From: Sphingomonas sp.
GTDB taxonomy: Bacteria; Pseudomonadota; Alphaproteobacteria; Sphingomonadales; Sphingomonadaceae
Length of the DNA: 64,000 nucleotides
Direction of reading: 5' to 3'
NCBI RefSeq assembly: GCF_017744835.1
Contig: NZ_JAGIAM010000003.1
Coordinates: forward strand, 682,001-746,000
Part shown: positions 1 to 64,000 of the stretch, in pieces
Numbering within the stretch: position 1 is the first letter of the stretch
Layout of the letters: every line of letters begins with the position of its first letter
Position numbers and translations under genes: made by a program
Notes under the pieces: generated by a model
The model's database searches: none
What the model was told of the DNA's origin: nothing
Seen by the model: only the letters and a program-made list of their open reading frames with translations

Positions 1-2571
1 GTCGAGCGACTTGAACCGGCCTTGCCCCTCGCGCTCCTCGACGAGCAGCTCCATCGCGCGCTCGCCAACGCCCTTGAGCGCGCCCAGCGCATAGCGCACC
101 GCCAGCCCCTCGCCCGCCTTTTCGACATGGAAGTCGGCGAGGCTGGCGTTGATGTCGGGCGGCAGGCACTCGATCTCGAGCCGCCGCATGTCGTCGGCGA
201 AGATCGCCAGCTTGTCGGTCTGATGGATGTCGTACGCCATCGAGGCGGCGAAGAACTCGTGCGGGTAATGCGCCTTGAGCCACGCGGTCTGATAGGCGAG
301 CAGCGCATAGGCCGCGGCGTGCGACTTGTTGAAGCCATAGCCGGCGAACTTGTCGATCAAGTCGAACAGCTCGTTGGCCTTGGCCGCGGGGATCTTGTTG
401 TGCTCGGCGCAGCCCTTGACGAAGGTCGCGCGCTGGGCGTCCATCTCCGCCTTGATCTTCTTGCCCATCGCGCGGCGGAGCATGTCCGCGCCGCCGAGCG
501 AATAGCCCGCGAGGATCTGCGCGGCCTGCATCACCTGTTCCTGATAGACGAAGATCCCGTAGGTCTCCTTCAGGATCGGCTCGAGCAGCGCATGCGGATA
601 GACGATCTCCTCACGGCCCGCCTTGCGCGCGCCGAAGCTCGGGATGTTGTCCATCGGGCCCGGGCGATAGAGCGAGACGAGCGCGATGATGTCGCCGAAA
701 TTGGTCGGGCGCACCGCAGTGAGCGTGCGGCGCATGCCTTCCGATTCGAGCTGGAACACGCCGACCGTGTCGCCGCGCTGGAGCAGGTCGTAGACTTCGG
801 TATCGTCCCAGGCGAGCGCGTCGAGATCGACCTCGACCCCGCGGTCGGCGAGCAGCTCGACGGCCTTCTTGAGCACGGACAGCGTCTTGAGGCCCAGGAA
901 GTCGAACTTCACCAGTCCCGCCGCCTCGACATATTTCATGTCGAACTGCGTGACGGGCATGTCCGAGCGCGGATCGCGATAGAGCGGCACCAGCTCGGCA
1001 AGCGGGCGATCGCCGATCACCACGCCGGCGGCGTGAGTCGACGAGTGGCGCGGCAGGCCTTCGAGCCGCATCGACAGGTCAACGAGATGGCGGACGTCGC
1101 TGTGGTTCTTGTACTCGGCGTGGAACTCGGCGACGCCGTTGAGGGTGCGCTCGAGCGTCCATGGGTCGGTCGGCAGGTTGGGGATCTGCTTGGCGAGGCG
1201 ATCGACCTGGCCATAGCTCATCTGGAGCACGCGCCCGACGTCCTTGATCACCGCGCGCGCCTTCATCGTACCGAAGGTGATGATCTGCGCCACGGTGTCG
1301 CGGCCGTATTTCTGCTGGACGTAGCGAATGACTTCACCGCGCCGGGTTTCGCAGAAGTCGATGTCGAAGTCGGGCATCGACACGCGTTCCGGGTTGAGGA
1401 AGCGTTCGAACAGCAGGCCCAGCTTGATCGGGTCGAGATCGGTGATGGTCAGCGCCCAGGCGACCGCCGAGCCTGCGCCCGAACCGCGGCCCGGCCCCAC
1501 CGGAATGTCGTGCGACTTGGCCCATTGGATGAAGTCGGCGACGATCAGGAAGTAGCCGGGGAAGCCCATCTGGATGATGACCCCCAGCTCGAACTCGAGC
1601 CGCTTCTCATAGATCTCGCGCTCGGCGGGATCGGTGATGCCGGCCTTTTCGAGCCGCTTGTTGAGCCCTTCCCAGCTCCGTTCGCGCAGCATCGCCGCCT
1701 CGCCCTCGCGGTCGCCGGCGAGGCTGGGCAGGATCGGCTTGCGCTTGGGCGCCGCGACCGCGCAGCGCTGCGCCACCACCAGCGTGTTGGCGATCGCCTC
1801 GGGCAGATCCGCGAAGAGCGACTGCATCACCTCGGCGGGCTTCATCCAGTCGTCGGGCGAGCTGCGCGGGCGGTCGTCGCTGGCGATGTAGGACGAGTTG
1901 GCGATGCACAGCATCGCGTCGTGCGCCTGGTGGAAGCTCTCCTCGGCGAAGCAGCTGGGATTGGTCGCAACCAGCGGCAGGTCACGGTCATAGGCGTGAT
2001 CGACCAGCTTGGCCTCGGCGCGCGTCTCGATATCGTTGTTGCGGCGCGCGACTTCGACATAGAGCCGGCCGGGGAAGAGCCGCTCGAGCATCTCGCCATA
2101 GGCGCGCGCGGCGCTGTCCTGCCCCTCGGCATAGAGCCGCGCCAGCGCACCCTCGGCGCCGGCAGTGAGCGCGATCAGCCCCCCGGTATGCCCTTCCAGC
2201 TTGTCGATCGTGACATGCGCGTCCTCCTCGATCGGGCGATCGAGATGCGCGGCGGAGACGAGGTGGCAAAGATTCTCGTAGCCGGCCTCGTCCTGCGCAT
2301 AGAGCGCAAGCCAGTCGATCGGCGCGGCGACGCCGTCGGGCATGTTGGGCCGCTTGACCGCGAGCAGCGCGCCGATGATCGGCTGGACACCTGATTTGCG
2401 CGCGGCGTCGGAGAAGGACATGGCGGCGTAGAGGCCGTTGCGATCCGCGACCGCGGCGGCGGGGAAGCCCAGTTCGCGCGCGCGCTTGGCGATCGCCTTG
2501 GGCTCGATCGCGCCTTCCAGCATCGTGTAGGACGAAAAAACCCGAAGTGGAACGAACCCCGAATGCGCCAT
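1..2571 (-). CDS. dnaE: DNA polymerase III alpha subunit (partial, 3' end off window)
   Basis: This is the catalytic subunit of the replicative DNA polymerase. The minus-strand frame stays open from the ATG at 2571 to base 1, giving 857 residues of a family usually near 1150-1180, so the C-terminal tau- and clamp-binding end is missing. The N-terminus (MAHSGFVPLRVFSSYTMLEG) opens the PHP domain. The C-family polymerase core is visible as PGRGSGAGSAV and the catalytic aspartates in PDFDIDFCETRR. The ORF track omits it because it runs off the edge, and shows only shadow frames. The start is supported by an AGGT-type ribosome-binding sequence just upstream. It is the replicative DnaE1 type rather than DnaE2, as judged from the N-terminal residues and core motifs. 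Confidence 0.96.
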   Translation of the reverse strand, partial: MAHSGFVPLRVFSSYTMLEGAIEPKAIAKRARELGFPAAAVADRNGLYAAMSFSDAARKSGVQPIIGALLAVKRPNMPDGVAAPIDWLALYAQDEAGYENLCHLVSAAHLDRPIEEDAHVTIDKLEGHTGGLIALTAGAEGALARLYAEGQDSAARAYGEMLERLFPGRLYVEVARRNNDIETRAEAKLVDHAYDRDLPLVATNPSCFAEESFHQAHDAMLCIANSSYIASDDRPRSSPDDWMKPAEVMQSLFADLPEAIANTLVVAQRCAVAAPKRKPILPSLAGDREGEAAMLRERSWEGLNKRLEKAGITDPAEREIYEKRLEFELGVIIQMGFPGYFLIVADFIQWAKSHDIPVGPGRGSGAGSAVAWALTITDLDPIKLGLLFERFLNPERVSMPDFDIDFCETRRGEVIRYVQQKYGRDTVAQIITFGTMKARAVIKDVGRVLQMSYGQVDRLAKQIPNLPTDPWTLERTLNGVAEFHAEYKNHSDVRHLVDLSMRLEGLPRHSSTHAAGVVIGDRPLAELVPLYRDPRSDMPVTQFDMKYVEAAGLVKFDFLGLKTLSVLKKAVELLADRGVEVDLDALAWDDTEVYDLLQRGDTVGVFQLESEGMRRTLTAVRPTNFGDIIALVSLYRPGPMDNIPSFGARKAGREEIVYPHALLEPILKETYGIFVYQEQVMQAAQILAGYSLGGADMLRRAMGKKIKAEMDAQRATFVKGCAEHNKIPAAKANELFDLIDKFAGYGFNKSHAAAYALLAYQTAWLKAHYPHEFFAASMAYDIHQTDKLAIFADDMRRLEIECLPPDINASLADFHVEKAGEGLAVRYALGALKGVGERAMELLVEEREGQGRFKSLD

Positions 2572-2738
2572 CGCCGACCTATGCGGCAAGCGCGCGGGAT
2601 TCGCCAGCGCGCCAGCGGCTTATCAACAGCTTTGCGCGCCGGAGTGCGGGGACTCGGCAACCAAAGGTCACACCAGGGTCACACTATCGCGACGGTTCGA
2701 GCGGGGCCTGACAGCCGGCCGATCCGGTGGGCCGATGC

Positions 2739-2913
2739 CGGAAGTGGACACGGCGGAAGTGGACAAAGCGGACACTCCAACGCGGGCGCGGGCGCGGGCG
2801 CATGCGCGTGCGTATGTGCCTGCGCGCGTGCGTGTGCGCGCGAGACGCCGATTATATTCAGATTGAGAAAGAGCGTTCCCGATTTGTTTCAGGCAAAATC
2901 CCATTTTGCAAGC
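2739..2913 (+). repeat. Dispersed intergenic element, copy A (GC-alternating tract plus terminal hairpin)
   Basis: The 400-bp gap between dnaE and the peroxidase gene holds no convincing gene. It holds an element that recurs near secG at 12557-12674. Its parts in order are GGAAGTGGACAAAGCGGACA, an alternating purine/pyrimidine GCGC/GTGC tract of about 65 bp, GCGCGCGAGACG, a GAGAAAG segment and a short hairpin GCAAAAT-ccc-ATTTTGC. The first block is partly duplicated in tandem. Just beyond it, TTCTTCGGGGCA occurs twice with a 17-bp period. The ORFs drawn across it in several frames are low-complexity Arg/Ala strings. Confidence 0.6.
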
Positions 2914-2971
2914 GTTTCTTCGGGGCAAGAGCTTCTTCGGGGCAGGAGTTCGGGACCCCCATGCGCCGTCC

Positions 2972-3454
2972 CTACAGGAGCGCCTCGATATCGGCCTCGA
3001 TCGCGCTGGGCGCCGTGGTCGGCGCGTAGCGGCGGACCACCCTGCCCTGGCGGTCCACGAGGAACTTGGTGAAGTTCCACTTGATCGCCTTCGATCCGAG
3101 CAGCCCCGGCGCCTCACGCTTCAGATGCGCGAACAGCGGCGCTTCGTCAGCGCCGTTGACGTCGACCTTGGCGAAGATCGGGAAGCTCACGTCATAGGTG
3201 AGCGAGCAGAAGTTCGCGATCTCCTCCGCGTCGCCCGGCTCCTGCGCGCCGAACTGGTTGCACGGGAAGGCGAGCACCGAGAAGCCGCGCGCATGATGGC
3301 GGCGATACAGCGCCTCGAGCTCGGCATATTGCGGCGTGAAGCCGCATTTGGAGGCGGTGTTGACGATCAGCAGCACCTGTCCGGCAAAGGGCGCGAGAGT
3401 CGTTTCCTCGGAGGCTCCCGGCCGGGCGACCGGAATTTCGGTGATCGCAGTCAT
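2972..3454 (-). CDS. Glutathione peroxidase family thiol peroxidase
   Basis: This 160-residue protein reduces hydroperoxides with a catalytic cysteine, probably in the cytoplasm. NTASKCGFTPQY carries the peroxidatic Cys, which is not selenocysteine. FPCNQFGAQEPG and WNFTKFLVD supply the conserved Gln and Trp/Asn. The ORF track extends to 3514, but the ATG at 3454 is preferred. It gives the normal family length, has GGGGAAG upstream, and overlaps the stop of the preceding acetyltransferase gene as ATGA, so the two are probably translationally coupled. Cys-type bacterial members often use thioredoxin rather than glutathione. Confidence 0.92.
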   Translation of the reverse strand: MTAITEIPVARPGASEETTLAPFAGQVLLIVNTASKCGFTPQYAELEALYRRHHARGFSVLAFPCNQFGAQEPGDAEEIANFCSLTYDVSFPIFAKVDVNGADEAPLFAHLKREAPGLLGSKAIKWNFTKFLVDRQGRVVRRYAPTTAPSAIEADIEALL

Positions 3455-4047
3455 GCAGCTTCCCCGTCGTAGCGCGCCATCAGCAGCTCGATGTTCCGCC
3501 GGACGCCCGGCCATTCGTGCGCGATGATCGAATAGACGACGCTATCGCGCAGATGCCCCTTGAGGATCAGGTGCCCGCGCAGCACCCCATCCATCCGCGC
3601 GCCCAGTCGTTCGATTGCCCGGCGCGACGCGTGGTTGAGGAAGTCGGTGCGGATCTGGACGCAATTGACGCCCAGCACCTCAAAGGCATGGCGGAGGAGC
3701 ATGTACTTGGCCTCGGTATTGAGGCCGGTTCGCTGGACGCGGGGCGCGTAGAGCGTGCCGCCAATCTCGACGCGGCGATGCTGCTCGCTCATCCGCATGA
3801 GCCGCGTGGTGCCCGAGACGCGCCCTTCGGCATCGAGCACCGTGAAGGGCAAACCGCGGCCGGCCCTATGCTCTCCCTCGATCCGGTCCAGCCAGCCGTC
3901 GATCGTATCGGCATCGGGCACCGTGGTGTGAAACAGGTGGTGCAGCCCCTCGAAGGCAGCGAGCAGCGCCGCGCGATCCTCGCGAACCATCGGGCGCAAT
4001 GTGACGTGGCGGCCCGAGAGCGTCGGCGTCTCGGTCCACACGCTCAT
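3451..4047 (-). CDS. GNAT family N-acetyltransferase (RimJ/RimL-like)
   Basis: This 198-residue protein belongs to the RimJ/RimL-like acetyltransferases that transfer acetyl from acetyl-CoA to an amine. The opening [20 protein letters not shown] is typical of the group. The acetyl-CoA binding region lies around [20 protein letters not shown], and [17 protein letters not shown] is the usual helix followed by strand. It overlaps lolD upstream and the peroxidase gene downstream by 4 bp each (ATGA), so it is an internal gene of the lolC-lolD operon. The substrate cannot be read from sequence. Confidence 0.85.
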
Positions 4048-4718
4048 TCGAGATGGCCGTCGTGGAGCCGGACGATGCGGTCCATGCGGGCCGCCAGTCG
4101 CTCATTGTGCGTCGCCACCAGCGCGGCCGAGCCTTCGGTGCGCACCAGCTTGAGGAACTCGTCGAACACCCGATCCGAGGTCGCCTCGTCGAGATTGCCG
4201 GTGGGTTCGTCTGCGAGCACCAGCGCGGGCCGGTTCGCCAGCGCACGCGCCACGGCGACGCGCTGCTGCTCGCCGCCCGAAAGCTGGTTCGGCCGGTGCG
4301 TCAGCCGGTCGCCGAGCCCGAGCGCGGTGAGCAGCTGCTCGGCGCGGGTGTCGGCGGCGGCGCGCTCGGCGCCGCGGATCATCTGCGGCAGCACGACATT
4401 CTCGATCGCGTTGAAATCGGGCAGCAGATGGTGGAACTGATAGACGAAGCCCAGGCTGTCGCGCCGCACTTCGGTGCGCCCGCCCGAGGGAAGCTGCGAC
4501 GCTTCCTTGCCGGCGATGCGGATCGAGCCTTCGAACCCGCCCTCGAGCAGCCCGACTGCCTGGAGCAGGGTCGACTTGCCCGACCCGGAGGGGCCGAGCA
4601 GCGCGACGATCTCGCCGGGCTGCACGTCGAGATCGACGCCGCGCAGCACATGGATGACGGCCTCACCCTGTCTGAAGCTGCGCTTGAGGCCGCGCGTCTG
4701 GAGGATCGGCTCACTCAT
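4044..4718 (-). CDS. lolD: Lipoprotein-releasing system ATP-binding protein LolD
   Basis: This is the ATPase of the inner-membrane ABC machine that extracts outer-membrane lipoproteins and passes them to LolA. At 224 residues it is the normal length. The Walker A motif is [11 protein letters not shown] near residue 40, the signature is [15 protein letters not shown], and Walker B is [13 protein letters not shown]. The N-terminus [20 protein letters not shown] is typical of LolD/MacB ATPases. It overlaps the end of lolC by 8 bp, as expected for a coupled permease and ATPase pair. Confidence 0.95.
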
Positions 4719-5961
4719 AGCGCAGCACCTGCACTGGATCGGTGCTCGCGGCCTTCCAGGCCGGGTAGAGCGTCGCGAGGAAGGCGAAGAGCAGCGCCAT
4801 CACGCAGATGCCGATCGTCTCGAACGGATCGGTCTTCGCCGGAAGCTCGGTGAGGAAGCGCATCGAAGGGTCCCATATCTGCTGACCGGTCACGAGGCCG
4901 ATGAGCTGCACCACCTGCGCGCGGAAAGTGATGAACAGGAAGCCGAGCACGGTGCCGGCCGCCACGCCCAGCCCGCCGATCGTGGTGCCGACGGTCACGA
5001 AGATGCGCATCAGCCCGCCGCGCGTGGCGCCCATCGTGCGCAGCACCGCGATGTCGCGCGTCTTGGAGCGCACCAGCATGATCAGCGACGAGACGATGTT
5101 GAACGACGCGACCACCAGGATGATCGAGAGGATGGTGAAGGAGACGATCCGGTCCACCGCTAGCGCCTCGAACAGTTCGCGGTTCATCTGGCGCCAGTCG
5201 GTGATCTGGCCGACGCCCTGCACCTTGTCGTTGAGCGGCGCGATGATCTGCTGGACGCGATCGGGGTCCACGGTGTCGATCTCGACCATGCTCACCGCGT
5301 CGCCTAGGAGCAGCAGCGTCTGCGCATCCTCGATCGGCATGATCACGAAGATCTGGTCGAAGTCATAGACGCCGACCTCGAAGATCGCAGTCACGGTGTA
5401 GCTCACCGTGCGGAACATGGTGCCGAAGGGTGTGCTGCTGCCCGCCGGGTTGATGATCGTGATCTTGCTGCCGATGGTCGCGCCCAGCTTCTCGGCGAGC
5501 CGCGATCCGATCGCCACCTGCTCCTGCCCCGGCTGGAGCCTGGCGAGCGAGCCGAGCACTTCCTTGCCTTTGAGCGTCGGATTGTTGCGGATGTCCTCGA
5601 CGCGCATGCCGCGGACCTGGGCGAACTCGACTCGCCCGCCGAGGCTGGCGAACAGCGGCTGCTCGATCAGCGGCGTGGCGCTGGTCACGCCCGGGGTTGC
5701 CTTCGCCTGCGCGACGATGTCACGCCAGTTGCGGAGCTGGCCGCCATAGCCCTGGACCACGGCGTGGCCGTTGAGCCCGGTGATCTTGTCGAAGAGCTCG
5801 GCGCGGAAGCCGTTCATGACGCTCATCACGACGATCAGCGCCGCGACGCCGAGCATGACGGCGACAAGGCTGAACCCTGCGACGACGGCGATGAACGCCT
5901 CGCTGCGGCCCGGCAGCAGATAGCGGCGGGCGATCATTCGCTCGTAGCGTGAAATTAGCAT
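4711..5961 (-). CDS. LolC/LolE-family lipoprotein-releasing permease (LolF-like)
   Basis: This is the membrane subunit that works with LolD. From the ATG at 5961 it is 416 residues long, the family norm. A first TM segment lies near residues 20-50 ([20 protein letters not shown]), followed by a large periplasmic MacB-like domain and three C-terminal FtsX-type TM segments ending in [19 protein letters not shown]. The track start at 6060 adds 33 non-conserved residues and was rejected. Only one permease gene is present. Many alphaproteobacteria use one such protein (LolF) in place of a LolC-LolE pair, and that is inferred here. Confidence 0.92.
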
Positions 5962-6134
5962 TGCGGCCGGTGCTGTCCTGACATGGATGCTTGGCGCAAG
6001 CTCTAGGCAAGGCCGGGGGTGCTGGCAATGGCGGCGCGCTCTGCCGCGTGTTTCGGCCATGTTGCCGATTGGACACAGGGTCGCGCCAAACTGGAGTCAT
6101 CTGGCGTTAATCCGGTGACAAAAGCGGCCCGGCG

Positions 6135-6303
6135 ACGTAGCACGGCCCCCGTCGAAACGCAGGCAGCAAATGGCCGTGGTTCGGGGAGGGCTTCTGCCCC
6201 GCTCGTAGGCAAGTACGAGCGTGCGGGCGAGGCCTTTACAAGGGGGCTGACGAGCAGTCGTCACGCAGGCGCCCGGGCTGGAAACAGCCCGGGCGTTTGC
6301 CGT
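6135..6303 (+). ncRNA. Candidate structured RNA ending in a terminator-like hairpin
   Basis: The 463-bp gap between lolC and the TonB receptor has no credible protein gene. On the plus strand it contains five inverted repeats in series: CACGGCC/GGCCGTG (6141-6178), CGGGG/CCCCG (6182-6201), GCTCGTA/TACGAGC (6201-6220), TGACGA/TCGTCA (6248-6263), and a strong GCCCGGGCTG-gaaa-CAGCCCGGGC stem (6271-6294) followed by GTTTGCCGTTT. A run of hairpins ending in such a stem suggests a small RNA of about 165 nt. It does not match the 4.5S RNA, tmRNA or RNase P core motifs I know. The identity and exact 5' end are unknown. Confidence 0.45.
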
Positions 6304-6357
6304 TTCCAGGCCCCGCACTCTCCCCGCAATCCCAATTCCGCAATTCCGAACGAAGAA

Positions 6358-6390
6358 GGGAGGCGGTGCGGGCGCCGCCTCCCTTCCCCC
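6358..6390 (-). terminator. Probable terminator of the TonB receptor gene
   Basis: GGGAGGCGG and CCGCCTCCC form a 9-bp perfect stem with an 8-nt loop, about 40 nt after the stop codon at 6425. Read on the minus strand, it is followed by a T-rich TTCTTCGTT, which fits Rho-independent termination. Confidence 0.6.
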
Positions 6391-6424
6391 AACGTCCCCC
6401 GGCCATGGCGGGACGCTAGTCCGT

Positions 6425-8854
6425 TCAGAACGACTTGCTGATCGTGAGTCCCCAGGTCCGGGGATCGCCGGGCTGGCCGATGATCAGCCCGGTGCTGCCC
6501 GACTGGACCGAGAGCAGCTCGAAATACTTCTCGTCGAACGCGTTGCGGATCCAGGCGAAGATGTTGAGATCGTCCTTGCGGTAGCCCAGCCGGAAGTTGG
6601 ACAGCGAATAGCCGTCGATCCAGGTGTAGGCCGAAGGCGACGGGTTGGACGAGAAGCGCGAGCGGTAGTTGCCGTCGTAGCCCAGGTAGACCTGCCCGCC
6701 GTCGCTCACCGGCAGATTATATTCGCCGCCGTAGGAGAAGGCCCATTTGGAGATGCCGGGCAGCGACTGGCCCGAGATGTTGCAGAACGGCAGGCTGGCG
6801 CCCGGCGTGCCTGCAGGCGCGGGGGTGCCGACGACGTTGCCGTTGCCGTCCACCGGCAGCGCAGTGCCGCCGGCGAGCTCGGGCGGGCACGGCGCGTCGC
6901 GGAAGCGGGCGTATTTGGCGTCGGTGAAGGCGCCGTTGACGTAGAAATTGAACCGCGGGCTCGGGCGGAAGCTGCTGTCGAACTCGACGCCGCGGACGCG
7001 GACCTTCTCGGCATTGGCGAGATAGCCGCGGATCACGCCGAGCTGGCCGTTGGTGACGGTCGCCTGATAATCGTCGATCTCGGTCCAGAAGCCGGCGAGG
7101 TTGAAGGTCGCGCGCCGGTCGAGGAACTGGGTCTTGAGGCCCAGCTCGAAGTGATTGACCTTCTCGGGCTTCACCGTCGCCGCGCTGAGGATCGGGTTGT
7201 TGCTCGCGTCGAGCGGGAGGCCCGAGAGGTTGATGCCGCCCGATTTGAAGCTGCGCGCATAGGTCGCATAGGCATGGACGTCCGGCGACAGGTCGTAGGA
7301 GAGCGTCAGGTCGCCCGAGACGTTCCAGTCGCTGAACCGCGGCTCGTAGCTCTGCGGGGCGAGCACGCCGCGCTGGTCCGAATTGAGCGTGGTGCTGCCG
7401 GTGCCGGTCGTCACCGTCGCGATGTAGGAGCCGCTCTTCTTGTCATAATTGACGCGGAGACCCGGTTGGATGTGAAAGCCGTCGATCAGCTCCCAGTTGA
7501 GCTTGCCGAACACCGCGAAGCTGGTGTTGTCGAAGCCGATATCGTTGGTCGAGGTGAGCCCGTTGAGCACCGCGGGGTTCTGGGCGTTGGCGCTGGTCGG
7601 GTTGAGCAGCCAGCGGCTCGCCGCCGGGCCCTGGACCTGCGAGCCCTGGGTGTCGATCGTCTGGTGGAAGAAGAAGGCGCCGAGCGTGTAGTCGAGCCGC
7701 CCTCCGCCGTTCGACGCGATCCGCAGCTCCTGCGAGAATTGCTTCTGTTGCGACGGGTTCTGCGAGACCGTGGTGATCGGCAGGCCGGTGAAGTCGCGGT
7801 CGTTGGCGGGCTGCCAGTCCCAATAGCGCCACGCGGTCACCGACGTGATCGTCGCGCCGCCGACGTCCCAATTGCCGACCAACGAGGCGCCGCCGATCTC
7901 CTGGCGCGAATTGAGGTCGGCATCGAGATCGGTCTTGCGGTCGAACGGGTCGGTGCTCGGCGGCGCGTAGCCGAAGGCAGCGGCGAGCGTCGCATATTGG
8001 CGGTTGAGCGGCCGCTGCGTCGCGCCGACGCGCGCGTAATATTGCACGCAGCACAAGGGATTCTGGCGGCTGAAGTCGCCCGAGAGCGTGAGATCGAGGT
8101 TGCCGGTCGGCTTCCACAGCAGCTGCCCACGGACGCCGAAATTGCGCTGGCGGTGCAGGTCCTCACCGGTGCGGACATTCTCGATCGTGCCGCGGCGATA
8201 GGTGCCCGAGGTCGAGAGGCGGAAGGCCAGGTCGTCGGTCAGCGGCGCCGACACCGAGGACTTGGCCTGGAGGAAGTCATAGTTGCCGACGCTCAGCTCG
8301 ACGCGCGCCTCGGGCGTGAAGCTGGGCGCGCGGGTGGTGATGTTGACGGCGCCGGCGGTGGTGTTCTTGCCGTAGAGCGTGCCCTGCGGCCCGCGCAGCA
8401 CCTCGACGCGCTCGACGTCGACGAAGTCGAAGGTCGAGGCGCCGACGCGGCCGATGTAGACGCCGTCGACATAGAAGCCGACGCCCTGCTCGATGCCGTC
8501 ATTGGTGAGGCCGAACGGCGCGCCGAGGCCGCGGATGTTGATCGCCGAGTTGCGCGGGTTGCTCGAATAGAATTGCAGCGCCGGCTGCGATTGCTGGAGC
8601 CGGTTGGTGTTGAACGCTCCGCTGTCGGAAAGCTGTTCGCCGGTGATGACCGAGACCGCGATCGGCACTTCCTGCACGCGCTCCTGGCGGCGGCGCGCCG
8701 TGACGACGATGTCCCCGGACTGGCCGTCGTCTTCAGCCGCCGCACCGACTTCGTCCGCGGGCACGACGACCGGCACGGGATCGGGCGCCCGAACCGACTC
8801 GGTCCCCGGCGCGGTGCTCGCAAGCAGCGCAAGCGTCAGCGAAGAAAGGCTCAT
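6425..8854 (-). CDS. TonB-dependent outer-membrane receptor
   Basis: This is an 809-residue outer-membrane active transporter. From the ATG at 8854 it has a short signal-like N-terminus (SLSSLTLALLASTAPG) and a TonB-box/plug start DIVVTARRRQERVQEVPIAV. The plug motifs INIRGLGAPF, DGVYIGR and VEVLRGPQGTLYGKNTTAG follow. A long beta-barrel ends with the aromatic C-terminus GLTISKSF. The track start at 8959 adds 35 residues that do not look like part of the protein. The style matches the sphingomonad receptors for ferric siderophores or small aromatic and glycan ligands. No neighbouring gene indicates the ligand. Confidence 0.93.
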   Translation of the reverse strand: MSLSSLTLALLASTAPGTESVRAPDPVPVVVPADEVGAAAEDDGQSGDIVVTARRRQERVQEVPIAVSVITGEQLSDSGAFNTNRLQQSQPALQFYSSNPRNSAINIRGLGAPFGLTNDGIEQGVGFYVDGVYIGRVGASTFDFVDVERVEVLRGPQGTLYGKNTTAGAVNITTRAPSFTPEARVELSVGNYDFLQAKSSVSAPLTDDLAFRLSTSGTYRRGTIENVRTGEDLHRQRNFGVRGQLLWKPTGNLDLTLSGDFSRQNPLCCVQYYARVGATQRPLNRQYATLAAAFGYAPPSTDPFDRKTDLDADLNSRQEIGGASLVGNWDVGGATITSVTAWRYWDWQPANDRDFTGLPITTVSQNPSQQKQFSQELRIASNGGGRLDYTLGAFFFHQTIDTQGSQVQGPAASRWLLNPTSANAQNPAVLNGLTSTNDIGFDNTSFAVFGKLNWELIDGFHIQPGLRVNYDKKSGSYIATVTTGTGSTTLNSDQRGVLAPQSYEPRFSDWNVSGDLTLSYDLSPDVHAYATYARSFKSGGINLSGLPLDASNNPILSAATVKPEKVNHFELGLKTQFLDRRATFNLAGFWTEIDDYQATVTNGQLGVIRGYLANAEKVRVRGVEFDSSFRPSPRFNFYVNGAFTDAKYARFRDAPCPPELAGGTALPVDGNGNVVGTPAPAGTPGASLPFCNISGQSLPGISKWAFSYGGEYNLPVSDGGQVYLGYDGNYRSRFSSNPSPSAYTWIDGYSLSNFRLGYRKDDLNIFAWIRNAFDEKYFELLSVQSGSTGLIIGQPGDPRTWGLTISKSF

Positions 8855-8976
8855 CTCGATAAATTCCCCTAGATCGCCGGCTCCTGAATTCCCACCGACA
8901 AGATGGAGTTTAGATTCAATTCCTACCGAGTTGAAGGGATTTGCGCTTGCGAACCGCAAACCAGAACTATCCGCGG

Positions 8977-9005
8977 CTTGAAATCCGATGCGCCGCTACC
9001 CAAAT
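8977..9005 (+). promoter_or_regulatory. Putative sigma32 (RpoH) heat-shock promoter of hsp20
   Basis: CTTGAAA (8977-8983), a 15-nt spacer and CCCAAAT (8999-9005) resemble the heat-shock consensus CTTGAAA-N13-15-CCCCAT. Transcription would start near 9012, leaving a leader of about 90 nt that contains the ROSE-like hairpin. Confidence 0.6.
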
Positions 9006-9011
9006 CCGTGT

Positions 9012-9106
9012 CGCGTGCGGTGCCTGAGAGGGCCGCGCGAAATCCGGCGCCACGGCGCTCCGGGTGCCGGACGACATTCAATTTGCTCTTAGGAGGATTT
9101 GAAATG
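9012..9106 (+). promoter_or_regulatory. ROSE-like RNA thermometer in the hsp20 leader
   Basis: The end of the leader reads TTTGCTCTTAGGAGGATTTG before the ATG. UUGCUC can fold back on GAGGAU around a UUAG loop. This leaves the internal G-G opposition and weak pairs that characterise ROSE elements, which hide the Shine-Dalgarno sequence at low temperature. Additional GC-rich pairing (GGCGCC, GGTGCC) is possible upstream. ROSE elements are established in front of alphaproteobacterial small heat-shock genes. Assigning this leader to the class is inference from the conserved UUGCU-AGGAGG core. Confidence 0.65.
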
Positions 9107-9571
9107 CGTCAGTTTGACTTCACGCCCTTCCGCCGCTCGACCATCGGCTTCGACCGGCTGTTCGACTTGCTCGAAGCCAGCGCGCGCCAGGCGAGCAGCG
9201 AGAATTATCCCCCGTTTAACCTCGAGCGCCTCGCCGAGGACCGGTATCGGATCACGCTGGCGGTCGCGGGCTTCAAGCCCGACGAGATCGACGTGACCGC
9301 GCAGCAGAACCTGCTCCTGGTCTCGGGCAAGAAGCGCGAGGAGAACGAGAACAACCCGGGCTCCTACCTGCATCTGGGCATCGCCAACCGCAGCTTCGAG
9401 CGACGCTTCGAGCTCGCCGACTTCGTGCGCGTCGAGCAGGCCGACCTTGCCGACGGCCTGCTCACGATCGAGCTGGTCCGCGAAGTGCCCGAGGCAATGA
9501 AGCCCAAGAAGATCCCGGTGAATACCGGCAGCCAGCAGGCGGCGGCGATCGAGCACCGCAGTGCGGCCTAG
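9104..9571 (+). CDS. Hsp20 / alpha-crystallin small heat-shock protein
   Basis: This 155-residue cytoplasmic holdase chaperone prevents aggregation of unfolding proteins. The alpha-crystallin domain spans roughly residues 40-130. It includes RYRITLAVAGFKPDEIDVTA, the beta-hairpin GSYLHLGIANRSFERRFEL and the conserved LADGLLTIEL, followed by a C-terminal IPV motif (KKIPVNTG) used for oligomerisation. The start at 9104 follows a perfect AGGAGG with a 7-nt spacer. The track start at 8903 ignores it. The gene is monocistronic, with a heat-shock promoter and thermometer upstream and a terminator downstream. Confidence 0.95.
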   Translation: MRQFDFTPFRRSTIGFDRLFDLLEASARQASSENYPPFNLERLAEDRYRITLAVAGFKPDEIDVTAQQNLLLVSGKKREENENNPGSYLHLGIANRSFERRFELADFVRVEQADLADGLLTIELVREVPEAMKPKKIPVNTGSQQAAAIEHRSAA

Positions 9572-9619
9572 AAGCGACCACGGCTAGCGGCGCTTTGCTC
9601 CCTTTGGGTGCCGCAGCGG

Positions 9620-9657
9620 AGAGCGCCTGGACCCCGGTCCGGGCGCTCTTTGCTTTA
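9620..9657 (+). terminator. Rho-independent terminator after hsp20
   Basis: AGAGCGCC (9620-9627) pairs with GGCGCTCT (9642-9649), with an inner GGACCCCGGTCC pairing, and is followed by TTGCTTTA. It overlaps the last codon of the convergent cyclophilin gene. Confidence 0.65.
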
Positions 9658-10317
9658 CGGGCGCGCGGGCAATCCCAGCAGCCAGGGCTTGGGTCCGCCG
9701 GTCGGCCGCGGCGTGCCGTCTAGCCGCTCGGCGCGCAGGATCCTGACCGGCGGCAGGATCATCTGGCCGCGCATGGGACCCCTGCCCCCGCCCGTCGGCT
9801 TGGCGAGGATGCGCCGCACCACGTCCATCCCCGAGACCACGCGCCCGAAGGCCGCATAGCCGCGATTGGGGCCGCGCGCGTCGAGCGACGGGTTGTCGCC
9901 GACCATGATCGAGAAATTGCCCGTGGCCGAATCCGGGTTGCTGCCGTGCGCCATCGAGACGACGCCATCCAGATGCCGGATCCCGGTGACGTTGGTCTGC
10001 TCGAGCGGCGGTGACGGGAGGATCCGGCGCGCGTCGGTGCCGATGCCGCCCTGGATGAAGCCGAACCTGGGATCGGCCTTGCGGCGCGAGGCACGGTAGA
10101 ATTCGGTGCCGTCGAGCCGTCCGTCATCGACATAGGCGAGGAAGTTCGCCGTAGTTTTAGGCGCACGCTTCGCGTCGAGCGCGAGCACGATGTTGCCCTG
10201 CGACGTGACGATCCGCACGCGGACCATGCCCGGGATCGGCCGCGACTGCGGCGTTCCCGGTGCCGCGCCAGTCAGCGCGACGAGCGCCAGCGCGCCCAGC
10301 AGCGTCCGCCGCAGCAT
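9655..10317 (-). CDS. Cyclophilin-type peptidyl-prolyl isomerase, exported
   Basis: This 220-residue protein has an N-terminal signal peptide (MLRRTLLGALALVALTGAAP), so it probably folds proteins in the periplasm. The cyclophilin core is seen in SQGNIVLALDAKRAPKTTAN, FGFIQGGIGT, VSMAHGSNPDSATGNFSI and AFGRVVSGMDVV. The usual FHR element is FYR here, and some active-site positions are unusual, so catalytic strength is uncertain. It begins 9 nt after pyrG with AGGGGG before the ATG and is probably cotranscribed with it. Confidence 0.88.
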   Translation of the reverse strand: MLRRTLLGALALVALTGAAPGTPQSRPIPGMVRVRIVTSQGNIVLALDAKRAPKTTANFLAYVDDGRLDGTEFYRASRRKADPRFGFIQGGIGTDARRILPSPPLEQTNVTGIRHLDGVVSMAHGSNPDSATGNFSIMVGDNPSLDARGPNRGYAAFGRVVSGMDVVRRILAKPTGGGRGPMRGQMILPPVRILRAERLDGTPRPTGGPKPWLLGLPARP

Positions 10318-10326
10318 GGCGCCCCC

Positions 10327-11958
10327 TCAGACCAGCCGCGAGTGCTTGACCGCCGCCTCGATGAAGCTGGCGAACAGCGGGTGCGGATCGAAGGGCTTGG
10401 ACTTGAGCTCGGGATGGAACTGCACGCCGACGAACCAGGGATGATCAGGCCGCTCGACAATCTCGGGAAGCGAGCCGTCGGGCGACATGCCCGAGAAGAC
10501 GAGGCCGCCCTGCTCCAGCACGTCCTTGTAGTGCGTGTTCACTTCGTAGCGATGGCGGTGCCGCTCGCTGATCTCGCCCGAGCCGTAGATCGAGGCGACC
10601 ACGCTGTTGCCCGCGAGCTTGGCCGGATAGGCGCCGAGCCGCATCGTGCCGCCCAGATCGCCACCTTCCTCGCGCTTCTGCAGGCCCTCGGCGGTCATCC
10701 ATTCGGTGATCATGCCGACCACCGGCTCCTCGGTCGGGCCGAACTCGGTGGTCGAGGCATTGGCGATGCCGCCGGCGCGGACACCTTCGATGCACGCCAT
10801 CTGCATGCCGAGGCAGATGCCGAAGAACGGCACGTTGCGCTCGCGCGCGAAGCGGACGCCGGCGATCTTGCCCTCGCTGCCGCGCTCGCCGAAGCCGCCC
10901 GGCACCAGGATGCCGTGCATCGGCTCGAGCTGCGAGGCGATTTCTTCCTCGTCCTTCTCGAACAGCTCGGCGTCGAGCCAGCGGATGTTGACCTTCACCT
11001 GGTTGGCGATGCCGCCATGGACCAGCGCCTCGTGGAGCGACTTATAGGCATCGGGGACGCCCATATATTTGCCGACCACGCCGATCGTGACCTCGCCCTC
11101 GGGATTCTCGAGCCGGCGGACGATATTGTCCCAGCGGTCGAGCCGGGGCGGCTCGCCGGGATCGATGCCGAAGGCCTTGAGCACTTCGACGTCCAGCCCC
11201 TCGCGGTGATACTGGAGCGGCACGGCGTAGATGCTCTTTGCATCGAGCGCGGGAATGACGGCCGATGCGGGGACGTTGCAGAATTGCGCGATCTTGGCGC
11301 GCTCGCCCGCGGGCAGGTCGCGCTCCGAGCGGCACACCAGCACGTCGGGCTGGACGCCGAGCGCCGCGAGCTCGCGCACGCTGTGCTGGGTCGGCTTGGT
11401 CTTGAGCTCGCCCGCCGCCGCGATGAACGGGACCAGTGTGACGTGGATGCTGACGGTCTGGCCGCGGCCGAGGTCGTTGCGGAGCTGGCGGATCGCCTCG
11501 ATGAAGGGCAGCGACTCGATGTCGCCCACCGTGCCGCCGATCTCGCAGAGCACGAAATCGAGGTCGTCGGTCTCGTCCTGCGCGAACGCCTTGATCGCAT
11601 CGGTGACGTGCGGGATCACCTGGACGGTGGCGCCCAGATAGTCGCCGCGGCGCTCGCGCTCGATGATCGTCTTGTAGATCCGGCCCGACGTGACGTTGTC
11701 CGACTGGCGCGAGGCGACGCCGGTGAAGCGCTCGTAATGGCCGAGGTCGAGATCGGTCTCGGCGCCGTCGTCGGTGACATAGACCTCACCATGCTGGTGC
11801 GGCGACATCGTGCCGGGATCGACGTTGAGATAGGGATCGAACTTGCGGATGCGGACTCGATAGCCACGAGCCTGGAGCAGAGCCGCGAGGCTCGCTGCCA
11901 TGAGACCCTTGCCGAGCGAGGAGACCACGCCGCCGGTGATGAAGATGTACCGCGCCAT
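10327..11958 (-). CDS. pyrG: CTP synthase
   Basis: This enzyme converts UTP to CTP with glutamine and ATP. The 543 residues cover the complete enzyme: the synthetase domain begins [19 protein letters not shown], and the glutaminase domain carries the nucleophile Cys in [14 protein letters not shown] and ends with the catalytic His-Glu ([12 protein letters not shown]). It lies between secG upstream and a cyclophilin gene downstream on the same strand. The secG-pyrG neighbourhood is common in alphaproteobacteria. Confidence 0.97.
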
Positions 11959-12064
11959 GGGAGAGAACGCCTAACGTGTTTGAACGCGCGCCGACAAGCA
12001 CCCGAATCCGGGTCGGCGCATAAATTTTGGTCAAGCCCCGGCGAAATCCGGAGCCGCGAAGCGC

Positions 12065-12469
12065 TTATTGCGCGAGCGGGACCTGCGAATTGGCAGGCGC
12101 GGCCGCATTGGCGGGCGCCGCGGCCGGAGCCGTGGCATTGCCCTGCGCGCCGCCGAACGGAACCGCACCCGGCGCCGCGGTCGGAAGCGCGGCGGGAGCC
12201 GCGGCCGCCGGAGCGCGCTGCAGCGTGGTGTCGATCTCGCTCGAGTGGCGAGTCGCCGCGAGCACCGCGAGGAAGATGCTCATCGCGATGAACAGCGTCG
12301 CGAGGATCGCAGTCGAGCGCGTGAGGAAGTCCGCCGCGCCGCGCGCGGACATCAGGCCGGAGGGGCTGCCGCCGGTCGTGAGGCCGCCGCCTTCCGACTT
12401 CTGCAGAAGGATCACGGTCACGAGAAGCGCCGCGATGATGGCTTGGACGACGAGCAGGAAAGTGAACAT
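12065..12469 (-). CDS. secG: Preprotein translocase subunit SecG
   Basis: This is a 134-residue inner-membrane partner of SecYE. Two TM helices are visible (FLLVVQAIIAALLVTVILLQ and ILATLFIAMSIFLAVLAA), with the conserved cytosolic loop KSEGGGLTTGGSPSGLMSARGAADFLTR between them. The C-terminal tail is an Ala/Pro-rich low-complexity stretch typical of alphaproteobacterial SecG. It lies upstream of pyrG. Confidence 0.95.
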   Translation of the reverse strand: MFTFLLVVQAIIAALLVTVILLQKSEGGGLTTGGSPSGLMSARGAADFLTRSTAILATLFIAMSIFLAVLAATRHSSEIDTTLQRAPAAAAPAALPTAAPGAVPFGGAQGNATAPAAAPANAAAPANSQVPLAQ

Positions 12470-12556
12470 TTATGCCGGACCTGTTGAGAAAGCGGCGACA
12501 TAGGGGAGCGGGCCCGCGCGATCAACCTGAGTCTGCCCGAAGCATCGTCCCGGGGG

Positions 12557-12674
12557 CGGAAGTTGACAAAGTGGACACCCCGACGCGGGCGCACGCGCGC
12601 GAGACGGAACGATGGTCAGCATGAGAAAGGACGTCCGCGCCTTGGTTCGGGCGAAATCCTATTTTGCAAGAGCA
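12557..12674 (+). repeat. Dispersed intergenic element, copy B
   Basis: The 380-bp gap between secG and the MarR gene has no credible gene. It contains the second, shorter copy of the element at 2739-2913. The shared order is GGAAGTTGACAAAGTGGACA, GACGCGGGCGC, GCGCGCGAGACG, ATGAGAAAGGACG, and a terminal hairpin GCGAAAT-cct-ATTTTGC. The GCGC tract is much shorter than in copy A. Both copies lie upstream of a minus-strand housekeeping gene in the same orientation. Confidence 0.6.
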
Positions 12675-12850
12675 GGCCAGCGCCGATTTGCCTGCTCCGG
12701 CGCGCGATCGGCGGAGCCGCGATCGGCACCGCGGCAGGCGCCGCAAAACAATGCTGTAACATTTCGCCAACGCACTGAAACCGGAAGCTTCCGCCTGCGT
12801 TACTGATATTGATCCCGGCAAGCGCGGGTCGCAGCGGATGAGTTGGTGCC

Positions 12851-13210
12851 GTGAACGCGATGATGGACCAGTCCCTGTCGTCCTGGAAGAACACTCTGAT
12901 CGACTATGTGCGATCGGGCGAGCCCGACCTCACCAATCGTCAGATGGCGCTGCTGCTCCTTGTTTATCTCGATCCGGGGCCCCATACGGTGCGTGGACTG
13001 GCGCGCGCGCTGAATGTTTCGAAGCCTGTCGTCACGCGCGCCTTGAATCGTCTGGGCACGCTCGGCTATCTGCGCCGCCAACGCGACGATACCGACAAGC
13101 GGAACATCTTCGTCGCCCGCACACCTGAAGGGGCTGATTTTCTTGCAGAATTCGGGCATTTCCTCGCTGGCGACAACCTCGAGCCAGCCGCCCGCCGGGC
13201 CAACGCGTAA
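12851..13210 (+). CDS. MarR-family winged-helix regulator
   Basis: This is a 119-residue DNA-binding protein. The winged helix is clear: TVRGLARALNVSKPVVTRAL is the helix-turn-helix, and LGYLRRQRDDTDKRNIFVART is the wing. The track uses a GTG start at 12851. In-frame ATGs at 12860 and 12863 are equally plausible because the upstream ribosome-binding signal is weak. Its end overlaps the following SH3 gene, and argC follows, so it is the first gene of a three-gene cluster. The ligand and targets are unknown. Confidence 0.82.
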   Translation: MNAMMDQSLSSWKNTLIDYVRSGEPDLTNRQMALLLLVYLDPGPHTVRGLARALNVSKPVVTRALNRLGTLGYLRRQRDDTDKRNIFVARTPEGADFLAEFGHFLAGDNLEPAARRANA

Positions 13211-13523
13211 GCGATTTTCGCTCAAGGGCCGTTCCGCGACCTTCGATCCGCGAGTGGATGCGGTCCGCCGCGACCTGGCCGACGTGCGCCTGGCCGAGCG
13301 CGTCTTCGCCCCGCATTATGCCGCGCCGATGCCGCGCGCGCTCGTCCGCGGCGTGGCGCTGCGCGCGTCCCGCGACGCCGATTCCGAAGTGCTGGCGCAG
13401 CTGCAGCAGGGCGACCTGTTCGAAGTGCTCGAATTCGCCGGAGGCAACGCCTGGGGCGTGGCACCGGGCGCCGGACTGGTCGGCTATGTCGACGCCGATG
13501 CGCTGCACGAGACCGCGCAGTGA
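13143..13523 (+). CDS. SH3-like domain protein
   Basis: This 126-residue protein resembles the N-terminal SH3 part of NlpC/P60 cell-wall hydrolases (FDPRVDAVRRDLADVRLAER, then VRGVALRASRDADSEVLAQL and WGVAPGAGLVGYVDADAL). No peptidase domain follows, so it is a stand-alone SH3-like protein or the remnant of a hydrolase. The TTG start at 13143 lies inside the MarR gene and has AAGGGG upstream. A later start is possible. Its TGA overlaps the GTG start of argC, which suggests translational coupling. Confidence 0.7.
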   Translation: MQNSGISSLATTSSQPPAGPTRKRFSLKGRSATFDPRVDAVRRDLADVRLAERVFAPHYAAPMPRALVRGVALRASRDADSEVLAQLQQGDLFEVLEFAGGNAWGVAPGAGLVGYVDADALHETAQ

Positions 13524-14461
13524 GCGTCCGCGTCTTCATCGACGGCGCCGTCGGCACGACCGGGCTCGAGATCCGCGAGCGGCTGGAGGGCCGTTCGGAG
13601 CTGGAGCAGATCATCCTGGCGGACGCCGACCGCAAGGACCCGAAGAAGCGCGAGGATGCGCTCAATTCGGCCGACTTCGTGATCCTGTGCCTGCCCGACG
13701 ACGCCGCGCGCGAGGCAGTCGAGATGATTCGCAACGATCGCGTCCGCGTGATCGACGCGTCGACCGCGCACCGCGTCGCGCCCGACTGGGTCTATGGCTT
13801 TGCCGAGCTCGAGCCCGGCCAGATGGCCGCTATCGCCGAGGCATCGCGCGTGAGCAATCCGGGCTGCTACCCCACCGGCTTCCTGGCGCTGGTACGCCCG
13901 CTGGTGCGCGCGGGGCTCGTGCCGCACGACCATCCGCTGAGCGTCAATGCGATCTCGGGCTATTCGGGCGGCGGCAAGAGCATGATCGCCGACTTCGAGG
14001 ACGCGCAGGCGCCGGGCCATACCGAGACCGCGTTCCGGACCTATGGCCTGGGCCTCGCCCACAAGCATGTGCCCGAGATGCAGAAGCACGCGCGGATCGA
14101 GCATCCTCCGATCTTCCTGCCCGCGGTAGCGCGCACCTATCGCGGCATGATCGTCGAAGTGCCGCTGCCGCTCCACGTCTTCACGCGGCGCCCGTCGATC
14201 GAGGCGCTCGAGAACGCGCTGCGCGAGGCGTACAAGGATTGCCCGCTGATCCGCGTGCTGCCGGGCGATGCCGCCACGGTGACGCTGGAGGAGGATGCGG
14301 GGACCGACCGACTGTCGCTGCGGGTGTTCGGCAATGCCGAGACCGGCCAGGCGCGCATGGTCGCGACGCTCGACAATCTCGGCAAGGGTGCGGCGGGCGC
14401 TGCGGTGCAGAACCTCAACATCATGGCCGGGCTCGATCCGACCGCCGGGCTGGTGCTCTAG
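13520..14461 (+). CDS. argC: N-acetyl-gamma-glutamyl-phosphate reductase
   Basis: This enzyme catalyses the third step of arginine synthesis, NADPH-dependent reduction of N-acetylglutamyl phosphate. At 313 residues it is the short AGPR type. FIDGAVGTTGLEIRERL is the nucleotide-binding N-terminus, and SNPGCYPTGFLAL holds the catalytic Cys. GYSGGGKSMI is also conserved. It starts at GTG 13520, overlapping the preceding stop codon. No other arg genes are in the window. Confidence 0.94.
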   Translation: MSVRVFIDGAVGTTGLEIRERLEGRSELEQIILADADRKDPKKREDALNSADFVILCLPDDAAREAVEMIRNDRVRVIDASTAHRVAPDWVYGFAELEPGQMAAIAEASRVSNPGCYPTGFLALVRPLVRAGLVPHDHPLSVNAISGYSGGGKSMIADFEDAQAPGHTETAFRTYGLGLAHKHVPEMQKHARIEHPPIFLPAVARTYRGMIVEVPLPLHVFTRRPSIEALENALREAYKDCPLIRVLPGDAATVTLEEDAGTDRLSLRVFGNAETGQARMVATLDNLGKGAAGAAVQNLNIMAGLDPTAGLVL

Positions 14462-14582
14462 GCAATAATCCTCGCCCGGGCGCGGGCGGATTTTGCTGCA
14501 TTGCCCCACCCCGCCCTGCTGCCGCTTGATCTTTGTCGCCCTTTAGTGTCTCGGCAGGACAAACAGATCGAGAGGGCATGTG

Positions 14583-16040
14583 ATGCACCAGCCTGTTGGC
14601 AAATTGTTGCTGTTCGGCGCGACCGGGGACCTTGCGCAGCGGATGCTGCTCCCGTCGCTCTATGCGCTCCATGCCGATGGGCTGCTTCCCGCGGGGCTGA
14701 CGATCACCGGCACTGCGCGCTCCGACAAGGACGACGCGTCGTTCCGCGAATTCGCCCGCGCGGCGCTCGACCAATTCCTTCCTGCAGACCGGAAGGATGA
14801 CAGCGCTGTCGGGAGCTTTCTCGAGCGGCTGAACTACCAGCCGCTCGACGCGTCGCAGATCGAGGGCTTCGCGGCGCTCAAGCACAAGCTGGGCGATATC
14901 TCGGGCGGGCTCGCGATTTTCCTTTCGACCGCACCCTGGCTGTTCGGCCCGACGATCGAGGGACTCAAGAGCGCGGGACTGACCGGCGACAATGTCCGCA
15001 TCAGCCTCGAAAAGCCGCTGGGCAAGGATCTCGCCTCGAGCTGCGAGATCAACGATCTGGTCGCGGGCGCCTTCCCGGAGGACCGCACCTTCCGGATCGA
15101 CCATTATCTGGGCAAGGAAACCGTCCAGAACATCCTGGCGCTGCGCTTCGGCAATTCGCTGTTCGAGCCGGTGTGGAACGCGCAGGGGATCGACCATGTC
15201 CAGATCACCGTCTCCGAGACGGTGGGCCTGGAGGGCCGCGCGGGCTTCTACGACGAGACCGGCGCGCTGCGGGACATGGTGCAGAACCACATGCTCCAGC
15301 TGCTCGCGCTGATCGCGATGGAGCCCCCTGCCCGCTTCGACGGCACTGCGATCCGCGACGAGAAGGTCAAGGTGCTGCGCTCGCTGCGCAAGATCACCGC
15401 GGCCGACGCGCCGCACCTCACCGTGACGGGCCAGTATGGCGGCGGCGCAGTGAAGGGCGAGATCGTCCGCGATTATGCGACCGACCTGGGGCAGCCCTCG
15501 AACACCGAGACCTTCGTCGCGATCAAGGCGCACATCGACAACTGGCGCTGGCACGGCGTCCCCTTCTACCTGCGCACCGGCAAGCGCATGGGCGAGCGGC
15601 GCTCGGAGATCGTGATCCAGTTCAAGCCGGTGCCGCACTCGATGTTCGAGGACCGCGGCGGCCATCTCCAGCCGAACACGCTGGTGATCCGGCTGCAGCC
15701 CGAGGAATATATCCAGCTGCTCGTCATGGCGAAGCAACCCGGGCTCGACCGCGAAGGCATCCGCCTGCGCGAAGTGCCGCTCAACCTCAGCCTCGACACC
15801 GAGTTCGCCGGCACGCGCCGCCGCATCGCCTATGAGCGGCTGCTACTCGACCTGATCGAAGGCGACCCGACGCTGTTCGTCCGGCGCGACGAAGTCGAGG
15901 CGCAATGGGAATGGGTCGACGCGATCCGCGCGGGCTGGGATGCGCAGGACATGAAGCCCCGCCCCTATGCTTCGGGCAGCTGGGGCCCCTCGGCGGCGAT
16001 CGCGCTCACCGAGCGCGACGGCGTGACGTGGAACGAATAG
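14583..16040 (+). CDS. zwf: Glucose-6-phosphate 1-dehydrogenase
   Basis: This enzyme oxidises glucose-6-phosphate to 6-phosphogluconolactone with NAD(P)+, the entry to the Entner-Doudoroff pathway. The 485 residues carry the nucleotide motif GATGDLAQRMLLPSLY and the active-site signature RIDHYLGKETVQNI. ATG 14583, with GAGAGGG upstream, is preferred over the overlapping GTG at 14580. It is the first gene of the zwf-pgl-edd-glk-eda operon. The 120 bp before it hold no other gene. Confidence 0.97.
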   Translation: MHQPVGKLLLFGATGDLAQRMLLPSLYALHADGLLPAGLTITGTARSDKDDASFREFARAALDQFLPADRKDDSAVGSFLERLNYQPLDASQIEGFAALKHKLGDISGGLAIFLSTAPWLFGPTIEGLKSAGLTGDNVRISLEKPLGKDLASSCEINDLVAGAFPEDRTFRIDHYLGKETVQNILALRFGNSLFEPVWNAQGIDHVQITVSETVGLEGRAGFYDETGALRDMVQNHMLQLLALIAMEPPARFDGTAIRDEKVKVLRSLRKITAADAPHLTVTGQYGGGAVKGEIVRDYATDLGQPSNTETFVAIKAHIDNWRWHGVPFYLRTGKRMGERRSEIVIQFKPVPHSMFEDRGGHLQPNTLVIRLQPEEYIQLLVMAKQPGLDREGIRLREVPLNLSLDTEFAGTRRRIAYERLLLDLIEGDPTLFVRRDEVEAQWEWVDAIRAGWDAQDMKPRPYASGSWGPSAAIALTERDGVTWNE

Positions 16041-16088
16041 CCGCCCCGCCCCATATGATTTCGAGAACCCACCAGAGCAGGAGCTACA

Positions 16089-16796
16089 ATGACCACTGAG
16101 ATCGAATGGTGGGACTATGACGACGCCGACGAGATGGCCGAGGCGGTCGCGGGCGACGTGCAGTTCATCATCGAGAGCGCGATCGACGCGCGCGGCGCCG
16201 CGGTGATCGCGCTGGCGGGCGGCAAGACTCCGCTGCCGATCTACGAGAAGCTCGCCAAGGCCAAGCTCGACTGGAAGCGCGTGACGATCGTGCCCGGCGA
16301 CGACCGCATCGTGCCGCTGGGCGACCCGCTGTCGAACGTCACTGCGATCGGCAAGGTCTTCATCCCCAAGGGCGCGCGGGTGATCCCGCTGGTGAGCGAC
16401 AAGGCCCCCGACTACAAGGCGGCGGGCCGCTCGGCCGATGCGCTGCTGCAGGACGTGCACTGGCCGCTCGACCTCTGCCTGCTCGGCGTGGGCGGCGACG
16501 GGCATTGCGCGTCGATCTTCCCGGGCCCGGACTATGACGAGGCGCTCAACGGCCCGCGCGAGCGCCGCGCGCTGGGCGTGATGCCCGATCCGCTGCCGCC
16601 CGAGGCGCCCGTCGCGCGCGTGACGCTCAGCCGCGCCGCGATCGTCTCGGCCCGCGCGCTGATGATCGCAGTCACCGGCCAGGCCAAGCGCGACGTGCTC
16701 GAGGCCGCGATCGAACAGGGGGCCTCGTCCAACTATCCGGTCGGCCGCGTCCTCGCCGACGTCGAGCTGCCGGTCGACATCCACTGGAGCGCCTGA
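16089..16796 (+). CDS. pgl: 6-phosphogluconolactonase
   Basis: This enzyme hydrolyses 6-phosphogluconolactone to 6-phosphogluconate. The 235 residues have the NagB/Pgl fold, with [19 protein letters not shown], the conserved [17 protein letters not shown] and [16 protein letters not shown]. It lies 48 nt after zwf, and its stop overlaps the ATG of edd (TGATG), so the operon assignment is firm. Confidence 0.95.
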
Positions 16797-18619
16797 TGGC
16801 CAATCTTCACGCCGAAATCGCCGCCGTCACTGATCGCATCATCGAGCGGTCGAAGCCGAAGCGCGCCGCCTATCTCGACCTGATCCGCCGCGAGCTGGAA
16901 TCGGGCGCGGACCGGCCCAAGCTCGGCTGCGCCAACCTGGCGCACGCCTATGCCGGCACCGACGAGCAGCGCGACCTGATGAAGCCGGCGAACCGGATGA
17001 ACATCGGGATCGTCACCTCGTACAACGACATGCTCTCGGCGCACGCGACCTATTATCGCTACCCCGAGCAGATGAAGGTCTGGGCGCTCGAGGCCGGCGC
17101 CACCGCGCAGGTGGCGGGCGGCGTGCCGGCGATGTGCGACGGCGTGACCCAGGGCTATTCGGGCATGGAGCTCTCGCTGTTCAGCCGCGACACGATCGCG
17201 CTGGGCACTGCGGTCGCGCTATCGCACCGCGTGTTCGAAGGCGCGGCGCTGCTCGGCATCTGCGACAAGATCGTGCCGGGACTGCTGATGGGCGCGCTGC
17301 GCTTCGGGCATCTGCCGATGGTGATGATTCCGGGTGGGCCGATGCGATCGGGGCTGGCGAACAAGGACAAGGCCGCGGTGCGCGAGGCCTATGCCGAGGG
17401 CAAGGTCGGCCGCGACGAGCTGCTCGAGGCCGAGATCGCCGCCTATCACTCCAAGGGCACCTGCACCTTCTACGGCACCGCCAATTCGAACCAGATGATG
17501 ATGGAGGCGATGGGCCTCCACATGCCGGGCGCCGCCTTCGCCAATCCGGGCACCAAGCTGCGCCAGGAGCTCACCCGCGCCGCGGTCCACCGGCTCGCCG
17601 ATATCGGCTGGAGCGGCAACGATTACCGCCCGATCGGCCATGTCGTCGACGAGAAGGCGATCGTGAACGCCGCGATCGTGCTGCTCGCGACGGGCGGCTC
17701 GACCAACCATCTGATCCACGTCCCCGCCTTCGCGCGTGCGGCGGGGATCGTGATCGACTGGGAGGATTTCGACCGGCTGTCGCGCGTCGTCCCGCTGCTC
17801 ACGCGCGTCTATCCCAATGGCTCGGCCGACGTGAACGGCTTCGAGGACGCGGGCGGCCCGCCCTTCGTGATCCGCGAGCTGCTGCGCGGCGGGCTGATGC
17901 ACGGCGACACGCTCACCGTCGCGGCCGGCGGCATGGCCGAATATGGCCGCAAGCCGCAGATCGACGACGAGGCGCTGGTGTGGAAGGACCTGCCCGCCGA
18001 GAGCGGTGACGATTCGATCGTGCGCACGATCGACGCGCCCTTCTCGCCCGAGGGCGGGTTCCGCATCCTCAAGGGCAATATCGGCCGGGCGTGCATCAAG
18101 GTCTCCGCCGTCGAGCGCGACCGCTGGACGATCGAGGCCCCTGCCCGCGTGTTCTCAGACCAGGCGGAGGTGCAGGCGGCGTTCAAGGCCGGCGAGCTCG
18201 ATCGCGACGTGATCGTCGTCGTCCGCTTCCAGGGCCCCAAGGCGAACGGCATGCCCGAGCTCCACAAGCTCACGCCGCCGCTCGGCGTGCTCCAGAACCG
18301 CGGGTTCCGGGTGGCCCTGGTCACCGACGGCCGCATGTCGGGCGCGTCGGGCAAGGTCCCCGCGGCGATCCACCTCTCACCCGAGGCACTCGGCGGCGGA
18401 CCGATCGGCAAGGTGCGCGACGGCGACATCATCCGGCTGGATGCCGAGGCCGGCGTGCTCGAGGCGCTGGTCGATCTCGCCGAATGGGACGCGCGCGAGC
18501 TGGCGGCCGCCCCGCCCCCGCCGCTCGGCACCGGGCGCGAGCTGTTCGCGATGATGCGCCACCACGCCGACGAGGCGGAGCTCGGCGCGTCGGCGATGCT
18601 GGCGGAAGCCGGCCTCTAG
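16796..18619 (+). CDS. edd: Phosphogluconate dehydratase
   Basis: This enzyme converts 6-phosphogluconate to 2-keto-3-deoxy-6-phosphogluconate and is the defining Entner-Doudoroff enzyme. The 607 residues show the IlvD/Edd fold. The Fe-S ligands are in [13 protein letters not shown] and in [20 protein letters not shown], and [17 protein letters not shown] is the C-terminal signature. The length is normal. It overlaps pgl by one base, and glk follows after a 102-bp gap. Confidence 0.97.
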
Positions 18620-18721
18620 GCGAAGCGCCGCTTTACAAGCGTCACGGTTGCGGAGAGAAGGGCCGCGCGGAGGGCTGCCAACGTTGACAGGCGGCCCCCG
18701 GGGGAGAGTTTGGGAGCGTCC

Positions 18722-19690
18722 ATGGAAGTCGTCGCAGTCGATATCGGGGGAACCCACGCGCGCTTCGCTGTGGCGGAGGTCGCGAACGGCCGCGTCGTAT
18801 CGATGAGCGAGCCAGTGACCCAGAAGGTCGCCGAGCATCCGAGCCTCCAGCTCGCCTGGCAGGCCTATGGCGAAGGGCTCGGCCGTCCGATGCCGCGGGC
18901 GGCGGCGATCGCGGTCGCCTCGCCGATCGCCGGCGACGTCATCAAGCTCACCAACAATCCCTGGATCATCCGCCCGGCGCTGATCCCCGAGCGGCTGGGC
19001 GCCGAGACCTGGACGCTGGTCAACGATTTCGCCGCGATCGGCCATGCAGTCGCGCAGTTCGGCGATGATTCCTTCCAGCACCTCTGCGGGCCCGAAATCC
19101 CGCTACCCGACAAGGGCTCGATCACTGTCTGCGGACCGGGCACCGGGCTCGGCGTCGCGCAGGTCTTCCGCCACCGCGCGGGCTATGACGTGATCGCCAC
19201 CGAGGGCGGTCATTCGGACTTCGCGCCGCTCGATCCGATCGAGGACGCGCTGCTCAAGCGGCTGCGCAAGACCTACAACCGCGTCTCCAAGGAGCGCGTC
19301 GTCGCAGGCCCCGCGATCGTCTCGATCTACGAAACGCTGGCCGAGATCGAGGGCAAGCCCGTGCCCCGGCTCGACGACAAGAAGATCTGGGAGCTGGCGT
19401 TCGAGGGCGAGGACAGCCTGGCGGTCGCCGCGCTCGACCGCTTCTGCCTCAGCCTCGGCGCAGTCGCGGGCGACCTTGCCCTCGCGCACGGCCCCACCGG
19501 CGTGGTGATCGCGGGCGGTCTGGGGTTGCGCCTGAAGGACCATCTGCTGCAATCGGGCTTCGGGGAACGCTTCGTCGCCAAGGGCCGGTTCCGGAACCTG
19601 ATGGCGTCGATCCCCGTCAAGCTGATCACGCACCCGCAGCCGGGCCTCTATGGCGCAGCCGCGGCCTTTGCCCAGGAGCACGCCCAGTGA
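18722..19690 (+). CDS. glk: Glucokinase
   Basis: This enzyme phosphorylates glucose to supply the operon's first enzyme. The 322 residues begin with the phosphate-binding motif AVDIGGTHARFAVAE, and the GTGLGVAQV, EGGHSDFAP and GVVIAGGL motifs follow. The track start (TTG 18710) is replaced by ATG 18722, which has GGGAG six bases upstream. Its stop overlaps the GTG of eda. Confidence 0.95.
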   Translation: MEVVAVDIGGTHARFAVAEVANGRVVSMSEPVTQKVAEHPSLQLAWQAYGEGLGRPMPRAAAIAVASPIAGDVIKLTNNPWIIRPALIPERLGAETWTLVNDFAAIGHAVAQFGDDSFQHLCGPEIPLPDKGSITVCGPGTGLGVAQVFRHRAGYDVIATEGGHSDFAPLDPIEDALLKRLRKTYNRVSKERVVAGPAIVSIYETLAEIEGKPVPRLDDKKIWELAFEGEDSLAVAALDRFCLSLGAVAGDLALAHGPTGVVIAGGLGLRLKDHLLQSGFGERFVAKGRFRNLMASIPVKLITHPQPGLYGAAAAFAQEHAQ

Positions 19691-20295
19691 ACATCGAAGC
19701 CATCATGCGCACCGCGCCCGTCATCCCCGTGCTGGTGATCGACGACGCCGCCCAGGCGCGCCCGCTGGCCGAGGCGCTGGTCAAGGGCGGGCTACGCGTG
19801 CTCGAAGTCACCATGCGCACCGCTGCCGCGCTCGATGCCATCCGCGAGATGAAGCAGGTCGAAGGCGCGATCGTCGGCGCGGGCACGGTGGTGAACCCCG
19901 ACCAGTTCCGCCAGGTGATGGACGCCGACGTCGAGTTCATCGTCTCGCCCGGCCTCACCGAGACGCTGGCCGAGCCGATCCTCGAGAGCGGCGTTCCGTT
20001 CCTGCCCGGCATTGCGACCGCCGGCGACATCATGCGCGGGCTCGACCTGGGCCTGACGCATTTCAAGTTCTTCCCGGCCGAGACCTCGGGCGGGCTCAAG
20101 GCGCTCAAGGCGCTCGCCGCGCCCTTCTACCAGTGCAAATTCTGCCCGACCGGCGGCATCAGCGCCCAGACCGCGCCCGAGTGGCTGGCGTTCGACCCGA
20201 TCCTGTGCGTCGGCGGCAGCTGGGTGACGCCCAAGGGCGCGAGCTTCGAGCAGGTCGAGGCGCTGGCGCGCGAAGCGGCGGGGCTGGGGCGGTAA
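19687..20295 (+). CDS. eda: KDPG aldolase
   Basis: This enzyme cleaves 2-keto-3-deoxy-6-phosphogluconate to pyruvate and glyceraldehyde-3-phosphate and closes the pathway. The 202 residues carry the catalytic Glu in LEVTMRTAAALDAIREM and the Schiff-base Lys in LTHFKFFPAE, and KFCPTGGIS contributes to phosphate binding. The GTG start is coupled to glk. A palindromic element follows directly and may act as the operon terminator. Confidence 0.96.
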   Translation: MNIEAIMRTAPVIPVLVIDDAAQARPLAEALVKGGLRVLEVTMRTAAALDAIREMKQVEGAIVGAGTVVNPDQFRQVMDADVEFIVSPGLTETLAEPILESGVPFLPGIATAGDIMRGLDLGLTHFKFFPAETSGGLKALKALAAPFYQCKFCPTGGISAQTAPEWLAFDPILCVGGSWVTPKGASFEQVEALAREAAGLGR

Positions 20296-20297
20296 TT

Positions 20298-20423
20298 CCC
20301 TCTCCCTTTGGGAGAGGGAGGGAGCCGACATAGGCGGCGGAAGGGTGAGGATCGAAACCTGCCCTCACCCTCCCCACTCGGCTTCGCCTCGCGGGCTCCT
20401 TCCCGCTCCCACCGGGAGCGGGA
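20298..20423. repeat. Compound palindromic intergenic element between eda and mltG
   Basis: The 134-bp convergent gap is almost filled by nested inverted repeats. CCCTCTCCC-ttt-GGGAGAGGG (20298-20318) lies at one end and TCCCGCTCCC-acc-GGGAGCGGGA (20401-20423) at the other. Inner pairings are GGGAGCC with GGGCTCC and GGGTGAGG with CCCTCACCC. It belongs to the CCCTCCC...GGGAGGG palindromes that recur in this window and probably also serves as a bidirectional terminator. Confidence 0.65.
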
Positions 20424-20429
20424 GTTTGA

Positions 20430-21359
20430 TTACATCTCCCCACGCGCGCGCCTGATGGCGTACCACTTCTGCACATTGGCGTTGTGCTGCTCGAGCGTGT
20501 CGGCGAACACATGGCCGCCGGTGCCGTCGGCGACGAAGTAGAGCGCGTTGGACGGTGCGGGATCGAGCACCGCGTCGATGCTGGCGCGGCCCGGATTGGC
20601 GATCGGGCCGATGGGTAGGCCGGTCATCGCATAGGTATTGTAGTCGTTCTTCGCGCGCACTTCCGACTGGAGGATGCGGCGGCCGAGCGGCTTGCCCCTG
20701 GTGATCGGGTAGATGATCGTCGGATCGGCATCGAGCCGCATGCCCTGCTTGAGCCGGTTGGAATAGACCGCGGCGACCATCCGGCGCTCCTGCGGCTTGC
20801 CGGTCTCCTTCTCGACGATCGAGGCGAGGATCAGCGCTTCCTGCGGCGTCTTCACTGCAATGCCCGGCTTGCGCTTCGCCCAGGCCTTGGCGAGATAGTC
20901 GTTCATCGCCTTCTGCATGCGGGCGAGAACCGCCTGGCGCGTGTCGCCGCGATTGTAGGAATAGCTGTCGGGCAGCACCGATCCCTCCGCCGGCACCTGC
21001 ACGGCGCCGCCGAGCTGGGGGGCCTTCATCAGCGTCTCGTAGACGATGATCGATGGCGTGCCCTCGGGGATGGTCACGAAGCGCTGGAGCGTGCGCCCGC
21101 CCTGCATCAGCTTGAGGATGTCCGACTGGCTCAGCCGCGCGGGGATGCGATATTCGCCCGCCTTGATCGCGCCGCTGCCGCCCAGGAATTTGGAGAGCAG
21201 CACGAACTGCCGCGCCGAGCCGATCGCCCCGGCCTTCTCCAGCTCCTGCGCTGCGCGCGTGAGCGTGGCGCCTTCGGGCACCAGCACGGTCACATTGGCG
21301 CGTGCGGGCCCCGCCCCGCCCCAGAGATGGAGCACGCCCAGGATGAGGGCGAGCACCAC
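20430..21359 (-). CDS. mltG: Endolytic murein transglycosylase MltG
   Basis: This inner-membrane enzyme cuts nascent glycan strands and sets their length. The YceG core is evident: VTVLVPEGATLTRAAQELEK (LysM-like), GSVLPDSYSYNRGDTRQAVL, LASIVEKETGKPQERRMVAA with the catalytic Glu, and RLKQGMRLDADPTIIYPITR. The start is unclear. The GTG at 21359 cuts into the membrane helix. The frame is open upstream to 21435 and encodes RRRRGG plus more hydrophobic residues, but offers no ATG, GTG or TTG there. A CTG at 21434, overlapping the end of fabF, is the only near-cognate start. Confidence 0.93.
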   Translation of the reverse strand: MVLALILGVLHLWGGAGPARANVTVLVPEGATLTRAAQELEKAGAIGSARQFVLLSKFLGGSGAIKAGEYRIPARLSQSDILKLMQGGRTLQRFVTIPEGTPSIIVYETLMKAPQLGGAVQVPAEGSVLPDSYSYNRGDTRQAVLARMQKAMNDYLAKAWAKRKPGIAVKTPQEALILASIVEKETGKPQERRMVAAVYSNRLKQGMRLDADPTIIYPITRGKPLGRRILQSEVRAKNDYNTYAMTGLPIGPIANPGRASIDAVLDPAPSNALYFVADGTGGHVFADTLEQHNANVQKWYAIRRARGEM

Positions 21360-21426
21360 CAGGGCCGCGACGATGATCGTGCAGCCGCCTCTCCGCCGAC
21401 GCGGCGGACGAACCGGTTCGCGCGCG

Positions 21427-22686
21427 TCAGACAGCCTTCATCACCAGGCTGGCGTTGGTGCCGCCGAAGCCGAAGCTGTTGTTGAGCACGGCCTTGACCT
21501 TGCGCTCCTTGGCCTTGTGCGGGACCAGGTCGACGCCGGCGCAATTGTCGCTCGGATTGTCGAGGTTGAGCGTCGGCGGGACGATCTGGTCGCGCATCGC
21601 CAGGATGCAGAAGATGCTCTCCACCGCGCCGGCGCCGCCGAGCAGGTGCCCGATCGCCGACTTGGTCGAGCTCATCGAGAGCTGGCCGATGTTGTTGCCG
21701 AAGAGCTTGCGGACCGCGCCCAGCTCGAGCTCGTCGCCGAGCGGGGTCGAGGTGCCGTGGGCGTTGATATAGTCGATGTCCGACAGCTCGAGGCCCGACT
21801 TGCGCATCGCCATCTGCATCGAGCGGAACGCGCCCGAGCCCTCGGGATGCGGCGCCGTGACGTGATAGGCGTCGCCCGACAGGCCATAGCCCACCACTTC
21901 GGCATAGATCTTGGCGCCGCGGCGCTTGGCATGCTCATATTCCTCGAGCACGACCACGCCCGCACCCTCGCCCATGACGAAGCCGTCGCGGTCCTTGTCA
22001 TACGGGCGGCTGCCCCGAGTGGGATCGTCGCGGAAATTGGTCGAAAGCGCGCGCGCCTGGCCGAAGCCGGCGATGCCGATCGGGCAGATCGCGCTCTCGG
22101 CGCCGCCCGCGAGCATGATGTCGGCGTCGTCCATCGCGATCATGCGCGCAGCGTCGCCGATCGAGTGGGCGCCGGTCGAGCAGGCAGTCACCACGGCATG
22201 GTTCGGGCCCATCAGACCGTATTTGATCGAGACCTGGCCCGAGATGAGGTTGATCAGGCGGCCGTGGACGAAGTGCGGCGAGACGCGCTTGGGGCCCTTC
22301 TCCGCCAGCACGAGCGATTCGCTCTCGATGCCCGGCAGGCCGCCGATGCCCGAGCCGATCGAGCAGCCGGCGCGCAGCCGCTCTTCCTCGCTCATGTCGA
22401 GCAGGCCCGCGTCCTCGATCGCCTGGCCGGCGGCGTCGATGCCATAGACGATGAACGGATCGACCTGGCGCTGGATCTTGTGATCGACGCGCTTGCCCGG
22501 ATCGAAGCCGTACTCATGATCGGCCGGCTTCACTTCGCACGCATAGTTGCTCTGGAAATCGGTCGCGTCGAAGCGCGTGATCGTGGCAGCGCCCGATTTC
22601 GCGGCGATGATGTTCTTCCAGGCGGTCTCGACATCGGCACCCAGGGGGGTGACGAGCCCAAGGCCGGTCACGACTACGCGGCGCAT
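21427..22686 (-). CDS. fabF: Beta-ketoacyl-ACP synthase II
   Basis: This condensing enzyme of fatty-acid elongation adds malonyl-ACP carbons. The 419 residues carry the Cys-His-His triad in VTACSTGAHSIG, NAHGTSTPLGDELE and SAIGHLLGGAG. The ATG at 22686 (MRRVVVTGLGLVTPLGADVE) is the conserved start. The track adds eight residues. It follows acpP at 167 bp and precedes mltG, an order typical of proteobacterial fab clusters. Confidence 0.97.
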   Translation of the reverse strand: MRRVVVTGLGLVTPLGADVETAWKNIIAAKSGAATITRFDATDFQSNYACEVKPADHEYGFDPGKRVDHKIQRQVDPFIVYGIDAAGQAIEDAGLLDMSEEERLRAGCSIGSGIGGLPGIESESLVLAEKGPKRVSPHFVHGRLINLISGQVSIKYGLMGPNHAVVTACSTGAHSIGDAARMIAMDDADIMLAGGAESAICPIGIAGFGQARALSTNFRDDPTRGSRPYDKDRDGFVMGEGAGVVVLEEYEHAKRRGAKIYAEVVGYGLSGDAYHVTAPHPEGSGAFRSMQMAMRKSGLELSDIDYINAHGTSTPLGDELELGAVRKLFGNNIGQLSMSSTKSAIGHLLGGAGAVESIFCILAMRDQIVPPTLNLDNPSDNCAGVDLVPHKAKERKVKAVLNNSFGFGGTNASLVMKAV

Positions 22687-22853
22687 GGCGTTTTCTCCGT
22701 CAAACTTCACTAACTTCGCGCACAGGGGGCATCGGATACGCGGGGGCCCCCGGTGTAAAAACGAAACGGCCCCCCGCCCTCTCTTGCGAGCATGGACGGG
22801 AAGCCGCTCAATGGCATTGCCGGCCCATCAGGCCCGCGTCGCCGGGAAGGCGA

Positions 22854-23102
22854 TCAGCCTTCCTGATGCTCGCTGATGTACGAGATCGCGTCGCCGACCG
22901 TGGTGATCTTCTCGGCCGCGTCGTCGGGGATCTCGACGCCGAATTCTTCCTCGAAGGCCATGACCAGCTCGACGATGTCGAGGCTGTCCGCGCCCAGATC
23001 GTCGATGAAGCTCGCTTCGGGCTTCACTTCGCCGGCATCGACGCCGAGATGGTCGACGACGAGGGCGGTCACGCGCTGGGTGATCTCTTCCTGAGTGGCC
23101 AT
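22854..23102 (-). CDS. acpP: Acyl carrier protein
   Basis: This 82-residue carrier of growing acyl chains has the phosphopantetheine Ser in [19 protein letters not shown] and a highly acidic composition. The ATG at 23102 ([15 protein letters not shown]) is chosen. The track's extra 25 residues are upstream leader. It sits between fabG and fabF with one unrelated secreted-protein gene inserted. Confidence 0.97.
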
Positions 23103-23204
23103 GGTCCCTGTTTTCCTTTGTGACTGGGGCTCTGTTTCGGTTGGAACGCACCTAGAATGCCGCTGGTGCCGTTGCAAGAGGGAGACGCGGCGGGTTGCCG
23201 AACG

Positions 23205-23738
23205 TCAGGCTGCCGAAAATTCGAAGGCAGCGTACTGGATCGTGCCGACGAAAGCGAAGAACTCCGACAGAAGCTCCGCATTCTCGCGGGTTTTCTGGAC
23301 GTCCTCGATCGCCGCGTCGCGGACCAGCCCCTGGCTTTCCTGTGCCGTGAGCGGACGATTGCGCGTTTCTTCGGGGAGCGCCTGGAACTGATCCTCGAGC
23401 GCCGCGGGGTCGAATCCCCGCTGGGTGATCACGCGTTGCGCGACCGGCATGCCGATCTTCGCGAGAGTGTAGCGCGCGGCGGCGCTCGCCGCGGCGGCCG
23501 TCCAGCCATGTTCCTTGGCGCAGGCCGCGGCAGCGGTCTTGAGGCCGGCGCCCACTCCTGGCCCGTAGCTCGGCCGCTTGCCGCTCTCGGTGAGGTTGCG
23601 CTCGACGTCCGCCTCGATCTGCGAACGCACGGCCGCGTCGACCTTCTGCGCGACGCAGCCGATCGTCGCGAGGTCCGCGGCATGGGCGGGCGCCGCCCAT
23701 GCCAGTGCGGCCGCGACCGCGATTCCCGCTTTACGCAT
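23205..23738 (-). CDS. Hypothetical secreted protein
   Basis: This 177-residue protein has a clear Sec signal peptide (MRKAGIAVAAALAWAAPAHA). Its two cysteines (IGCVAQ and AACAKE) could form a disulfide. The mature part is alpha-helical and Ala-rich, with no domain I recognise. It lies between fabG and acpP, on the same strand and close to both, so it is likely cotranscribed with fatty-acid genes, although the sequence does not suggest a role there. Confidence 0.75.
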   Translation of the reverse strand: MRKAGIAVAAALAWAAPAHAADLATIGCVAQKVDAAVRSQIEADVERNLTESGKRPSYGPGVGAGLKTAAAACAKEHGWTAAAASAAARYTLAKIGMPVAQRVITQRGFDPAALEDQFQALPEETRNRPLTAQESQGLVRDAAIEDVQKTRENAELLSEFFAFVGTIQYAAFEFSAA

Positions 23739-23762
23739 ATACTCGTCTCCCGCCCGCGAGGC

Positions 23763-24503
23763 TCAGAGCATCGCCATCCCGCCGTTGACGTGGATCGTCT
23801 GGCCGGTGACGTAGCTCGCTTCCCTGCTGGCGAGATACACCACGGCGGCCGCGATGTCCTCGCCCTCGCCGAGCTTCCCCGCAGGAATGCGTCCGAGCAG
23901 CGCTTCCTTCTGCGCTTCGGGCAGCACGTCGGTCATCGCCGAGCGGATGAAGCCGGGAGCGACGCAGTTGACGGTGATGTTGCGGCTGGCGAGCTCCTGG
24001 CCGAGCGCCTTGGACATGCCGACGAGGCCGGCCTTGGACGCGGCGTAATTGGCCTGGCCGGGATTGCCGGTGGCGCCGACGACCGAGGTGATCGAGATGA
24101 CGCGGCCGAAGCGCGCCTTCATCATCGGCTTGGCGGCGGCGCGGATCAGGCGGAAGGCGGCTTCGAGGTTGACCTTGATGACCTGCTCCCACTCCTCGTC
24201 CTTCATCCGCATCGCGAGGTTGTCGCGCGTGACGCCGGCGTTGTTGACGAGGATGTCGAGCTTGCCGCCGAGCGCCTCGACCGCCTGGGGGACGAGCGCG
24301 TCGACCGCGGCGCTGTCCGAGAGGTTGCAGGCGAGCGCGACATGATCGCCGCCGAGCTCGGCGCGGAAGGCCTCGAGCTTCTCGGCGTTCGAGCCCGAAA
24401 CCGCCAGCCGCGCGCCCTGCGCGGCGAGGCCCTTGGCGATCGCCGAACCAATCCCCCCCGAAGCGCCGGTGACGAGGGCAGTCATGCCAGTGAGGTCGAA
24501 CAT
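23763..24503 (-). CDS. fabG: 3-oxoacyl-ACP reductase
   Basis: This enzyme performs the NADPH-dependent ketoreduction step of fatty-acid elongation. The 246 residues show TGASGGIGSAIAKGLAAQGA for the cofactor, NNAGVTRDN, and the catalytic Ser-Tyr-Lys (SITSVVGATGN, YAASKAG). ATG 24503 (MFDLTGMTALV), with GGAG upstream, is used. The track adds 14 residues that run toward the inverted repeat of the adjacent nuclease cassette. Confidence 0.96.
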   Translation of the reverse strand: MFDLTGMTALVTGASGGIGSAIAKGLAAQGARLAVSGSNAEKLEAFRAELGGDHVALACNLSDSAAVDALVPQAVEALGGKLDILVNNAGVTRDNLAMRMKDEEWEQVIKVNLEAAFRLIRAAAKPMMKARFGRVISITSVVGATGNPGQANYAASKAGLVGMSKALGQELASRNITVNCVAPGFIRSAMTDVLPEAQKEALLGRIPAGKLGEGEDIAAAVVYLASREASYVTGQTIHVNGGMAML

Positions 24504-24535
24504 TCTAGAGCTCCGGTCTTTGAGAAAGAAAAATA

Positions 24536-24974
24536 GTTCACGCAAAGGCGCTAAGGCGCAAAGGGGACATAGTTGTTGGCAACCCGCTTGAGGCCTTCCT
24601 TCAGCGTCTCGCCGCCAAAATTTATAAGCAGCCCAAGGGGCTGCTTCATCAGCCTGAGATAGGTCAGCAGCTGTTTCGAATGCACGCCGCTCAAGCGTTC
24701 GACAGATTTGATTTCAACCACAAGCCGAGCGTTCACGAGCAGGTCGACGCGAAATGCGCCTTCGAAGCGCGACCCGTTGAACTCGAAGTCGATCGGCTGC
24801 TGCCGAAGCGCCGAATGGCCACGCCGGGTCAGCTCGGCCGCCAGAAGGCTTTCGTAGACGCTCTCGAGCAGACCCGGACCGATCTCCCGATGCAGCATCA
24901 GGGCGGCGTCGACGACGTCGGATGCAGTTGCCTCAAGCAGGTCCATCTTCGCGCCTTTGCGCCTTTGCGTGAAC
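24536..24974. mobile_element. Inverted-repeat cassette carrying a GxxExxY nuclease gene
   Basis: This 439-bp unit is bounded by near-identical 28-bp inverted repeats (24536-24564 and 24947-24974; both begin GTTCACGCAAAGGCGC, with two mismatches over 28). Each arm is an internal tandem of AAAGGCGC-like units. The enclosed gene fills the space completely: its ATG abuts the inner edge of one arm and its TAG lies inside the other. The arm also supplies the only AAAGG ribosome-binding candidate. It sits between the fabD and fabG coding regions. No transposase is encoded and no target duplication was recognised. Confidence 0.65.
24551..24946 (-). CDS. GxxExxY protein (PDDEXK_3-type putative nuclease)
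   Basis: This 131-residue protein belongs to the GxxExxY family. GPGLLESVYESLLAAELTRR contains the name motif (G-LLES-VY region), and the PD-(D/E)XK-like core follows as FRVDLLVNARLVVEIKSVER, with D, E and K in the expected order. The tail LKEGLKRVANNYVPF is typical. Members are small, widespread and functionally uncharacterised, and are often found beside short repeats. Here the gene is the sole cargo of an inverted-repeat cassette. Function beyond a probable nuclease fold is unknown. Confidence 0.88.
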   Translation of the reverse strand: MDLLEATASDVVDAALMLHREIGPGLLESVYESLLAAELTRRGHSALRQQPIDFEFNGSRFEGAFRVDLLVNARLVVEIKSVERLSGVHSKQLLTYLRLMKQPLGLLINFGGETLKEGLKRVANNYVPFAP

Positions 24975-24986
24975 CAACTTACTTCT

Positions 24987-25922
24987 TCAGAGTGATTTCG
25001 CCAGCGTCTCGATGTCTTCCATGGTGACGATGCTGGTGGCGGTGGCGTCGGGGGTGATGCGCTTTACCATGCCGCCGAGGACCTTGCCGCCGAGCTCGAC
25101 GAAGTCGGTCACGCCGGCGGCGTGCATCGCGAGGACCGATTCGCGCCAGCGGACCATTCCGGTGACCTGCTCGACCAGCAGGGTGCGGATCGTGGCGGGG
25201 TCGGCGACGGGGGCGGCGGTGACGTTGGCGTAGACGGGGACCAAAGGCGCCTGGATCGCGACGGCGGCGAGCGCCTCGGCCATGGCGTCGGCGGCGGGCT
25301 GCATCAGCGGGCAGTGGAAAGGCGCGGAGACCGGGAGCAGCAGCGCGCGCTTGGCGCCCATCTCCCTGGCGAGCGGGATCGCGCGCTCGATCGCCTCGCA
25401 GTGGCCCGAGATCACCACCTGCGAGGGGTCGTTGTCGTTGGCGACGGTGCAGACCTGGCCCTCGGCCGCGGCGTCGGCGATCGCCTGCGCCTTTTCGCGG
25501 TCGGCGCCGAGAATCGCGGCCATCGCGCCGACGCCGACCGGCACCGCGGCCTGCATCGCGTCGCCGCGCTTGCGCAGCAGCCGGGCAGTGGTGGCGAGAT
25601 CGAGCGCGCCCGCGGCGCACAGCGCAGTATATTCGCCCAGGCTGTGGCCCGCGACGAAATCGGCCTTGTCAGCGAGGCGGATGCCGCCTTCCTTCTCGAG
25701 CACGCGCAGCACGGCGATGGCGTTGGCCATGATCGCGGGCTGGGCGTTGGCGGTGAGCGTCAGCTGGTCCTCGGGACCGTCCGCCATCAGCTGCGAGAGC
25801 TTCTGGCCCAGCGCGTCGTCGACTTCCTGGAAGACTTCGCGGGCGTAGGGGCTGGCGGCGGCGAGCGCGCTCCCCATGCCGACCGACTGGCTGCCCTGCC
25901 CGGGGAAGATGAATGCGCGCAT
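24987..25922 (-). CDS. fabD: Malonyl-CoA:ACP transacylase
   Basis: This enzyme loads malonate from CoA onto ACP. The 311 residues start MRAFIFPGQGSQSVGMG and carry the Ser nucleophile in VAGHSLGEYTAL, the conserved His in SAPFHCPLM, and the Arg-containing MQAAVPVGVGAMAAILG region. The ATG at 25922 replaces the track start at 25979. Its TGA is only 13 bp from the nuclease cassette, which separates it from fabG. Confidence 0.96.
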   Translation of the reverse strand: MRAFIFPGQGSQSVGMGSALAAASPYAREVFQEVDDALGQKLSQLMADGPEDQLTLTANAQPAIMANAIAVLRVLEKEGGIRLADKADFVAGHSLGEYTALCAAGALDLATTARLLRKRGDAMQAAVPVGVGAMAAILGADREKAQAIADAAAEGQVCTVANDNDPSQVVISGHCEAIERAIPLAREMGAKRALLLPVSAPFHCPLMQPAADAMAEALAAVAIQAPLVPVYANVTAAPVADPATIRTLLVEQVTGMVRWRESVLAMHAAGVTDFVELGGKVLGGMVKRITPDATATSIVTMEDIETLAKSL

Positions 25923-26004
25923 ATGCCTATCCTTGGAGTTCAGGCGGCGCGGGTTAGTGCGGTTGCGCCGTACGGGCAAGGGTTCGGGGGCCGGTCCTGG
26001 TTTT

Positions 26005-26165
26005 GTTCACGCAAGGGCGCGAAGGCGCGAAGACTTTGAGATTTCACGCGGAGACGCGGAGGTTCGGCGCGCAGCGGGGGACGATCGTTCACCGAGAATA
26101 TTGCTGCCGCTGGCGCGGCAGTGCACCACAAGCCTCTCTCCGTGCCTCCGCGCCTCCGCCTGAAA
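26005..26165. repeat. Solo arm and ORF-less inverted-repeat element related to the GxxExxY cassette
   Basis: The 367-bp gap upstream of fabD contains a third copy of the 28-bp cassette arm (26005-26032, two differences from the right arm). After it lies a separate pair of arms of a sister type: ATTTCACGCGGAGACGCGGAGG (26041-26062) facing CCTCCGCGCCTCCGCCTGAAAT (26144-26165). The roughly 80 bp inside has no ORF. This looks like an empty or decayed version of the same kind of element. The rest of the gap shows nothing else. Confidence 0.55.
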
Positions 26166-26289
26166 TTTTCACTTCTGTCGGTTGCGACAATTCGCGACCA
26201 TTTCGGGGGTGGTTCGGGACGGGGCTGCGACAACCGACTCCTATTTAGTCTTCAACGCCGGATGACGGCGCAGACAAGAGGAGTTAGTC

Positions 26290-26637
26290 ATGAAGAAGAT
26301 CATCATGGGCCTGGTTGCCGCTTCGATCGCCACCGTGCCGGCAGTCGCTTCCGCCGCCCCCGCGCCGCAGCATCGCGGCCATCAGGTGGAGCGTTCGTAC
26401 AACGGCCACCAGCAGTTCGGGCGCCAGTACCAGAGCAACCAGTACCGCAGCTGGAACCGCGGTGACCGGTTCGACAGCCGCTACGCCCGCAACTATCGCC
26501 AGATCGACTATCGCAGCTACCGCGGCCTGCGGGTTCCGCCCCGTGGTTACCACTATGTCCAGTCGGGCAATGACGCCCTGCTGGTCGGCATCACCAGCGG
26601 GATCGTCGCGGCGGTGTTCGCGAACATCCTGAACTAA
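26290..26637 (+). CDS. RcnB-family periplasmic protein
   Basis: This 115-residue exported protein has a signal peptide ([22 protein letters not shown]). The mature part is rich in Arg, Tyr, Gln and Asn, then [20 protein letters not shown], the conserved core of the RcnB family (nickel/cobalt homeostasis in E. coli), and a hydrophobic end. No metal exporter is adjacent, so the metal link is inferred from the family only. AAGAGGAG precedes the ATG. A strong hairpin follows the stop. Confidence 0.8.
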
Positions 26638-26649
26638 TCGACCATTGCC

Positions 26650-26680
26650 GGGCCGGGACGGATCAAATCCGACCCGGCCC
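26650..26680 (+). terminator. Hairpin after the RcnB-like gene
   Basis: GGGCCGGG-a-CGGAT-caa-ATCCG-a-CCCGGCCC forms a nearly perfect 14-position stem beginning 12 nt after the stop codon. No T tract follows, so termination is likely but not certain. Confidence 0.5.
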
Positions 26681-26690
26681 GAGCACTGTC

Positions 26691-26770
26691 GTCATCCCCG
26701 CGAAGGCCGGGACCCAGGAATCGCACGGACGTCGCTCGTGGCCCTGGGTCCCCGCCTTCGCGGGGATGAC
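26691..26770. repeat. 80-bp palindromic interspersed element
   Basis: The arms GTCATCCCCGCGAAGGC (from 26691) and GCCTTCGCGGGGATGAC (to 26770) are inverted. They extend to 27 bp each, reaching GGGACCCAG and CTGGGTC, around a 26-bp centre. Elements with these arms are abundant in sphingomonads and other alphaproteobacteria. It separates the RcnB-like gene from the ribosomal protein operon. The ORF that the track starts at 26766 arises partly from it. Confidence 0.7.
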
Positions 26771-26856
26771 GGTTTTGAGGTATGGGCTATGGCTCACGCT
26801 TGCCAATCCTGCCCCGCAGCGCTATGGGCCCGCCTTCGCGACGCCGGGAGTCCGCT

Positions 26857-26948
26857 TCCGGCTGCACGAATCATTGCACGTAGACGACAGCCGGAGGGGC
26901 GCTGCACATGGGGTGCACGTCAGCGATCGGCCAACAGGAAGAGAACGC
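26857..26948 (+). promoter_or_regulatory. rpsF leader with possible autoregulatory structure
   Basis: The region before rpsF has TCCGGCTG (26857-26864) opposed by CAGCCGGA (26888-26895), and GTGCAC-type repeats further on. Leaders of rpsF operons in many bacteria bind the S6:S18 complex through a CCG-containing stem. A similar role here is only a suggestion. Confidence 0.3.
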
Positions 26949-27344
26949 ATGGCTCTGTACGAGCACGTGTTCCTTGCGCGCCAGGATCTGGCACAGGCGC
27001 AAGTGGACGCACTGGCGGAAGCCGCCACCAAGATCGTCGAGGACAATCAGGGCAAGGTCGTCAAGACCGAGACCTGGGGTCTTCGCAGCCTCGCCTATCG
27101 CATCGCGAAGAACCGCAAGGCGCATTATGTGATGCTCGAGATCGACGCGCCGGCAGGCGTGGTCGCCGAGCTCGAGCGCCAGACGCAGATCAACGAGGAC
27201 GTCATCCGCTACATGACCGTCAAGGTCGACGCGCATGAGCAGGGCCCGTCGGTGATGATGCGCAAGGGTGCCGACCGCGAGCGCGGCCGTGGCCGTCGCG
27301 AGCGCGACGATGCCGGCAGCAACACCGGTTTCGGCGGCGAGTAA
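26949..27344 (+). CDS. rpsF: 30S ribosomal protein S6
   Basis: This is a small-subunit protein that pairs with S18 on the 16S rRNA platform. The 131 residues begin [20 protein letters not shown] and include [20 protein letters not shown]. The C-terminal extension [15 protein letters not shown] is basic and low-complexity. The track start at 26766 adds 61 residues encoded by leader and repeat sequence and was rejected. It is the first gene of rpsF-rpsR-rplI. Confidence 0.97.
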
Positions 27345-27358
27345 GGAGCTTATAGATC

Positions 27359-27583
27359 ATGGCACGACCCTTTTTCCGCCGTCGCAAGAGCTGCCCCTTC
27401 TCCGCGAAGGACGCTCCCCGGATCGACTACAAGGACGTCCGTCTGCTCCAGGGCTTCGTCTCTGAGCGCGGCAAGATCGTCCCGTCGCGCATCACCTCGG
27501 TGAGCGCCAAGAAGCAGCGCGAGCTGGCCCAGGCCATCAAGCGCGCCCGTCACCTGGGCCTGCTGCCCTACATCGTTAAGTAA
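27359..27583 (+). CDS. rpsR: 30S ribosomal protein S18
   Basis: This 74-residue protein binds 16S rRNA next to S6. The sequence [20 protein letters not shown] and [12 protein letters not shown] are diagnostic. It lies 14 nt after rpsF, with its own AAGGAG, and 12 nt before rplI. Confidence 0.98.
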
Positions 27584-27595
27584 GGAGCGCACCCC

Positions 27596-28189
27596 ATGGA
27601 CGTTATTCTGCTAGAGCGCGTCGAGAAGCTCGGCGGCATCGGCGATGTGGTGAAGGTGAAGGACGGCTTCGCCCGCAACTACCTCCTTCCCCGCAAGAAG
27701 GCGCTGCGCGCCAACGAAGCGAACCGCAAGGTCTTCGAGGCCAACCGCGCCCGCATCGAATCCGAGAACGCTGCGCGTCGCACGGATGCCGAGAAGGAAG
27801 CCGCGTCGTTCAACGACGTTTCGGTGACCCTGATCCGTCAGGCGTCGAACACCGGCCACCTCTACGGCTCGGTCGCAGTGCGTGACCTGGTCGAGGCGCT
27901 GGTCGCCGACGGCCACAAGGTCAACAAGGCGCAGGTCGTGCTCGACCGCCCGATCAAGTCGATCGGCGTGTACGAGATCCGCGTCGCGCTGCACCCCGAG
28001 GTGTCGGTGACCGTCAAGGTCAACGTCGCCCGCTCGCCGGAAGAGGCCGAGATGCAGTCGCAGGGCGTCGACGTGATGGCCGCTATGTTCGAGAAGGACG
28101 AGGCCGGCTTCACCGAGGAGCGCGACCCGAACCTCGAGCCGGGCGAGATCGCCGCGGAAGCTCCGGCGGCCGAGGGCGAGGAAGCCTGA
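27596..28189 (+). CDS. rplI: 50S ribosomal protein L9
   Basis: This large-subunit protein is 197 residues long. The N-terminal domain MDVILLERVEKLGGIGDVVK with ARNYLLPRKKALRAN is canonical, followed by the long helix and C-terminal domain (LYGSVAVRDLVEAL, GVYEIRVALHPEVSVTVKV). An acidic tail of about 45 residues extends past the E. coli length, as in other alphaproteobacteria. It is the last gene of the operon, with a terminator 22 nt downstream. Confidence 0.97.
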   Translation: MDVILLERVEKLGGIGDVVKVKDGFARNYLLPRKKALRANEANRKVFEANRARIESENAARRTDAEKEAASFNDVSVTLIRQASNTGHLYGSVAVRDLVEALVADGHKVNKAQVVLDRPIKSIGVYEIRVALHPEVSVTVKVNVARSPEEAEMQSQGVDVMAAMFEKDEAGFTEERDPNLEPGEIAAEAPAAEGEEA

Positions 28190-28210
28190 GCCACCGGCAA
28201 CTGCCGACAA

Positions 28211-28252
28211 GAAAAGGGCCGCTCCGGGAGACCGGGGCGGCCTTTTTCGTTT
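28211..28252 (+). terminator. Rho-independent terminator of rpsF-rpsR-rplI
   Basis: GGCCGCTCCGG pairs with CCGGGGCGGCC (allowing a wobble) and is followed by TTTTTCGTTT, preceded by AAAA. This is the clearest intrinsic terminator in the window. Confidence 0.88.
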
Positions 28253-28291
28253 GGCTGCCGAGCCAGTTGGGAGAACCGGCGCGCTACGCCG

Positions 28292-28372
28292 TTACGGGCA
28301 CGTGACACAGGCTCCGATCACCGCGACCAGCGGGATGAGTGCCAGCATTACGGGTACCAATTTGCTGCTCAC
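28292..28372 (-). CDS. Possible 26-residue membrane or lipopeptide
   Basis: The roughly 420-bp gap after rplI has no long gene. On the minus strand, a GTG at 28372, 10 nt after a perfect AGGAGG, opens a 26-codon frame. It reads VSSKLVPVMLALIPLVAVIG and then ACVTCP. It is one hydrophobic helix followed by a lipobox-like IGAC and a very short tail. It could be a tiny lipoprotein, a toxin-like peptide or chance. The larger track ORF (28292-28540) looks like a shadow. Confidence 0.3.
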   Translation of the reverse strand: MSSKLVPVMLALIPLVAVIGACVTCP

Positions 28373-28607
28373 CTGTACCGAGCCTCCTGAGTCCATTCGC
28401 GGCAAGAACGAAGCCGCGCGACGGAAGTTGCTGAAAAACGCAGTTCCGTTTCTCCGCCGTTCAGCGGCGGCGCGCGCCGGGCGGCCATACCGAGGCAAAC
28501 CCGTAAGGTTGATTGCGGAATATCCGCCCATCTTCCCCAAGGCTTAAGCGCAACTTCCCACGCTGCGGGGCATGGCGTCCGGCAGGAGTATCCCGGGGGG
28601 AGTATTC

Positions 28608-29303
28608 ATGGTGTCACGGCGTATTCTCGCGGCGCTAGGCGCGTGCTGCGCGCTCTTCGGCAGCGTTTCGGTCCAGGCGCAGAGCCGCTCGCTCGAATCC
28701 GACGTGCTCACCGAGATCAATTTCGCCCGCCAGCATCCGCGCGAATATGCGCAGGACCTGCGCGAGTATCGCCGCTATTTCGAAGGGCGGCTGCTCTATC
28801 TCCCCGGCGACGACAACGGCATCATCACCAACGAGGGCACGCGCGCGGTGGACGAAGCGATCGCCTTCCTCGAACGCCAGGCGCCCCTGCCCCCGCTCGG
28901 CCACGGCGCGCTGCTCGCGCTGGCCGCGGGCGACCATGCCGCGGCGCAAGGGCCGCAGGGAAGCATCGGCCACAGCTCGCGCGCGGGCAACTCGCCCGGC
29001 GAGCGCGTCCGCCGGCGCGGCGGCGACATCTATGTCGGCGAGGGCATTTCCTATGGCTATTCGAGCGCGCAGGAAGTGGTGCGCCAGCTCATCGTCGACG
29101 ACGGCGTGCCGGGCCGCGGCCATCGCGCGCTGCTGTTCGACCGGGGCTTCCGCTATGCCGGCGTCGGCTGCGGCGGGCACCGCGCCTATCGCCATATGTG
29201 CGTGGTCGACATGAGCGGCACCCCCGACGGAACGCCCGTGCTGCCACAATCGGCGGGCGCCCGCAGCGGCCGGGCGGTACGCGCCTCGGGCGCGGGACGC
29301 TGA
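28608..29303 (+). CDS. CAP-domain (SCP/YkwD-type) secreted protein
   Basis: This 231-residue exported protein has a signal peptide (MVSRRILAALGACCALFGSVSVQAQ). The CAP fold is seen in LTEINFARQHPREYAQDL, LALAAGDHAAAQGPQGSIGHSS (motif His), GERVRRRGGDIYVGEGISYG (motif Glu), and GHRALLFDRGFRYAGVGCGG. Bacterial CAP proteins are extracellular or periplasmic, with mostly unknown roles. The ATG at 28608 has GGGGAG before it. The C-terminus is a low-complexity Arg/Gly/Ala tail. Confidence 0.9.
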   Translation: MVSRRILAALGACCALFGSVSVQAQSRSLESDVLTEINFARQHPREYAQDLREYRRYFEGRLLYLPGDDNGIITNEGTRAVDEAIAFLERQAPLPPLGHGALLALAAGDHAAAQGPQGSIGHSSRAGNSPGERVRRRGGDIYVGEGISYGYSSAQEVVRQLIVDDGVPGRGHRALLFDRGFRYAGVGCGGHRAYRHMCVVDMSGTPDGTPVLPQSAGARSGRAVRASGAGR

Positions 29304-29316
29304 CGGTCGGCGCGTC

Positions 29317-29571
29317 TCATTCGAGGTCGGTGGGTCGCCCCTTGCCGCGATTGCGGAAAGCCTCGGTATTGCGGGAATTCTCTTCCTCGATCTGCTTCCA
29401 TTCCGCCTTGGTGTGACAGACGCTCTTGGCAACGATCGAGCCCGTGGGAGTCACGCGCCGGCACACCTTCTTTTCCTTGGCCTCGACCGGCGCAGGATTT
29501 CCCGCATCCTGCGCCAGCGCGGGAGCTGCCACCAATGAAACGGCAAGGACGAGCGAAAACTTCAACGACAT
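29317..29571 (-). CDS. Small exported protein with two cysteines
   Basis: This 84-residue protein has a signal peptide (MSLKFSLVLAVSLVAAPALA) and a mature part VCRRVTPTGSIVAKSVCHTK whose two Cys could form a disulfide. KAEWKQIEEENSRNTEAFRN follows. The pattern matches small sphingomonad exported proteins of unknown function. The ATG at 29571 has GAGG seven bases upstream and is preferred to the GTG at 29577. Confidence 0.75.
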   Translation of the reverse strand: MSLKFSLVLAVSLVAAPALAQDAGNPAPVEAKEKKVCRRVTPTGSIVAKSVCHTKAEWKQIEEENSRNTEAFRNRGKGRPTDLE

Positions 29572-29674
29572 CGGCACACCTCGAGACCAAAGGGCCAGCG
29601 TAATACGCGACTAAGTAAAGGCAACCATCGTCGCGAGAGCTTGATGATCGCAAGATATTACCGATGACTATAGG

Positions 29675-29776
29675 TCATTTGCGTCCGAAAAGTTTCTGAT
29701 GATCGCCATGGGCGAGCTTGGCCCAGGCCGGCACACGAAGACGCCACCGCCTGCGTGCCGAGCGGCTCGCAGCCAT
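29675..29776 (-). CDS. 33-residue ORF whose end mimics the MutL C-terminus
   Basis: A minus-strand ATG at 29776 (GGAAG four bases upstream), 53 nt beyond the mutL stop, opens a 33-codon frame: a basic start MAASRSARRRWRLRVPAW followed by AKLAHGDHQKLFGRK and TGA. MutL ends TWVKLAHGDIEKLFGRK. Over the last 18 codons, 14 residues match, while about eight matched codons differ only at synonymous positions. That pattern favours constraint on the peptide over a fresh duplication. It is too short for the ORF track. It could be a real small protein or an old degraded copy of the mutL tail. Confidence 0.4.
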   Translation of the reverse strand: MAASRSARRRWRLRVPAWAKLAHGDHQKLFGRK

Positions 29777-29829
29777 CAGCTTCCCGGCATATTCCCTGCC
29801 GACTCCGAGAGATCAGTCTTCCGGCAAGT

Positions 29830-31632
29830 TCATTTCCGCCCGAACAGCTTCTCGATGTCGCCGTGCGCCAGCTTCACCCAGGTGGGGCGGCCGTGGTTGC
29901 ACTGGCCGGAGTGGGGCGTCGCCTCCATCTCGCGCAGCAGCGCGTTCATCTCGGTGACCGACAGGATGCGGCCAGCGCGGACCGAGCCGTGGCAGGCCAT
30001 GGTCGCGGCGACATGGTCGAGGCGTTCCTTGAGGCTCAGCGCCTCGTCATAGCTGGCCAGCTCGTCGGCAAGGTCGGTGACCAGGCCGTGGACGTCGCCC
30101 TGCCCCAGCGCCGCGGGCGTGGCGCGGACGAGCATCGCGCGCGGGCCGAAGCGCTCGAGCTCGAGGCCGAATTGCGCGAGTTCCTCCAGGCGCGCCTCGA
30201 GCCGGTCGCAGCCGGGTTCGTCGAGCTCGACGACTTCGGCGAGGAGCAGCGCCTGCGAGGCGACCCCGCCATTGGCCATGGCGCGGCGCATCCGTTCGAG
30301 CACGAGCCGCTCGTGCGCGGCGTGCTGGTCGACCAGAACGAGCCCGTCCTCGGCCTCGGCGACGATATAGGTCTTGGCGACCTGGCCGCGGGCGACGCCG
30401 AGGGGGAAGTCGGTGGTCGCGGGGACCGGCGCGTGCGCGGCCTCTGCACGGGCCTGGGGCGGCGGAGTGAAGAAGGTCGTGCGGGGATCGTGGAGGGCGG
30501 CGCCGGAATAGCGTTTCAGATCTTCGAACGACGGGCTGGGTGAAACCTGACTGCCCCACCCCAACCCCTCCCCTGAAGGGGAGGGGCTGTCGAGGTATCC
30601 CGGCTGCCACATGCCGAGCGCGGCTTCGCTCGGGCGCTGGACGCTGCGGTGGCCGGCCTCGTCGAGCGCGCGGCGGAGGCCCGAGACGATCAGCCCGCGC
30701 GCGAGCGCCGGATCGCGGAAACGGACTTCGGTCTTGGCGGGGTGGACGTTCACGTCGACCGCGTCGGCGGGCACGTCGAGGAACAACGCGACGACGGGGT
30801 GGCGGTCGCGCGCGAGCATCTCGGCATAGGCACCGCGGACCGCGCCGACGAGCAGCCGGTCCTTCACCGGGCGGCCGTTGACGAAGAGATATTGGTGATC
30901 GGCGACACCGCGGTTGAAGGTGGGGAGGCCGGCGACCCCGCCGAGCACATGGCCCTCGCGCTCGAGGTCCACGGCGACGCTGTTCTCGGCCAGGTCGCGG
31001 TCGGTGAGCGCGGCGACGCGCTGCGGCCGGGTCTCGCCGCCCTGGACCGAGAGGACGCGGCGGCCGTCATGCTCGACCGAGAAGCCGATGTCGGGCCGCG
31101 CCATCGCCAGCCTTTTCACCACATCGAGCGCGGCGCCATATTCGGCACGGGCCGAGCGCAGGAACTTGCGGCGCGCGGGCACGCGGGCGAACAGCGCCTC
31201 GACGCGCACGCGCGTGCCGGGCGGCAGCGCGGCGGGGCCCTCCGCCAGGCGCTCGCCATTGTCGACGGTCAGCGCCCAGCCGTCGCCGCCGCGCACGCGG
31301 CTCTCCAGCGTCAGCCGCGCGACGCTGGCGATCGAGGGCAACGCCTCGCCGCGAAAACCCAACGTCGTGACGTGCTCGATCGCATCGTCGGGAAGCTTGG
31401 AGGTGGCGTGCCGCTCGAGCGCCAGCGCCATTTCGGCGGGCAGCATGCCGCAGCCATCGTCGATGACTTCGATCAATTCGGTGCCGCCCGCGGCGAGGCG
31501 CACGGCGATCCGCGTGGCGCCGGCGTCGATGGCGTTCTCGACCAGTTCCTTGAGCGCGCTCGCGGGGCGTTCGACGACCTCTCCCGCTGCAATTCGGTTG
31601 ACAAGATGCTCCGGCAAGCGACGTATTGACAT
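29830..31632 (-). CDS. mutL: DNA mismatch repair protein MutL
   Basis: This mismatch-repair ATPase couples MutS to strand removal. From ATG 31632 (MSIRRLPEHLVNRIAAGEVV) it has 600 residues. The GHKL motifs are ELVENAIDAGA, IDDGCGM and GFRGEALPSI. The second part of the ATPase domain includes NGRPVKDRLL and NVHPAKTEVRF. A linker of about 100 residues separates it from the C-terminal dimerisation domain, which begins near LGVARGQVAKTYIVAEAEDG and ends CNHGRPTWVKLAHGDIEKLF. The linker contains [12 protein letters not shown], encoded by a REP-like palindrome. It is divergent from mreB. Confidence 0.96.
   Translation of the reverse strand: MSIRRLPEHLVNRIAAGEVVERPASALKELVENAIDAGATRIAVRLAAGGTELIEVIDDGCGMLPAEMALALERHATSKLPDDAIEHVTTLGFRGEALPSIASVARLTLESRVRGGDGWALTVDNGERLAEGPAALPPGTRVRVEALFARVPARRKFLRSARAEYGAALDVVKRLAMARPDIGFSVEHDGRRVLSVQGGETRPQRVAALTDRDLAENSVAVDLEREGHVLGGVAGLPTFNRGVADHQYLFVNGRPVKDRLLVGAVRGAYAEMLARDRHPVVALFLDVPADAVDVNVHPAKTEVRFRDPALARGLIVSGLRRALDEAGHRSVQRPSEAALGMWQPGYLDSPSPSGEGLGWGSQVSPSPSFEDLKRYSGAALHDPRTTFFTPPPQARAEAAHAPVPATTDFPLGVARGQVAKTYIVAEAEDGLVLVDQHAAHERLVLERMRRAMANGGVASQALLLAEVVELDEPGCDRLEARLEELAQFGLELERFGPRAMLVRATPAALGQGDVHGLVTDLADELASYDEALSLKERLDHVAATMACHGSVRAGRILSVTEMNALLREMEATPHSGQCNHGRPTWVKLAHGDIEKLFGRK
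30553..30588. repeat. REP-like palindrome embedded in the mutL coding sequence
   Basis: CCCCTCCCC-tgaa-GGGGAGGGG (30565-30586), preceded by CCCCACCCCAA, is the same element found as an inverted pair in the kdpB-kdpC gap. Here it adds about 12 codons ([12 protein letters not shown]) without breaking the frame. It sits in the MutL linker, where extra residues can be tolerated. Confidence 0.75.
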
Positions 31633-31646
31633 GGCTGTCCGTCTAG

Positions 31647-32825
<1,179 letters not shown>

Positions 32826-32843
32826 TCGGGAGAATAGGGGTAA

Positions 32844-33743
32844 ATGGCGCCGCCACGTAACCGGCGCCCCGGGTTTTCGCGGCGGGCGCAATACGGGCTC
32901 TTCCTCGGCTATGTGGGCGCGGTCGGCGGCGTGCTGATCGGCGGCGTCCTGCTGCTGCTCTCGACGTTCAACCCCGCCGCCTATTCGGCCGTCCGCGGCG
33001 TCGTGTCCGAAGCCACGACGCCGGTCTCCTCCGGGCTTGCCTGGGTATGGGGCGGGATCGCGGGCGTGCCCCGGGGCATCGGTAGCTATCTGAACGTCCG
33101 CACCGAGAATGCGCAGCTGAAAGCGAAGATCGAGAGTGACGCGCAAGTCGTTGCGAAAGCGCGGATGCTCACCCAGGAGAACCTGCGGCTGCGCGCCATG
33201 CTCAAGCTGCGCGACGTGACCACCGACGCGGTGGTGATCGCGCGGCTGGTCAACAGCACCGCATCGAGCACGCGCCGCTTCGCCACGCTCAACGCCGGCG
33301 CCTGGCAGGGCGTGCGGCGGACGATGCCGGTGCGCGAGGCCGCCGGGCTGATCGGCCAGGTGGTCGAGACCAGCCCCAACACATCGCGCGTGCTGCTGAT
33401 CGTCGATCCGGAGAGCATCGTGCCGGTGCGCCGCGTGCGCGACGGGCTGCCCGCGATCGCCTCGGGCCGCGGCGACGGGCTGATCGACATCCGCTCGGCC
33501 AGCGTGGCGGTGCTCACCTTCCAGCCCGGCGACAGCTTCGTGACTTCGGGCACGGGCGGCATCTTTCCGCCGAACATTCCGCTCGGCCGCGTGATCCGCA
33601 CCACCGGCGACATCGCCATCGCGCAGCCCGCCGCCAATCCGGACTCGCTCGATTTCGCGCTGGTCCAGCAGACCTTCCTTCCGCCGCCCTCGCCCGAACC
33701 CTCGGGCCCGCCGGCCGAGCCGGAGGCTGCGCCCAAGCCGTGA
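32844..33743 (+). CDS. mreC: Rod-shape determining protein MreC
   Basis: This bitopic periplasmic scaffold links MreB to the wall synthases. Its 299 residues have one N-terminal TM segment (YGLFLGYVGAVGGVLIGGVL), a coiled coil (NAQLKAKIESDAQVVAKARM) and the double beta-barrel region (ARLVNSTASSTRRFATLNAG, LIVDPESIVPVRRVRDG, TSGTGGIFPPNIPLGRV). It ends in a Pro-rich tail. It lies 18 nt after mreB. Confidence 0.94.
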   Translation: MAPPRNRRPGFSRRAQYGLFLGYVGAVGGVLIGGVLLLLSTFNPAAYSAVRGVVSEATTPVSSGLAWVWGGIAGVPRGIGSYLNVRTENAQLKAKIESDAQVVAKARMLTQENLRLRAMLKLRDVTTDAVVIARLVNSTASSTRRFATLNAGAWQGVRRTMPVREAAGLIGQVVETSPNTSRVLLIVDPESIVPVRRVRDGLPAIASGRGDGLIDIRSASVAVLTFQPGDSFVTSGTGGIFPPNIPLGRVIRTTGDIAIAQPAANPDSLDFALVQQTFLPPPSPEPSGPPAEPEAAPKP

Positions 33744-34252
33744 GCCCGATGGAGTTCATTCCGCTCGGACAATCGGAAAGGCGCCCACGCGCGGTCTGGC
33801 TCGCCCCCCTGTCGGTGATGCTGGGCTCGCTGATGACGCTGCTGCCGTTGATCGCAGTGGTGCCCTATCTGCCCCCTTTCGGGCTGATGATGCTGCTCGG
33901 CTGGCGCATGACGCGCGGCGATTCGATGCGCGTCTGGGCGCCGGTGCCGCTGGGGCTGTTCGACGACCTGGTGAGCGGCCAGCCGCTCGGCAGCGCGATG
34001 GTGCTCTGGACCGTGTGCGTCCTGATGATGGACGTGCTAGATACGCGGCTGGTATGGCGCGACTTCTGGCAGGACTGGTTGATCGCATCCGGCGGCATCG
34101 GCTTCTGCCTGATCGCCGGACGGCTGCTCGCGGTGCCGTTCGGCGCGCATGTCGACACCGCGCTGCTGCTCCAGGCCGTGATTTCCTGCGCGCTTTTCCC
34201 ACTGGTCTATCGCTTCTGCGCCTGGCTGGACCGTGACGTGAAGAAGGTCTGA
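33740..34252 (+). CDS. mreD: Rod-shape determining protein MreD
   Basis: This 170-residue integral membrane protein has about five helices (for example LIAVVPYLPPFGLMMLLGW). It belongs to the elongasome together with MreC. The GTG at 33740 overlaps the mreC stop. An ATG at 33749 is an alternative start. Its position and hydrophobic pattern support the assignment, since MreD sequences are poorly conserved. Confidence 0.88.
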   Translation: MSPMEFIPLGQSERRPRAVWLAPLSVMLGSLMTLLPLIAVVPYLPPFGLMMLLGWRMTRGDSMRVWAPVPLGLFDDLVSGQPLGSAMVLWTVCVLMMDVLDTRLVWRDFWQDWLIASGGIGFCLIAGRLLAVPFGAHVDTALLLQAVISCALFPLVYRFCAWLDRDVKKV

Positions 34253-34253
34253 C

Positions 34254-36287
34254 GTGGCCAAGATCACCGAGGCAACCCAGACCTATAGCTTCTCGCGGCG
34301 GGCACTGATGCTCGGCGGCGTGCAGGGCACGATCGCGCTCGCGCTCGCCGGGCGGATGACCTGGCTCTCGGTCTACGAGAACGAGCATTACCGGCTGATG
34401 GCGGAGAGCAACCGCGTCAATTTGACGCTCACGCCGCCGCGACGCGGCTGGATCGTCGACCGCAGCGGCATCCCCCTCGCCAACAACCGCACCGACTTCC
34501 GCGTCGACCTGATCCCCGACCGGATCGAGGACAAGGACAAGACGCTCGCCGCGCTCCAGCAGATCCTGCGGCTCACGCCCGAGGACATGGAGCGGATCCG
34601 CACCGACCTGAAGCGCGCCGCCGGCTTCCGCCCGGTGCCTGTGCTCGAGAATCTCGACTGGGAGCGGTTCGCGGCAGTGAGCGTGCGCCTGCCCGAGCTT
34701 CCCGGCGTCTCCCCTACCCGCGGTTTCGCGCGCAACTATCCGCTCGGCGCCGCCGTGGGCCATCTGATCGGCTATGTCGGCGCGGCCTCGGCCGAGCAGT
34801 ACAAGAAAGAGAAGGACCCGCTCCTCCTCGCGCCCGGCTTCAAGCTGGGCAAGGACGGGCTCGAGAAGATGCTCGAGACGACGCTGCGCGGGACGCCGGG
34901 CGCCAAGCGGATCGAAGTGACCGCGCACGGCCGTCTGGTCCGCGAGCTCGCGACGCGCCCCGACGCGCCGGGCAAGACGGTGAAGCTCACCATCGACGCG
35001 CTGCTCCAGGAATATGTCGCACGGCGGCTGGGCACCAATTCGGGCTCGGCGGTGGTGATCGACGTCGCCAGCGGCGACATCCTCGCCATGGTGTCGATGC
35101 CGGCCTACGACCCCAACAGCTTCTCCGACGGCATCAGCCAGAGCGAATGGAAGATGCTCAGCGAGGACGACCACGTCCCGCTGATGAACAAGGTGCTGCA
35201 GGGCCTTTATCCGCCGGGCTCGACGGTCAAGCCGATGAACGGGCTGGCGCTGATGCACGCGGGCATCGACCCGCACATGCGCGTCAACTGCTCGGGCGCG
35301 ATGCGCGTCGGCAACGGCATATTCCACTGCCACAAGCGCCGCGGCCATGGTCCGCTCGACCTCAAGAACGCGATTATGCAGAGCTGCGACATCTATTTCT
35401 ACGAGATGGTCCGCCGCATCGGCTATGACGCCGTGGCGCCGATCGCGCGATCGGTGGGGCTCGGCCAGAAGTTCGACCTGCCCTTCACCACCCAGCGTTT
35501 CGGGACGGTGCCCGACAGCGCGTGGAAGATGAAGCGCTACAAGCAGGCCTGGACCGTGGCGGATTCGCTTAATGCGTCGATCGGCCAGGGCTATGTGCTC
35601 GCCAACCCCCTCCAGCTCGCCGTGATGGCGAGCCGGCTGGCATCGGGCCGCGCTCTGGTGCCGCGGCTGATTGCCGGCGGGCCGGCGCAGCAGGCCGAAC
35701 CGCTAGCCGTCACGCCCGAGCAGCTGGCGATCGTGCGCGACGCGATGTTCGGCGTGGTCAACTCGGGCGGCACCGGCGGCGCGAGCCGAATCCAGATTCC
35801 TGGCGTCACTTTGGCAGCCAAGACCGGCACCGCCCAGGTCCGCCGCATCACCATGGCGGAGCGGCGCTCGGGCGTGCTCAACAACGCCTCGCTGCCCTTC
35901 AAGCTGAGGGACCACGCGCTGTTCGTCTGCTTCGCGCCCGCGGACAATCCCAAATATGCCGCGGCGATCGTGCTCGAGCACAACGGCCACACGATCCGCA
36001 ACCTCGACACGCCGATGATCGGCCGCGACATCATGACCTTCCTGTTCGACCGCAAGGTGGCGATGGACTCGCTCCACCGCGAGGAGCCGACCTGGGGCGG
36101 CGACTATCGCACGCGGATGGCCGAGCAGACCAAGGCGTTCAAGGCAGCGCACAGCGCCCCGCCCCCGCCCGCGCCCGAGGACGCCGCCGAGGCCGCCAGC
36201 ACGGTGGCCTCCGACGCCGCCAACGCGACGACCAGCAACACGATGGACAGCAGCGCGGCCGAACGCGGCAGCGTGGAGGCAGAGTAA
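34254..36287 (+). CDS. mrdA: Penicillin-binding protein 2 (elongasome transpeptidase)
   Basis: This class B PBP cross-links peptidoglycan with RodA. The 677 residues have an N-terminal TM helix (residues about 17-35) and a pedestal domain (RRGWIVDRSGIPLANNRTDF). The transpeptidase motifs are SxxK in PPGSTVKPMNG, SxD in MQSCDIYFYE and KTG in AAKTGTAQV. The C-terminal 60 residues are Ala/Ser/Thr-rich and low-complexity. The GTG start is one base after mreD. Confidence 0.96.
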   Translation: MAKITEATQTYSFSRRALMLGGVQGTIALALAGRMTWLSVYENEHYRLMAESNRVNLTLTPPRRGWIVDRSGIPLANNRTDFRVDLIPDRIEDKDKTLAALQQILRLTPEDMERIRTDLKRAAGFRPVPVLENLDWERFAAVSVRLPELPGVSPTRGFARNYPLGAAVGHLIGYVGAASAEQYKKEKDPLLLAPGFKLGKDGLEKMLETTLRGTPGAKRIEVTAHGRLVRELATRPDAPGKTVKLTIDALLQEYVARRLGTNSGSAVVIDVASGDILAMVSMPAYDPNSFSDGISQSEWKMLSEDDHVPLMNKVLQGLYPPGSTVKPMNGLALMHAGIDPHMRVNCSGAMRVGNGIFHCHKRRGHGPLDLKNAIMQSCDIYFYEMVRRIGYDAVAPIARSVGLGQKFDLPFTTQRFGTVPDSAWKMKRYKQAWTVADSLNASIGQGYVLANPLQLAVMASRLASGRALVPRLIAGGPAQQAEPLAVTPEQLAIVRDAMFGVVNSGGTGGASRIQIPGVTLAAKTGTAQVRRITMAERRSGVLNNASLPFKLRDHALFVCFAPADNPKYAAAIVLEHNGHTIRNLDTPMIGRDIMTFLFDRKVAMDSLHREEPTWGGDYRTRMAEQTKAFKAAHSAPPPPAPEDAAEAASTVASDAANATTSNTMDSSAAERGSVEAE

Positions 36288-37423
36288 TGGCCACGCTTCA
36301 ATCTTCCGGCCTCGGCCCTTCGGGAATCGTCCCGGGCCCGCTGGCACAGCTGCCGTGGCGCATCATCGGGCTGGTGATCGCGATCGGCATGTTCGGCTTC
36401 GTCGTGCTCTATTCAGCCGCCGGCGGCAGCCTGCAGCCCTGGGCGGCGAAGCAGGCGCTGCTCTTCTTCGTATGCCTGGCCGGCGCAGTGGGCCTATCCT
36501 ATGTGCCCGAGACCTTCTGGGCGCTGGGCGCGCTGCCGATGTACGTGCTGATCGTGGCGATGCTGCTCGGCGTGGAGCTGCTCGGCGCAGTCGCGGGCGG
36601 CAGCCAGCGATGGCTCGACCTGGGCATCATCCGGCTCCAGCCCTCCGAGCTGATGAAGCCGGTGATCGTGCTCGCGCTCGCCCGCTTCTACGAGATGCTG
36701 CCGGTGGGCGAGATCCGCAAGTTCGGCGCGATCTGGCCCGCGGCGGTGCTGGTCGGCATCCCGGCGGCGCTGGTGATGCTCCAGCCCGACCTCGGCACCG
36801 CGCTGATGATCTGCTTCGGCGGGGCGACGGTGATGTTCCTGGCGGGCATCCCGCTGCGGCTGTTCATCGGCGGGATCCTGGGCGCGGCGGTGTTCATCCC
36901 GCTCGCAGTCAACTTCCTGCTCCACGAATATCAGCGCAACCGCGTGCTGATCTTCCTCAACCCCGAGAGCGATCCGCTCGGCACCGGCTATCACATCAGC
37001 CAGTCCAAGATCGCGATCGGATCGGGCGGCATCTTCGGCAAGGGCTTCCTGCAGGGCACGCAGAGCCACCTCGACTATCTGCCCGAGGGCCATACCGACT
37101 TCGCGCTGGCGACGATGATGGAGGAATGGGGGCTGCTCGGCGGGCTGTTCGTGATCACCGCCTACGCCTTCCTGATCGGCTGGGGGATCAGCGTGAGCAT
37201 GCGCGCCAAGAGCCGCTTCGGCCGGCTGACCGCGGCCGGGCTTTCGGCGACGATCTTCTTCTATGTGGCGATCAACATGGCGATGGTGATGGGCCTCGCC
37301 CCGGTCGTCGGCATCCCGCTGCCGATGATCAGCTTCGGCGGCACGGCGCTGATGACGGTGATGATCTGCCTGGGCATCCTGATGTCGATCGACCGCCAGA
37401 GCCGCCGCGTGCAGCGCTGGTAG
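36287..37423 (+). CDS. rodA: Rod-shape determining glycosyltransferase RodA
   Basis: This SEDS-family lipid-II polymerase is the partner of PBP2. The 378 residues form about ten TM helices. Conserved pieces are GGSQRWLDLGIIRLQPSELM, LQPDLGTALMI, YLPEGHTDFALATMMEEWGL and the C-terminal GIPLPMISFGGTALMTVMI. Its ATG overlaps the mrdA stop (TAATG). It is the last gene of the operon. Confidence 0.96.
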   Translation: MATLQSSGLGPSGIVPGPLAQLPWRIIGLVIAIGMFGFVVLYSAAGGSLQPWAAKQALLFFVCLAGAVGLSYVPETFWALGALPMYVLIVAMLLGVELLGAVAGGSQRWLDLGIIRLQPSELMKPVIVLALARFYEMLPVGEIRKFGAIWPAAVLVGIPAALVMLQPDLGTALMICFGGATVMFLAGIPLRLFIGGILGAAVFIPLAVNFLLHEYQRNRVLIFLNPESDPLGTGYHISQSKIAIGSGGIFGKGFLQGTQSHLDYLPEGHTDFALATMMEEWGLLGGLFVITAYAFLIGWGISVSMRAKSRFGRLTAAGLSATIFFYVAINMAMVMGLAPVVGIPLPMISFGGTALMTVMICLGILMSIDRQSRRVQRW

Positions 37424-37453
37424 GCCTTTCGCGAAAAAGTTTCGATTTTGGGG

Positions 37454-37482
37454 TTTACAATATCCGAATCCGGGTGCTAACG
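37454..37482 (+). promoter_or_regulatory. Possible promoter of tRNA-Lys
   Basis: TTTACA (37454-37459), a 17-nt spacer and CTAACG (37477-37482) lie about 57 bp before the tRNA. The AT-rich stretch here is unusual for this genome. The match to consensus is moderate. Confidence 0.35.
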
Positions 37483-37538
37483 GCGCGCCTCCAAACGCGG
37501 CGGTGCAGACACCATATGCACCTCAAGCAGCCCGGAAT

Positions 37539-37614
<76 letters not shown>

Positions 37615-37775
37615 TTCCCCCTGCTCCAGCACCAAGTTATACCAGGCTTTTCAGTGCGTTGGGCTTGGTAGCGCTTCAAAAACCTGCCTTGCCCAAGTTT
37701 GCGCACCTTCGCGCAGAATCATCGCGGAAAGCCGAATCCTGCAGCCGCGCGGCGCTGAACCAAGGGGAGCAAGAC

Positions 37776-38102
37776 ATGTCCCATGACGTGATGATCCTGC
37801 GGAAATGGACCGGGGTGATCCGCACCGCGGACGAGGAAGCCTATGCGGCCTATATCGATGCCACCGGGCTCGCCGATTATGCGGCAACTCCAGGCAACAA
37901 AGGCGTCCAGATGCTCTTCCGCGCCCTCGGCGACGGCCGCAGCGAGGTGAGCACGCTCAGTTGGTGGCAATCGCTCGAGGCAATCCGCGGCTTTGCCGGC
38001 GAGGATATCGAGGTCGCGCGCTATTATCCCGACGACGATCGCTTCCTCCTCGAACGCCCGGCGTACGTCGAACACCACCGCGTCGTACGCCGCGTACCCT
38101 GA
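37776..38102 (+). CDS. Antibiotic biosynthesis monooxygenase-like (dimeric alpha/beta barrel) protein
   Basis: This 108-residue protein has the size and pattern of ABM-like ferredoxin-fold proteins: ILRKWTGVIRTADEEAYAAY, then TLSWWQSLEAIRGFAGEDIE, and ARYYPDDDRFLLERPAYVEH with a conserved His near the end. Such proteins act as monooxygenases or isomerases on small aromatics, or have no known role. ATG 37776 follows AGGGGAG. The track start at 37503 would run through the tRNA and was rejected. Confidence 0.8.
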   Translation: MSHDVMILRKWTGVIRTADEEAYAAYIDATGLADYAATPGNKGVQMLFRALGDGRSEVSTLSWWQSLEAIRGFAGEDIEVARYYPDDDRFLLERPAYVEHHRVVRRVP

Positions 38103-38164
38103 GGCGCGCAGGCTCCGCGCGCGAACTCGCTCGCCGTATATGGCGGAGTACCCCGACGCTTGGC

Positions 38165-39244
38165 TCAGTCGAGCTCCCGCATTTCGACGACGCGGCGTTC
38201 ACGGGCGCTGATTTCCGCGGCCACGCCGATCATCACCGCCAGCAATCCGTCGCGCGCGGTCACTTCCACGGGTCCCTCGCCGCGGACTGCGCGCGCGAAA
38301 GCCTCATGCTGATGGAAGGTGGCTCCATGATGCGATCCGGCCGCCATCGCCGCAGGATCGACCGCGACCGTCTCACGCTCGACCTGCTTGAGCGCACCCA
38401 AGGGAACCCGCGGCGAGAAGACCAGCTCGCCCGGCGGCACGAGGACATCCAGCCGGGCCCTGTCGCCAGTCGCGGAAATCGCCTCCTGATGCTCGGCACC
38501 CTCTGCGAACATGCACAGGTCGAGCATCGCCCGCGTACCGTCGGCGAAGTCGACGATGGTATAGCTGTTGTCGATGATATCGGGCACCTCTGCGCCGTAG
38601 CGCTCATCGAGATGGTTCACGTCCATCGCACCTGAGCAATAGACCCGGACCGCCTCGCTGCGCACGATCAGGCGCATCAGATCGAAGAAGTGGCAGCACT
38701 TCTCGACCATCGTGCCGCCCGTGTTGCGCGAAAAGCGGTTCCAGTCGCCGACCTTGGCAAGGAACGGGAATCGGTGCTCTCGCATCGAAAGCATATGAAG
38801 CCGGCCGATGCGCCCGGCGTGCACCTGCTCGACGAACCGCGCGACGGGAGGCATGTAGCGATATTCCATGCCGGTCCAGAACGGCGCCCTCGCCGCTTCC
38901 GCCCGCTCGACGATCCAGCGTGCGTCGGCGATCGTGGTCGCCAGGGGCTTTTCGCACAGGATCGCCACGCCGCGCTCGAACAGCGGCGCAAGCACCGCGC
39001 GGTGCGTGTGATTGGGAGAAGCGACGACCACTGCGTCCACCTCTCCCTTTTCCGCAAGCGCCTCGGCGCTTCCGAAGCTCGCCGGCCGCTCCGCGCCGAG
39101 CGCCGCGGCCGCCCAGGCGAGCGAGTTGTCCACCGGATCGGCGATCGCAGTGATGCGGGCTCCCGGGATCAGCTGGATGTTGCGGATATGCTCGCAGCCC
39201 ATCATCCCGGTGCCAACGAGTCCGTAGCGGATTGTCTCGACCAT
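38165..39244 (-). CDS. Gfo/Idh/MocA family oxidoreductase
   Basis: This 359-residue NAD(P)-dependent dehydrogenase has the Rossmann start RYGLVGTGMMGCEHIRNIQL and then VVVASPNHTHRAVLAPLFER and the family signature ILCEKPLATTIADA with the conserved Lys. The C-terminal domain carries GGTMVEKCCHFFDLMRLIV. Substrates are usually sugars, inositols or sugar acids. It is divergent from the monooxygenase gene and is the only minus-strand gene of the sulfur locus. The track start at 39598 was shortened to ATG 39244. Confidence 0.92.
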   Translation of the reverse strand: MVETIRYGLVGTGMMGCEHIRNIQLIPGARITAIADPVDNSLAWAAAALGAERPASFGSAEALAEKGEVDAVVVASPNHTHRAVLAPLFERGVAILCEKPLATTIADARWIVERAEAARAPFWTGMEYRYMPPVARFVEQVHAGRIGRLHMLSMREHRFPFLAKVGDWNRFSRNTGGTMVEKCCHFFDLMRLIVRSEAVRVYCSGAMDVNHLDERYGAEVPDIIDNSYTIVDFADGTRAMLDLCMFAEGAEHQEAISATGDRARLDVLVPPGELVFSPRVPLGALKQVERETVAVDPAAMAAGSHHGATFHQHEAFARAVRGEGPVEVTARDGLLAVMIGVAAEISARERRVVEMRELD

Positions 39245-39246
39245 AA

Positions 39247-39267
39247 TTCCTATGCGACCAGTAGGAA
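39247..39267. promoter_or_regulatory. Inverted repeat in the divergent gap, covering the RBS of the Gfo/Idh gene
   Basis: TTCCTA (39247-39252) and TAGGAA (39262-39267) are inverted around 9 nt, in the 86-bp gap between two divergent starts. On the minus-strand transcript, the second arm contains the AGGAA ribosome-binding site just before the ATG. It may be an operator for both genes or an RBS-masking hairpin. Confidence 0.35.
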
Positions 39268-39330
39268 ATCTTGCTTCGCGCAAATGTCGGCGCGCGGCAA
39301 GAGGGGATGGTGATCGACGAAGGGCTTGAG

Positions 39331-40386
39331 ATGAACCCCTGCGAGGTAAGCTGGTTCTCGGCGCTGTGCGACGATGATTATGAATTCCTGGGCGTTGCCG
39401 AGCCCAGGCTCCAGTCGAGCTGGGAGCATTGCCGCGACCTGGTGCTGCAGTCGGAAAGCCTTGGCTTCGACAATGTCCTCTGCCCATCGGGCTATGCGCT
39501 CGGCATCGACACCACTGCATTCGCGGCTGCGATCTCCACCTGGGTCCGCCGCATTCGACTGCTGGTGGCGCTGCGCATGGGCGAGAGCTGGCCGCCACAG
39601 CTCGCGCGCCAGATCGCCACCATCGACCAGATGCTGGGCGGACGGCTTGCCATCAACATCATCTCGAGCGACCTGCCGGGCGAAACGCTCGAGAGCGGCC
39701 CTCGCTATGCGCGCACGATCGAGGCGATGGCGATATTGCGCCAATTGCTCGACGGAGAAGCGATCGATCACGATGGCCAATTCTGGAAGGTGAAGACAGC
39801 GCCTCCGCGCGTCGCCCCGGTGTCTGGCCGCTGCCCCCAATTCTATTTCGGCGGCCTTTCAGAGCATGCGCGCGACGCCGCGGCCAAGGGTGCCGATGTG
39901 TATCTGATGTGGCCCGACACGCTGCCTGCCATACGCGACACCATTGCCGACGTGCGTGCGCGGGCGGCGAAGGAAGGCCGGACGCTGCGCTTCGGCTATC
40001 GCGTCCACGTCGTGGTGCGCGAGACGGAGGAGGAAGCACGCGCCGCCGCCGACCGGCTCGTATCGAAGCTGGATGATCATACCGGCGCCCGCATTCGCGC
40101 CAATTCGCTCGACAGCCGCTCGGCGGGCGTTCGCCGCCAGGCCGAGCTGCGCGAAGCGTCGGGCGGCGAATATGTCGAGGACAATCTGTGGACCGGCATC
40201 GGCCGCGCGCGCTCGGGCTGTGGCGCGGCGATCGTCGGTGACCCCGATCAGGTGCTCGCCAAGCTGAACGCCTATCGCGCGGAGGGGATCGAGGCCTTCA
40301 TCCTCTCGGGCTACCCGCATGCCGCCGAGGCCGATCTGTTCGCGCGCCATGTGCTGCCGCGGCTCGACCACGCGCCGCTGGCCTGA
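39331..40386 (+). CDS. LLM-class flavin-dependent monooxygenase (SsuD-like)
   Basis: This 351-residue bacterial luciferase-fold enzyme resembles FMNH2-dependent alkanesulfonate monooxygenase. EVSWFSALCDDDYEFLGVAE, ISTWVRRIRLLVALRMGESW, LGGRLAINIISSDLPGETLE, the GGLSEHARDAAAKGADVYLM region and RARSGCGAAIVGDPDQVLAK match SsuD-type sequences. It probably cleaves C-S bonds of sulfonates, or oxidises another substrate with reduced flavin. No flavin reductase is in the window. ATG 39331, with GAAGGG upstream, is preferred to the track start at 39271. Confidence 0.88.
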   Translation: MNPCEVSWFSALCDDDYEFLGVAEPRLQSSWEHCRDLVLQSESLGFDNVLCPSGYALGIDTTAFAAAISTWVRRIRLLVALRMGESWPPQLARQIATIDQMLGGRLAINIISSDLPGETLESGPRYARTIEAMAILRQLLDGEAIDHDGQFWKVKTAPPRVAPVSGRCPQFYFGGLSEHARDAAAKGADVYLMWPDTLPAIRDTIADVRARAAKEGRTLRFGYRVHVVVRETEEEARAAADRLVSKLDDHTGARIRANSLDSRSAGVRRQAELREASGGEYVEDNLWTGIGRARSGCGAAIVGDPDQVLAKLNAYRAEGIEAFILSGYPHAAEADLFARHVLPRLDHAPLA

Positions 40387-40389
40387 ACC

Positions 40390-41142
40390 ATGCGCTTCGC
40401 CAGACAAGCGACGCAGTTCGCCGAACAGGGCTATGCCGTCTTCGAGCATGCGTTCGCGGGTGAGCACCTCGACCTTCTCCGCTCCCAGTGCGATGCCTTT
40501 GTCGCTCGGGAAAATGCGCGGATGGATGCAGCCGGCGTCGACGCGCTTGGCATCAGTCATCGGGGCAAGCGCTATTTCGCCAGCGAGTGCCAGCGCGAGC
40601 AGCCCGCTCTCAGGAAAATATTGTTCAGCCCGGTAATGGCCGAGGTCTGCCGCACGACGATCGGCGACATCGCCTATTTCTTCTTCGACCAATATGTCGT
40701 GAAGGCCCCCGAGGGCGGGCTGCCGTTCAGCTGGCATCAGGATTCGGGTTATGTCGTCGCTAACGGCGGGCCGCTCGACCATGCGCCCTACCTCACCTGC
40801 TGGTGCCCCCTCGATGACGCCACCGTCGAGAACGGCACTGTCCGTCTCGTGCCGGGAAGCCATTTGAACGGCATCGTCGACCATGCGCGCCGCGCCGACA
40901 GCAACGACCTCGCCGCAGAAGTCGACGAAGCCGAGAGCGTTGCGATCGAAGTGCCGGCCGGCAGCATCGTCGCCTTTTCGAGCCGCGCGCTCCACGCGAC
41001 CGGCGCGAACCGCACCGACAGGCCGCGACGCGTCTATCTTGCGCAATATACAGTCGAGGCGATGCTCAATCCCGGCACCAGGCAACTGCGGCGGAACGCG
41101 ATCCCGCTGCTGCAGGGCGGCCGACAGGTGACGTTCGGATGA
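40390..41142 (+). CDS. Phytanoyl-CoA dioxygenase (PhyH) family protein
   Basis: This 250-residue Fe(II)/2-oxoglutarate-dependent oxygenase has the HxD metal pair in FSWHQDSGYV, the distal His in SSRALHATGANRTDRPRRVY, and the following Arg for 2-oxoglutarate. It starts 4 nt after the monooxygenase gene and overlaps the transporter gene by 4 bp. In this setting it may hydroxylate the organosulfur substrate or a related side chain. The substrate is unknown. Confidence 0.9.
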   Translation: MRFARQATQFAEQGYAVFEHAFAGEHLDLLRSQCDAFVARENARMDAAGVDALGISHRGKRYFASECQREQPALRKILFSPVMAEVCRTTIGDIAYFFFDQYVVKAPEGGLPFSWHQDSGYVVANGGPLDHAPYLTCWCPLDDATVENGTVRLVPGSHLNGIVDHARRADSNDLAAEVDEAESVAIEVPAGSIVAFSSRALHATGANRTDRPRRVYLAQYTVEAMLNPGTRQLRRNAIPLLQGGRQVTFG

Positions 41143-42392
41143 CCCTGTCGCCCAAGCGCCGCTGGGCGCTGTTCGCACTGCTGCTGATGGCGGGTATCCT
41201 CAACCTGATCGACCGGCAGATCATCGCGGTGCTCAAGCCGGTGATCTCGGCCGATCTCGGCTGGAGCGACGACGATTATGGCACGCTCGCCGCCTGGTTC
41301 CAGGGCTCGGCGGCGTTCGCATTCCTGATCACGGGCTGGATCGCCGACAAGGCAGGCGTCAAATGGGCCAACGCGCTCGGCGTCTCTGCCTGGAGCGTGG
41401 CAGCAATTGCCCATGCCTGGGCGGCAACCATGGGCCAATTCGCGTTCGTACGCGCGGCGCTCGGCGCCACCGAGGCCATGGGCACGCCGAACGGGATCAA
41501 GACCATCGCGACGATCTTCCCGCCCGACCAGCGCTCGACGGGCTACGGCATCCTGAACGCCGTAGGAAGCATCGGCGGCATCCTCGCGCCGCTGCTGATC
41601 CCGCTGCTCGCCGCATTCTACGGCTGGCGCTCGGCCTTCATCATCGCAGGCGCCGCCGGGTTGGTGTGGGCGATCCTGTGGCTGTGCGCGGTGCGGGGGA
41701 TACGCTTCGGCGACGAAGGGGACCCTTCCGCCACACCGCACGGGGCCCCGGCCTATGGTCCGCTCCTGCGGGAACGCCGCACCTGGACGGTTGCCGGAGC
41801 CAAGGTGCTCTCGGACGCCACCTGGTGGCTGATGCTGTTCTGGATGCCCGACTTCTTCCACCGGCAATTCGGCCTCGCCGGCACCACGCTGGGTCCTCCC
41901 CTGGCCGTCGCCTATACCGGCGCAGCAATTGGCGCGTTGGTGGCCGGCACGATCGCAAGCCGCCTGTTGGTGCGGGGGCGCGAGCTCGACCGGGTGCGCA
42001 AGGGGACGATGCTGGTCTCCGCGCTCGCGGTGGTGCCGGTGCCGCTCGCGCTCTTCACCACCGAACTCTGGGTAGCGACCGCAATCCTCGCGCTCACCAT
42101 GGCGGGACACCAGGCCTTTTCGGCAACCTTGTTCGCTACCATCGCGGACATCACGCCGGGCGCCAAGGTGGGGCGGGTGACTGCGTTCGGGGCGTTTTGC
42201 GGCAATCTCGGCGGCATGGCGATCGTCAAGATCGCAGGTCTCGTGCTCGCGGCCGGGCTCGGCTACCTGCCGATGTTCCTGTTCGCGGCCATCTCTTATT
42301 TGCTCGCGCTCGGATGGATCCAACTGCTGCTTCCCCGCATCCGCCGCGCCGAGCCCCACGAGAATCTCGCCGGATTGGCGATTGCGCATTGA
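41139..42392 (+). CDS. MFS transporter (ACS / hexuronate-type)
   Basis: This 417-residue, 12-helix inner-membrane transporter belongs to the anion:cation symporter group. It has LNLIDRQIIAVLKPVISADL in helix 1, GWIADKAGVKWANALGVSAW after helix 2, and ALGATEAMGTPNGIKTIATI in helix 4. ACS members take up organic anions such as hexuronates. It overlaps the dioxygenase gene by ATGA and precedes the sulfatase gene, so it could import the periplasmic product. Confidence 0.92.
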   Translation: MTLSPKRRWALFALLLMAGILNLIDRQIIAVLKPVISADLGWSDDDYGTLAAWFQGSAAFAFLITGWIADKAGVKWANALGVSAWSVAAIAHAWAATMGQFAFVRAALGATEAMGTPNGIKTIATIFPPDQRSTGYGILNAVGSIGGILAPLLIPLLAAFYGWRSAFIIAGAAGLVWAILWLCAVRGIRFGDEGDPSATPHGAPAYGPLLRERRTWTVAGAKVLSDATWWLMLFWMPDFFHRQFGLAGTTLGPPLAVAYTGAAIGALVAGTIASRLLVRGRELDRVRKGTMLVSALAVVPVPLALFTTELWVATAILALTMAGHQAFSATLFATIADITPGAKVGRVTAFGAFCGNLGGMAIVKIAGLVLAAGLGYLPMFLFAAISYLLALGWIQLLLPRIRRAEPHENLAGLAIAH

Positions 42393-42405
42393 AGAGGATC
42401 GTTCG

Positions 42406-43944
42406 ATGACCGACGAAATCGATCGCCGCGGCGTGCTGCTCGCCGGAAGCGGCGGCGCCTTCAGCCTCTATAGCTGGGCGGCCGCGGCGCAGCAGGCCAA
42501 GCCCAAGGACCTGCGACTCAAACGCATCCCGGGCGTACGGCCGAAGAACATCCTCGTCGTGCTGACCGACGATCACCGCTATGACGCCATGGGCTTCATG
42601 AAGGCGCAGGATTTCGGCGACACGCCGACGCTCGACCGGTTGGCGGCCGAAGGCGTGCATTTCAGAAACGCTTTCGTCACCACCGCGCTCTGCTCGCCGT
42701 CGCGTGCATCGATCTTCACCGGCCTCTTTGCGCATCAGCATCGCGTCGTGGACAACAACCACCCGATCCCGCCTGGCCTCACCTTCTACCCCGAATATCT
42801 CCAGCGCGCCGGCTATGAGACGGCCTTCATCGGCAAATGGCACATGGGCGACGAAGGCGATGCACCGCAGCCGGGCTTCGACCACTGGGTAAGCTTCAAG
42901 GGGCAAGGAACCTATCTTCCAAGCGCTGAGGGATTGAACGTCAATGGCAACAAGGTTGCGCAGAAGGGCTATATCACCGACGAGCTGACCGACTACGCGC
43001 TCGAGTGGATCGGCCAACGCGGTCGCAAGCGGCCCTGGATGATGCACCTCGCGCACAAGGCAGTGCATTCGGAGTTCATCCCCGCCGAACGCCATAAGGG
43101 CCGCTACGCCAACGAGACCTATCGCTACCCGAAGACAATGGCGGCGGGCGTGCCGGGCAGGCCGATGTGGGTCGAGAACCAGCGCAACAGCTGGCACGGC
43201 GTCGACTTCCCCTATCACTCGACGCTCGACGTCGCCGATTATTACAAGCGCTACATGGAGACGCTGCTCGCCGTCGACGAAGGGCTGGCGCGCATCCTCG
43301 ACCTGCTCGAGCGGCGAGGCGAACTCGACGACACGCTGATCCTCTACATGGGGGACAACGGCTTCATGTTCGGGGAGCACGGGCTGATCGACAAGCGCGC
43401 AGCGTACGAGGAATCGATGCGGATTCCGATGATCGCGCGCTGCCCGTCGCTCTTCGGCCATCGCACCGTCGAGCAGGTCGTCGCCAACATCGACGTCGCC
43501 CCCACCATGCTCGCCGCCGCCGGGCTCGAGGCGCCGGCCGGGCTGGCAGGAGCGAACATGCTCCCCCTGGCCCAGGGCCGCCAGGTGCCGTGGCGCAGCG
43601 AGCTCCTCTACGAATATTACTGGGAGAGAAACTTCCCGCAGACTCCCACGGTCCACGCGCTGCGCGAGGACAGGTACAAATATATGCACTTCCACGGCAT
43701 CTGGGACCTGGACGAGCTCTACGACCTGCAGGCCGACCCCCAGGAGAGCGACAACCTGCTCGCGCGCCCGGGCCATGAGGCGCTGGCCGAGCGAATGAGC
43801 GCCAGCCTGTTCCGGATCCTGGAGGAGACGGGCGGCATGCAAATTCCGCTCAGCCCCGATGCCGGAGAGCGCAACGAATTGCGCGACCCGCAGGGGCCAA
43901 AGGGCGCGCCCTTCCCGCCCCGCTTTCTCCGGCCGGCCCGATGA
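42406..43944 (+). CDS. Type I sulfatase (Cys-type)
   Basis: This 512-residue sulfatase hydrolyses sulfate esters. The metal-site start ILVVLTDDHRYDAMGF and the maturation motif TALCSPSRASIFTGL (C-x-P-S-R, Cys to formylglycine) are present, as are IGKWHMG and YMGDNGFMFGEHGLIDKRAA. The N-terminus has a twin-arginine-like signal (DRRGVLLAGSGGAF), so export through Tat to the periplasm is likely. No formylglycine-generating enzyme is in the window. ATG 42406 follows GAAGAGGA. Confidence 0.93.
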   Translation: MTDEIDRRGVLLAGSGGAFSLYSWAAAAQQAKPKDLRLKRIPGVRPKNILVVLTDDHRYDAMGFMKAQDFGDTPTLDRLAAEGVHFRNAFVTTALCSPSRASIFTGLFAHQHRVVDNNHPIPPGLTFYPEYLQRAGYETAFIGKWHMGDEGDAPQPGFDHWVSFKGQGTYLPSAEGLNVNGNKVAQKGYITDELTDYALEWIGQRGRKRPWMMHLAHKAVHSEFIPAERHKGRYANETYRYPKTMAAGVPGRPMWVENQRNSWHGVDFPYHSTLDVADYYKRYMETLLAVDEGLARILDLLERRGELDDTLILYMGDNGFMFGEHGLIDKRAAYEESMRIPMIARCPSLFGHRTVEQVVANIDVAPTMLAAAGLEAPAGLAGANMLPLAQGRQVPWRSELLYEYYWERNFPQTPTVHALREDRYKYMHFHGIWDLDELYDLQADPQESDNLLARPGHEALAERMSASLFRILEETGGMQIPLSPDAGERNELRDPQGPKGAPFPPRFLRPAR

Positions 43945-43998
43945 AGCAGCGCCGCACCCGAGCGAAGCAAAAGTTTGTTCACCCACTAAACTGGTAGG

Positions 43999-44035
43999 AT
44001 ATTCTTCCCTTCCGGCCGTCAAAAGGGAAGAATAT
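43999..44035 (+). promoter_or_regulatory. 13-bp perfect hairpin masking the RBS and start codon of the TonB receptor
   Basis: ATATTCTTCCCTT (43999-44011) and AAGGGAAGAATAT (44023-44035) are perfect inverted arms around an 11-nt loop. The second arm is exactly the Shine-Dalgarno AAGGGAAG plus the AT of the ATG at 44034. In RNA this would block initiation unless opened. As DNA it could also be an operator. The surrounding 89-bp gap is unusually AT-rich. Confidence 0.6.
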
Positions 44036-46301
44036 GCTGTCGAAGTCGATACAAGCTACGCTGGTGCGCGCGCTCCTTCTTGCAGGCACGGCGCCGGTTG
44101 CGGCGGCCGCCGCCCAGGCACAGGATGCGCCCCGGGCGGAAACGGCGGCGCGGGAGAGCGACGAAATCGTGGTGACCGCGCGTTTCCGCGAGGAATCGCT
44201 CGCCGACGTGCCCATCGCCATTACTGCGCTCAGCGGCGAGGATCTCGCCTCGAGGAACCTCAACACGCTGCAGGACATCGCGCAGACTGTCCCGACCGTC
44301 GACTTCCGCACTGGATCCTCGAACAAGGATCGATCGATCTTCATCCGCGGTATCGGCACGATCACCACATCGCCGGGAGTCGAGCCGTCGGTTGCGACGG
44401 TCATCGACGGCGTCGTGCTTTCGCGGCCCGGCCAGGCGACGCTCGACCTGGTCGATGTCGAGCGGATCGAAGTGCTGCGCGGCCCGCAGGGGACGTTGTT
44501 CGGCAAGAACGCGTCGGCCGGCGTGATCAACATCGTCTCCAGAGCGCCGACGCAGGAGCTGAGCGTCAATGGCCAGTTCGGCTATTATGAAGGCGACGAA
44601 TATCGCGTGCGGCTCGGCGCGTCCGGACCGATCGCCAAGGACCTGTCCTTCGCGCTGACCGGCCTGTTCGCAAACTATGACGGCAATGTTCGCAACCTCG
44701 ACACCGGCGAGAACGTCAACGGCTACAAGCGCCGCGGCGTGCGCGGAAAGCTGGTATACGAACCTGCTGCGGACCTGCGTTTCACGCTCGCCGGCGACTA
44801 TGTCTACAGCTTCGAGAACGTGCCGACGGGCATCTTCCGCTCGACCGATCGCGTCGCCTTTCCGAGCGGCACCGTAACGCCCAATCCGGCGCTGGCGGCC
44901 TTGCTGGCCGCCGACGGCATCACGCCGGGGCCGAACAACACCGAAGTGCGCCCGAGCTTCGACGCGGACGTGCGCGACAAGAATTTCGGCGCGTCGTTCA
45001 CGGCGGAGATCGGGCTGGGCGAGCACCAGCTCACCTCGATCTCGGCGTGGCGCAAATGGCGCAATCGCCAGCACCAGGATTGGGATTCGACGGGCACGGT
45101 GACCCCCGCGATCGCGCGCGGCGAGGATGTCGGTACCGTCGATGCCGACCAGTTCTCGCAGGAACTGCGGCTGACATCGCCGCGAGGCGGGTTCATCGAT
45201 TACGTGGTCGGCCTCTATTATTTCAAGGCGATCGCCCGCGAACGCTACCAGCGCGACGTGACGCAGATCGTCGGGGGCGCGCCGGTCGATAACCAGGGCG
45301 TCGCCAACTACCGGACGGAACTCGACAATTATTCGGTCTTCGGCGAGGCGAATCTAAACTTCACGCCGCAGTTCCGCGGCATCCTCGGCGCACGACTGAT
45401 CCACGACGATCTCGCCTATCGTCACGCCCGCGTGGCAACGACGGCAACCGGCGTCCCCGGAATCCGCCCCTCGTTCGCCAGCAGCGGCGACACCAGCGCC
45501 ACCGACTACAGCCTGCGCGCCGGCCTCCAATATGAACCGAGCGAATGGGTCAATCTCTACGCCACCTATTCGCGGGGCTATAAGGGGCCGGCATACAACG
45601 TCTTCTTCAACATGCAGGCGTTCGACGTCGAGCCGCTCGCCCCCGAGACATCGGACAGCTACGAGATCGGCCTCAAGGCCAGCAGCCCCGATCGCGTCGC
45701 CTCGCTGGGCCTGGCGCTGTTCCTCACCAAGTTCCAGGGCTTCCAGGCAAATTTCCAGGACACGTTTCTGGGCTCGCTCGTCACGCGGCTCATCAACGCA
45801 GGCGAGGTCTCCTCGCGGGGCATCGAAGGCGATCTGACGCTGCGCCCGGCTCGCGGCCTCTCGCTGTCGGGCAGCCTCGCCTATACCGACGCGCAGATCG
45901 ACGATTTCCTGTGCCCGGCCTCGGCGGGCGGGGCGTGCGCGAACGTCAACGGGCAGCCCCTGCCCTTTGCGCCGAAATGGAAGCTCCACCTGGACGGAAG
46001 CTATACGATTCCGCTGTCCGAGAGCCTCGGCCTCGAGCTCCAGACCGACTATAGCTGGAAGGACGAAACCCAATATTCGATCACGCAGACCCCTGACACG
46101 ATCCAGCCTGCCTATGGCATCTGGAACGCTTCGATCGCGCTGGTGCACGAAGGGAAGTGGCAGGTCCGAGGCGTGGTCAAGAACATATCGAACACGCATT
46201 ACTCGCCGTTCATTTCCTACGGCGCGGTCGCCGGCGTCTCGCGCTTCGTGCCCCGGGACAACGACCGATATTTCGGCGTGAACGCGAGCTTCGACTTCTG
46301 A
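44034..46301 (+). CDS. TonB-dependent outer-membrane receptor of the sulfur locus
   Basis: This 755-residue receptor has a signal peptide (LVRALLLAGTAPVAAAAAQAQ), the start DEIVVTARFREESLADVPIA, plug motifs SIFIRGIGTI, VATVIDGVVLSRPGQATL and VEVLRGPQGTLF-like VERIEVLRGPQGTLFGKNAS, and the C-terminal barrel end DRYFGVNASFDF. It follows the sulfatase by 89 bp and precedes serine acetyltransferase. The likely cargo is a sulfated or sulfonated molecule, inferred from context. Confidence 0.94.
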   Translation: MLSKSIQATLVRALLLAGTAPVAAAAAQAQDAPRAETAARESDEIVVTARFREESLADVPIAITALSGEDLASRNLNTLQDIAQTVPTVDFRTGSSNKDRSIFIRGIGTITTSPGVEPSVATVIDGVVLSRPGQATLDLVDVERIEVLRGPQGTLFGKNASAGVINIVSRAPTQELSVNGQFGYYEGDEYRVRLGASGPIAKDLSFALTGLFANYDGNVRNLDTGENVNGYKRRGVRGKLVYEPAADLRFTLAGDYVYSFENVPTGIFRSTDRVAFPSGTVTPNPALAALLAADGITPGPNNTEVRPSFDADVRDKNFGASFTAEIGLGEHQLTSISAWRKWRNRQHQDWDSTGTVTPAIARGEDVGTVDADQFSQELRLTSPRGGFIDYVVGLYYFKAIARERYQRDVTQIVGGAPVDNQGVANYRTELDNYSVFGEANLNFTPQFRGILGARLIHDDLAYRHARVATTATGVPGIRPSFASSGDTSATDYSLRAGLQYEPSEWVNLYATYSRGYKGPAYNVFFNMQAFDVEPLAPETSDSYEIGLKASSPDRVASLGLALFLTKFQGFQANFQDTFLGSLVTRLINAGEVSSRGIEGDLTLRPARGLSLSGSLAYTDAQIDDFLCPASAGGACANVNGQPLPFAPKWKLHLDGSYTIPLSESLGLELQTDYSWKDETQYSITQTPDTIQPAYGIWNASIALVHEGKWQVRGVVKNISNTHYSPFISYGAVAGVSRFVPRDNDRYFGVNASFDF

Positions 46302-46305
46302 CGAG

Positions 46306-46338
46306 TTCGGGCGCGCGCTCCTCTCCCGCGCGCCCGAA
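46306..46338 (+). terminator. 12-bp perfect hairpin after the TonB receptor gene
   Basis: TTCGGGCGCGCG (46306-46317) and CGCGCGCCCGAA (46327-46338) form a perfect stem with a 9-nt loop, 4 nt after the stop codon. There is no T tract, so it may be a partial terminator or an mRNA-stabilising stem before the acetyltransferase gene. Confidence 0.5.
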
Positions 46339-46367
46339 ACCCAACTGTCCAACGAAAGGGCCCGGGC

Positions 46368-47303
46368 ATGGCCGAGGCAGCGATCGATTTCCCGCGCGAA
46401 CTCGACAGCGTCGTCGAGGGATTGAAACAGGCGCGGCACGACTGGCGCGCAAGACATGCACGACACACCGAGCAGGGTATCGAGTTCCCGTCGCGTCGTG
46501 CGCTCGCGCGCATCCTGCGCGAACTCGGCGCGGCGCTGTTTCCGCTGCGCCTGGGCCCACCGGAGCTCACCGCGAGCAACGAGAACGCCTGGGTGGCCGC
46601 GACGCTCGAATCGACGCTGTCCCAGCTTGGTGCGCAGATCGGGCTCGAGCTCCGCATCGCCCGCGCGGGCATTGGCAGCGTCGAGGAAGGGCGCGAAGCG
46701 GAGCGCATCGTCGGGGCATTCGCGGCCAGCCTCCCGGAGCTGCGCCGCGCCCTCGATGCCGATGTCGAAGCGGGCTATGCGAACGATCCCGCGGCGCGCA
46801 GCGTCGATGAGGTGCTGCTCTCCTATCCTTCGATCGGAGCGATCATCCACCATCGCATCGCGCATCGGCTGCATCAGCTCGGCGCACCCCTGACCGCTCG
46901 CGTCATCGCCGAGGTGGCCCATGGCGAAAGCGGCATCGACATCCACCCGGGCGCGCGGATCGGCCGCAGCTTCTTCATCGGCCACGGGACCGGAATCGTG
47001 ATCGGCGAGACCGCCGTGATCGGGGATCGCGTCCGTGTCCATCAAGGCGTGACGCTGGGGGGCGAACCGATCGCCGCCGGAACCGCGCAGGACGGCGTAG
47101 CCGGGGTACGCCGCCATCCCGATATCGGCGACGACGTCGTGATCTTTGCCGGCGCCGTGCTGCTTGGCCCGATCACCGTGGGGAGGCGCTCGCGCATCGG
47201 CGGCAACGTCTGGCTCCGGCAGGACGTCCCGCCCGACAGCTTCGTCGAGACGAACGGCACCAGGATCGGCGTGGCGGGCGACGTCCAGGTCGCGAACCCC
47301 TAA
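46368..47303 (+). CDS. Serine O-acetyltransferase (EpsC-type)
   Basis: This 311-residue enzyme makes O-acetylserine, the acceptor that captures sulfide to form cysteine. The hexapeptide-repeat domain is clear: ESGIDIHPGARIGRSFFIGH, GTGIVIGETAVIGDRVRVHQ and GVTLGG, then GDDVVIFAGAVLLGP. The helical N-terminal half (about 180 residues) is the longer EpsC-type rather than the E. coli CysE type. Its place after sulfatase and receptor genes links released sulfur to cysteine synthesis. Confidence 0.93.
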   Translation: MAEAAIDFPRELDSVVEGLKQARHDWRARHARHTEQGIEFPSRRALARILRELGAALFPLRLGPPELTASNENAWVAATLESTLSQLGAQIGLELRIARAGIGSVEEGREAERIVGAFAASLPELRRALDADVEAGYANDPAARSVDEVLLSYPSIGAIIHHRIAHRLHQLGAPLTARVIAEVAHGESGIDIHPGARIGRSFFIGHGTGIVIGETAVIGDRVRVHQGVTLGGEPIAAGTAQDGVAGVRRHPDIGDDVVIFAGAVLLGPITVGRRSRIGGNVWLRQDVPPDSFVETNGTRIGVAGDVQVANP

Positions 47304-47427
47304 ACGACCGCTTTCGGCGCAAGGGGCTGAACGGCCGGGATCGGTGGAAAGCGGCCGCTACGGACTGGCCGTCTATCGCCCAATTGTTGAATTGATTGGA
47401 CCTACGGGAGACGCTTACAAGTAGCTG

Positions 47428-47817
47428 ATGAGGGTGCATCATCCGCAGGCGTTCGCGCCAATCGCCGGATTGATACTGGTGTCGGCATGTGGCGGTTATG
47501 ATGCGTCGGAATACCGGTCTGCCGCTACTTGCCTAGCCAACGAGCTAGCGTGGCATCGGTTCGTCGATCAGCAGACCGAACCAGCCTTGATGCTGCCCGA
47601 AGATGGCAACCGCGTTCAAATTCTCCGTGCACGAACACTCGCAGCGGGCCGCGACCTTGGGCTTTCATCAGACCGCATCGAGCGCGAGGTGCGAGCGGAA
47701 ACATATGGAATGATCGACCGAGACAGCCGAGAAGGAGTGCAAACATCTGCTCTGCAGCGGGTCGAGAAAGCGCGTTCGTGCTTATCTACGCCGGGCGGGA
47801 CAACTCGACTTTCGTGA
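47428..47817 (+). CDS. Hypothetical lipoprotein
   Basis: This 129-residue ORF has an N-terminal hydrophobic segment and lipobox (APIAGLILVSACGGYD), then a charged helical region with no known domain. Base composition is visibly lower in GC than the flanks. The ribosome-binding site is weak. It could be a recent acquisition or a spurious ORF, but the lipobox is in its favour. Confidence 0.55.
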   Translation: MRVHHPQAFAPIAGLILVSACGGYDASEYRSAATCLANELAWHRFVDQQTEPALMLPEDGNRVQILRARTLAAGRDLGLSSDRIEREVRAETYGMIDRDSREGVQTSALQRVEKARSCLSTPGGTTRLS

Positions 47818-47818
47818 G

Positions 47819-47845
47819 GTCCGCTATCGGGCGATAGTTGCCTCA
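47819..47845 (+). repeat. Dispersed repeat, degenerate copy
   Basis: GTCCGCTATCGGGCGATAGT starts 2 nt after the lipoprotein stop and resembles the copies at 48156, 48728 and 49508. A further weak copy (GACCGCTTTCGGCGC) lies at about 47308, after the serine acetyltransferase stop. Confidence 0.4.
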
Positions 47846-47872
47846 GGAACACCTGCTTGTATTCGCGATCGC

Positions 47873-48118
47873 CTATCGATTGGCCGCCGAACCTACCGCT
47901 CCCCATAGACAGAGGCCAACGAGTAGGACGTTCCAAATCGCGGCCGTCCAAAACCACACCGGTTGAGCCTTGCGCTCAGCCGAGAGGTTGAGCCCCTTGG
48001 TAATCGGCTCCATGGCGCCGCTGCGGAATCCGTTGATCGTGACCCAGGCCACGTAGGCTGCCATAGCTGTGAAGAGCACTGGGAGCATCATGCTCGGAAC
48101 ATGCCATCGCTTACCCAT
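47873..48118 (-). CDS. Small two-helix membrane protein
   Basis: This 81-residue protein has two TM segments (MLPVLFTAMAAYVAWVTING and VWFWTAAIWNVLLVGLCLWG) joined by a short loop, PITKGLNLSAERKAQ. I recognise no family. ATG 48118 is the only good start. It lies in the lower-GC orphan patch. Confidence 0.6.
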   Translation of the reverse strand: MGKRWHVPSMMLPVLFTAMAAYVAWVTINGFRSGAMEPITKGLNLSAERKAQPVWFWTAAIWNVLLVGLCLWGAVGSAANR

Positions 48119-48155
48119 ATCCGCAATCAGGGGGCAGCAAGGGCGCCCCGCTATG

Positions 48156-48183
48156 GCCGCTATCGGGGCGTTTCCTGCCGGTC
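48156..48183 (+). repeat. Dispersed repeat copy
   Basis: GGCCGCTATCGGGGCGTTTC with CTGCCGGTC following matches the copy at 49508. It lies between the small membrane protein gene and the nuclease pseudogene. Confidence 0.5.
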
Positions 48184-48257
48184 CGCTCTATGGGCGTCCC
48201 TTTCCAGCTCGAAATGTCCGAGATCGGGTGGGAAGCGGGCGTTCAGCGATAGCGCGG

Positions 48258-48651
48258 TCATCTTTCTCTCCCCTCCCTGGAAGGGAGGGGTTGGGGGTGG
48301 GTGCCGCCGAGGCACTCGGCGGCTTTTTCCAGAACGTGGAGAGTGGCGCCATCGGGATTGGCAAGCACGTCCGAATTCCACAGGCGAATGACCGTCCAGC
48401 CTTTCGACTGGAGATAGGCGGTCCGGCGCGCGTCCCTTTCAACTGAATCCAGATGCTGGCTGCCGTCGAACTCCACAGCAAGCTTGGCCTGCCGACAGGC
48501 GAGATCGATGATGAACGGTGCCTCGACCAGCTGCCGCGTGAAGGCTGGCCGGAAACGCGAGATGCGGTGCCAGACGGCGAGTTCGGCGGGCGTGGAATTG
48601 TTGCGCAGCGCGCGCTCGGGCAGTCAGGCGCGGATCGATGCGACGCTGCAT
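48258..48651 (-). pseudogene. Frameshifted DUF559 endonuclease-like gene
   Basis: Two frames together give a DUF559 (Vsr-like PD-(D/E)XK) protein. The first, from ATG 48651, encodes MQRRIDPRLTARARA. The second encodes LRNNSTPAELAVWHRISRF, PAFTRQLVEAPFIIDLACRQ, LAVEFDGSQHLDSVERDARR and GWTVIRLWNSDVLANPDGAT. The switch is in a GCGCGCG run near 48608-48615, and one extra base explains it. The track keeps only the downstream piece (GTG 48476). Its C-terminus HPQPLPSREGRE is encoded by a palindromic repeat. The gene is probably inactive, unless the shift is a sequencing error or is suppressed. Confidence 0.75.
48270..48290. repeat. REP-like palindrome at the 3' edge of the DUF559 cassette
   Basis: CCCCTCCC-tggaa-GGGAGGGG, followed on the plus strand by TTGGGGGTGGGT. 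It is inverted relative to the copy at 48699. Confidence 0.65.
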
Positions 48652-48698
48652 GCGGCGAGGTTAGCGTGGCTTCGCTTCGCTCGCCAACCCACCCCCAG

Positions 48699-48719
48699 CC
48701 CCTCCCTTTCAGGGAGGGG
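48699..48719. repeat. REP-like palindrome at the 5' edge of the DUF559 cassette
   Basis: CCCCTCCCT-ttc-AGGGAGGGG, preceded on the plus strand by ACCCACCCCCAG. With the copy at 48270 it brackets the nuclease pseudogene in inverted orientation. Confidence 0.65.
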
Positions 48720-48727
48720 AGCCTTGT

Positions 48728-48765
48728 TGTCCGCAATTGGGGCGTTAGCCGCCGGACAGCTTTTC
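48728..48765 (+). repeat. Dispersed repeat copy
   Basis: GTCCGCAATTGGGGCGTTAG followed by CCGCCGGACAGCTTTTC aligns closely with the copy at 49508. It lies just outside the DUF559 cassette. Confidence 0.55.
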
Positions 48766-48868
48766 GTGCCGCCAACTCGCTGCCGATGTACGGGATTGCG
48801 TGGAGGCGCCATTCGGCCTTCGAATATCGACCGTCGGAGTTCCAGACGCGATTGCGACGGTTCGCGGA

Positions 48869-49459
48869 TCAATTGAAGAGGATTGCTCCGAGCCCTGCGA
48901 GGACGATGCCAAGGACGAAGCATGACGCCGGGATGGCGAGGAAGATATAAAGGGCTTGGGACGATCGCCGCGGTGGTTCAATCGCAAGTCCGGCCTTCGC
49001 CTGCCTGAGAGCCCTCAGTATGTCCTCGGCCCGGCTCGAATATCCCTCGGCCAGAATGATGACTCTGCCGCCGGCACGAAGCGGCAAAACGATGGAACGA
49101 GCGGCGCTCTTGCCGCCAAGCAGCCGTATCTCAGGCTCCCCCAGCGTCGCCCACAGGTGATGCTGCCGTCTTCCAGCCATGATTAAATCCAGACCTGCCG
49201 GTGTCACCGTCAGGAGGTCCGGCTTCGCCATCCGCCGCAGTGTAAGAAGTTGGAACCAGATGAAAACAGCCACGACGAGCGTTACGAGCATCCCGCCGGC
49301 GAGAATGCGCGGTGTCGTGCCGGCGTTGCTGCCAATTTCAAAAACCAGCCCGATCCAGAGAAGTCCGAAGGGCAGAATGAACGCCAAATTCATGATGGCC
49401 TGCGGGACGAGCTTCAACCTGCTTCCAGAAAATGTAACCGCTGGCGTCGATTGAATCAT
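48869..49459 (-). CDS. Hypothetical membrane protein with a PH-like central domain
   Basis: This 196-residue protein has two N-terminal TM segments (AFILPFGLLWIGLVFEIGSN and ILAGGMLVTLVVAVFIWFQL), a soluble middle (LLTVTPAGLDLIMAGRRQHH, GGRVIILAEGYSSRAEDILR) that resembles bacterial PH-like domains, and a C-terminal TM (YIFLAIPASCFVLGIVLAGL). No specific family is recognised. It belongs to the lower-GC accessory patch. Confidence 0.65.
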   Translation of the reverse strand: MIQSTPAVTFSGSRLKLVPQAIMNLAFILPFGLLWIGLVFEIGSNAGTTPRILAGGMLVTLVVAVFIWFQLLTLRRMAKPDLLTVTPAGLDLIMAGRRQHHLWATLGEPEIRLLGGKSAARSIVLPLRAGGRVIILAEGYSSRAEDILRALRQAKAGLAIEPPRRSSQALYIFLAIPASCFVLGIVLAGLGAILFN

Positions 49460-49507
49460 CGTGATCGCCTAGCCGGCCGCCGATTAGAGAAACGTTACCG
49501 CCTGATC

Positions 49508-49543
49508 GTCCGCTATCGGGGCGCTTGCCGCCGGGCTGCTTTC
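49508..49543 (+). repeat. Dispersed repeat copy (best preserved)
   Basis: GTCCGCTATCGGGGCGCTTG followed by CCGCCGGGCTGCTTTC lies between two minus-strand genes. It serves as reference for the copies at 48156 and 48728. Confidence 0.55.
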
Positions 49544-49575
49544 ATGAGTCCACGGCCCAGGACTTCCGATGGCCG

Positions 49576-50424
49576 TCAGTCCCAGAAGGCCATGGTACGG
49601 AACTCGATGCTCTGCCGCGGCGGCGTTCCGGCCGGCGTCGACGGGTCCTCGAAGCCGCTATGCGGCGTGAAGCGGGCCACCGATTCGTCCGAATCCCAGC
49701 ACTTGATCAGGATCGTCTCTTCCGGCCCCAGATCGGGAACGTAGAGCCAGCGCTGGGACGGGTTCCAGGCGACGCCATAGGTTTCGCCGCGGCGATGCTG
49801 GAAAATGAGATCGGTGGCGATCAGATCCTCTGGCCGGAACGTCGAGGCGTCGCCCAACGCGAGCGGCCAATCGCGCGCAGGATAGGCGATCGGGCGCCAG
49901 ACATTGATGATCGCCGCGCGCCGGGCGAGCAGCGCCTCGGCCTGGCGGCCCATGATCTCGCGGACGCGCTTGGGGCCCGACCAGACCGTCTGATCGACAT
50001 GCACTCGAAGCGCAGGCTGGCGCGGCTGGCCGGGCTCGCGATCGTTCACGTCGACGCTCCGGCGCCGCAGCGTGTGATCGAACACCACGACCCGCGATGC
50101 ACCGGTGACCTCACGCACCAGTTCCGCGGTTTCGGGGTGCCCCAGCGCGAGCGTTTGCGCTTCGTCCCAGAAATCGCCGACCGCGCTCGGCCGGGTCGCC
50201 ACGGCAAAGCCCTCGACATCGAGGCTGAGTTGATCGGCGAACGGACGCGCGTTCTCGAGCCGAACGCTGCGCGCGCGATACTCCCCGCGCATTTGCGGTA
50301 CGCCCTCCGGCGGCTCGCCGGCATAGGCATAGGGTTTGTCCGGGCCCCGCTCGGCGAAAGTCAGCATGGCCTCGACCGAGCGCGGCGGCAGCGGGTTCGC
50401 ATCAACGGCAAGAGCTAAAGACAT
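49576..50424 (-). CDS. CmcJ/NvfI-type putative oxidoreductase
   Basis: This 282-residue protein matches the CmcJ/NvfI family found with cephamycin and fungal meroterpenoid pathways and widely as orphans. VVVFDHTLRRRSVDVNDREP, ALRVHVDQTVWSGPKRVREI, INVWRPIAYPARDWPLALGD and RWLYVPDLGPEETILIKCWD are characteristic. The HxD-like His/Asp residues (HVDQT, FDHTLR) suggest a non-heme-iron fold. The function here is unknown. ATG 50424 follows GAGG. The track start at 50496 was rejected. Confidence 0.85.
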   Translation of the reverse strand: MSLALAVDANPLPPRSVEAMLTFAERGPDKPYAYAGEPPEGVPQMRGEYRARSVRLENARPFADQLSLDVEGFAVATRPSAVGDFWDEAQTLALGHPETAELVREVTGASRVVVFDHTLRRRSVDVNDREPGQPRQPALRVHVDQTVWSGPKRVREIMGRQAEALLARRAAIINVWRPIAYPARDWPLALGDASTFRPEDLIATDLIFQHRRGETYGVAWNPSQRWLYVPDLGPEETILIKCWDSDESVARFTPHSGFEDPSTPAGTPPRQSIEFRTMAFWD

Positions 50425-50573
50425 GGTCACCTCGCGATTGCGTCCACGCGGAATATGGCTGATGACGGGCCTTGTTTCTGCCCCTCCGCAGCGCAAAATT
50501 CGCGGCGGAAGTCATAAGCTTTCCTTATGAATGGAGGCTTCGGAGGAACGCCCCTCGGCAGTAGCCGTCCCGC

Positions 50574-51257
50574 TCACACGATCAGCCGGTAACCCACCCC
50601 CGGCTCGTTGCGGATGAGCGACGGGCGGGCCGGGTCCGCCTCGAGCTTCATGCGCACCCCGCGCGCGGCGACGCGGAGATATTCGACGTCGTTCTCGTGG
50701 CCGGGGCCCCAGACGCTTCGCAGCAGCTGCGCGTGCGTGACGACGCGACCGGGGTGCCTGGCAAGCTCGCGCAGGAAACCGAACTCCTTCGGCGTCAGAT
50801 GGACTTCGTCGCCGCCGCGGCGGATGAGCCGGGCGCCGAGGTCGATCTCGACGTCGCCCACGCGGACCACTTCATTGTCCGCCTCGGCGCGGAGCCGGTG
50901 GCGCAGCGCGGTGCGCACGCGCGCCAGCACTTCCTCGGTGTCGAAGGGCTTGGTGACATAGTCGTCGGCGCCGAGATCGAGCGCCGTCACCTTCTGCTCG
51001 GTGGCCTCGCGCGCGGAGACGACGATCAACGCCGCGCCGGCTGCCTTGACCTGCGGCACGATCTCGAGCCCGTCGCGATCGGGCAGGCCCAGGTCGAGCA
51101 GCACGCCGTCGGGCTTGTCGATCTGCAATCCGTTCAGCGCCTCGCGCGCCGAAGCGGCCTCGACCACGGCATAGCCGGCGCGTTCCAGCGCGGTGCCGAG
51201 CAAGCGGCGGATCGCCGGCTCGTCGTCGACGACCAGAAGCTTGGCCTGTCCGCTCAT
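50574..51257 (-). CDS. kdpE: KDP operon response regulator KdpE
   Basis: This OmpR-type regulator activates kdpFABC under potassium limitation. The 227 residues begin MSGQAKLLVVDDEPAIRRLL, with the phospho-acceptor Asp in VLLDLGLPDRDGLEI and the conserved Lys in DDYVTKPFDTEEV. The winged-helix end is VEYLRVAARGVRMKLEADPA. The ATG at 51257 overlaps the kdpD stop (ATGA). The track start at 51593 lies inside kdpD. Confidence 0.96.
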   Translation of the reverse strand: MSGQAKLLVVDDEPAIRRLLGTALERAGYAVVEAASAREALNGLQIDKPDGVLLDLGLPDRDGLEIVPQVKAAGAALIVVSAREATEQKVTALDLGADDYVTKPFDTEEVLARVRTALRHRLRAEADNEVVRVGDVEIDLGARLIRRGGDEVHLTPKEFGFLRELARHPGRVVTHAQLLRSVWGPGHENDVEYLRVAARGVRMKLEADPARPSLIRNEPGVGYRLIV

Positions 51258-53932
51258 TCCCCGCCCCCTCCCTTGACCAGCGACGCCTCCGGGAAGCGGA
51301 GCGTGAAACGGGCACCCGCCGCGTCGTCGCGGTTGGCGGCCTCTACGCGCAGTCCCATCGCCTCGGCAAAGCCCTTCACGATCGCAAGCCCCAGCCCGGT
51401 GCCGCCCTTGCGGTCCGAGCCCTCGATCCGCGTGAAGGTCTCGAAGATGCGCGCTTCCTCGCCCATGGGGATGCCGGGACCTTCGTCGAGCACCGAGAGA
51501 GTCATGCCGTCGGGCAGCCTCCGCGCGCTCACCGTCACCGGCGTTCCGGGGCTGCCGTATTTGCCGGCGTTCTCGAGCAGGTTGATCAGGCAATGGTGGA
51601 AGAGTTGGGGATCGACCCTCACCAGCGGGAGCTCGGGGGAAACGTCGAGGTGAATGGGGCGGCCCTCAAGCGCGTGCCGCAGGTCGTGGACTGCCGTCGC
51701 CACCGCGTCGGTCAGATCCACCGGCTCGGTCGAAAGGCGCAGCACCCCTGCCTCGACCCGCACCATGTCGAGCAGGTTCGCGACGAAGCGATTGAGCCGC
51801 TCCGCCTCGGCTTCCAGCAGCGTGACCTGGGCGTCGTTGCCCGCACCCGCGGCGCGCAGCTCGCGGATGGTGCCGAGGATCGTCGTGAGGGGCGTACGCA
51901 GATCGTGGCTGACCGAAGACAGCAGCGCCGCGCGCAGACGGTCGCGCTCCTTGAGCTGGGACACGGTCGCCATTTCCTCGACCAATGCGATGCGCTGCAG
52001 CGCGAGCGCGGCCTGGTCGAGCAGGCTGAGGAGCAAAGGCAACTGGTCCGAGCGGATCGGTTCTCCCGCGTCCTCCCGCGCCAGCCCCAGCACGCCCAGC
52101 ACCGTGCCGCCCGCCGCAAGCGGGTGGAACAGCCATTCCGAGGCCGTGAGCGTGTCCGACCCGCGCCCGGCGGGCTGGCCATTGTCGAACGCCCAGCGCG
52201 CCGCCGCCTGCTCGATCGCGTCGAGCCGGTCGTCGGGAGGAAAAGCCGCGCTCACCGCCAGCTGGCCGTCGTCCGGTGTCAGCAGCACGGTGTTCACGTC
52301 CAGCAGCCGCGACACTTCGGCACATAGCGTCTGGCCGAGCTCGTCCTGGGTGCTGAGCCCGGTGAGGATGCGCGCGAAGCCCGCGAGCGACGAGTTCTGG
52401 GCAGCGCTCCGTTGCGCCAGATCGGCCTGCGCACGCACGCGCGACGCGAGCTGGCTGGCGAAAATGGCGACGCCGAGCAGCACCAGGAAGGTGATGATGT
52501 TCTGCGGATCCTGGATCGTGAAGGTGAAGCGCGGCGGAATGAAGAAGAAGTTGTAGGCGAGCGAGGACGCCAGGCCGGTGACGATACCCGTCCGCAGCCC
52601 GTAGCGCGTCGCGGCGACCATCACCGGAACGAGGTAGAGCAGGCCGGTGTTGGTGACGTTGCCGAACACGAAGATGCTCGTGCCCAGCACGGTGATCAGC
52701 GCGACCAGCAGGAGCGACACGGCATAGCCCTGCGGAGCGCCCCAGGGGCTGGTCCGGAGCGATTGGCGGGGCTCCGGTCGCGGCCGCGCCTTTTCCGCCG
52801 CCATCGGCAGCACCTGCACCGCCAGCCCCGGCGTCTCGCGCACCAGCCGGTCGACCACCGAGCCGTGGCGCAGCTCGAACCAGCGCGAGCGCGCCGACTT
52901 GCCCACGATCAGCTGCGTGGCCCGCGCCTCTGCGGCGAAGCGCTTGAGGCCTTCCACCACCGATTCCGCCGGCACGGTGGCAACGCGCGCACCCAGCTGG
53001 CTCGCCAGCTGGAGCGTGTCCGCGATGCGGCTGCGTTCGGCAGTGCCGAACTGGCCGGCGCGCGCGGTCTCGATATGCACGGCGGTCCAGGGTGCGCGGG
53101 CCGCATCGGCCATGCGCTTGGCGGCACGAACCAGCTCGGCCGCGCCGGGCAGTTCGCTCACCGCCACCACGATCCGCTCGCCGCCCGCCCAGGTGCCGGC
53201 GAGCGCATGGGCGCGGACATAGTCGAGCATCTGCGCATCGGCTGCCTGTGCCGCGCGCCGCAGCGCCAGCTCGCGGAGCGCCGAGAGATTGGACTTGGAG
53301 AAGAAGCTGCCGAGCGCCCGCGTCACTTCCTCCGGGATGTAGACCTTGCCTTCCTTCAGCCGCTCGATCAGCTCGTCGGGTGGAATGTCGACGATCTCGA
53401 TTTCGGCATTTTCGAGCACGCGGTCGGGCAGCGTCTCGCGCACGCGCACCTTGGTGAAGGAGGCGACGACGTCGTTCAGGCTCTCGAGGTGCTGGATGTT
53501 GACCGTCGTATAGACGTCGATGCCCGCGGCGAGCAGCTCCTCGACGTCCTGATAGCGCTTGGGGTGCCGGCTTCCCGGCGCATTGGTGTGCGCGAGCTCG
53601 TCGACGAGCACGAGCTGCGGACGCCGCGCGAGGATCGCGTCGATGTCCATCTCGCCGAGCACGCGCCCCTGATAGTCGACCTGGAGGCGCGGCATGATCT
53701 CATGGCCGTGGGTGAGCGCCTCGGTCTCGGCGCGCCCGTGCGTCTCGACGATGCCGATCACGACATCGACACCCGCGCGCCGGCGCGCCATGCCTTCGCT
53801 CAGCATCTCGTAGGTCTTGCCGACCCCGGGCGCGGCGCCGAGGAACACCTTGAGTCGGCCGAGGCCCTCCTGCGCGGCGGCGCGCAGAAGAGCCTCGGGG
53901 GACGGCCGCAGTTCCGGATCGGTCGAGCTCAC
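51254..53932 (-). CDS. kdpD: Potassium sensor histidine kinase KdpD
   Basis: This 892-residue membrane kinase senses potassium status. In order it has the KdpD N-terminal domain with Walker A FLGAAPGVGKTYEMLSEG near residue 33, a USP-like domain (about 245-370), four TM helices (about 400-500), a GAF-like region (about 520-640), the HisKA site SSVSHDLRTPLTTILG, and the ATPase motifs NLLENAGKYG and GGTGLGLAIVKGFAEAMGL. It starts with GTG at 53932, 6 nt after kdpC. Confidence 0.96.
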   Translation of the reverse strand: MSSTDPELRPSPEALLRAAAQEGLGRLKVFLGAAPGVGKTYEMLSEGMARRRAGVDVVIGIVETHGRAETEALTHGHEIMPRLQVDYQGRVLGEMDIDAILARRPQLVLVDELAHTNAPGSRHPKRYQDVEELLAAGIDVYTTVNIQHLESLNDVVASFTKVRVRETLPDRVLENAEIEIVDIPPDELIERLKEGKVYIPEEVTRALGSFFSKSNLSALRELALRRAAQAADAQMLDYVRAHALAGTWAGGERIVVAVSELPGAAELVRAAKRMADAARAPWTAVHIETARAGQFGTAERSRIADTLQLASQLGARVATVPAESVVEGLKRFAAEARATQLIVGKSARSRWFELRHGSVVDRLVRETPGLAVQVLPMAAEKARPRPEPRQSLRTSPWGAPQGYAVSLLLVALITVLGTSIFVFGNVTNTGLLYLVPVMVAATRYGLRTGIVTGLASSLAYNFFFIPPRFTFTIQDPQNIITFLVLLGVAIFASQLASRVRAQADLAQRSAAQNSSLAGFARILTGLSTQDELGQTLCAEVSRLLDVNTVLLTPDDGQLAVSAAFPPDDRLDAIEQAAARWAFDNGQPAGRGSDTLTASEWLFHPLAAGGTVLGVLGLAREDAGEPIRSDQLPLLLSLLDQAALALQRIALVEEMATVSQLKERDRLRAALLSSVSHDLRTPLTTILGTIRELRAAGAGNDAQVTLLEAEAERLNRFVANLLDMVRVEAGVLRLSTEPVDLTDAVATAVHDLRHALEGRPIHLDVSPELPLVRVDPQLFHHCLINLLENAGKYGSPGTPVTVSARRLPDGMTLSVLDEGPGIPMGEEARIFETFTRIEGSDRKGGTGLGLAIVKGFAEAMGLRVEAANRDDAAGARFTLRFPEASLVKGGGGE

Positions 53933-53938
53933 CGCGCC

Positions 53939-54523
53939 TTACTGCGCCCCCGCGGCGATCCGGTCGAGAGCCCGATTGAGCGCGAGCACATTCACGCGCG
54001 GCTCGCCGAGGAAACCGAGCAACGGCCGCTCGACATGCTGTTCCACCAGCGCACGTACCCGCGCCGGCTCGAGCCTGCGCGCGCCTGCCACGCGATCAAC
54101 CTGCAAAAAGGCCGCCTCGGGGCTGATATGGGGATCGAGCCCCGAGGCGGAGGTCGTCACCAGATCGGCGGGGACCGATGTTCCTGGTGCTTTTCGGTTG
54201 GCCTCGACATCGGCCTTGACGCGATCGATCAGTGCCTGGCTGGTGGGGCCGAGATTGGAGCCATAGCTGTTGTCCGCCGCATAGCCGGCGCCGGCGGCAG
54301 AGGGGCGCGGGTGGAAATAGCGTGGAGAAACGAAGCCTTGGCCGATCAGCTCGGAGCCGATCACCCTGCCCCCTTCCCGGATCAGGCTGCCGTTGGCCTG
54401 GTGCGCGAACAGCGCCTGGCCGATCCCGGTCAGCACCGCTGGATAAACGAGGCCGAGCAGCGCCGCGAACAGGAACGTCAGCACGACGGTGGGCCGGATG
54501 GCGGAAGTGAAATCCTTGAGCAT
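53939..54523 (-). CDS. kdpC: Potassium-transporting ATPase subunit C
   Basis: This 194-residue stabilising subunit has one N-terminal TM ([20 protein letters not shown]) and a periplasmic domain with [54 protein letters not shown] and [14 protein letters not shown] 54523 is the conserved start. The track extends it through a palindromic element (to 54619), which is not part of the protein. Confidence 0.95.
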
Positions 54524-54537
54524 TGTCTTCGTCCTTC

Positions 54538-54648
54538 TAAGCCCCTCCCCTTCAGGGGAGGGGTGGGGGTGGGGCGTGTCAGTCTCACCGAGACCGAGGC
54601 CTGCGTGGACAGGCCCCACCCCAACCCCTCCCCTGAAGGGGAGGGGCT
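54538..54648. repeat. Inverted pair of REP-like palindromes between kdpB and kdpC
   Basis: Two copies of CCCCTCCCC-ttca/tgaa-GGGGAGGGG (54542-54563 and 54625-54646) face each other, each with a GTGGGGGTGGGG-type flank toward the middle. GTCTC-acc-GAGAC lies between them. This is a BIME-like arrangement in the 133-bp gap and could terminate, pause or stabilise mRNA between the ATPase subunits. Confidence 0.75.
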
Positions 54649-54656
54649 AGATTGCG

Positions 54657-56672
54657 TCAGGCCAGGCCCAGTCCGCTCACCAGCAGATCGATCGCCTTGA
54701 TGCCGATGAAGGGCGCGACCAGACCGCCGATGCCGTAGATGCCCAGGTTGCGGGCAAGCAGCGGCCCTGCGCCGATCGGCCGGTACTTCACGCCCCTGAG
54801 CGCGAGCGGGACGAGGCACGGGATGATCAGCGCGTTGAAGATGATCGCAGAGAGGATCGCGCTCTCGGGCGAGCTCAGCCGCATGACGTTAAGCACGCCC
54901 AGCCCCGGATAGAGCGCGACGAACATCGCCGGGATGATCGCGAAATATTTGGCCACGTCGTTCGCCACCGAGAAAGTGGTGAGCGCGCCGCGCGTCATCA
55001 GCAGCTGCTTGCCCAGGCCGACGATCTCGATGAGCTTGGTCGGATCGCTGTCGAGGTCGACCATGTTGCCGGCCTCGCGCGCGGCCTGGGTGCCGGTGTT
55101 CATCGCCACGCCGACGTCGCTCTGGGCGAGCGCGGGCGCGTCGTTGGTGCCGTCGCCGCACATCGCGACCAGCCGACCGCCCTGCTGCTCCTCGCGGATC
55201 AGCGCGAGCTTGTCCTCGGGCGTGGCCTCGGCGAGGAAGTCGTCGACCCCCGCCTCGGCCGCGATCGCCGCGGCGGTGAGCGGGTTGTCGCCGGTGATCA
55301 TCACCGTGCGGATGCCCATGCGGCGCAGCTCGGCGAAACGCTCGCGCACGCCCGCCTTGATCACGTCCTTGAGCGCGATCACCCCGAGCAGCCGCCTGTC
55401 CTGCGCGACCGCGAGCGGCGTCTGGCCGAGGCGCGCGATCTCGTCGGAGATCTTGCGCAACTCGGTCGCGGCAGGGGTCTCGCCCAGTCCGGGGTTCGCG
55501 CGCAGGATCGCGTCGACCGCACCCTTCTGGATCAGCGTTCCATCGGCGCGGATGCCCGAGATGCGGGTCTGCGCGGTGAAGGGGATGATCTCGGCCCCGT
55601 CCGGAAGCGCCTGGGTCGCGACATGATACCGGCCCTGCGCCAGCGCCACGACCGAACGGCCCTCGGGCGTCTCGTCGGCCAGGCTGGCGAGCAGCGCCGC
55701 GCGGGCGAGCGCATCGCTTCCGACGCCGGTTAGGGGACGGAATTCGCTCGCCTGGCGGTCGCCGATCGTGATCGTGCCGGTCTTGTCGAGCAGCAGCACG
55801 TCGATATCGCCCGCAGCCTCGACCGCGCGGCCCGACTTGGCGAGCACGTTGAAGCGCACCAGCCGGTCCATCCCCGCGATGCCGATCGCCGAGAGCAGCG
55901 CCGCGATCGTGGTCGGGATCAGCGTGATCAGCAGCGCCGCGAGGATCGCGACGGGGATGCTGCCGCCGGCATAGGAGGCGAAGCCGGGGATCGTCGCGAC
56001 TGCGATCAGGAAGATGATCGTCAGCCCGACGAGCAGGATGGTCAGCGCGATCTCGTTGGGCGTCTTCTGCCGCTCGGCGCCTTCGACCAGCGCGATCATC
56101 CGGTCGAGAAAGCCCTGCCCCGGCTCCTGCGTCACGCGGACCTTGATCCGGTCCGAAATGACGCGCGTGCCCGCAGTCACCGCCGAGCGGTCGCCGCCTG
56201 CCTCGCGGATCACCGGCGCGCTTTCGCCGGTGATCGCGCTTTCGTTGACCGAGGCGACGCCTTCGATCACTTCGCCGTCGGCCGGGATCAGGTCGCCGGT
56301 CTCGACCAGCACTTCCTGCCCCCTGCGGAGCTGCGACGCGGCGATCGTGCGGCCGTCGGGCAGCCTGGCGGTAAGCTCGGACTTGGTCGCGCGCAGCGAC
56401 GCCGCCTGTGCTCGCCCGCGCCCTTCGGCCAGCGCCTCGGCGAAGGTACCGAACAGCACCGTCAGCCACAGCCAGACGATCAACTGGAGCTGGAACGGGA
56501 TCGACAGCGTCTCGCCGCCGATCGCGAGCAGCACGGTCAGCAGCAGCGCGACCACGGCGGTGGTGAAGAGCACCGGGTTCTTCACCAGCGCGCGCGGGTT
56601 CAGCTTGGCGAAGGCGTCGCCGATCGCCGGGACGACCAGCTTTGCCGAGAACATGGAGGATGCGGTTGTCAT
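54657..56672 (-). CDS. kdpB: Potassium-transporting P-type ATPase subunit B
   Basis: This catalytic subunit drives K+ uptake with ATP. Its 671 residues begin [20 protein letters not shown] and carry the actuator motif [11 protein letters not shown], the phosphorylated Asp in [40 protein letters not shown] and [20 protein letters not shown]. The track start at 57479 would lie deep in kdpA and was rejected. Confidence 0.96.
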
Positions 56673-56683
56673 GAGAATTGCCC

Positions 56684-58387
56684 TCAGAAGAGCTGGCCGC
56701 GGATCATCCCGAGATGATCGGCGATCGGCCCGAGCGCGAGGCTCGGCAGGAAAGTGAGGCCGCCCAGGATCAGGATCACGCCGACCAGCAGCGAGACCCA
56801 GAGCACGCCCGTGGTCGGGAACGAGCCGGTGGATTCGGGGTGGTATTTCTTGGCGGCGAGGCTCCCGGCGATCGCGAGGACGGGCACGATCACCAAGAAG
56901 CGGCCGATCCACATCGCGACGCCCAGCAGGCCATTGTACCAGGGCGTGCCCGAGGTGAGGCCGGCGAAGGCCGAACCGTTGTTTCCGGTGCCCGAGCTGA
57001 AGGCGTAGAGGATTTCGGTGAAGCCGTGCGGACCCTTGTTGAGCGGCCCGGCCAGCCCCTGCGGCATCACGGCGCTGAGAGCGGTAAAGCCGAGGATGCA
57101 CAGCGGCAGCACTGCGATCGCGAGCACCGCCAGCTTGACTTCCTTCGCCTCGATCTTCTTGCCGACATATTCGGGCGAGCGGCCGACCATCAGCCCGGCG
57201 ACGAACACCGCGAGGATGGCGAAGAGCAGGAAGCCATAGATGCCGGCCCCGACGCCGCCGATCACGATCTCGCCCAGCTGCATGTTGATCAGCGGGATCA
57301 TCCCGCCCAGCGCCGTGAAGCTGTCGTGCATCGCATTGACCGCGCCGCAAGAGGCCGCGGTGGTGACGACCGAGAAGAGCGCGCTCGCGGCGATGCCGAA
57401 GCGGACTTCCTTGCCCTCCATGTTGCCGCCGGGGACGCCCAGCGCATGGAGGTTCGGATTGCCGGCAGCTTCCTGCCAATAGGTGATGCCCACGCCGGCG
57501 AGGAAGATCACCAGCATCGCGGCGAGGATGACCCAGCCCTGGCGCTGGTCGCCCACTGCCTTTCCGAAGGTCCAGGTGAGGCCGGTGCCGATCAGCAGGA
57601 TCGACAGCATCTGCACGAAGTTGGTCAGCGCGCCGGGGTTCTCAAACGGATGCGCGCTGTTGGCGTTGAAGAAGCCGCCACCGTTGGTGCCGAGCATCTT
57701 GATCGCCTCCTGCCCGGCGACCGGGCCGACCACGATCGACTGTTTGGCGCCCTCGAGCGTGGTCGCATCGACGATGCTCGAAAAGGTCTGCGGAACCCCG
57801 CTCGCGATCAGGAAGATCGCATAGACCAGGCAGATCGGCAGCAGCACGTAGAGCGTGACGCGCGTCATGTCGGCCCAGAAATTGCCGATCCCGCTCACCT
57901 GCCGCCGCGCGAAGCCGCGGAAGAGCGCGAAGGCGATCGCGATGCCGGTAGCGGCCGAGAGGAAATTGTGGATCGCCAGCCCCAGCATCTGGCTGAGGTT
58001 CGAGAGCACGACCTCGCCCGAATACCATTGCCAGTTGGTGTTGGCGACGAAGCTCACCGCGGTGTTGAACGCGCCGTCCGCGCCGATCGCGGCCAGGCCG
58101 CGGTCGTTCATCGGCAGCACGTGCTGCAGGCGAAGGATGGCATAGGTGAGCAGGAAGGTCGTCAGCTGGAACAACAGCATGTGCACCGCGTAGCGGCGCC
58201 AGCCCTGCTCGGCGTTCGGGTCGACGCCCGCGAGCCTGTAGAAGCCGCGCTCGACCGGTCCCAGCAGGGGGTGGAGCAGCGTGCGGTTGCCCGCATAGAC
58301 GGCGTGCAGCCACATCCCCATCGGCTTTGCGAGCGCGAGCAGGACGGCGACGAAGACGAGGATCAGCATCCAGCCTTGGACGGTCAT
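56684..58387 (-). CDS. kdpA: Potassium-transporting ATPase subunit A
   Basis: This is the channel-like K+-selective subunit. It has 567 residues and about ten TM helices. [20 protein letters not shown] is one selectivity-filter loop, and [20 protein letters not shown] is another. ATG 58387 ([20 protein letters not shown]) lies 10 nt after kdpF. Confidence 0.96.
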
Positions 58388-58397
58388 CGTGGAATCC

Positions 58398-58487
58398 TCA
58401 GAATTTCTCGGGCCGCACGAGCACGGCGACGAGGTAGAGAAGAAGGCCGAGGGCGGTGACCCCGGCGAGCGCGAGCTGGAGCGTCAT
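58398..58487 (-). CDS. kdpF: Potassium-transporting ATPase subunit F
   Basis: This 29-residue single-helix peptide ([20 protein letters not shown] then AVLVRPEKF) has the size and C-terminal RPE.F pattern of KdpF, which stabilises the complex. It is too short for the ORF track. It lies directly before kdpA on the same strand. Confidence 0.9.
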
Positions 58488-58498
58488 GGCGATGGTCC

Positions 58499-58582
58499 TC
58501 AGGCCTTGTCGCAAAGGCGCACATAGGCGAGCGTTAGCAGGAAGAGCCCGGCGAGCGCGGCGAGCCAGATCAGGTCGTTCAT
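58499..58582 (-). CDS. 27-residue single-helix membrane peptide upstream of kdpF
   Basis: ATG 58582 opens MNDLIWLAALAGLFLLTLAY then VRLCDKA and TGA, ending 11 nt before kdpF. One TM helix with a short charged LCDKA tail resembles small conserved ORFs that often precede kdpF or kdpA in other bacteria. It may be a second small subunit or regulator of the Kdp complex. It is too short for a separate line in the ORF track. Confidence 0.7.
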   Translation of the reverse strand: MNDLIWLAALAGLFLLTLAYVRLCDKA

Positions 58583-58593
58583 GGGATTAGCCT

Positions 58594-58875
58594 TCAGAAG
58601 CCGGTGAAGCGGTTGCGCTGCGGCACCGCGATGCGTTCGAACAATCCGCCGCCCTCGATCAGCAGCGCGAGTCCGCCGACAAAGGTCAGGAACGTCGCGG
58701 CGCCGAGCAGCAGCTCGGATAGGGTGGCCTGATGCGGCGGAGGCGGATGCACCAGCCGGTGCAGGGTCCGCGCAGCGAAGGCGCACAGGACGAGCGACGC
58801 GACTCCGCACAGGCGGATCGCGATCTCCTTCCCCATCGAACGCCGCGCCCCGGCCGCGCGATCGGCCCCAGTCAT
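58594..58875 (-). CDS. Hypothetical membrane protein at the head of the kdp operon
   Basis: From ATG 58875 this 93-residue protein has two TM segments (IRLCGVASLVLCAFAARTLH and LLLGAATFLTFVGGLALLIE), joined by a His/Pro-rich loop HRLVHPPPPHQATLSE. No family is recognised. It ends 11 nt before the next small ORF and is probably the first gene of the kdp transcript. The 206-bp divergent gap upstream should hold the KdpE-controlled promoter. I could not pick out a KdpE box. Confidence 0.6.
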   Translation of the reverse strand: MTGADRAAGARRSMGKEIAIRLCGVASLVLCAFAARTLHRLVHPPPPHQATLSELLLGAATFLTFVGGLALLIEGGGLFERIAVPQRNRFTGF

Positions 58876-59081
58876 GGATGTTGCTCCCGGCGTGAATCGA
58901 CGCCCGGGATGTGGTGCGGAGCCCGATAAAGCTTCCATGTGGAAGTTGGGCCGGGCGCATAAAGGAAGCGTGAAGTGAGCCCGCGCGGGAGCGGGGCCGG
59001 GCCGGCATAAAGATTCCGTAGAGTTCGTGGCGGCGGTCTTGCGACTTCACTAAGCGGCGCCGACCATCGGAGGATCCCGCG

Positions 59082-59612
59082 TTGACCACCGCGACAGCCG
59101 AACCAGCCGAATTCTCACACACGCATCAGGAAAGCCTTGCCGCGCTCGCGCTCGGCGCGTTCGACGTGGTGTTCGGAGCTCGCGTTCCTCGCGCTGGGAT
59201 CTGTGGTGTCGTCGGTCACCGGCGCCGAAGCACTCTATGCCGATATGGCCATTTCGGGCGCAAGGCGATGAGCGTCGCCTGGTTCTATCTGGCCTTCCCC
59301 TGCCTGATGCTCAACTATCTCGGGCAATCGGCGCTGCTGCTCCACGACCCCGCGGCGGCGCAGAACCCCTTCTTCCTCATGGCACCCGACTGGGCGCGGC
59401 TGCCGCTGGTGATCCTGGCGATGGCAGCCACGATCATCGCCAGCCAGGCAGTGATCTCCGGTGCCTTTTCGGTGACGCAACAAGCGGTCCACGCTGATCG
59501 CCTCGAACCGGCCCGGCATGGCGCTGTGGCGCGAGCGGCTGTTCGCGGCGATGGTCCGCAATGCCGAAAGCGCGGTGGAGTTCTTCAAGCTGCCGACCAA
59601 TCGCCGCGCCAC
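59082..59612 (+). pseudogene. Decayed kup (Trk-independent low-affinity K+ transporter) gene
   Basis: Pieces of Kup survive in different frames. The start is a TTG with [21 protein letters not shown] large deletion leads to [20 protein letters not shown] and YADM in another frame. A one-base loss near 59248 returns to the first frame for [20 protein letters not shown] and [21 protein letters not shown] second large deletion then joins, in a third frame, the Kup C-terminus [20 protein letters not shown] and [10 protein letters not shown]. Intact Kup is over 600 residues, and only about a quarter remains. It lies divergent from kdp. Confidence 0.85.
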
Positions 59613-59636
59613 GTGGAATGGCGGCAATGAAGGCGC

Positions 59637-60797
59637 TCAGCTGCCGTTGCTTTCAGGGCCGTATTCCCACCGGTACGGCACTCCGGTTTCTCCCAAGGCC
59701 GCACGGACCAGAGCCGGAAATGCTTTCTCGATCCTAACATCGTTGCCCAAGACAAGGACGCACCGGCGACCGCGCTGCAGACAGACCAGGGTATTGGCCG
59801 TCACGTCGTTGTGCCCGCCCTTCAGCCAGCCGGGGCCTTGAGGCCCGGTGAAGGCGATTACCCCGAGGGCCGCCTTCGCACGCGTCCGCTCACCAGCCGG
59901 CGCTTCGTTCTCCAGCGTCGGGAACTGAGTCTTGCTGGTAATGATCTGCGTCCCGCGGGAGAATTCTGCCCGCCATTTTTCGGGCAACCCATATCCCCGG
60001 ACCATTGCAGCCGCCATTCGCGCCAGGTCGCTGATCGTCGTGTCCATCGATCCTGCGGCGCGCACCCGACTACGATCATCATGGGGTTCGACCTTGCCGC
60101 TCTCATCCCATCCGTCCGCGAGGTTCTTTCCGAAACCGTCCTGCCAGATCAGTGAAGTCCTGGTCATCCCGAGTGGCCGGAAGAAGCGGCGTTGCAGCTC
60201 CTCCTCGACGCTCAGCCCCAGGCCCCTCTCCAGCCCGAATTGCAGGAGCGAGATGCCCTCACCGGAATATGCGTACCGGCTGCCAGGGTCGAAGTGAAAA
60301 CGCAGCTTTCCGTCAGGCTCGAGGGACGAGAAATTCGCGAAACCCGTGGAGTGGTTCAGCGCATGCCGCGGAGTCACTTGCTTCCATCTATCGTCTCCCG
60401 CCAGGTCGCCCCACGCTCCGTAGGCGTCGATGTTCCCATAGGCAGGGATCGGCTGGGGCAGCATCAGCGCGATCGGCCGGTCGAGGTCGAGCTTCTTTTC
60501 CGCGGCCAGCTGCGTAACCAGATATCCGAACACGGCCTTCGTCAGGGACGCCCCATACATGATCGTCTCCGGCGTCAGCGGCTCTCCAGCTGCATTGCGC
60601 GCGCCATAAGTCCGGACCGAAACGACTTCCCCGTTGTCGATCAGCGCCACGGCCACGCCCCTGGCGCCTGTCCTCGTCATGGCGGCTTCGACGGCTGCGT
60701 CGATGTTGCGCGCCGGCCGAGATCCGGCAGGCGCCGTTCCGCCTCCAACGAGCGCCAGCAGGCCGAGAAGTCCAAAGCGCACTCGCTTACGCATCAT
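59637..60797 (-). CDS. Serine hydrolase, beta-lactamase class C fold
   Basis: This 386-residue exported protein has a signal peptide ([20 protein letters not shown]). The catalytic S-x-x-K is in [13 protein letters not shown], the Tyr motif in [15 protein letters not shown], and the third motif in [13 protein letters not shown]. Such proteins include esterases, D-aminopeptidases and muropeptidases, and most do not confer resistance. ATG 60797 (or 60794) follows AGGGGG. The track start at 60899 adds 34 unlikely residues. Confidence 0.9.
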
Positions 60798-60942
60798 GTC
60801 CCCCTGTCGGCCCCGAGACGAAACCGGCATCCTCGCTAAACGACGGAAACCGCAATCGCGGAAGCGGCAAGCGTGAAGTCTAACCGATCGAAAACACACA
60901 GCAACGGCGTTTTCAGCAACTGCGGGAAGAGTTGCACAAAGG

Positions 60943-60956
60943 TAGATAGCTATCTA
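60943..60956 (+). promoter_or_regulatory. Palindromic operator overlapping the marR promoter
   Basis: TAGATAGCTATCTA is a perfect 14-bp palindrome that ends 11 bp before the ATG. TTGCAC (60932-60937) and TATTGA (60955-60960), 17 nt apart, make a plausible promoter that the palindrome would cover. The transcript would begin almost at the start codon, so a leaderless mRNA is possible. MarR self-repression at this site is inferred. Confidence 0.55.
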
Positions 60957-60967
60957 TTGACCCTGTC

Positions 60968-61420
60968 ATGATCGAATTGCGCTCCGCCCTCGAACGTCGC
61001 TTCGCGACGACGCTCGTTCCGGCGGCACGCGCCTATCGGCATCATCTCGACCGCGAGCTCGCCGGGTTGGCGCTATCGCATGCATCGGCGGTCGCAGTGA
61101 TGCTGCTTGGCCGGTGCGAAGGAGATATGCGCCAGGGCATGCTTGCCGAGCAGCTCGGCATCGAGGGGCCGTCGGTCGTGCCCATCGTGGACCAGATCGA
61201 GCGCGCTGGCCTGGCCGAGCGCCGCCCGGATCCTACCGACGGACGCGCCAAGACGATCCACCTGACCGAAGCTGGGCAAGCACTCGCCGCCCGCGCGGAG
61301 GAGCGCTCCGCCGAAGTGCGCGCCGCGCTGCTTGCCGGAGTCGACGCGGGCGACCTCGCGATCGCCGCCAAGGTCATCGAACAGCTGCAAAAGGCGCTCG
61401 ACGCCGCCCATTCGGACTGA
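60968..61420 (+). CDS. MarR-family transcriptional regulator
   Basis: This 150-residue regulator probably represses the efflux operon that it heads. MRQGMLAEQLGIEGPSVVPIVDQIERAGL is the helix-turn-helix region, and ERRPDPTDGRAKTIHLTEAG is the wing. A palindromic operator candidate lies immediately upstream. The FUSC gene starts 4 nt after its stop. Ligands of such regulators are often aromatic acids or drugs. Confidence 0.92.
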   Translation: MIELRSALERRFATTLVPAARAYRHHLDRELAGLALSHASAVAVMLLGRCEGDMRQGMLAEQLGIEGPSVVPIVDQIERAGLAERRPDPTDGRAKTIHLTEAGQALAARAEERSAEVRAALLAGVDAGDLAIAAKVIEQLQKALDAAHSD

Positions 61421-61424
61421 GCCG

Positions 61425-63434
61425 GTGCGGATCGGTGTGCGCGAGGCCGTGTTTTCGGCCAATTGCTTCGTTGCCGCGATGCTGGCGCTGTTCATCTCGT
61501 TCACCCTCGGGCTCGAGCGCCCTTTCTGGGCGGTGGCAACCGTCTACATCGCCAGCCAGCCGCTGAGCGGCGCGGTGCGTTCCAAGGCAGTGTTCCGCCT
61601 GCTCGGCACGGTGATCGGCGGCGCCGCCGCGGTGGTGATGGTGCCGGCCCTTGTCGATGCTCCGTTGCTGCTGTCGCTCGCGCTCGCGCTGTGGGTGGCT
61701 CTGTGCCAGTTCATCTCGCTGTTCGACCGCACGCCGCGCTCCTATATCTTCATGCTCGCCGGCTACACAGCCGCGCTGATCGGCTTCCCGGCGGTCACCC
61801 AACCCGACACAATCTTCGAAACCGCGGTGCTGCGGACGCAGGAGATCGGCATCGGCGTCGCCTGCGCCGCCATCGTCCATGCGGTGATCTGGCCGCGTAG
61901 CGTCACCACCCTGCTCGGCACACGGATCCGCACCTTGCTCGACGAGGCGGAGGACTGGATCTCGGACGTACTCGCGCCAACGCCTGCCGAAGGCGCCGAC
62001 GCCAAGCGCCGCCGCCTGGCGGGCGACGTCACCGAACTGCACAGCATGGCGGCCCATGTTCCCTTCGACACCGCCGCCGCGCGCCCGACCCAGGCGGTGC
62101 TAGCGGCACTGCAGGACCGGTTCGTGCTGCTCCTGCCGCTGGTTTCCGCAGTCGAGGACCGCATCCAGAGCCTCGCCGCGCTCGGCGCGACGCCGCCCCC
62201 GATCGCCGGGCTGGTGGCGGATATCCGCACCTGGGCGCACGCGCCTGAAAGCATCTCGCCGGAAGCGCTGATCGCTCGCTGCGGCACCCTGTCGGCGCAG
62301 CCGCCGTCGGCGGACTGGGCGGGCCTGCTCGCCGGCAATCTCGTGTCACGATTGCGGGAGTTGGTCGAGGCGCTGGACACGACTCGCCTGGTCGCGGCGC
62401 AGGCGATCGCGCCAGACCGGCCCACGCCCGAACGAATCCGCAACCTGCTGCGCGAACGCCAGCAACGCCCGCTCCACCGCGACGCGCCGCTGGCGCTGCT
62501 GTCGGCCGCAGCGACGGTGATCGCCGTGCTGGGCTGCTGCGCCTTCTGGATCGCGACGGGCTGGCCGGAAGGCGGCGTCGCAGCGATGATCGCGGCCGTC
62601 GTCTGCTGTTTCTTCGCGACCATGGACGATCCGGTCCCGGCGCAGCGCGGTTTCCTCGTCTGGACCGCCGTCTCGCTCCCGCTCGCCTCGCTCTATCTCT
62701 TCGCGCTGCTGCCGATGGTGCACAGCTTCGAGACCCTGGCGCTCGTCCTGGCCCCGCCGCTGCTCGTGGGCGGTGCGCTGATGGCGCTGCCGCACTGGTA
62801 TAGCCGCATGATGCCGCTGGTCATCGGCTTCGCCGGCGGATTGGCGCTGACCAACAATTTCACCGCCAATGCCGCGAGCTTCTTCAACGGCAGCATCGCG
62901 CAGTTGATCGGGATCGGCGCATCGGTCCTGGTCACGCGCACCTTCCGCAGCCTGGGCGCGGGCACTGCGATCCGCCGCCTGCGCCGGGCCGGCTGGCGCG
63001 ATCTTGCCGAACTGAGCGCACAATCGGGGGCGCTGCCGATCGCTGCCTGGCGGAGCCGGATGCTCGACCGCGTCGGCCTGCTCGCCGCGCGCATCGGCGA
63101 CGTCGAACAAGCGGATCGCGACCTTGGCATGGCGGCGCTACGCGAGCTGCGCATGGGGGTAAATCTCGCCCAACTCGTTCCTGATCCGGCCGAAGAAGCC
63201 GGTGACCTTGACGCGCTGCGCGCCGACATCGCCGCCCATTTCCGGGCCCGGCAGCGTGCCGGGACGGACCTCCCCGCCGAGCCGCTACTCGCGCGCATCG
63301 ACGCCGCGATCACGACAAGCTGGACGCTGCCCGACGGATCCGCCCGCCGTGCGCGGCTGGCTGCGCTCACCGGGCTGCGGCGCAACTTCTTTCCCGCCGT
63401 CCCCGGCTGGGAACCGCTGAAGGAAGCCGCATGA
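61425..63434 (+). CDS. FUSC-family aromatic/toxin efflux permease
   Basis: This 669-residue inner-membrane protein has two six-helix blocks separated by a cytosolic helical domain, as in AaeB and other FUSC proteins. It starts VRIGVREAVFSANCFVAAML, with ERPFWAVATVYIASQPLSGA and RSKAVFRLLGTVIGGAAAVV. The second membrane block runs from about residue 370 (LLSAAATVIAVLGCCAFWIA). It probably exports aromatic acids or drugs together with the following genes. GTG 61425 fits the family start. The track start at 61332 lies inside marR. Confidence 0.92.
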   Translation: MRIGVREAVFSANCFVAAMLALFISFTLGLERPFWAVATVYIASQPLSGAVRSKAVFRLLGTVIGGAAAVVMVPALVDAPLLLSLALALWVALCQFISLFDRTPRSYIFMLAGYTAALIGFPAVTQPDTIFETAVLRTQEIGIGVACAAIVHAVIWPRSVTTLLGTRIRTLLDEAEDWISDVLAPTPAEGADAKRRRLAGDVTELHSMAAHVPFDTAAARPTQAVLAALQDRFVLLLPLVSAVEDRIQSLAALGATPPPIAGLVADIRTWAHAPESISPEALIARCGTLSAQPPSADWAGLLAGNLVSRLRELVEALDTTRLVAAQAIAPDRPTPERIRNLLRERQQRPLHRDAPLALLSAAATVIAVLGCCAFWIATGWPEGGVAAMIAAVVCCFFATMDDPVPAQRGFLVWTAVSLPLASLYLFALLPMVHSFETLALVLAPPLLVGGALMALPHWYSRMMPLVIGFAGGLALTNNFTANAASFFNGSIAQLIGIGASVLVTRTFRSLGAGTAIRRLRRAGWRDLAELSAQSGALPIAAWRSRMLDRVGLLAARIGDVEQADRDLGMAALRELRMGVNLAQLVPDPAEEAGDLDALRADIAAHFRARQRAGTDLPAEPLLARIDAAITTSWTLPDGSARRARLAALTGLRRNFFPAVPGWEPLKEAA

Positions 63435-63658
63435 CCGGTGAGATCGATATCGCGGGCGTCTATGTCCACCCGCTCCTGATCGCGGCGGTGCTCGCCTTCC
63501 TGTTGGCAGAGCTCGTCGCCTGGGGACTCGGCCGGCTCGGCTTTTACCGTTTCGTCTGGCATCGCGGCCTGTTCGACGTGGCGCTCACCATCCTCCTCTG
63601 GGCCGGCCTTGCCGCGCTCATCACCGGCGGCAGCCTGGCTGCAGCCTTCACCGGCTAG
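63431..63658 (+). CDS. DUF1656 small membrane protein (AaeX-like)
   Basis: This 75-residue protein has two TM helices (HPLLIAAVLAFLLAELVAWG and ALTILLWAGLAALITGGSLA), with LGFYRFVWHRGLFDVA between them, the hallmark of DUF1656. It overlaps the FUSC gene by ATGA and precedes the fusion protein gene. The order FUSC-DUF1656-HlyD is standard for these exporters. Confidence 0.93.
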   Translation: MTGEIDIAGVYVHPLLIAAVLAFLLAELVAWGLGRLGFYRFVWHRGLFDVALTILLWAGLAALITGGSLAAAFTG

Positions 63659-63662
63659 GAAC

Positions 63663-64000
63663 ATGAAGAAGATTGTCATCCTGCGCGTCGTGGTGACGCT
63701 GTTCGTCGTGGCACTGGCAGCCGTCGCGGGCCAGCGCCTCTGGGCCCATTACGAGGAGGAACCCTGGACGCGAGACGGGCGGATCCGCGCCGATGTGGTG
63801 CAGGTCGCCCCAGACGTCTCCGGCCTGGTGACGGCGGTGCTGGTCAAGGACAACCAGCAGGTCAGCGCCGGCACGCCCCTGTTCGAGATCGACCGGCCGC
63901 GCTACCGCCTGGCCGTCGCCCAGGCCGCATCGGCGGTCGCCGCGCAGCAGGTTCAGCTCGCCCAGGCACGGCGCGAGGCGGCGCGCAACCAGGAACTCGG
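63663..64000 (+). CDS. HlyD-family membrane fusion protein (partial, 3' end off window)
   Basis: ATG 63663 opens a frame not in the track because it has no stop before the edge. It begins MKKIVILRVVVTLFVVALAA (TM anchor), then WTRDGRIRADVVQVAPDVSG and LVTAVLVKDNQQVSAGTPLF, the biotinyl-lipoyl-like half typical of AaeA/EmrA proteins, followed by the start of the coiled coil (AQQVQLAQARREAARNQEL). It is the periplasmic adaptor of the efflux system. Confidence 0.92.
   Translation, partial: MKKIVILRVVVTLFVVALAAVAGQRLWAHYEEEPWTRDGRIRADVVQVAPDVSGLVTAVLVKDNQQVSAGTPLFEIDRPRYRLAVAQAASAVAAQQVQLAQARREAARNQEL

Follow-up and report, generated by a model that had tools for sequence, protein, structure and literature searches.

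What is a small nuclease-like gene doing between two inverted repeats at the fabD-fabG junction of a Sphingomonas sp. chromosome? The locus lies in the stretch of 64,000 nucleotides that we analyzed, termed the window. Here a GxxExxY gene fills the space between a left arm, GTTCACGCAAAGGCGCTAAGGCGCAAAG, and a right arm, CTTCGCGCCTTTGCGCCTTTGCGTGAAC (Table 1). The fabD ORF ends 12 bp from the nearest arm, and fabG is located on the opposite side of the cassette. The initial annotation had described two 28-bp arms, inverted and with two mismatches, that enclose one small gene between fabD and fabG, and this description is exact. Its placement of the start codon against one arm and the stop codon inside the other is confirmed by the ORF, whose ATG adjoins the right arm and whose TAG falls within the left. 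A record of S. parapaucimobilis has the identical gene order fabD-GxxExxY-fabG.

Table 1. Coordinates in the window of the GxxExxY cassette and its surroundings
Feature	Positions	Strand	Remarks
GxxExxY (PF13366/TIGR04256) PD-(D/E)XK nuclease gene, 131 aa	24551-24946	(-)	Profile matches and invariant residues
Left inverted arm, 28 bp, gene 3' side	24536-24563	.	Holds stop codon; TTCRCGC tip toward fabG
Right inverted arm, 28 bp, gene 5' side	24947-24974	.	Abuts start codon; 26/28 complementary to other arm
fabD	24987-25922	(-)	Conserved neighbor of cassette site
fabG	23763-24503	(-)	Conserved neighbor of cassette site
Gene-less arm unit upstream of fabD	26006-26164	.	Outer arm from 26006; inner unit 26043-26164, different arm class

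The encoded protein is clearly a full member of the GxxExxY family, with conserved GxxExxY, D and ExK residues. It scores 118.9 bits with PF13366 (cut-off 22), which is the only domain found in it, and 119.1 bits with TIGR04256 (cut-off 35). No function is assigned to this family (TIGR04256, PF13366 PDDEXK_3), and the accessible part of the open-access literature mentions it only in passing. Searches of that literature for the repeat strings or PF13366 returned nothing relevant, and an earlier description outside open access is possible. What is new relative to the known family is not the gene but its arms and the repeats scattered through the genome.

Alignment columns over 35 sequences reveal that H19, D68, E78-x-K80 and Q92xxxY96 are invariant or nearly so, a layout that matches the established RecB/Cas4 motifs. 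The AF2 model of the window protein (pLDDT 93) finds its best solved-structure neighbors in Cas4 SSO0001, AdnAB, MGME1, EXO5 and lambda exonuclease, all of them weak (best E 1.2e-3, TM < 0.6), and a PDB sequence search with the family profile gave no match. Thus, the protein is modeled, with weak structural matches, as a minimal RecB/Cas4-like PD-(D/E)XK nuclease. GxxExxY proteins resemble the RecB, Cas4, MGME1 and EXO5 nucleases in the invariant H, D, ExK and QxxxY and, less certainly, in these best fold matches, but they differ in comprising only about 120-131 aa, in having no partner domain, and in structural E-values of about 1e-3. With a median dN/dS of 0.16, the gene is under purifying selection.

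The arms are far more numerous than the gene, of which the window's genome has only 1. Each arm starts with TTCRCGC and is iterated, and a single arm is not self-palindromic. Sites resembling the 15-base arm tip number 65, about equally divided between strands, versus 4 for a reversed control pattern. Pattern searches and individually examined stretches, which cover part of this genome, resolved at least 29 arm pairs without a gene, each spanning 54-216 bp. Of these, 7 enclose a further pair as the outer members of nested units, and the pair around the gene, about 437 bp long, comes on top of the 29. GCCGC/GCGGC interior blocks are shared by 20 of the 22 innermost gene-less units, and some interiors are copies of one another (2 pairs, 82-84% identical over 76-95 nt). 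Partner arms are more alike than random pairings of arms (581 versus a maximum of 535.5 in 5,000 permutations). No target-site duplication was evident on visual inspection of the sequences flanking the units or of occupied and empty junctions.

Nested units are frequent (L032, L033, L038, L040, L048, L049); the outer pair surrounds a second pair that belongs to another arm class, with a short, AT-rich linker of about 6-13 nt on both sides. This layout is difficult to reconcile with random insertion. At L044, two adjacent units (562-719 and 766-915) have interiors that are 84% identical and arm classes that differ at both ends; their arms appear to have been replaced in concert.

The initial annotation had proposed that a majority of arm pairs lacking a GxxExxY gene would speak against gene and arms forming one unit. 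Taken literally, that is what was found, with 29 gene-less pairs against 1 with the gene. However, this majority is exactly what a trans-acting driver resembling RAYT, the gene associated with REP repeats, predicts.

We surveyed 61 genomes of the genus, one per species, and the gene is present in 26. It is flanked by two inverted arms in all 26. Arms are scattered genome-wide and their abundance tracks the gene (median count 37.5 with the gene versus 1 without, 61 genomes, p=1.8e-8), which bears out the initial annotation's pairing of the two. Kinship was controlled with a FabD+FabG tree, on which gene presence changes about 12 times, with at least 8 changes forced by well-supported branches; the gene has been lost repeatedly within the genus. 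Among 7 phylogenetically independent pairs, 5.3 point in the same direction and 0 in the opposite direction (median p 0.06, well-supported branches).

Several genomes depart from this pattern. Three are rich in arms without an intact gene: G031, which retains a GxxExxY remnant at fabD-fabG; G020, which has 28 arms and no gene found in an assembly that is 79% complete; and G070, which has 13 arms and no gene found and is an exception to the association. G065 and G069 carry the gene with only 7 arms each. The common arms are missing from some genomes that do have the gene, because the gene there is flanked by other arms; the arm class peculiar to G011 was left out of the counts. In G004, there are 16 arms of the CGACGACGCGACG type, of which any other genome has at most 3. 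Similarly, G022 has 15 TCGCACGAAGCCACAAAG arms, and G074 (9) and G064 (3) are the only others in which several occur. Both G074 and G064 carry an additional GxxExxY gene, which belongs to the G022 subfamily and has arms of that type; the copy in G064 is frameshifted. These two subfamilies are found at two places on the chromosome, at fabD-fabG and beside a photolyase-like gene. Thus, the arm class of a genome matches that of its own GxxExxY gene.

The fabD-fabG junction also records exchange. In the pairs G029/G032 and G018/G034, fabD and fabG are 93-95% identical, but the cassette is only 69-75% identical and has a different arm class. Identity falls near the end of fabD, around its stop codon, and recovers just before fabG. 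In G018/G024, which have an arm class in common, there is no such drop. These comparisons show exchange of the gene and both arms as a block, although ordinary recombination between homologous flanks might be enough to account for it. The edges of these swaps lie at the arms. Deletion or decay at this site was found in G012, G019, G027 and G031. In three related genomes (G009, G061 and G083; L246, L254, L255), there is no fabG after fabD within the 1 kb inspected, and their fab cluster seems to be rearranged.

The acd-HIBCH junction contains a gene-less unit in G000 and G064 and differently built units in G022 and G034. Several other genomes have no insert there, and the stop and start codons overlap or are adjacent. 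Arms with tips inward around a loop of about 12 nt, which form closed hairpins in the reverse of the usual orientation, occur at this junction (L274 in G022, L284 in G034).

These junctions bear on the possibility that gene and arms are an autonomous, homing-like cassette from which gene-less pairs derive by deletion. Exchange of a whole block at one fixed position, bounded by the arms, fits this explanation, as do the internally deleted cassette copy in G012, which kept both arms, and the decayed copies in G027 and G031. However, most gene-less units share a CAGCGGC/GCCGC interior, two pairs of which are 82-84% identical to each other, and this interior is not a gene remnant. Moreover, the gene occupies few genomic sites in the genus, namely fabD-fabG and the photolyase side. 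We therefore regard this explanation as unlikely. Within the genus, the gene is found largely at one or two positions, mostly fabD-fabG, and its inheritance is partly vertical (Mantel r 0.36). Recent near-identical duplicates within one genome were not found, and paralogues are about 40-58% identical. Thus, the mobility suggested by the initial annotation extends to exchange of the block at one fixed position, but the gene itself is single-copy and mostly stationary, and multiplication is a property of the arm pairs that lack it.

The association extends far beyond the genus. By ungapped comparison of upstream and downstream sequence (score 13), inverted arms surround GxxExxY at 56 of 76 distant loci, far above chance when compared with the 345 other ORFs there, of which 7 reach this score; in a laxer listing, several control matches are themselves GxxExxY or S23 genes. 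The loci include Methanosarcinales, Cyanobacteria, Bacteroidota, Planctomycetota and Chloroflexota. When all sets are pooled, 112 of 135 GxxExxY genes lie between inverted arms, and 17-26% have no detected arms. The prevalence of flanked genes in many phyla upholds the view of gene and arms as one unit. The arms are iterated CRCnnAG-like 8-9-mers, with CRCnnAT found mostly in the GFLEKVYEN subfamily. The AT/AG label changes 2 times on the protein tree versus 9.7 times in shuffles; on this evidence, protein subfamily predicts arm motif. Several divergent GxxExxY genes can occur within a single genome, each with its own arm motif.

S23/four-helix-bundle (TIGR02436) genes in those genomes are flanked by inverted repeats at 20 of 28 loci, none of the 20 with a GxxExxY-type motif. 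They have iterated inverted arms of their own, such as GTCAGGAGTCAGGAG and AGTGTTCAGT (loci L287-L316, L183:1238-1610, L189:1239-1617, L201:1432-1762). It is possible that they constitute a second, parallel system.

The arms might instead act in RNA. As hairpins or long-range stems, they could process, insulate or stabilize operon transcripts, with the host retaining the gene for some unconnected function in repair and the units dispersed by recombination or other enzymes. The units do reside at gene ends and operon junctions, the cassette RNA folds with its two arms paired (z = -7.9), and the arms are complementary in every genome examined. Known RNA families gave only chance-like matches below gathering score. 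However, an RNA role leaves unexplained why arm class matches the genome's own GxxExxY gene, why arm counts are low without the gene, and why distant phyla have family-specific arms. We consider such a role improbable, a little more so than an autonomous cassette.

Similarly, the arms could be MITEs or REPs that are moved by another, unlinked transposase, with the nuclease gene captured between one arm pair. This would accommodate the 29 to 1 excess of gene-less units and their different interior with GCCGC-type palindromes. However, RAYT (PF01797), the only transposase family surveyed, is absent from the window's genome and from all 26 gene-bearing genomes of the genus; the four survey genomes that have it contain 0-2 arms each. 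Furthermore, a single capture cannot yield 112 of 135 arm-flanked genes in many phyla with subfamily-specific arms. Capture is the least probable of the alternatives considered here.

Carriage of the gene as phage or plasmid cargo was rejected. It occurs in none of 50,697 phages, at 5 loci among the 2.9 million contigs of viral origin, and in 8 of 72,556 plasmids, and phage families gave no strong match for the cassette gene. The single Sphingomonas plasmid among the 8 looks chromosomal because it carries fab and ribosomal-protein genes. A role in anti-phage defense was likewise rejected, because PADLOC returned only marginal matches to generic models (E 0.001-0.002).

We favor the explanation that this locus holds the driver of an intragenomic repeat system with two parts, a nuclease and the arms on which it acts in trans, and assign it a probability of roughly 0.6. 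Gene-free pairs scatter through genomes with the matching gene, which makes gene and repeats resemble a single selfish, mobile system. The observations behind this explanation are the gene-arm unit across phyla, the cognate classes, the scattered units, their presence or absence at an orthologous junction, and block exchange. A minimal RecB/Cas4-type PD-(D/E)XK nuclease, encoded between inverted arms of iterated 8-9-mers, would act on like arms elsewhere that flank short gene-less units (54-216 bp) able to fold into hairpins. The nuclease would presumably bind or cut the cognate arm, most likely while replication exposes it as a hairpin, either single-stranded or cruciform. Repair by fold-back onto the partner would then keep both arms matched, and the adjacent units at L044 fit concerted arm replacement by this route. 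The cut may also drive unit copying and cassette homing.

A broader proposal is that GxxExxY genes drive a previously unrecognized class of selfish repeats in both bacterial and archaeal genomes. A stand-alone nuclease of the RecB/Cas4 type would mobilize and homogenize cognate iterated-arm hairpins, and S23/four-helix-bundle genes would form a second, parallel class. We hold this proposal tentatively, at slightly less than an even chance. If true, it would provide a role for a family that is annotated in very many genomes and explain an abundant class of interspersed hairpins. Moreover, each genome would offer a directly testable cognate nuclease-DNA pair.

Several known systems invite comparison. 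Members of the PD-(D/E)XK superfamily take part in recombination or homing, including Rpn/PDDEXK_2, the homing endonuclease I-Ssp6803I, and TnsA. These share a superfamily with GxxExxY but belong to different families, and we know of no iterated arms or trans repeats for any of them. As in homing cassettes, the GxxExxY gene is exchanged together with its ends, as one block at a constant position (G029/G032, G018/G034). Like MITEs, the gene-less units (29 here) are short, non-autonomous and bounded by terminal inverted repeats. In contrast to MITEs, arm pairs of the GxxExxY type are often nested directly one inside another, and inspection by eye showed no target duplication.

The closest parallel is provided by REPs and REPINs with their RAYT (TnpA-REP), in which a chromosomal driver resides between inverted repeats and gene-less doublets are scattered (PMC2817692, PMC3116915). 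In both systems, the chromosomal driver gene is flanked by two inverted repeats (for GxxExxY, 26/26 in the genus and 112/135 overall), gene-less repeat doublets are scattered in trans, driver presence correlates with the abundance of cognate repeats, several gene-repeat classes can coexist, and the driver evolves faster than its neighbors (mean distance 0.29 for GxxExxY versus 0.19 for FabD). However, RAYT is a Y1 HUH transposase (PF01797), whereas the GxxExxY system has a PD-(D/E)XK protein. A REP is defined as a palindrome with a GT(A/G)G head (PMC2817692), whereas GxxExxY arms are iterated CRCnnAG 8-9-mers with neither this head nor a palindrome in each arm. Because it lacks both the HUH enzyme and the palindromic head, the GxxExxY system is not a member of REP/RAYT and only works like one. 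Of the two modes of spread suggested in the initial annotation, REP/RAYT-like and MITE-like, the former fits best, albeit without RAYT in any genome of the genus that carries the gene. If this explanation is correct, the REP/RAYT life style has evolved more than once, with unrelated enzymes.
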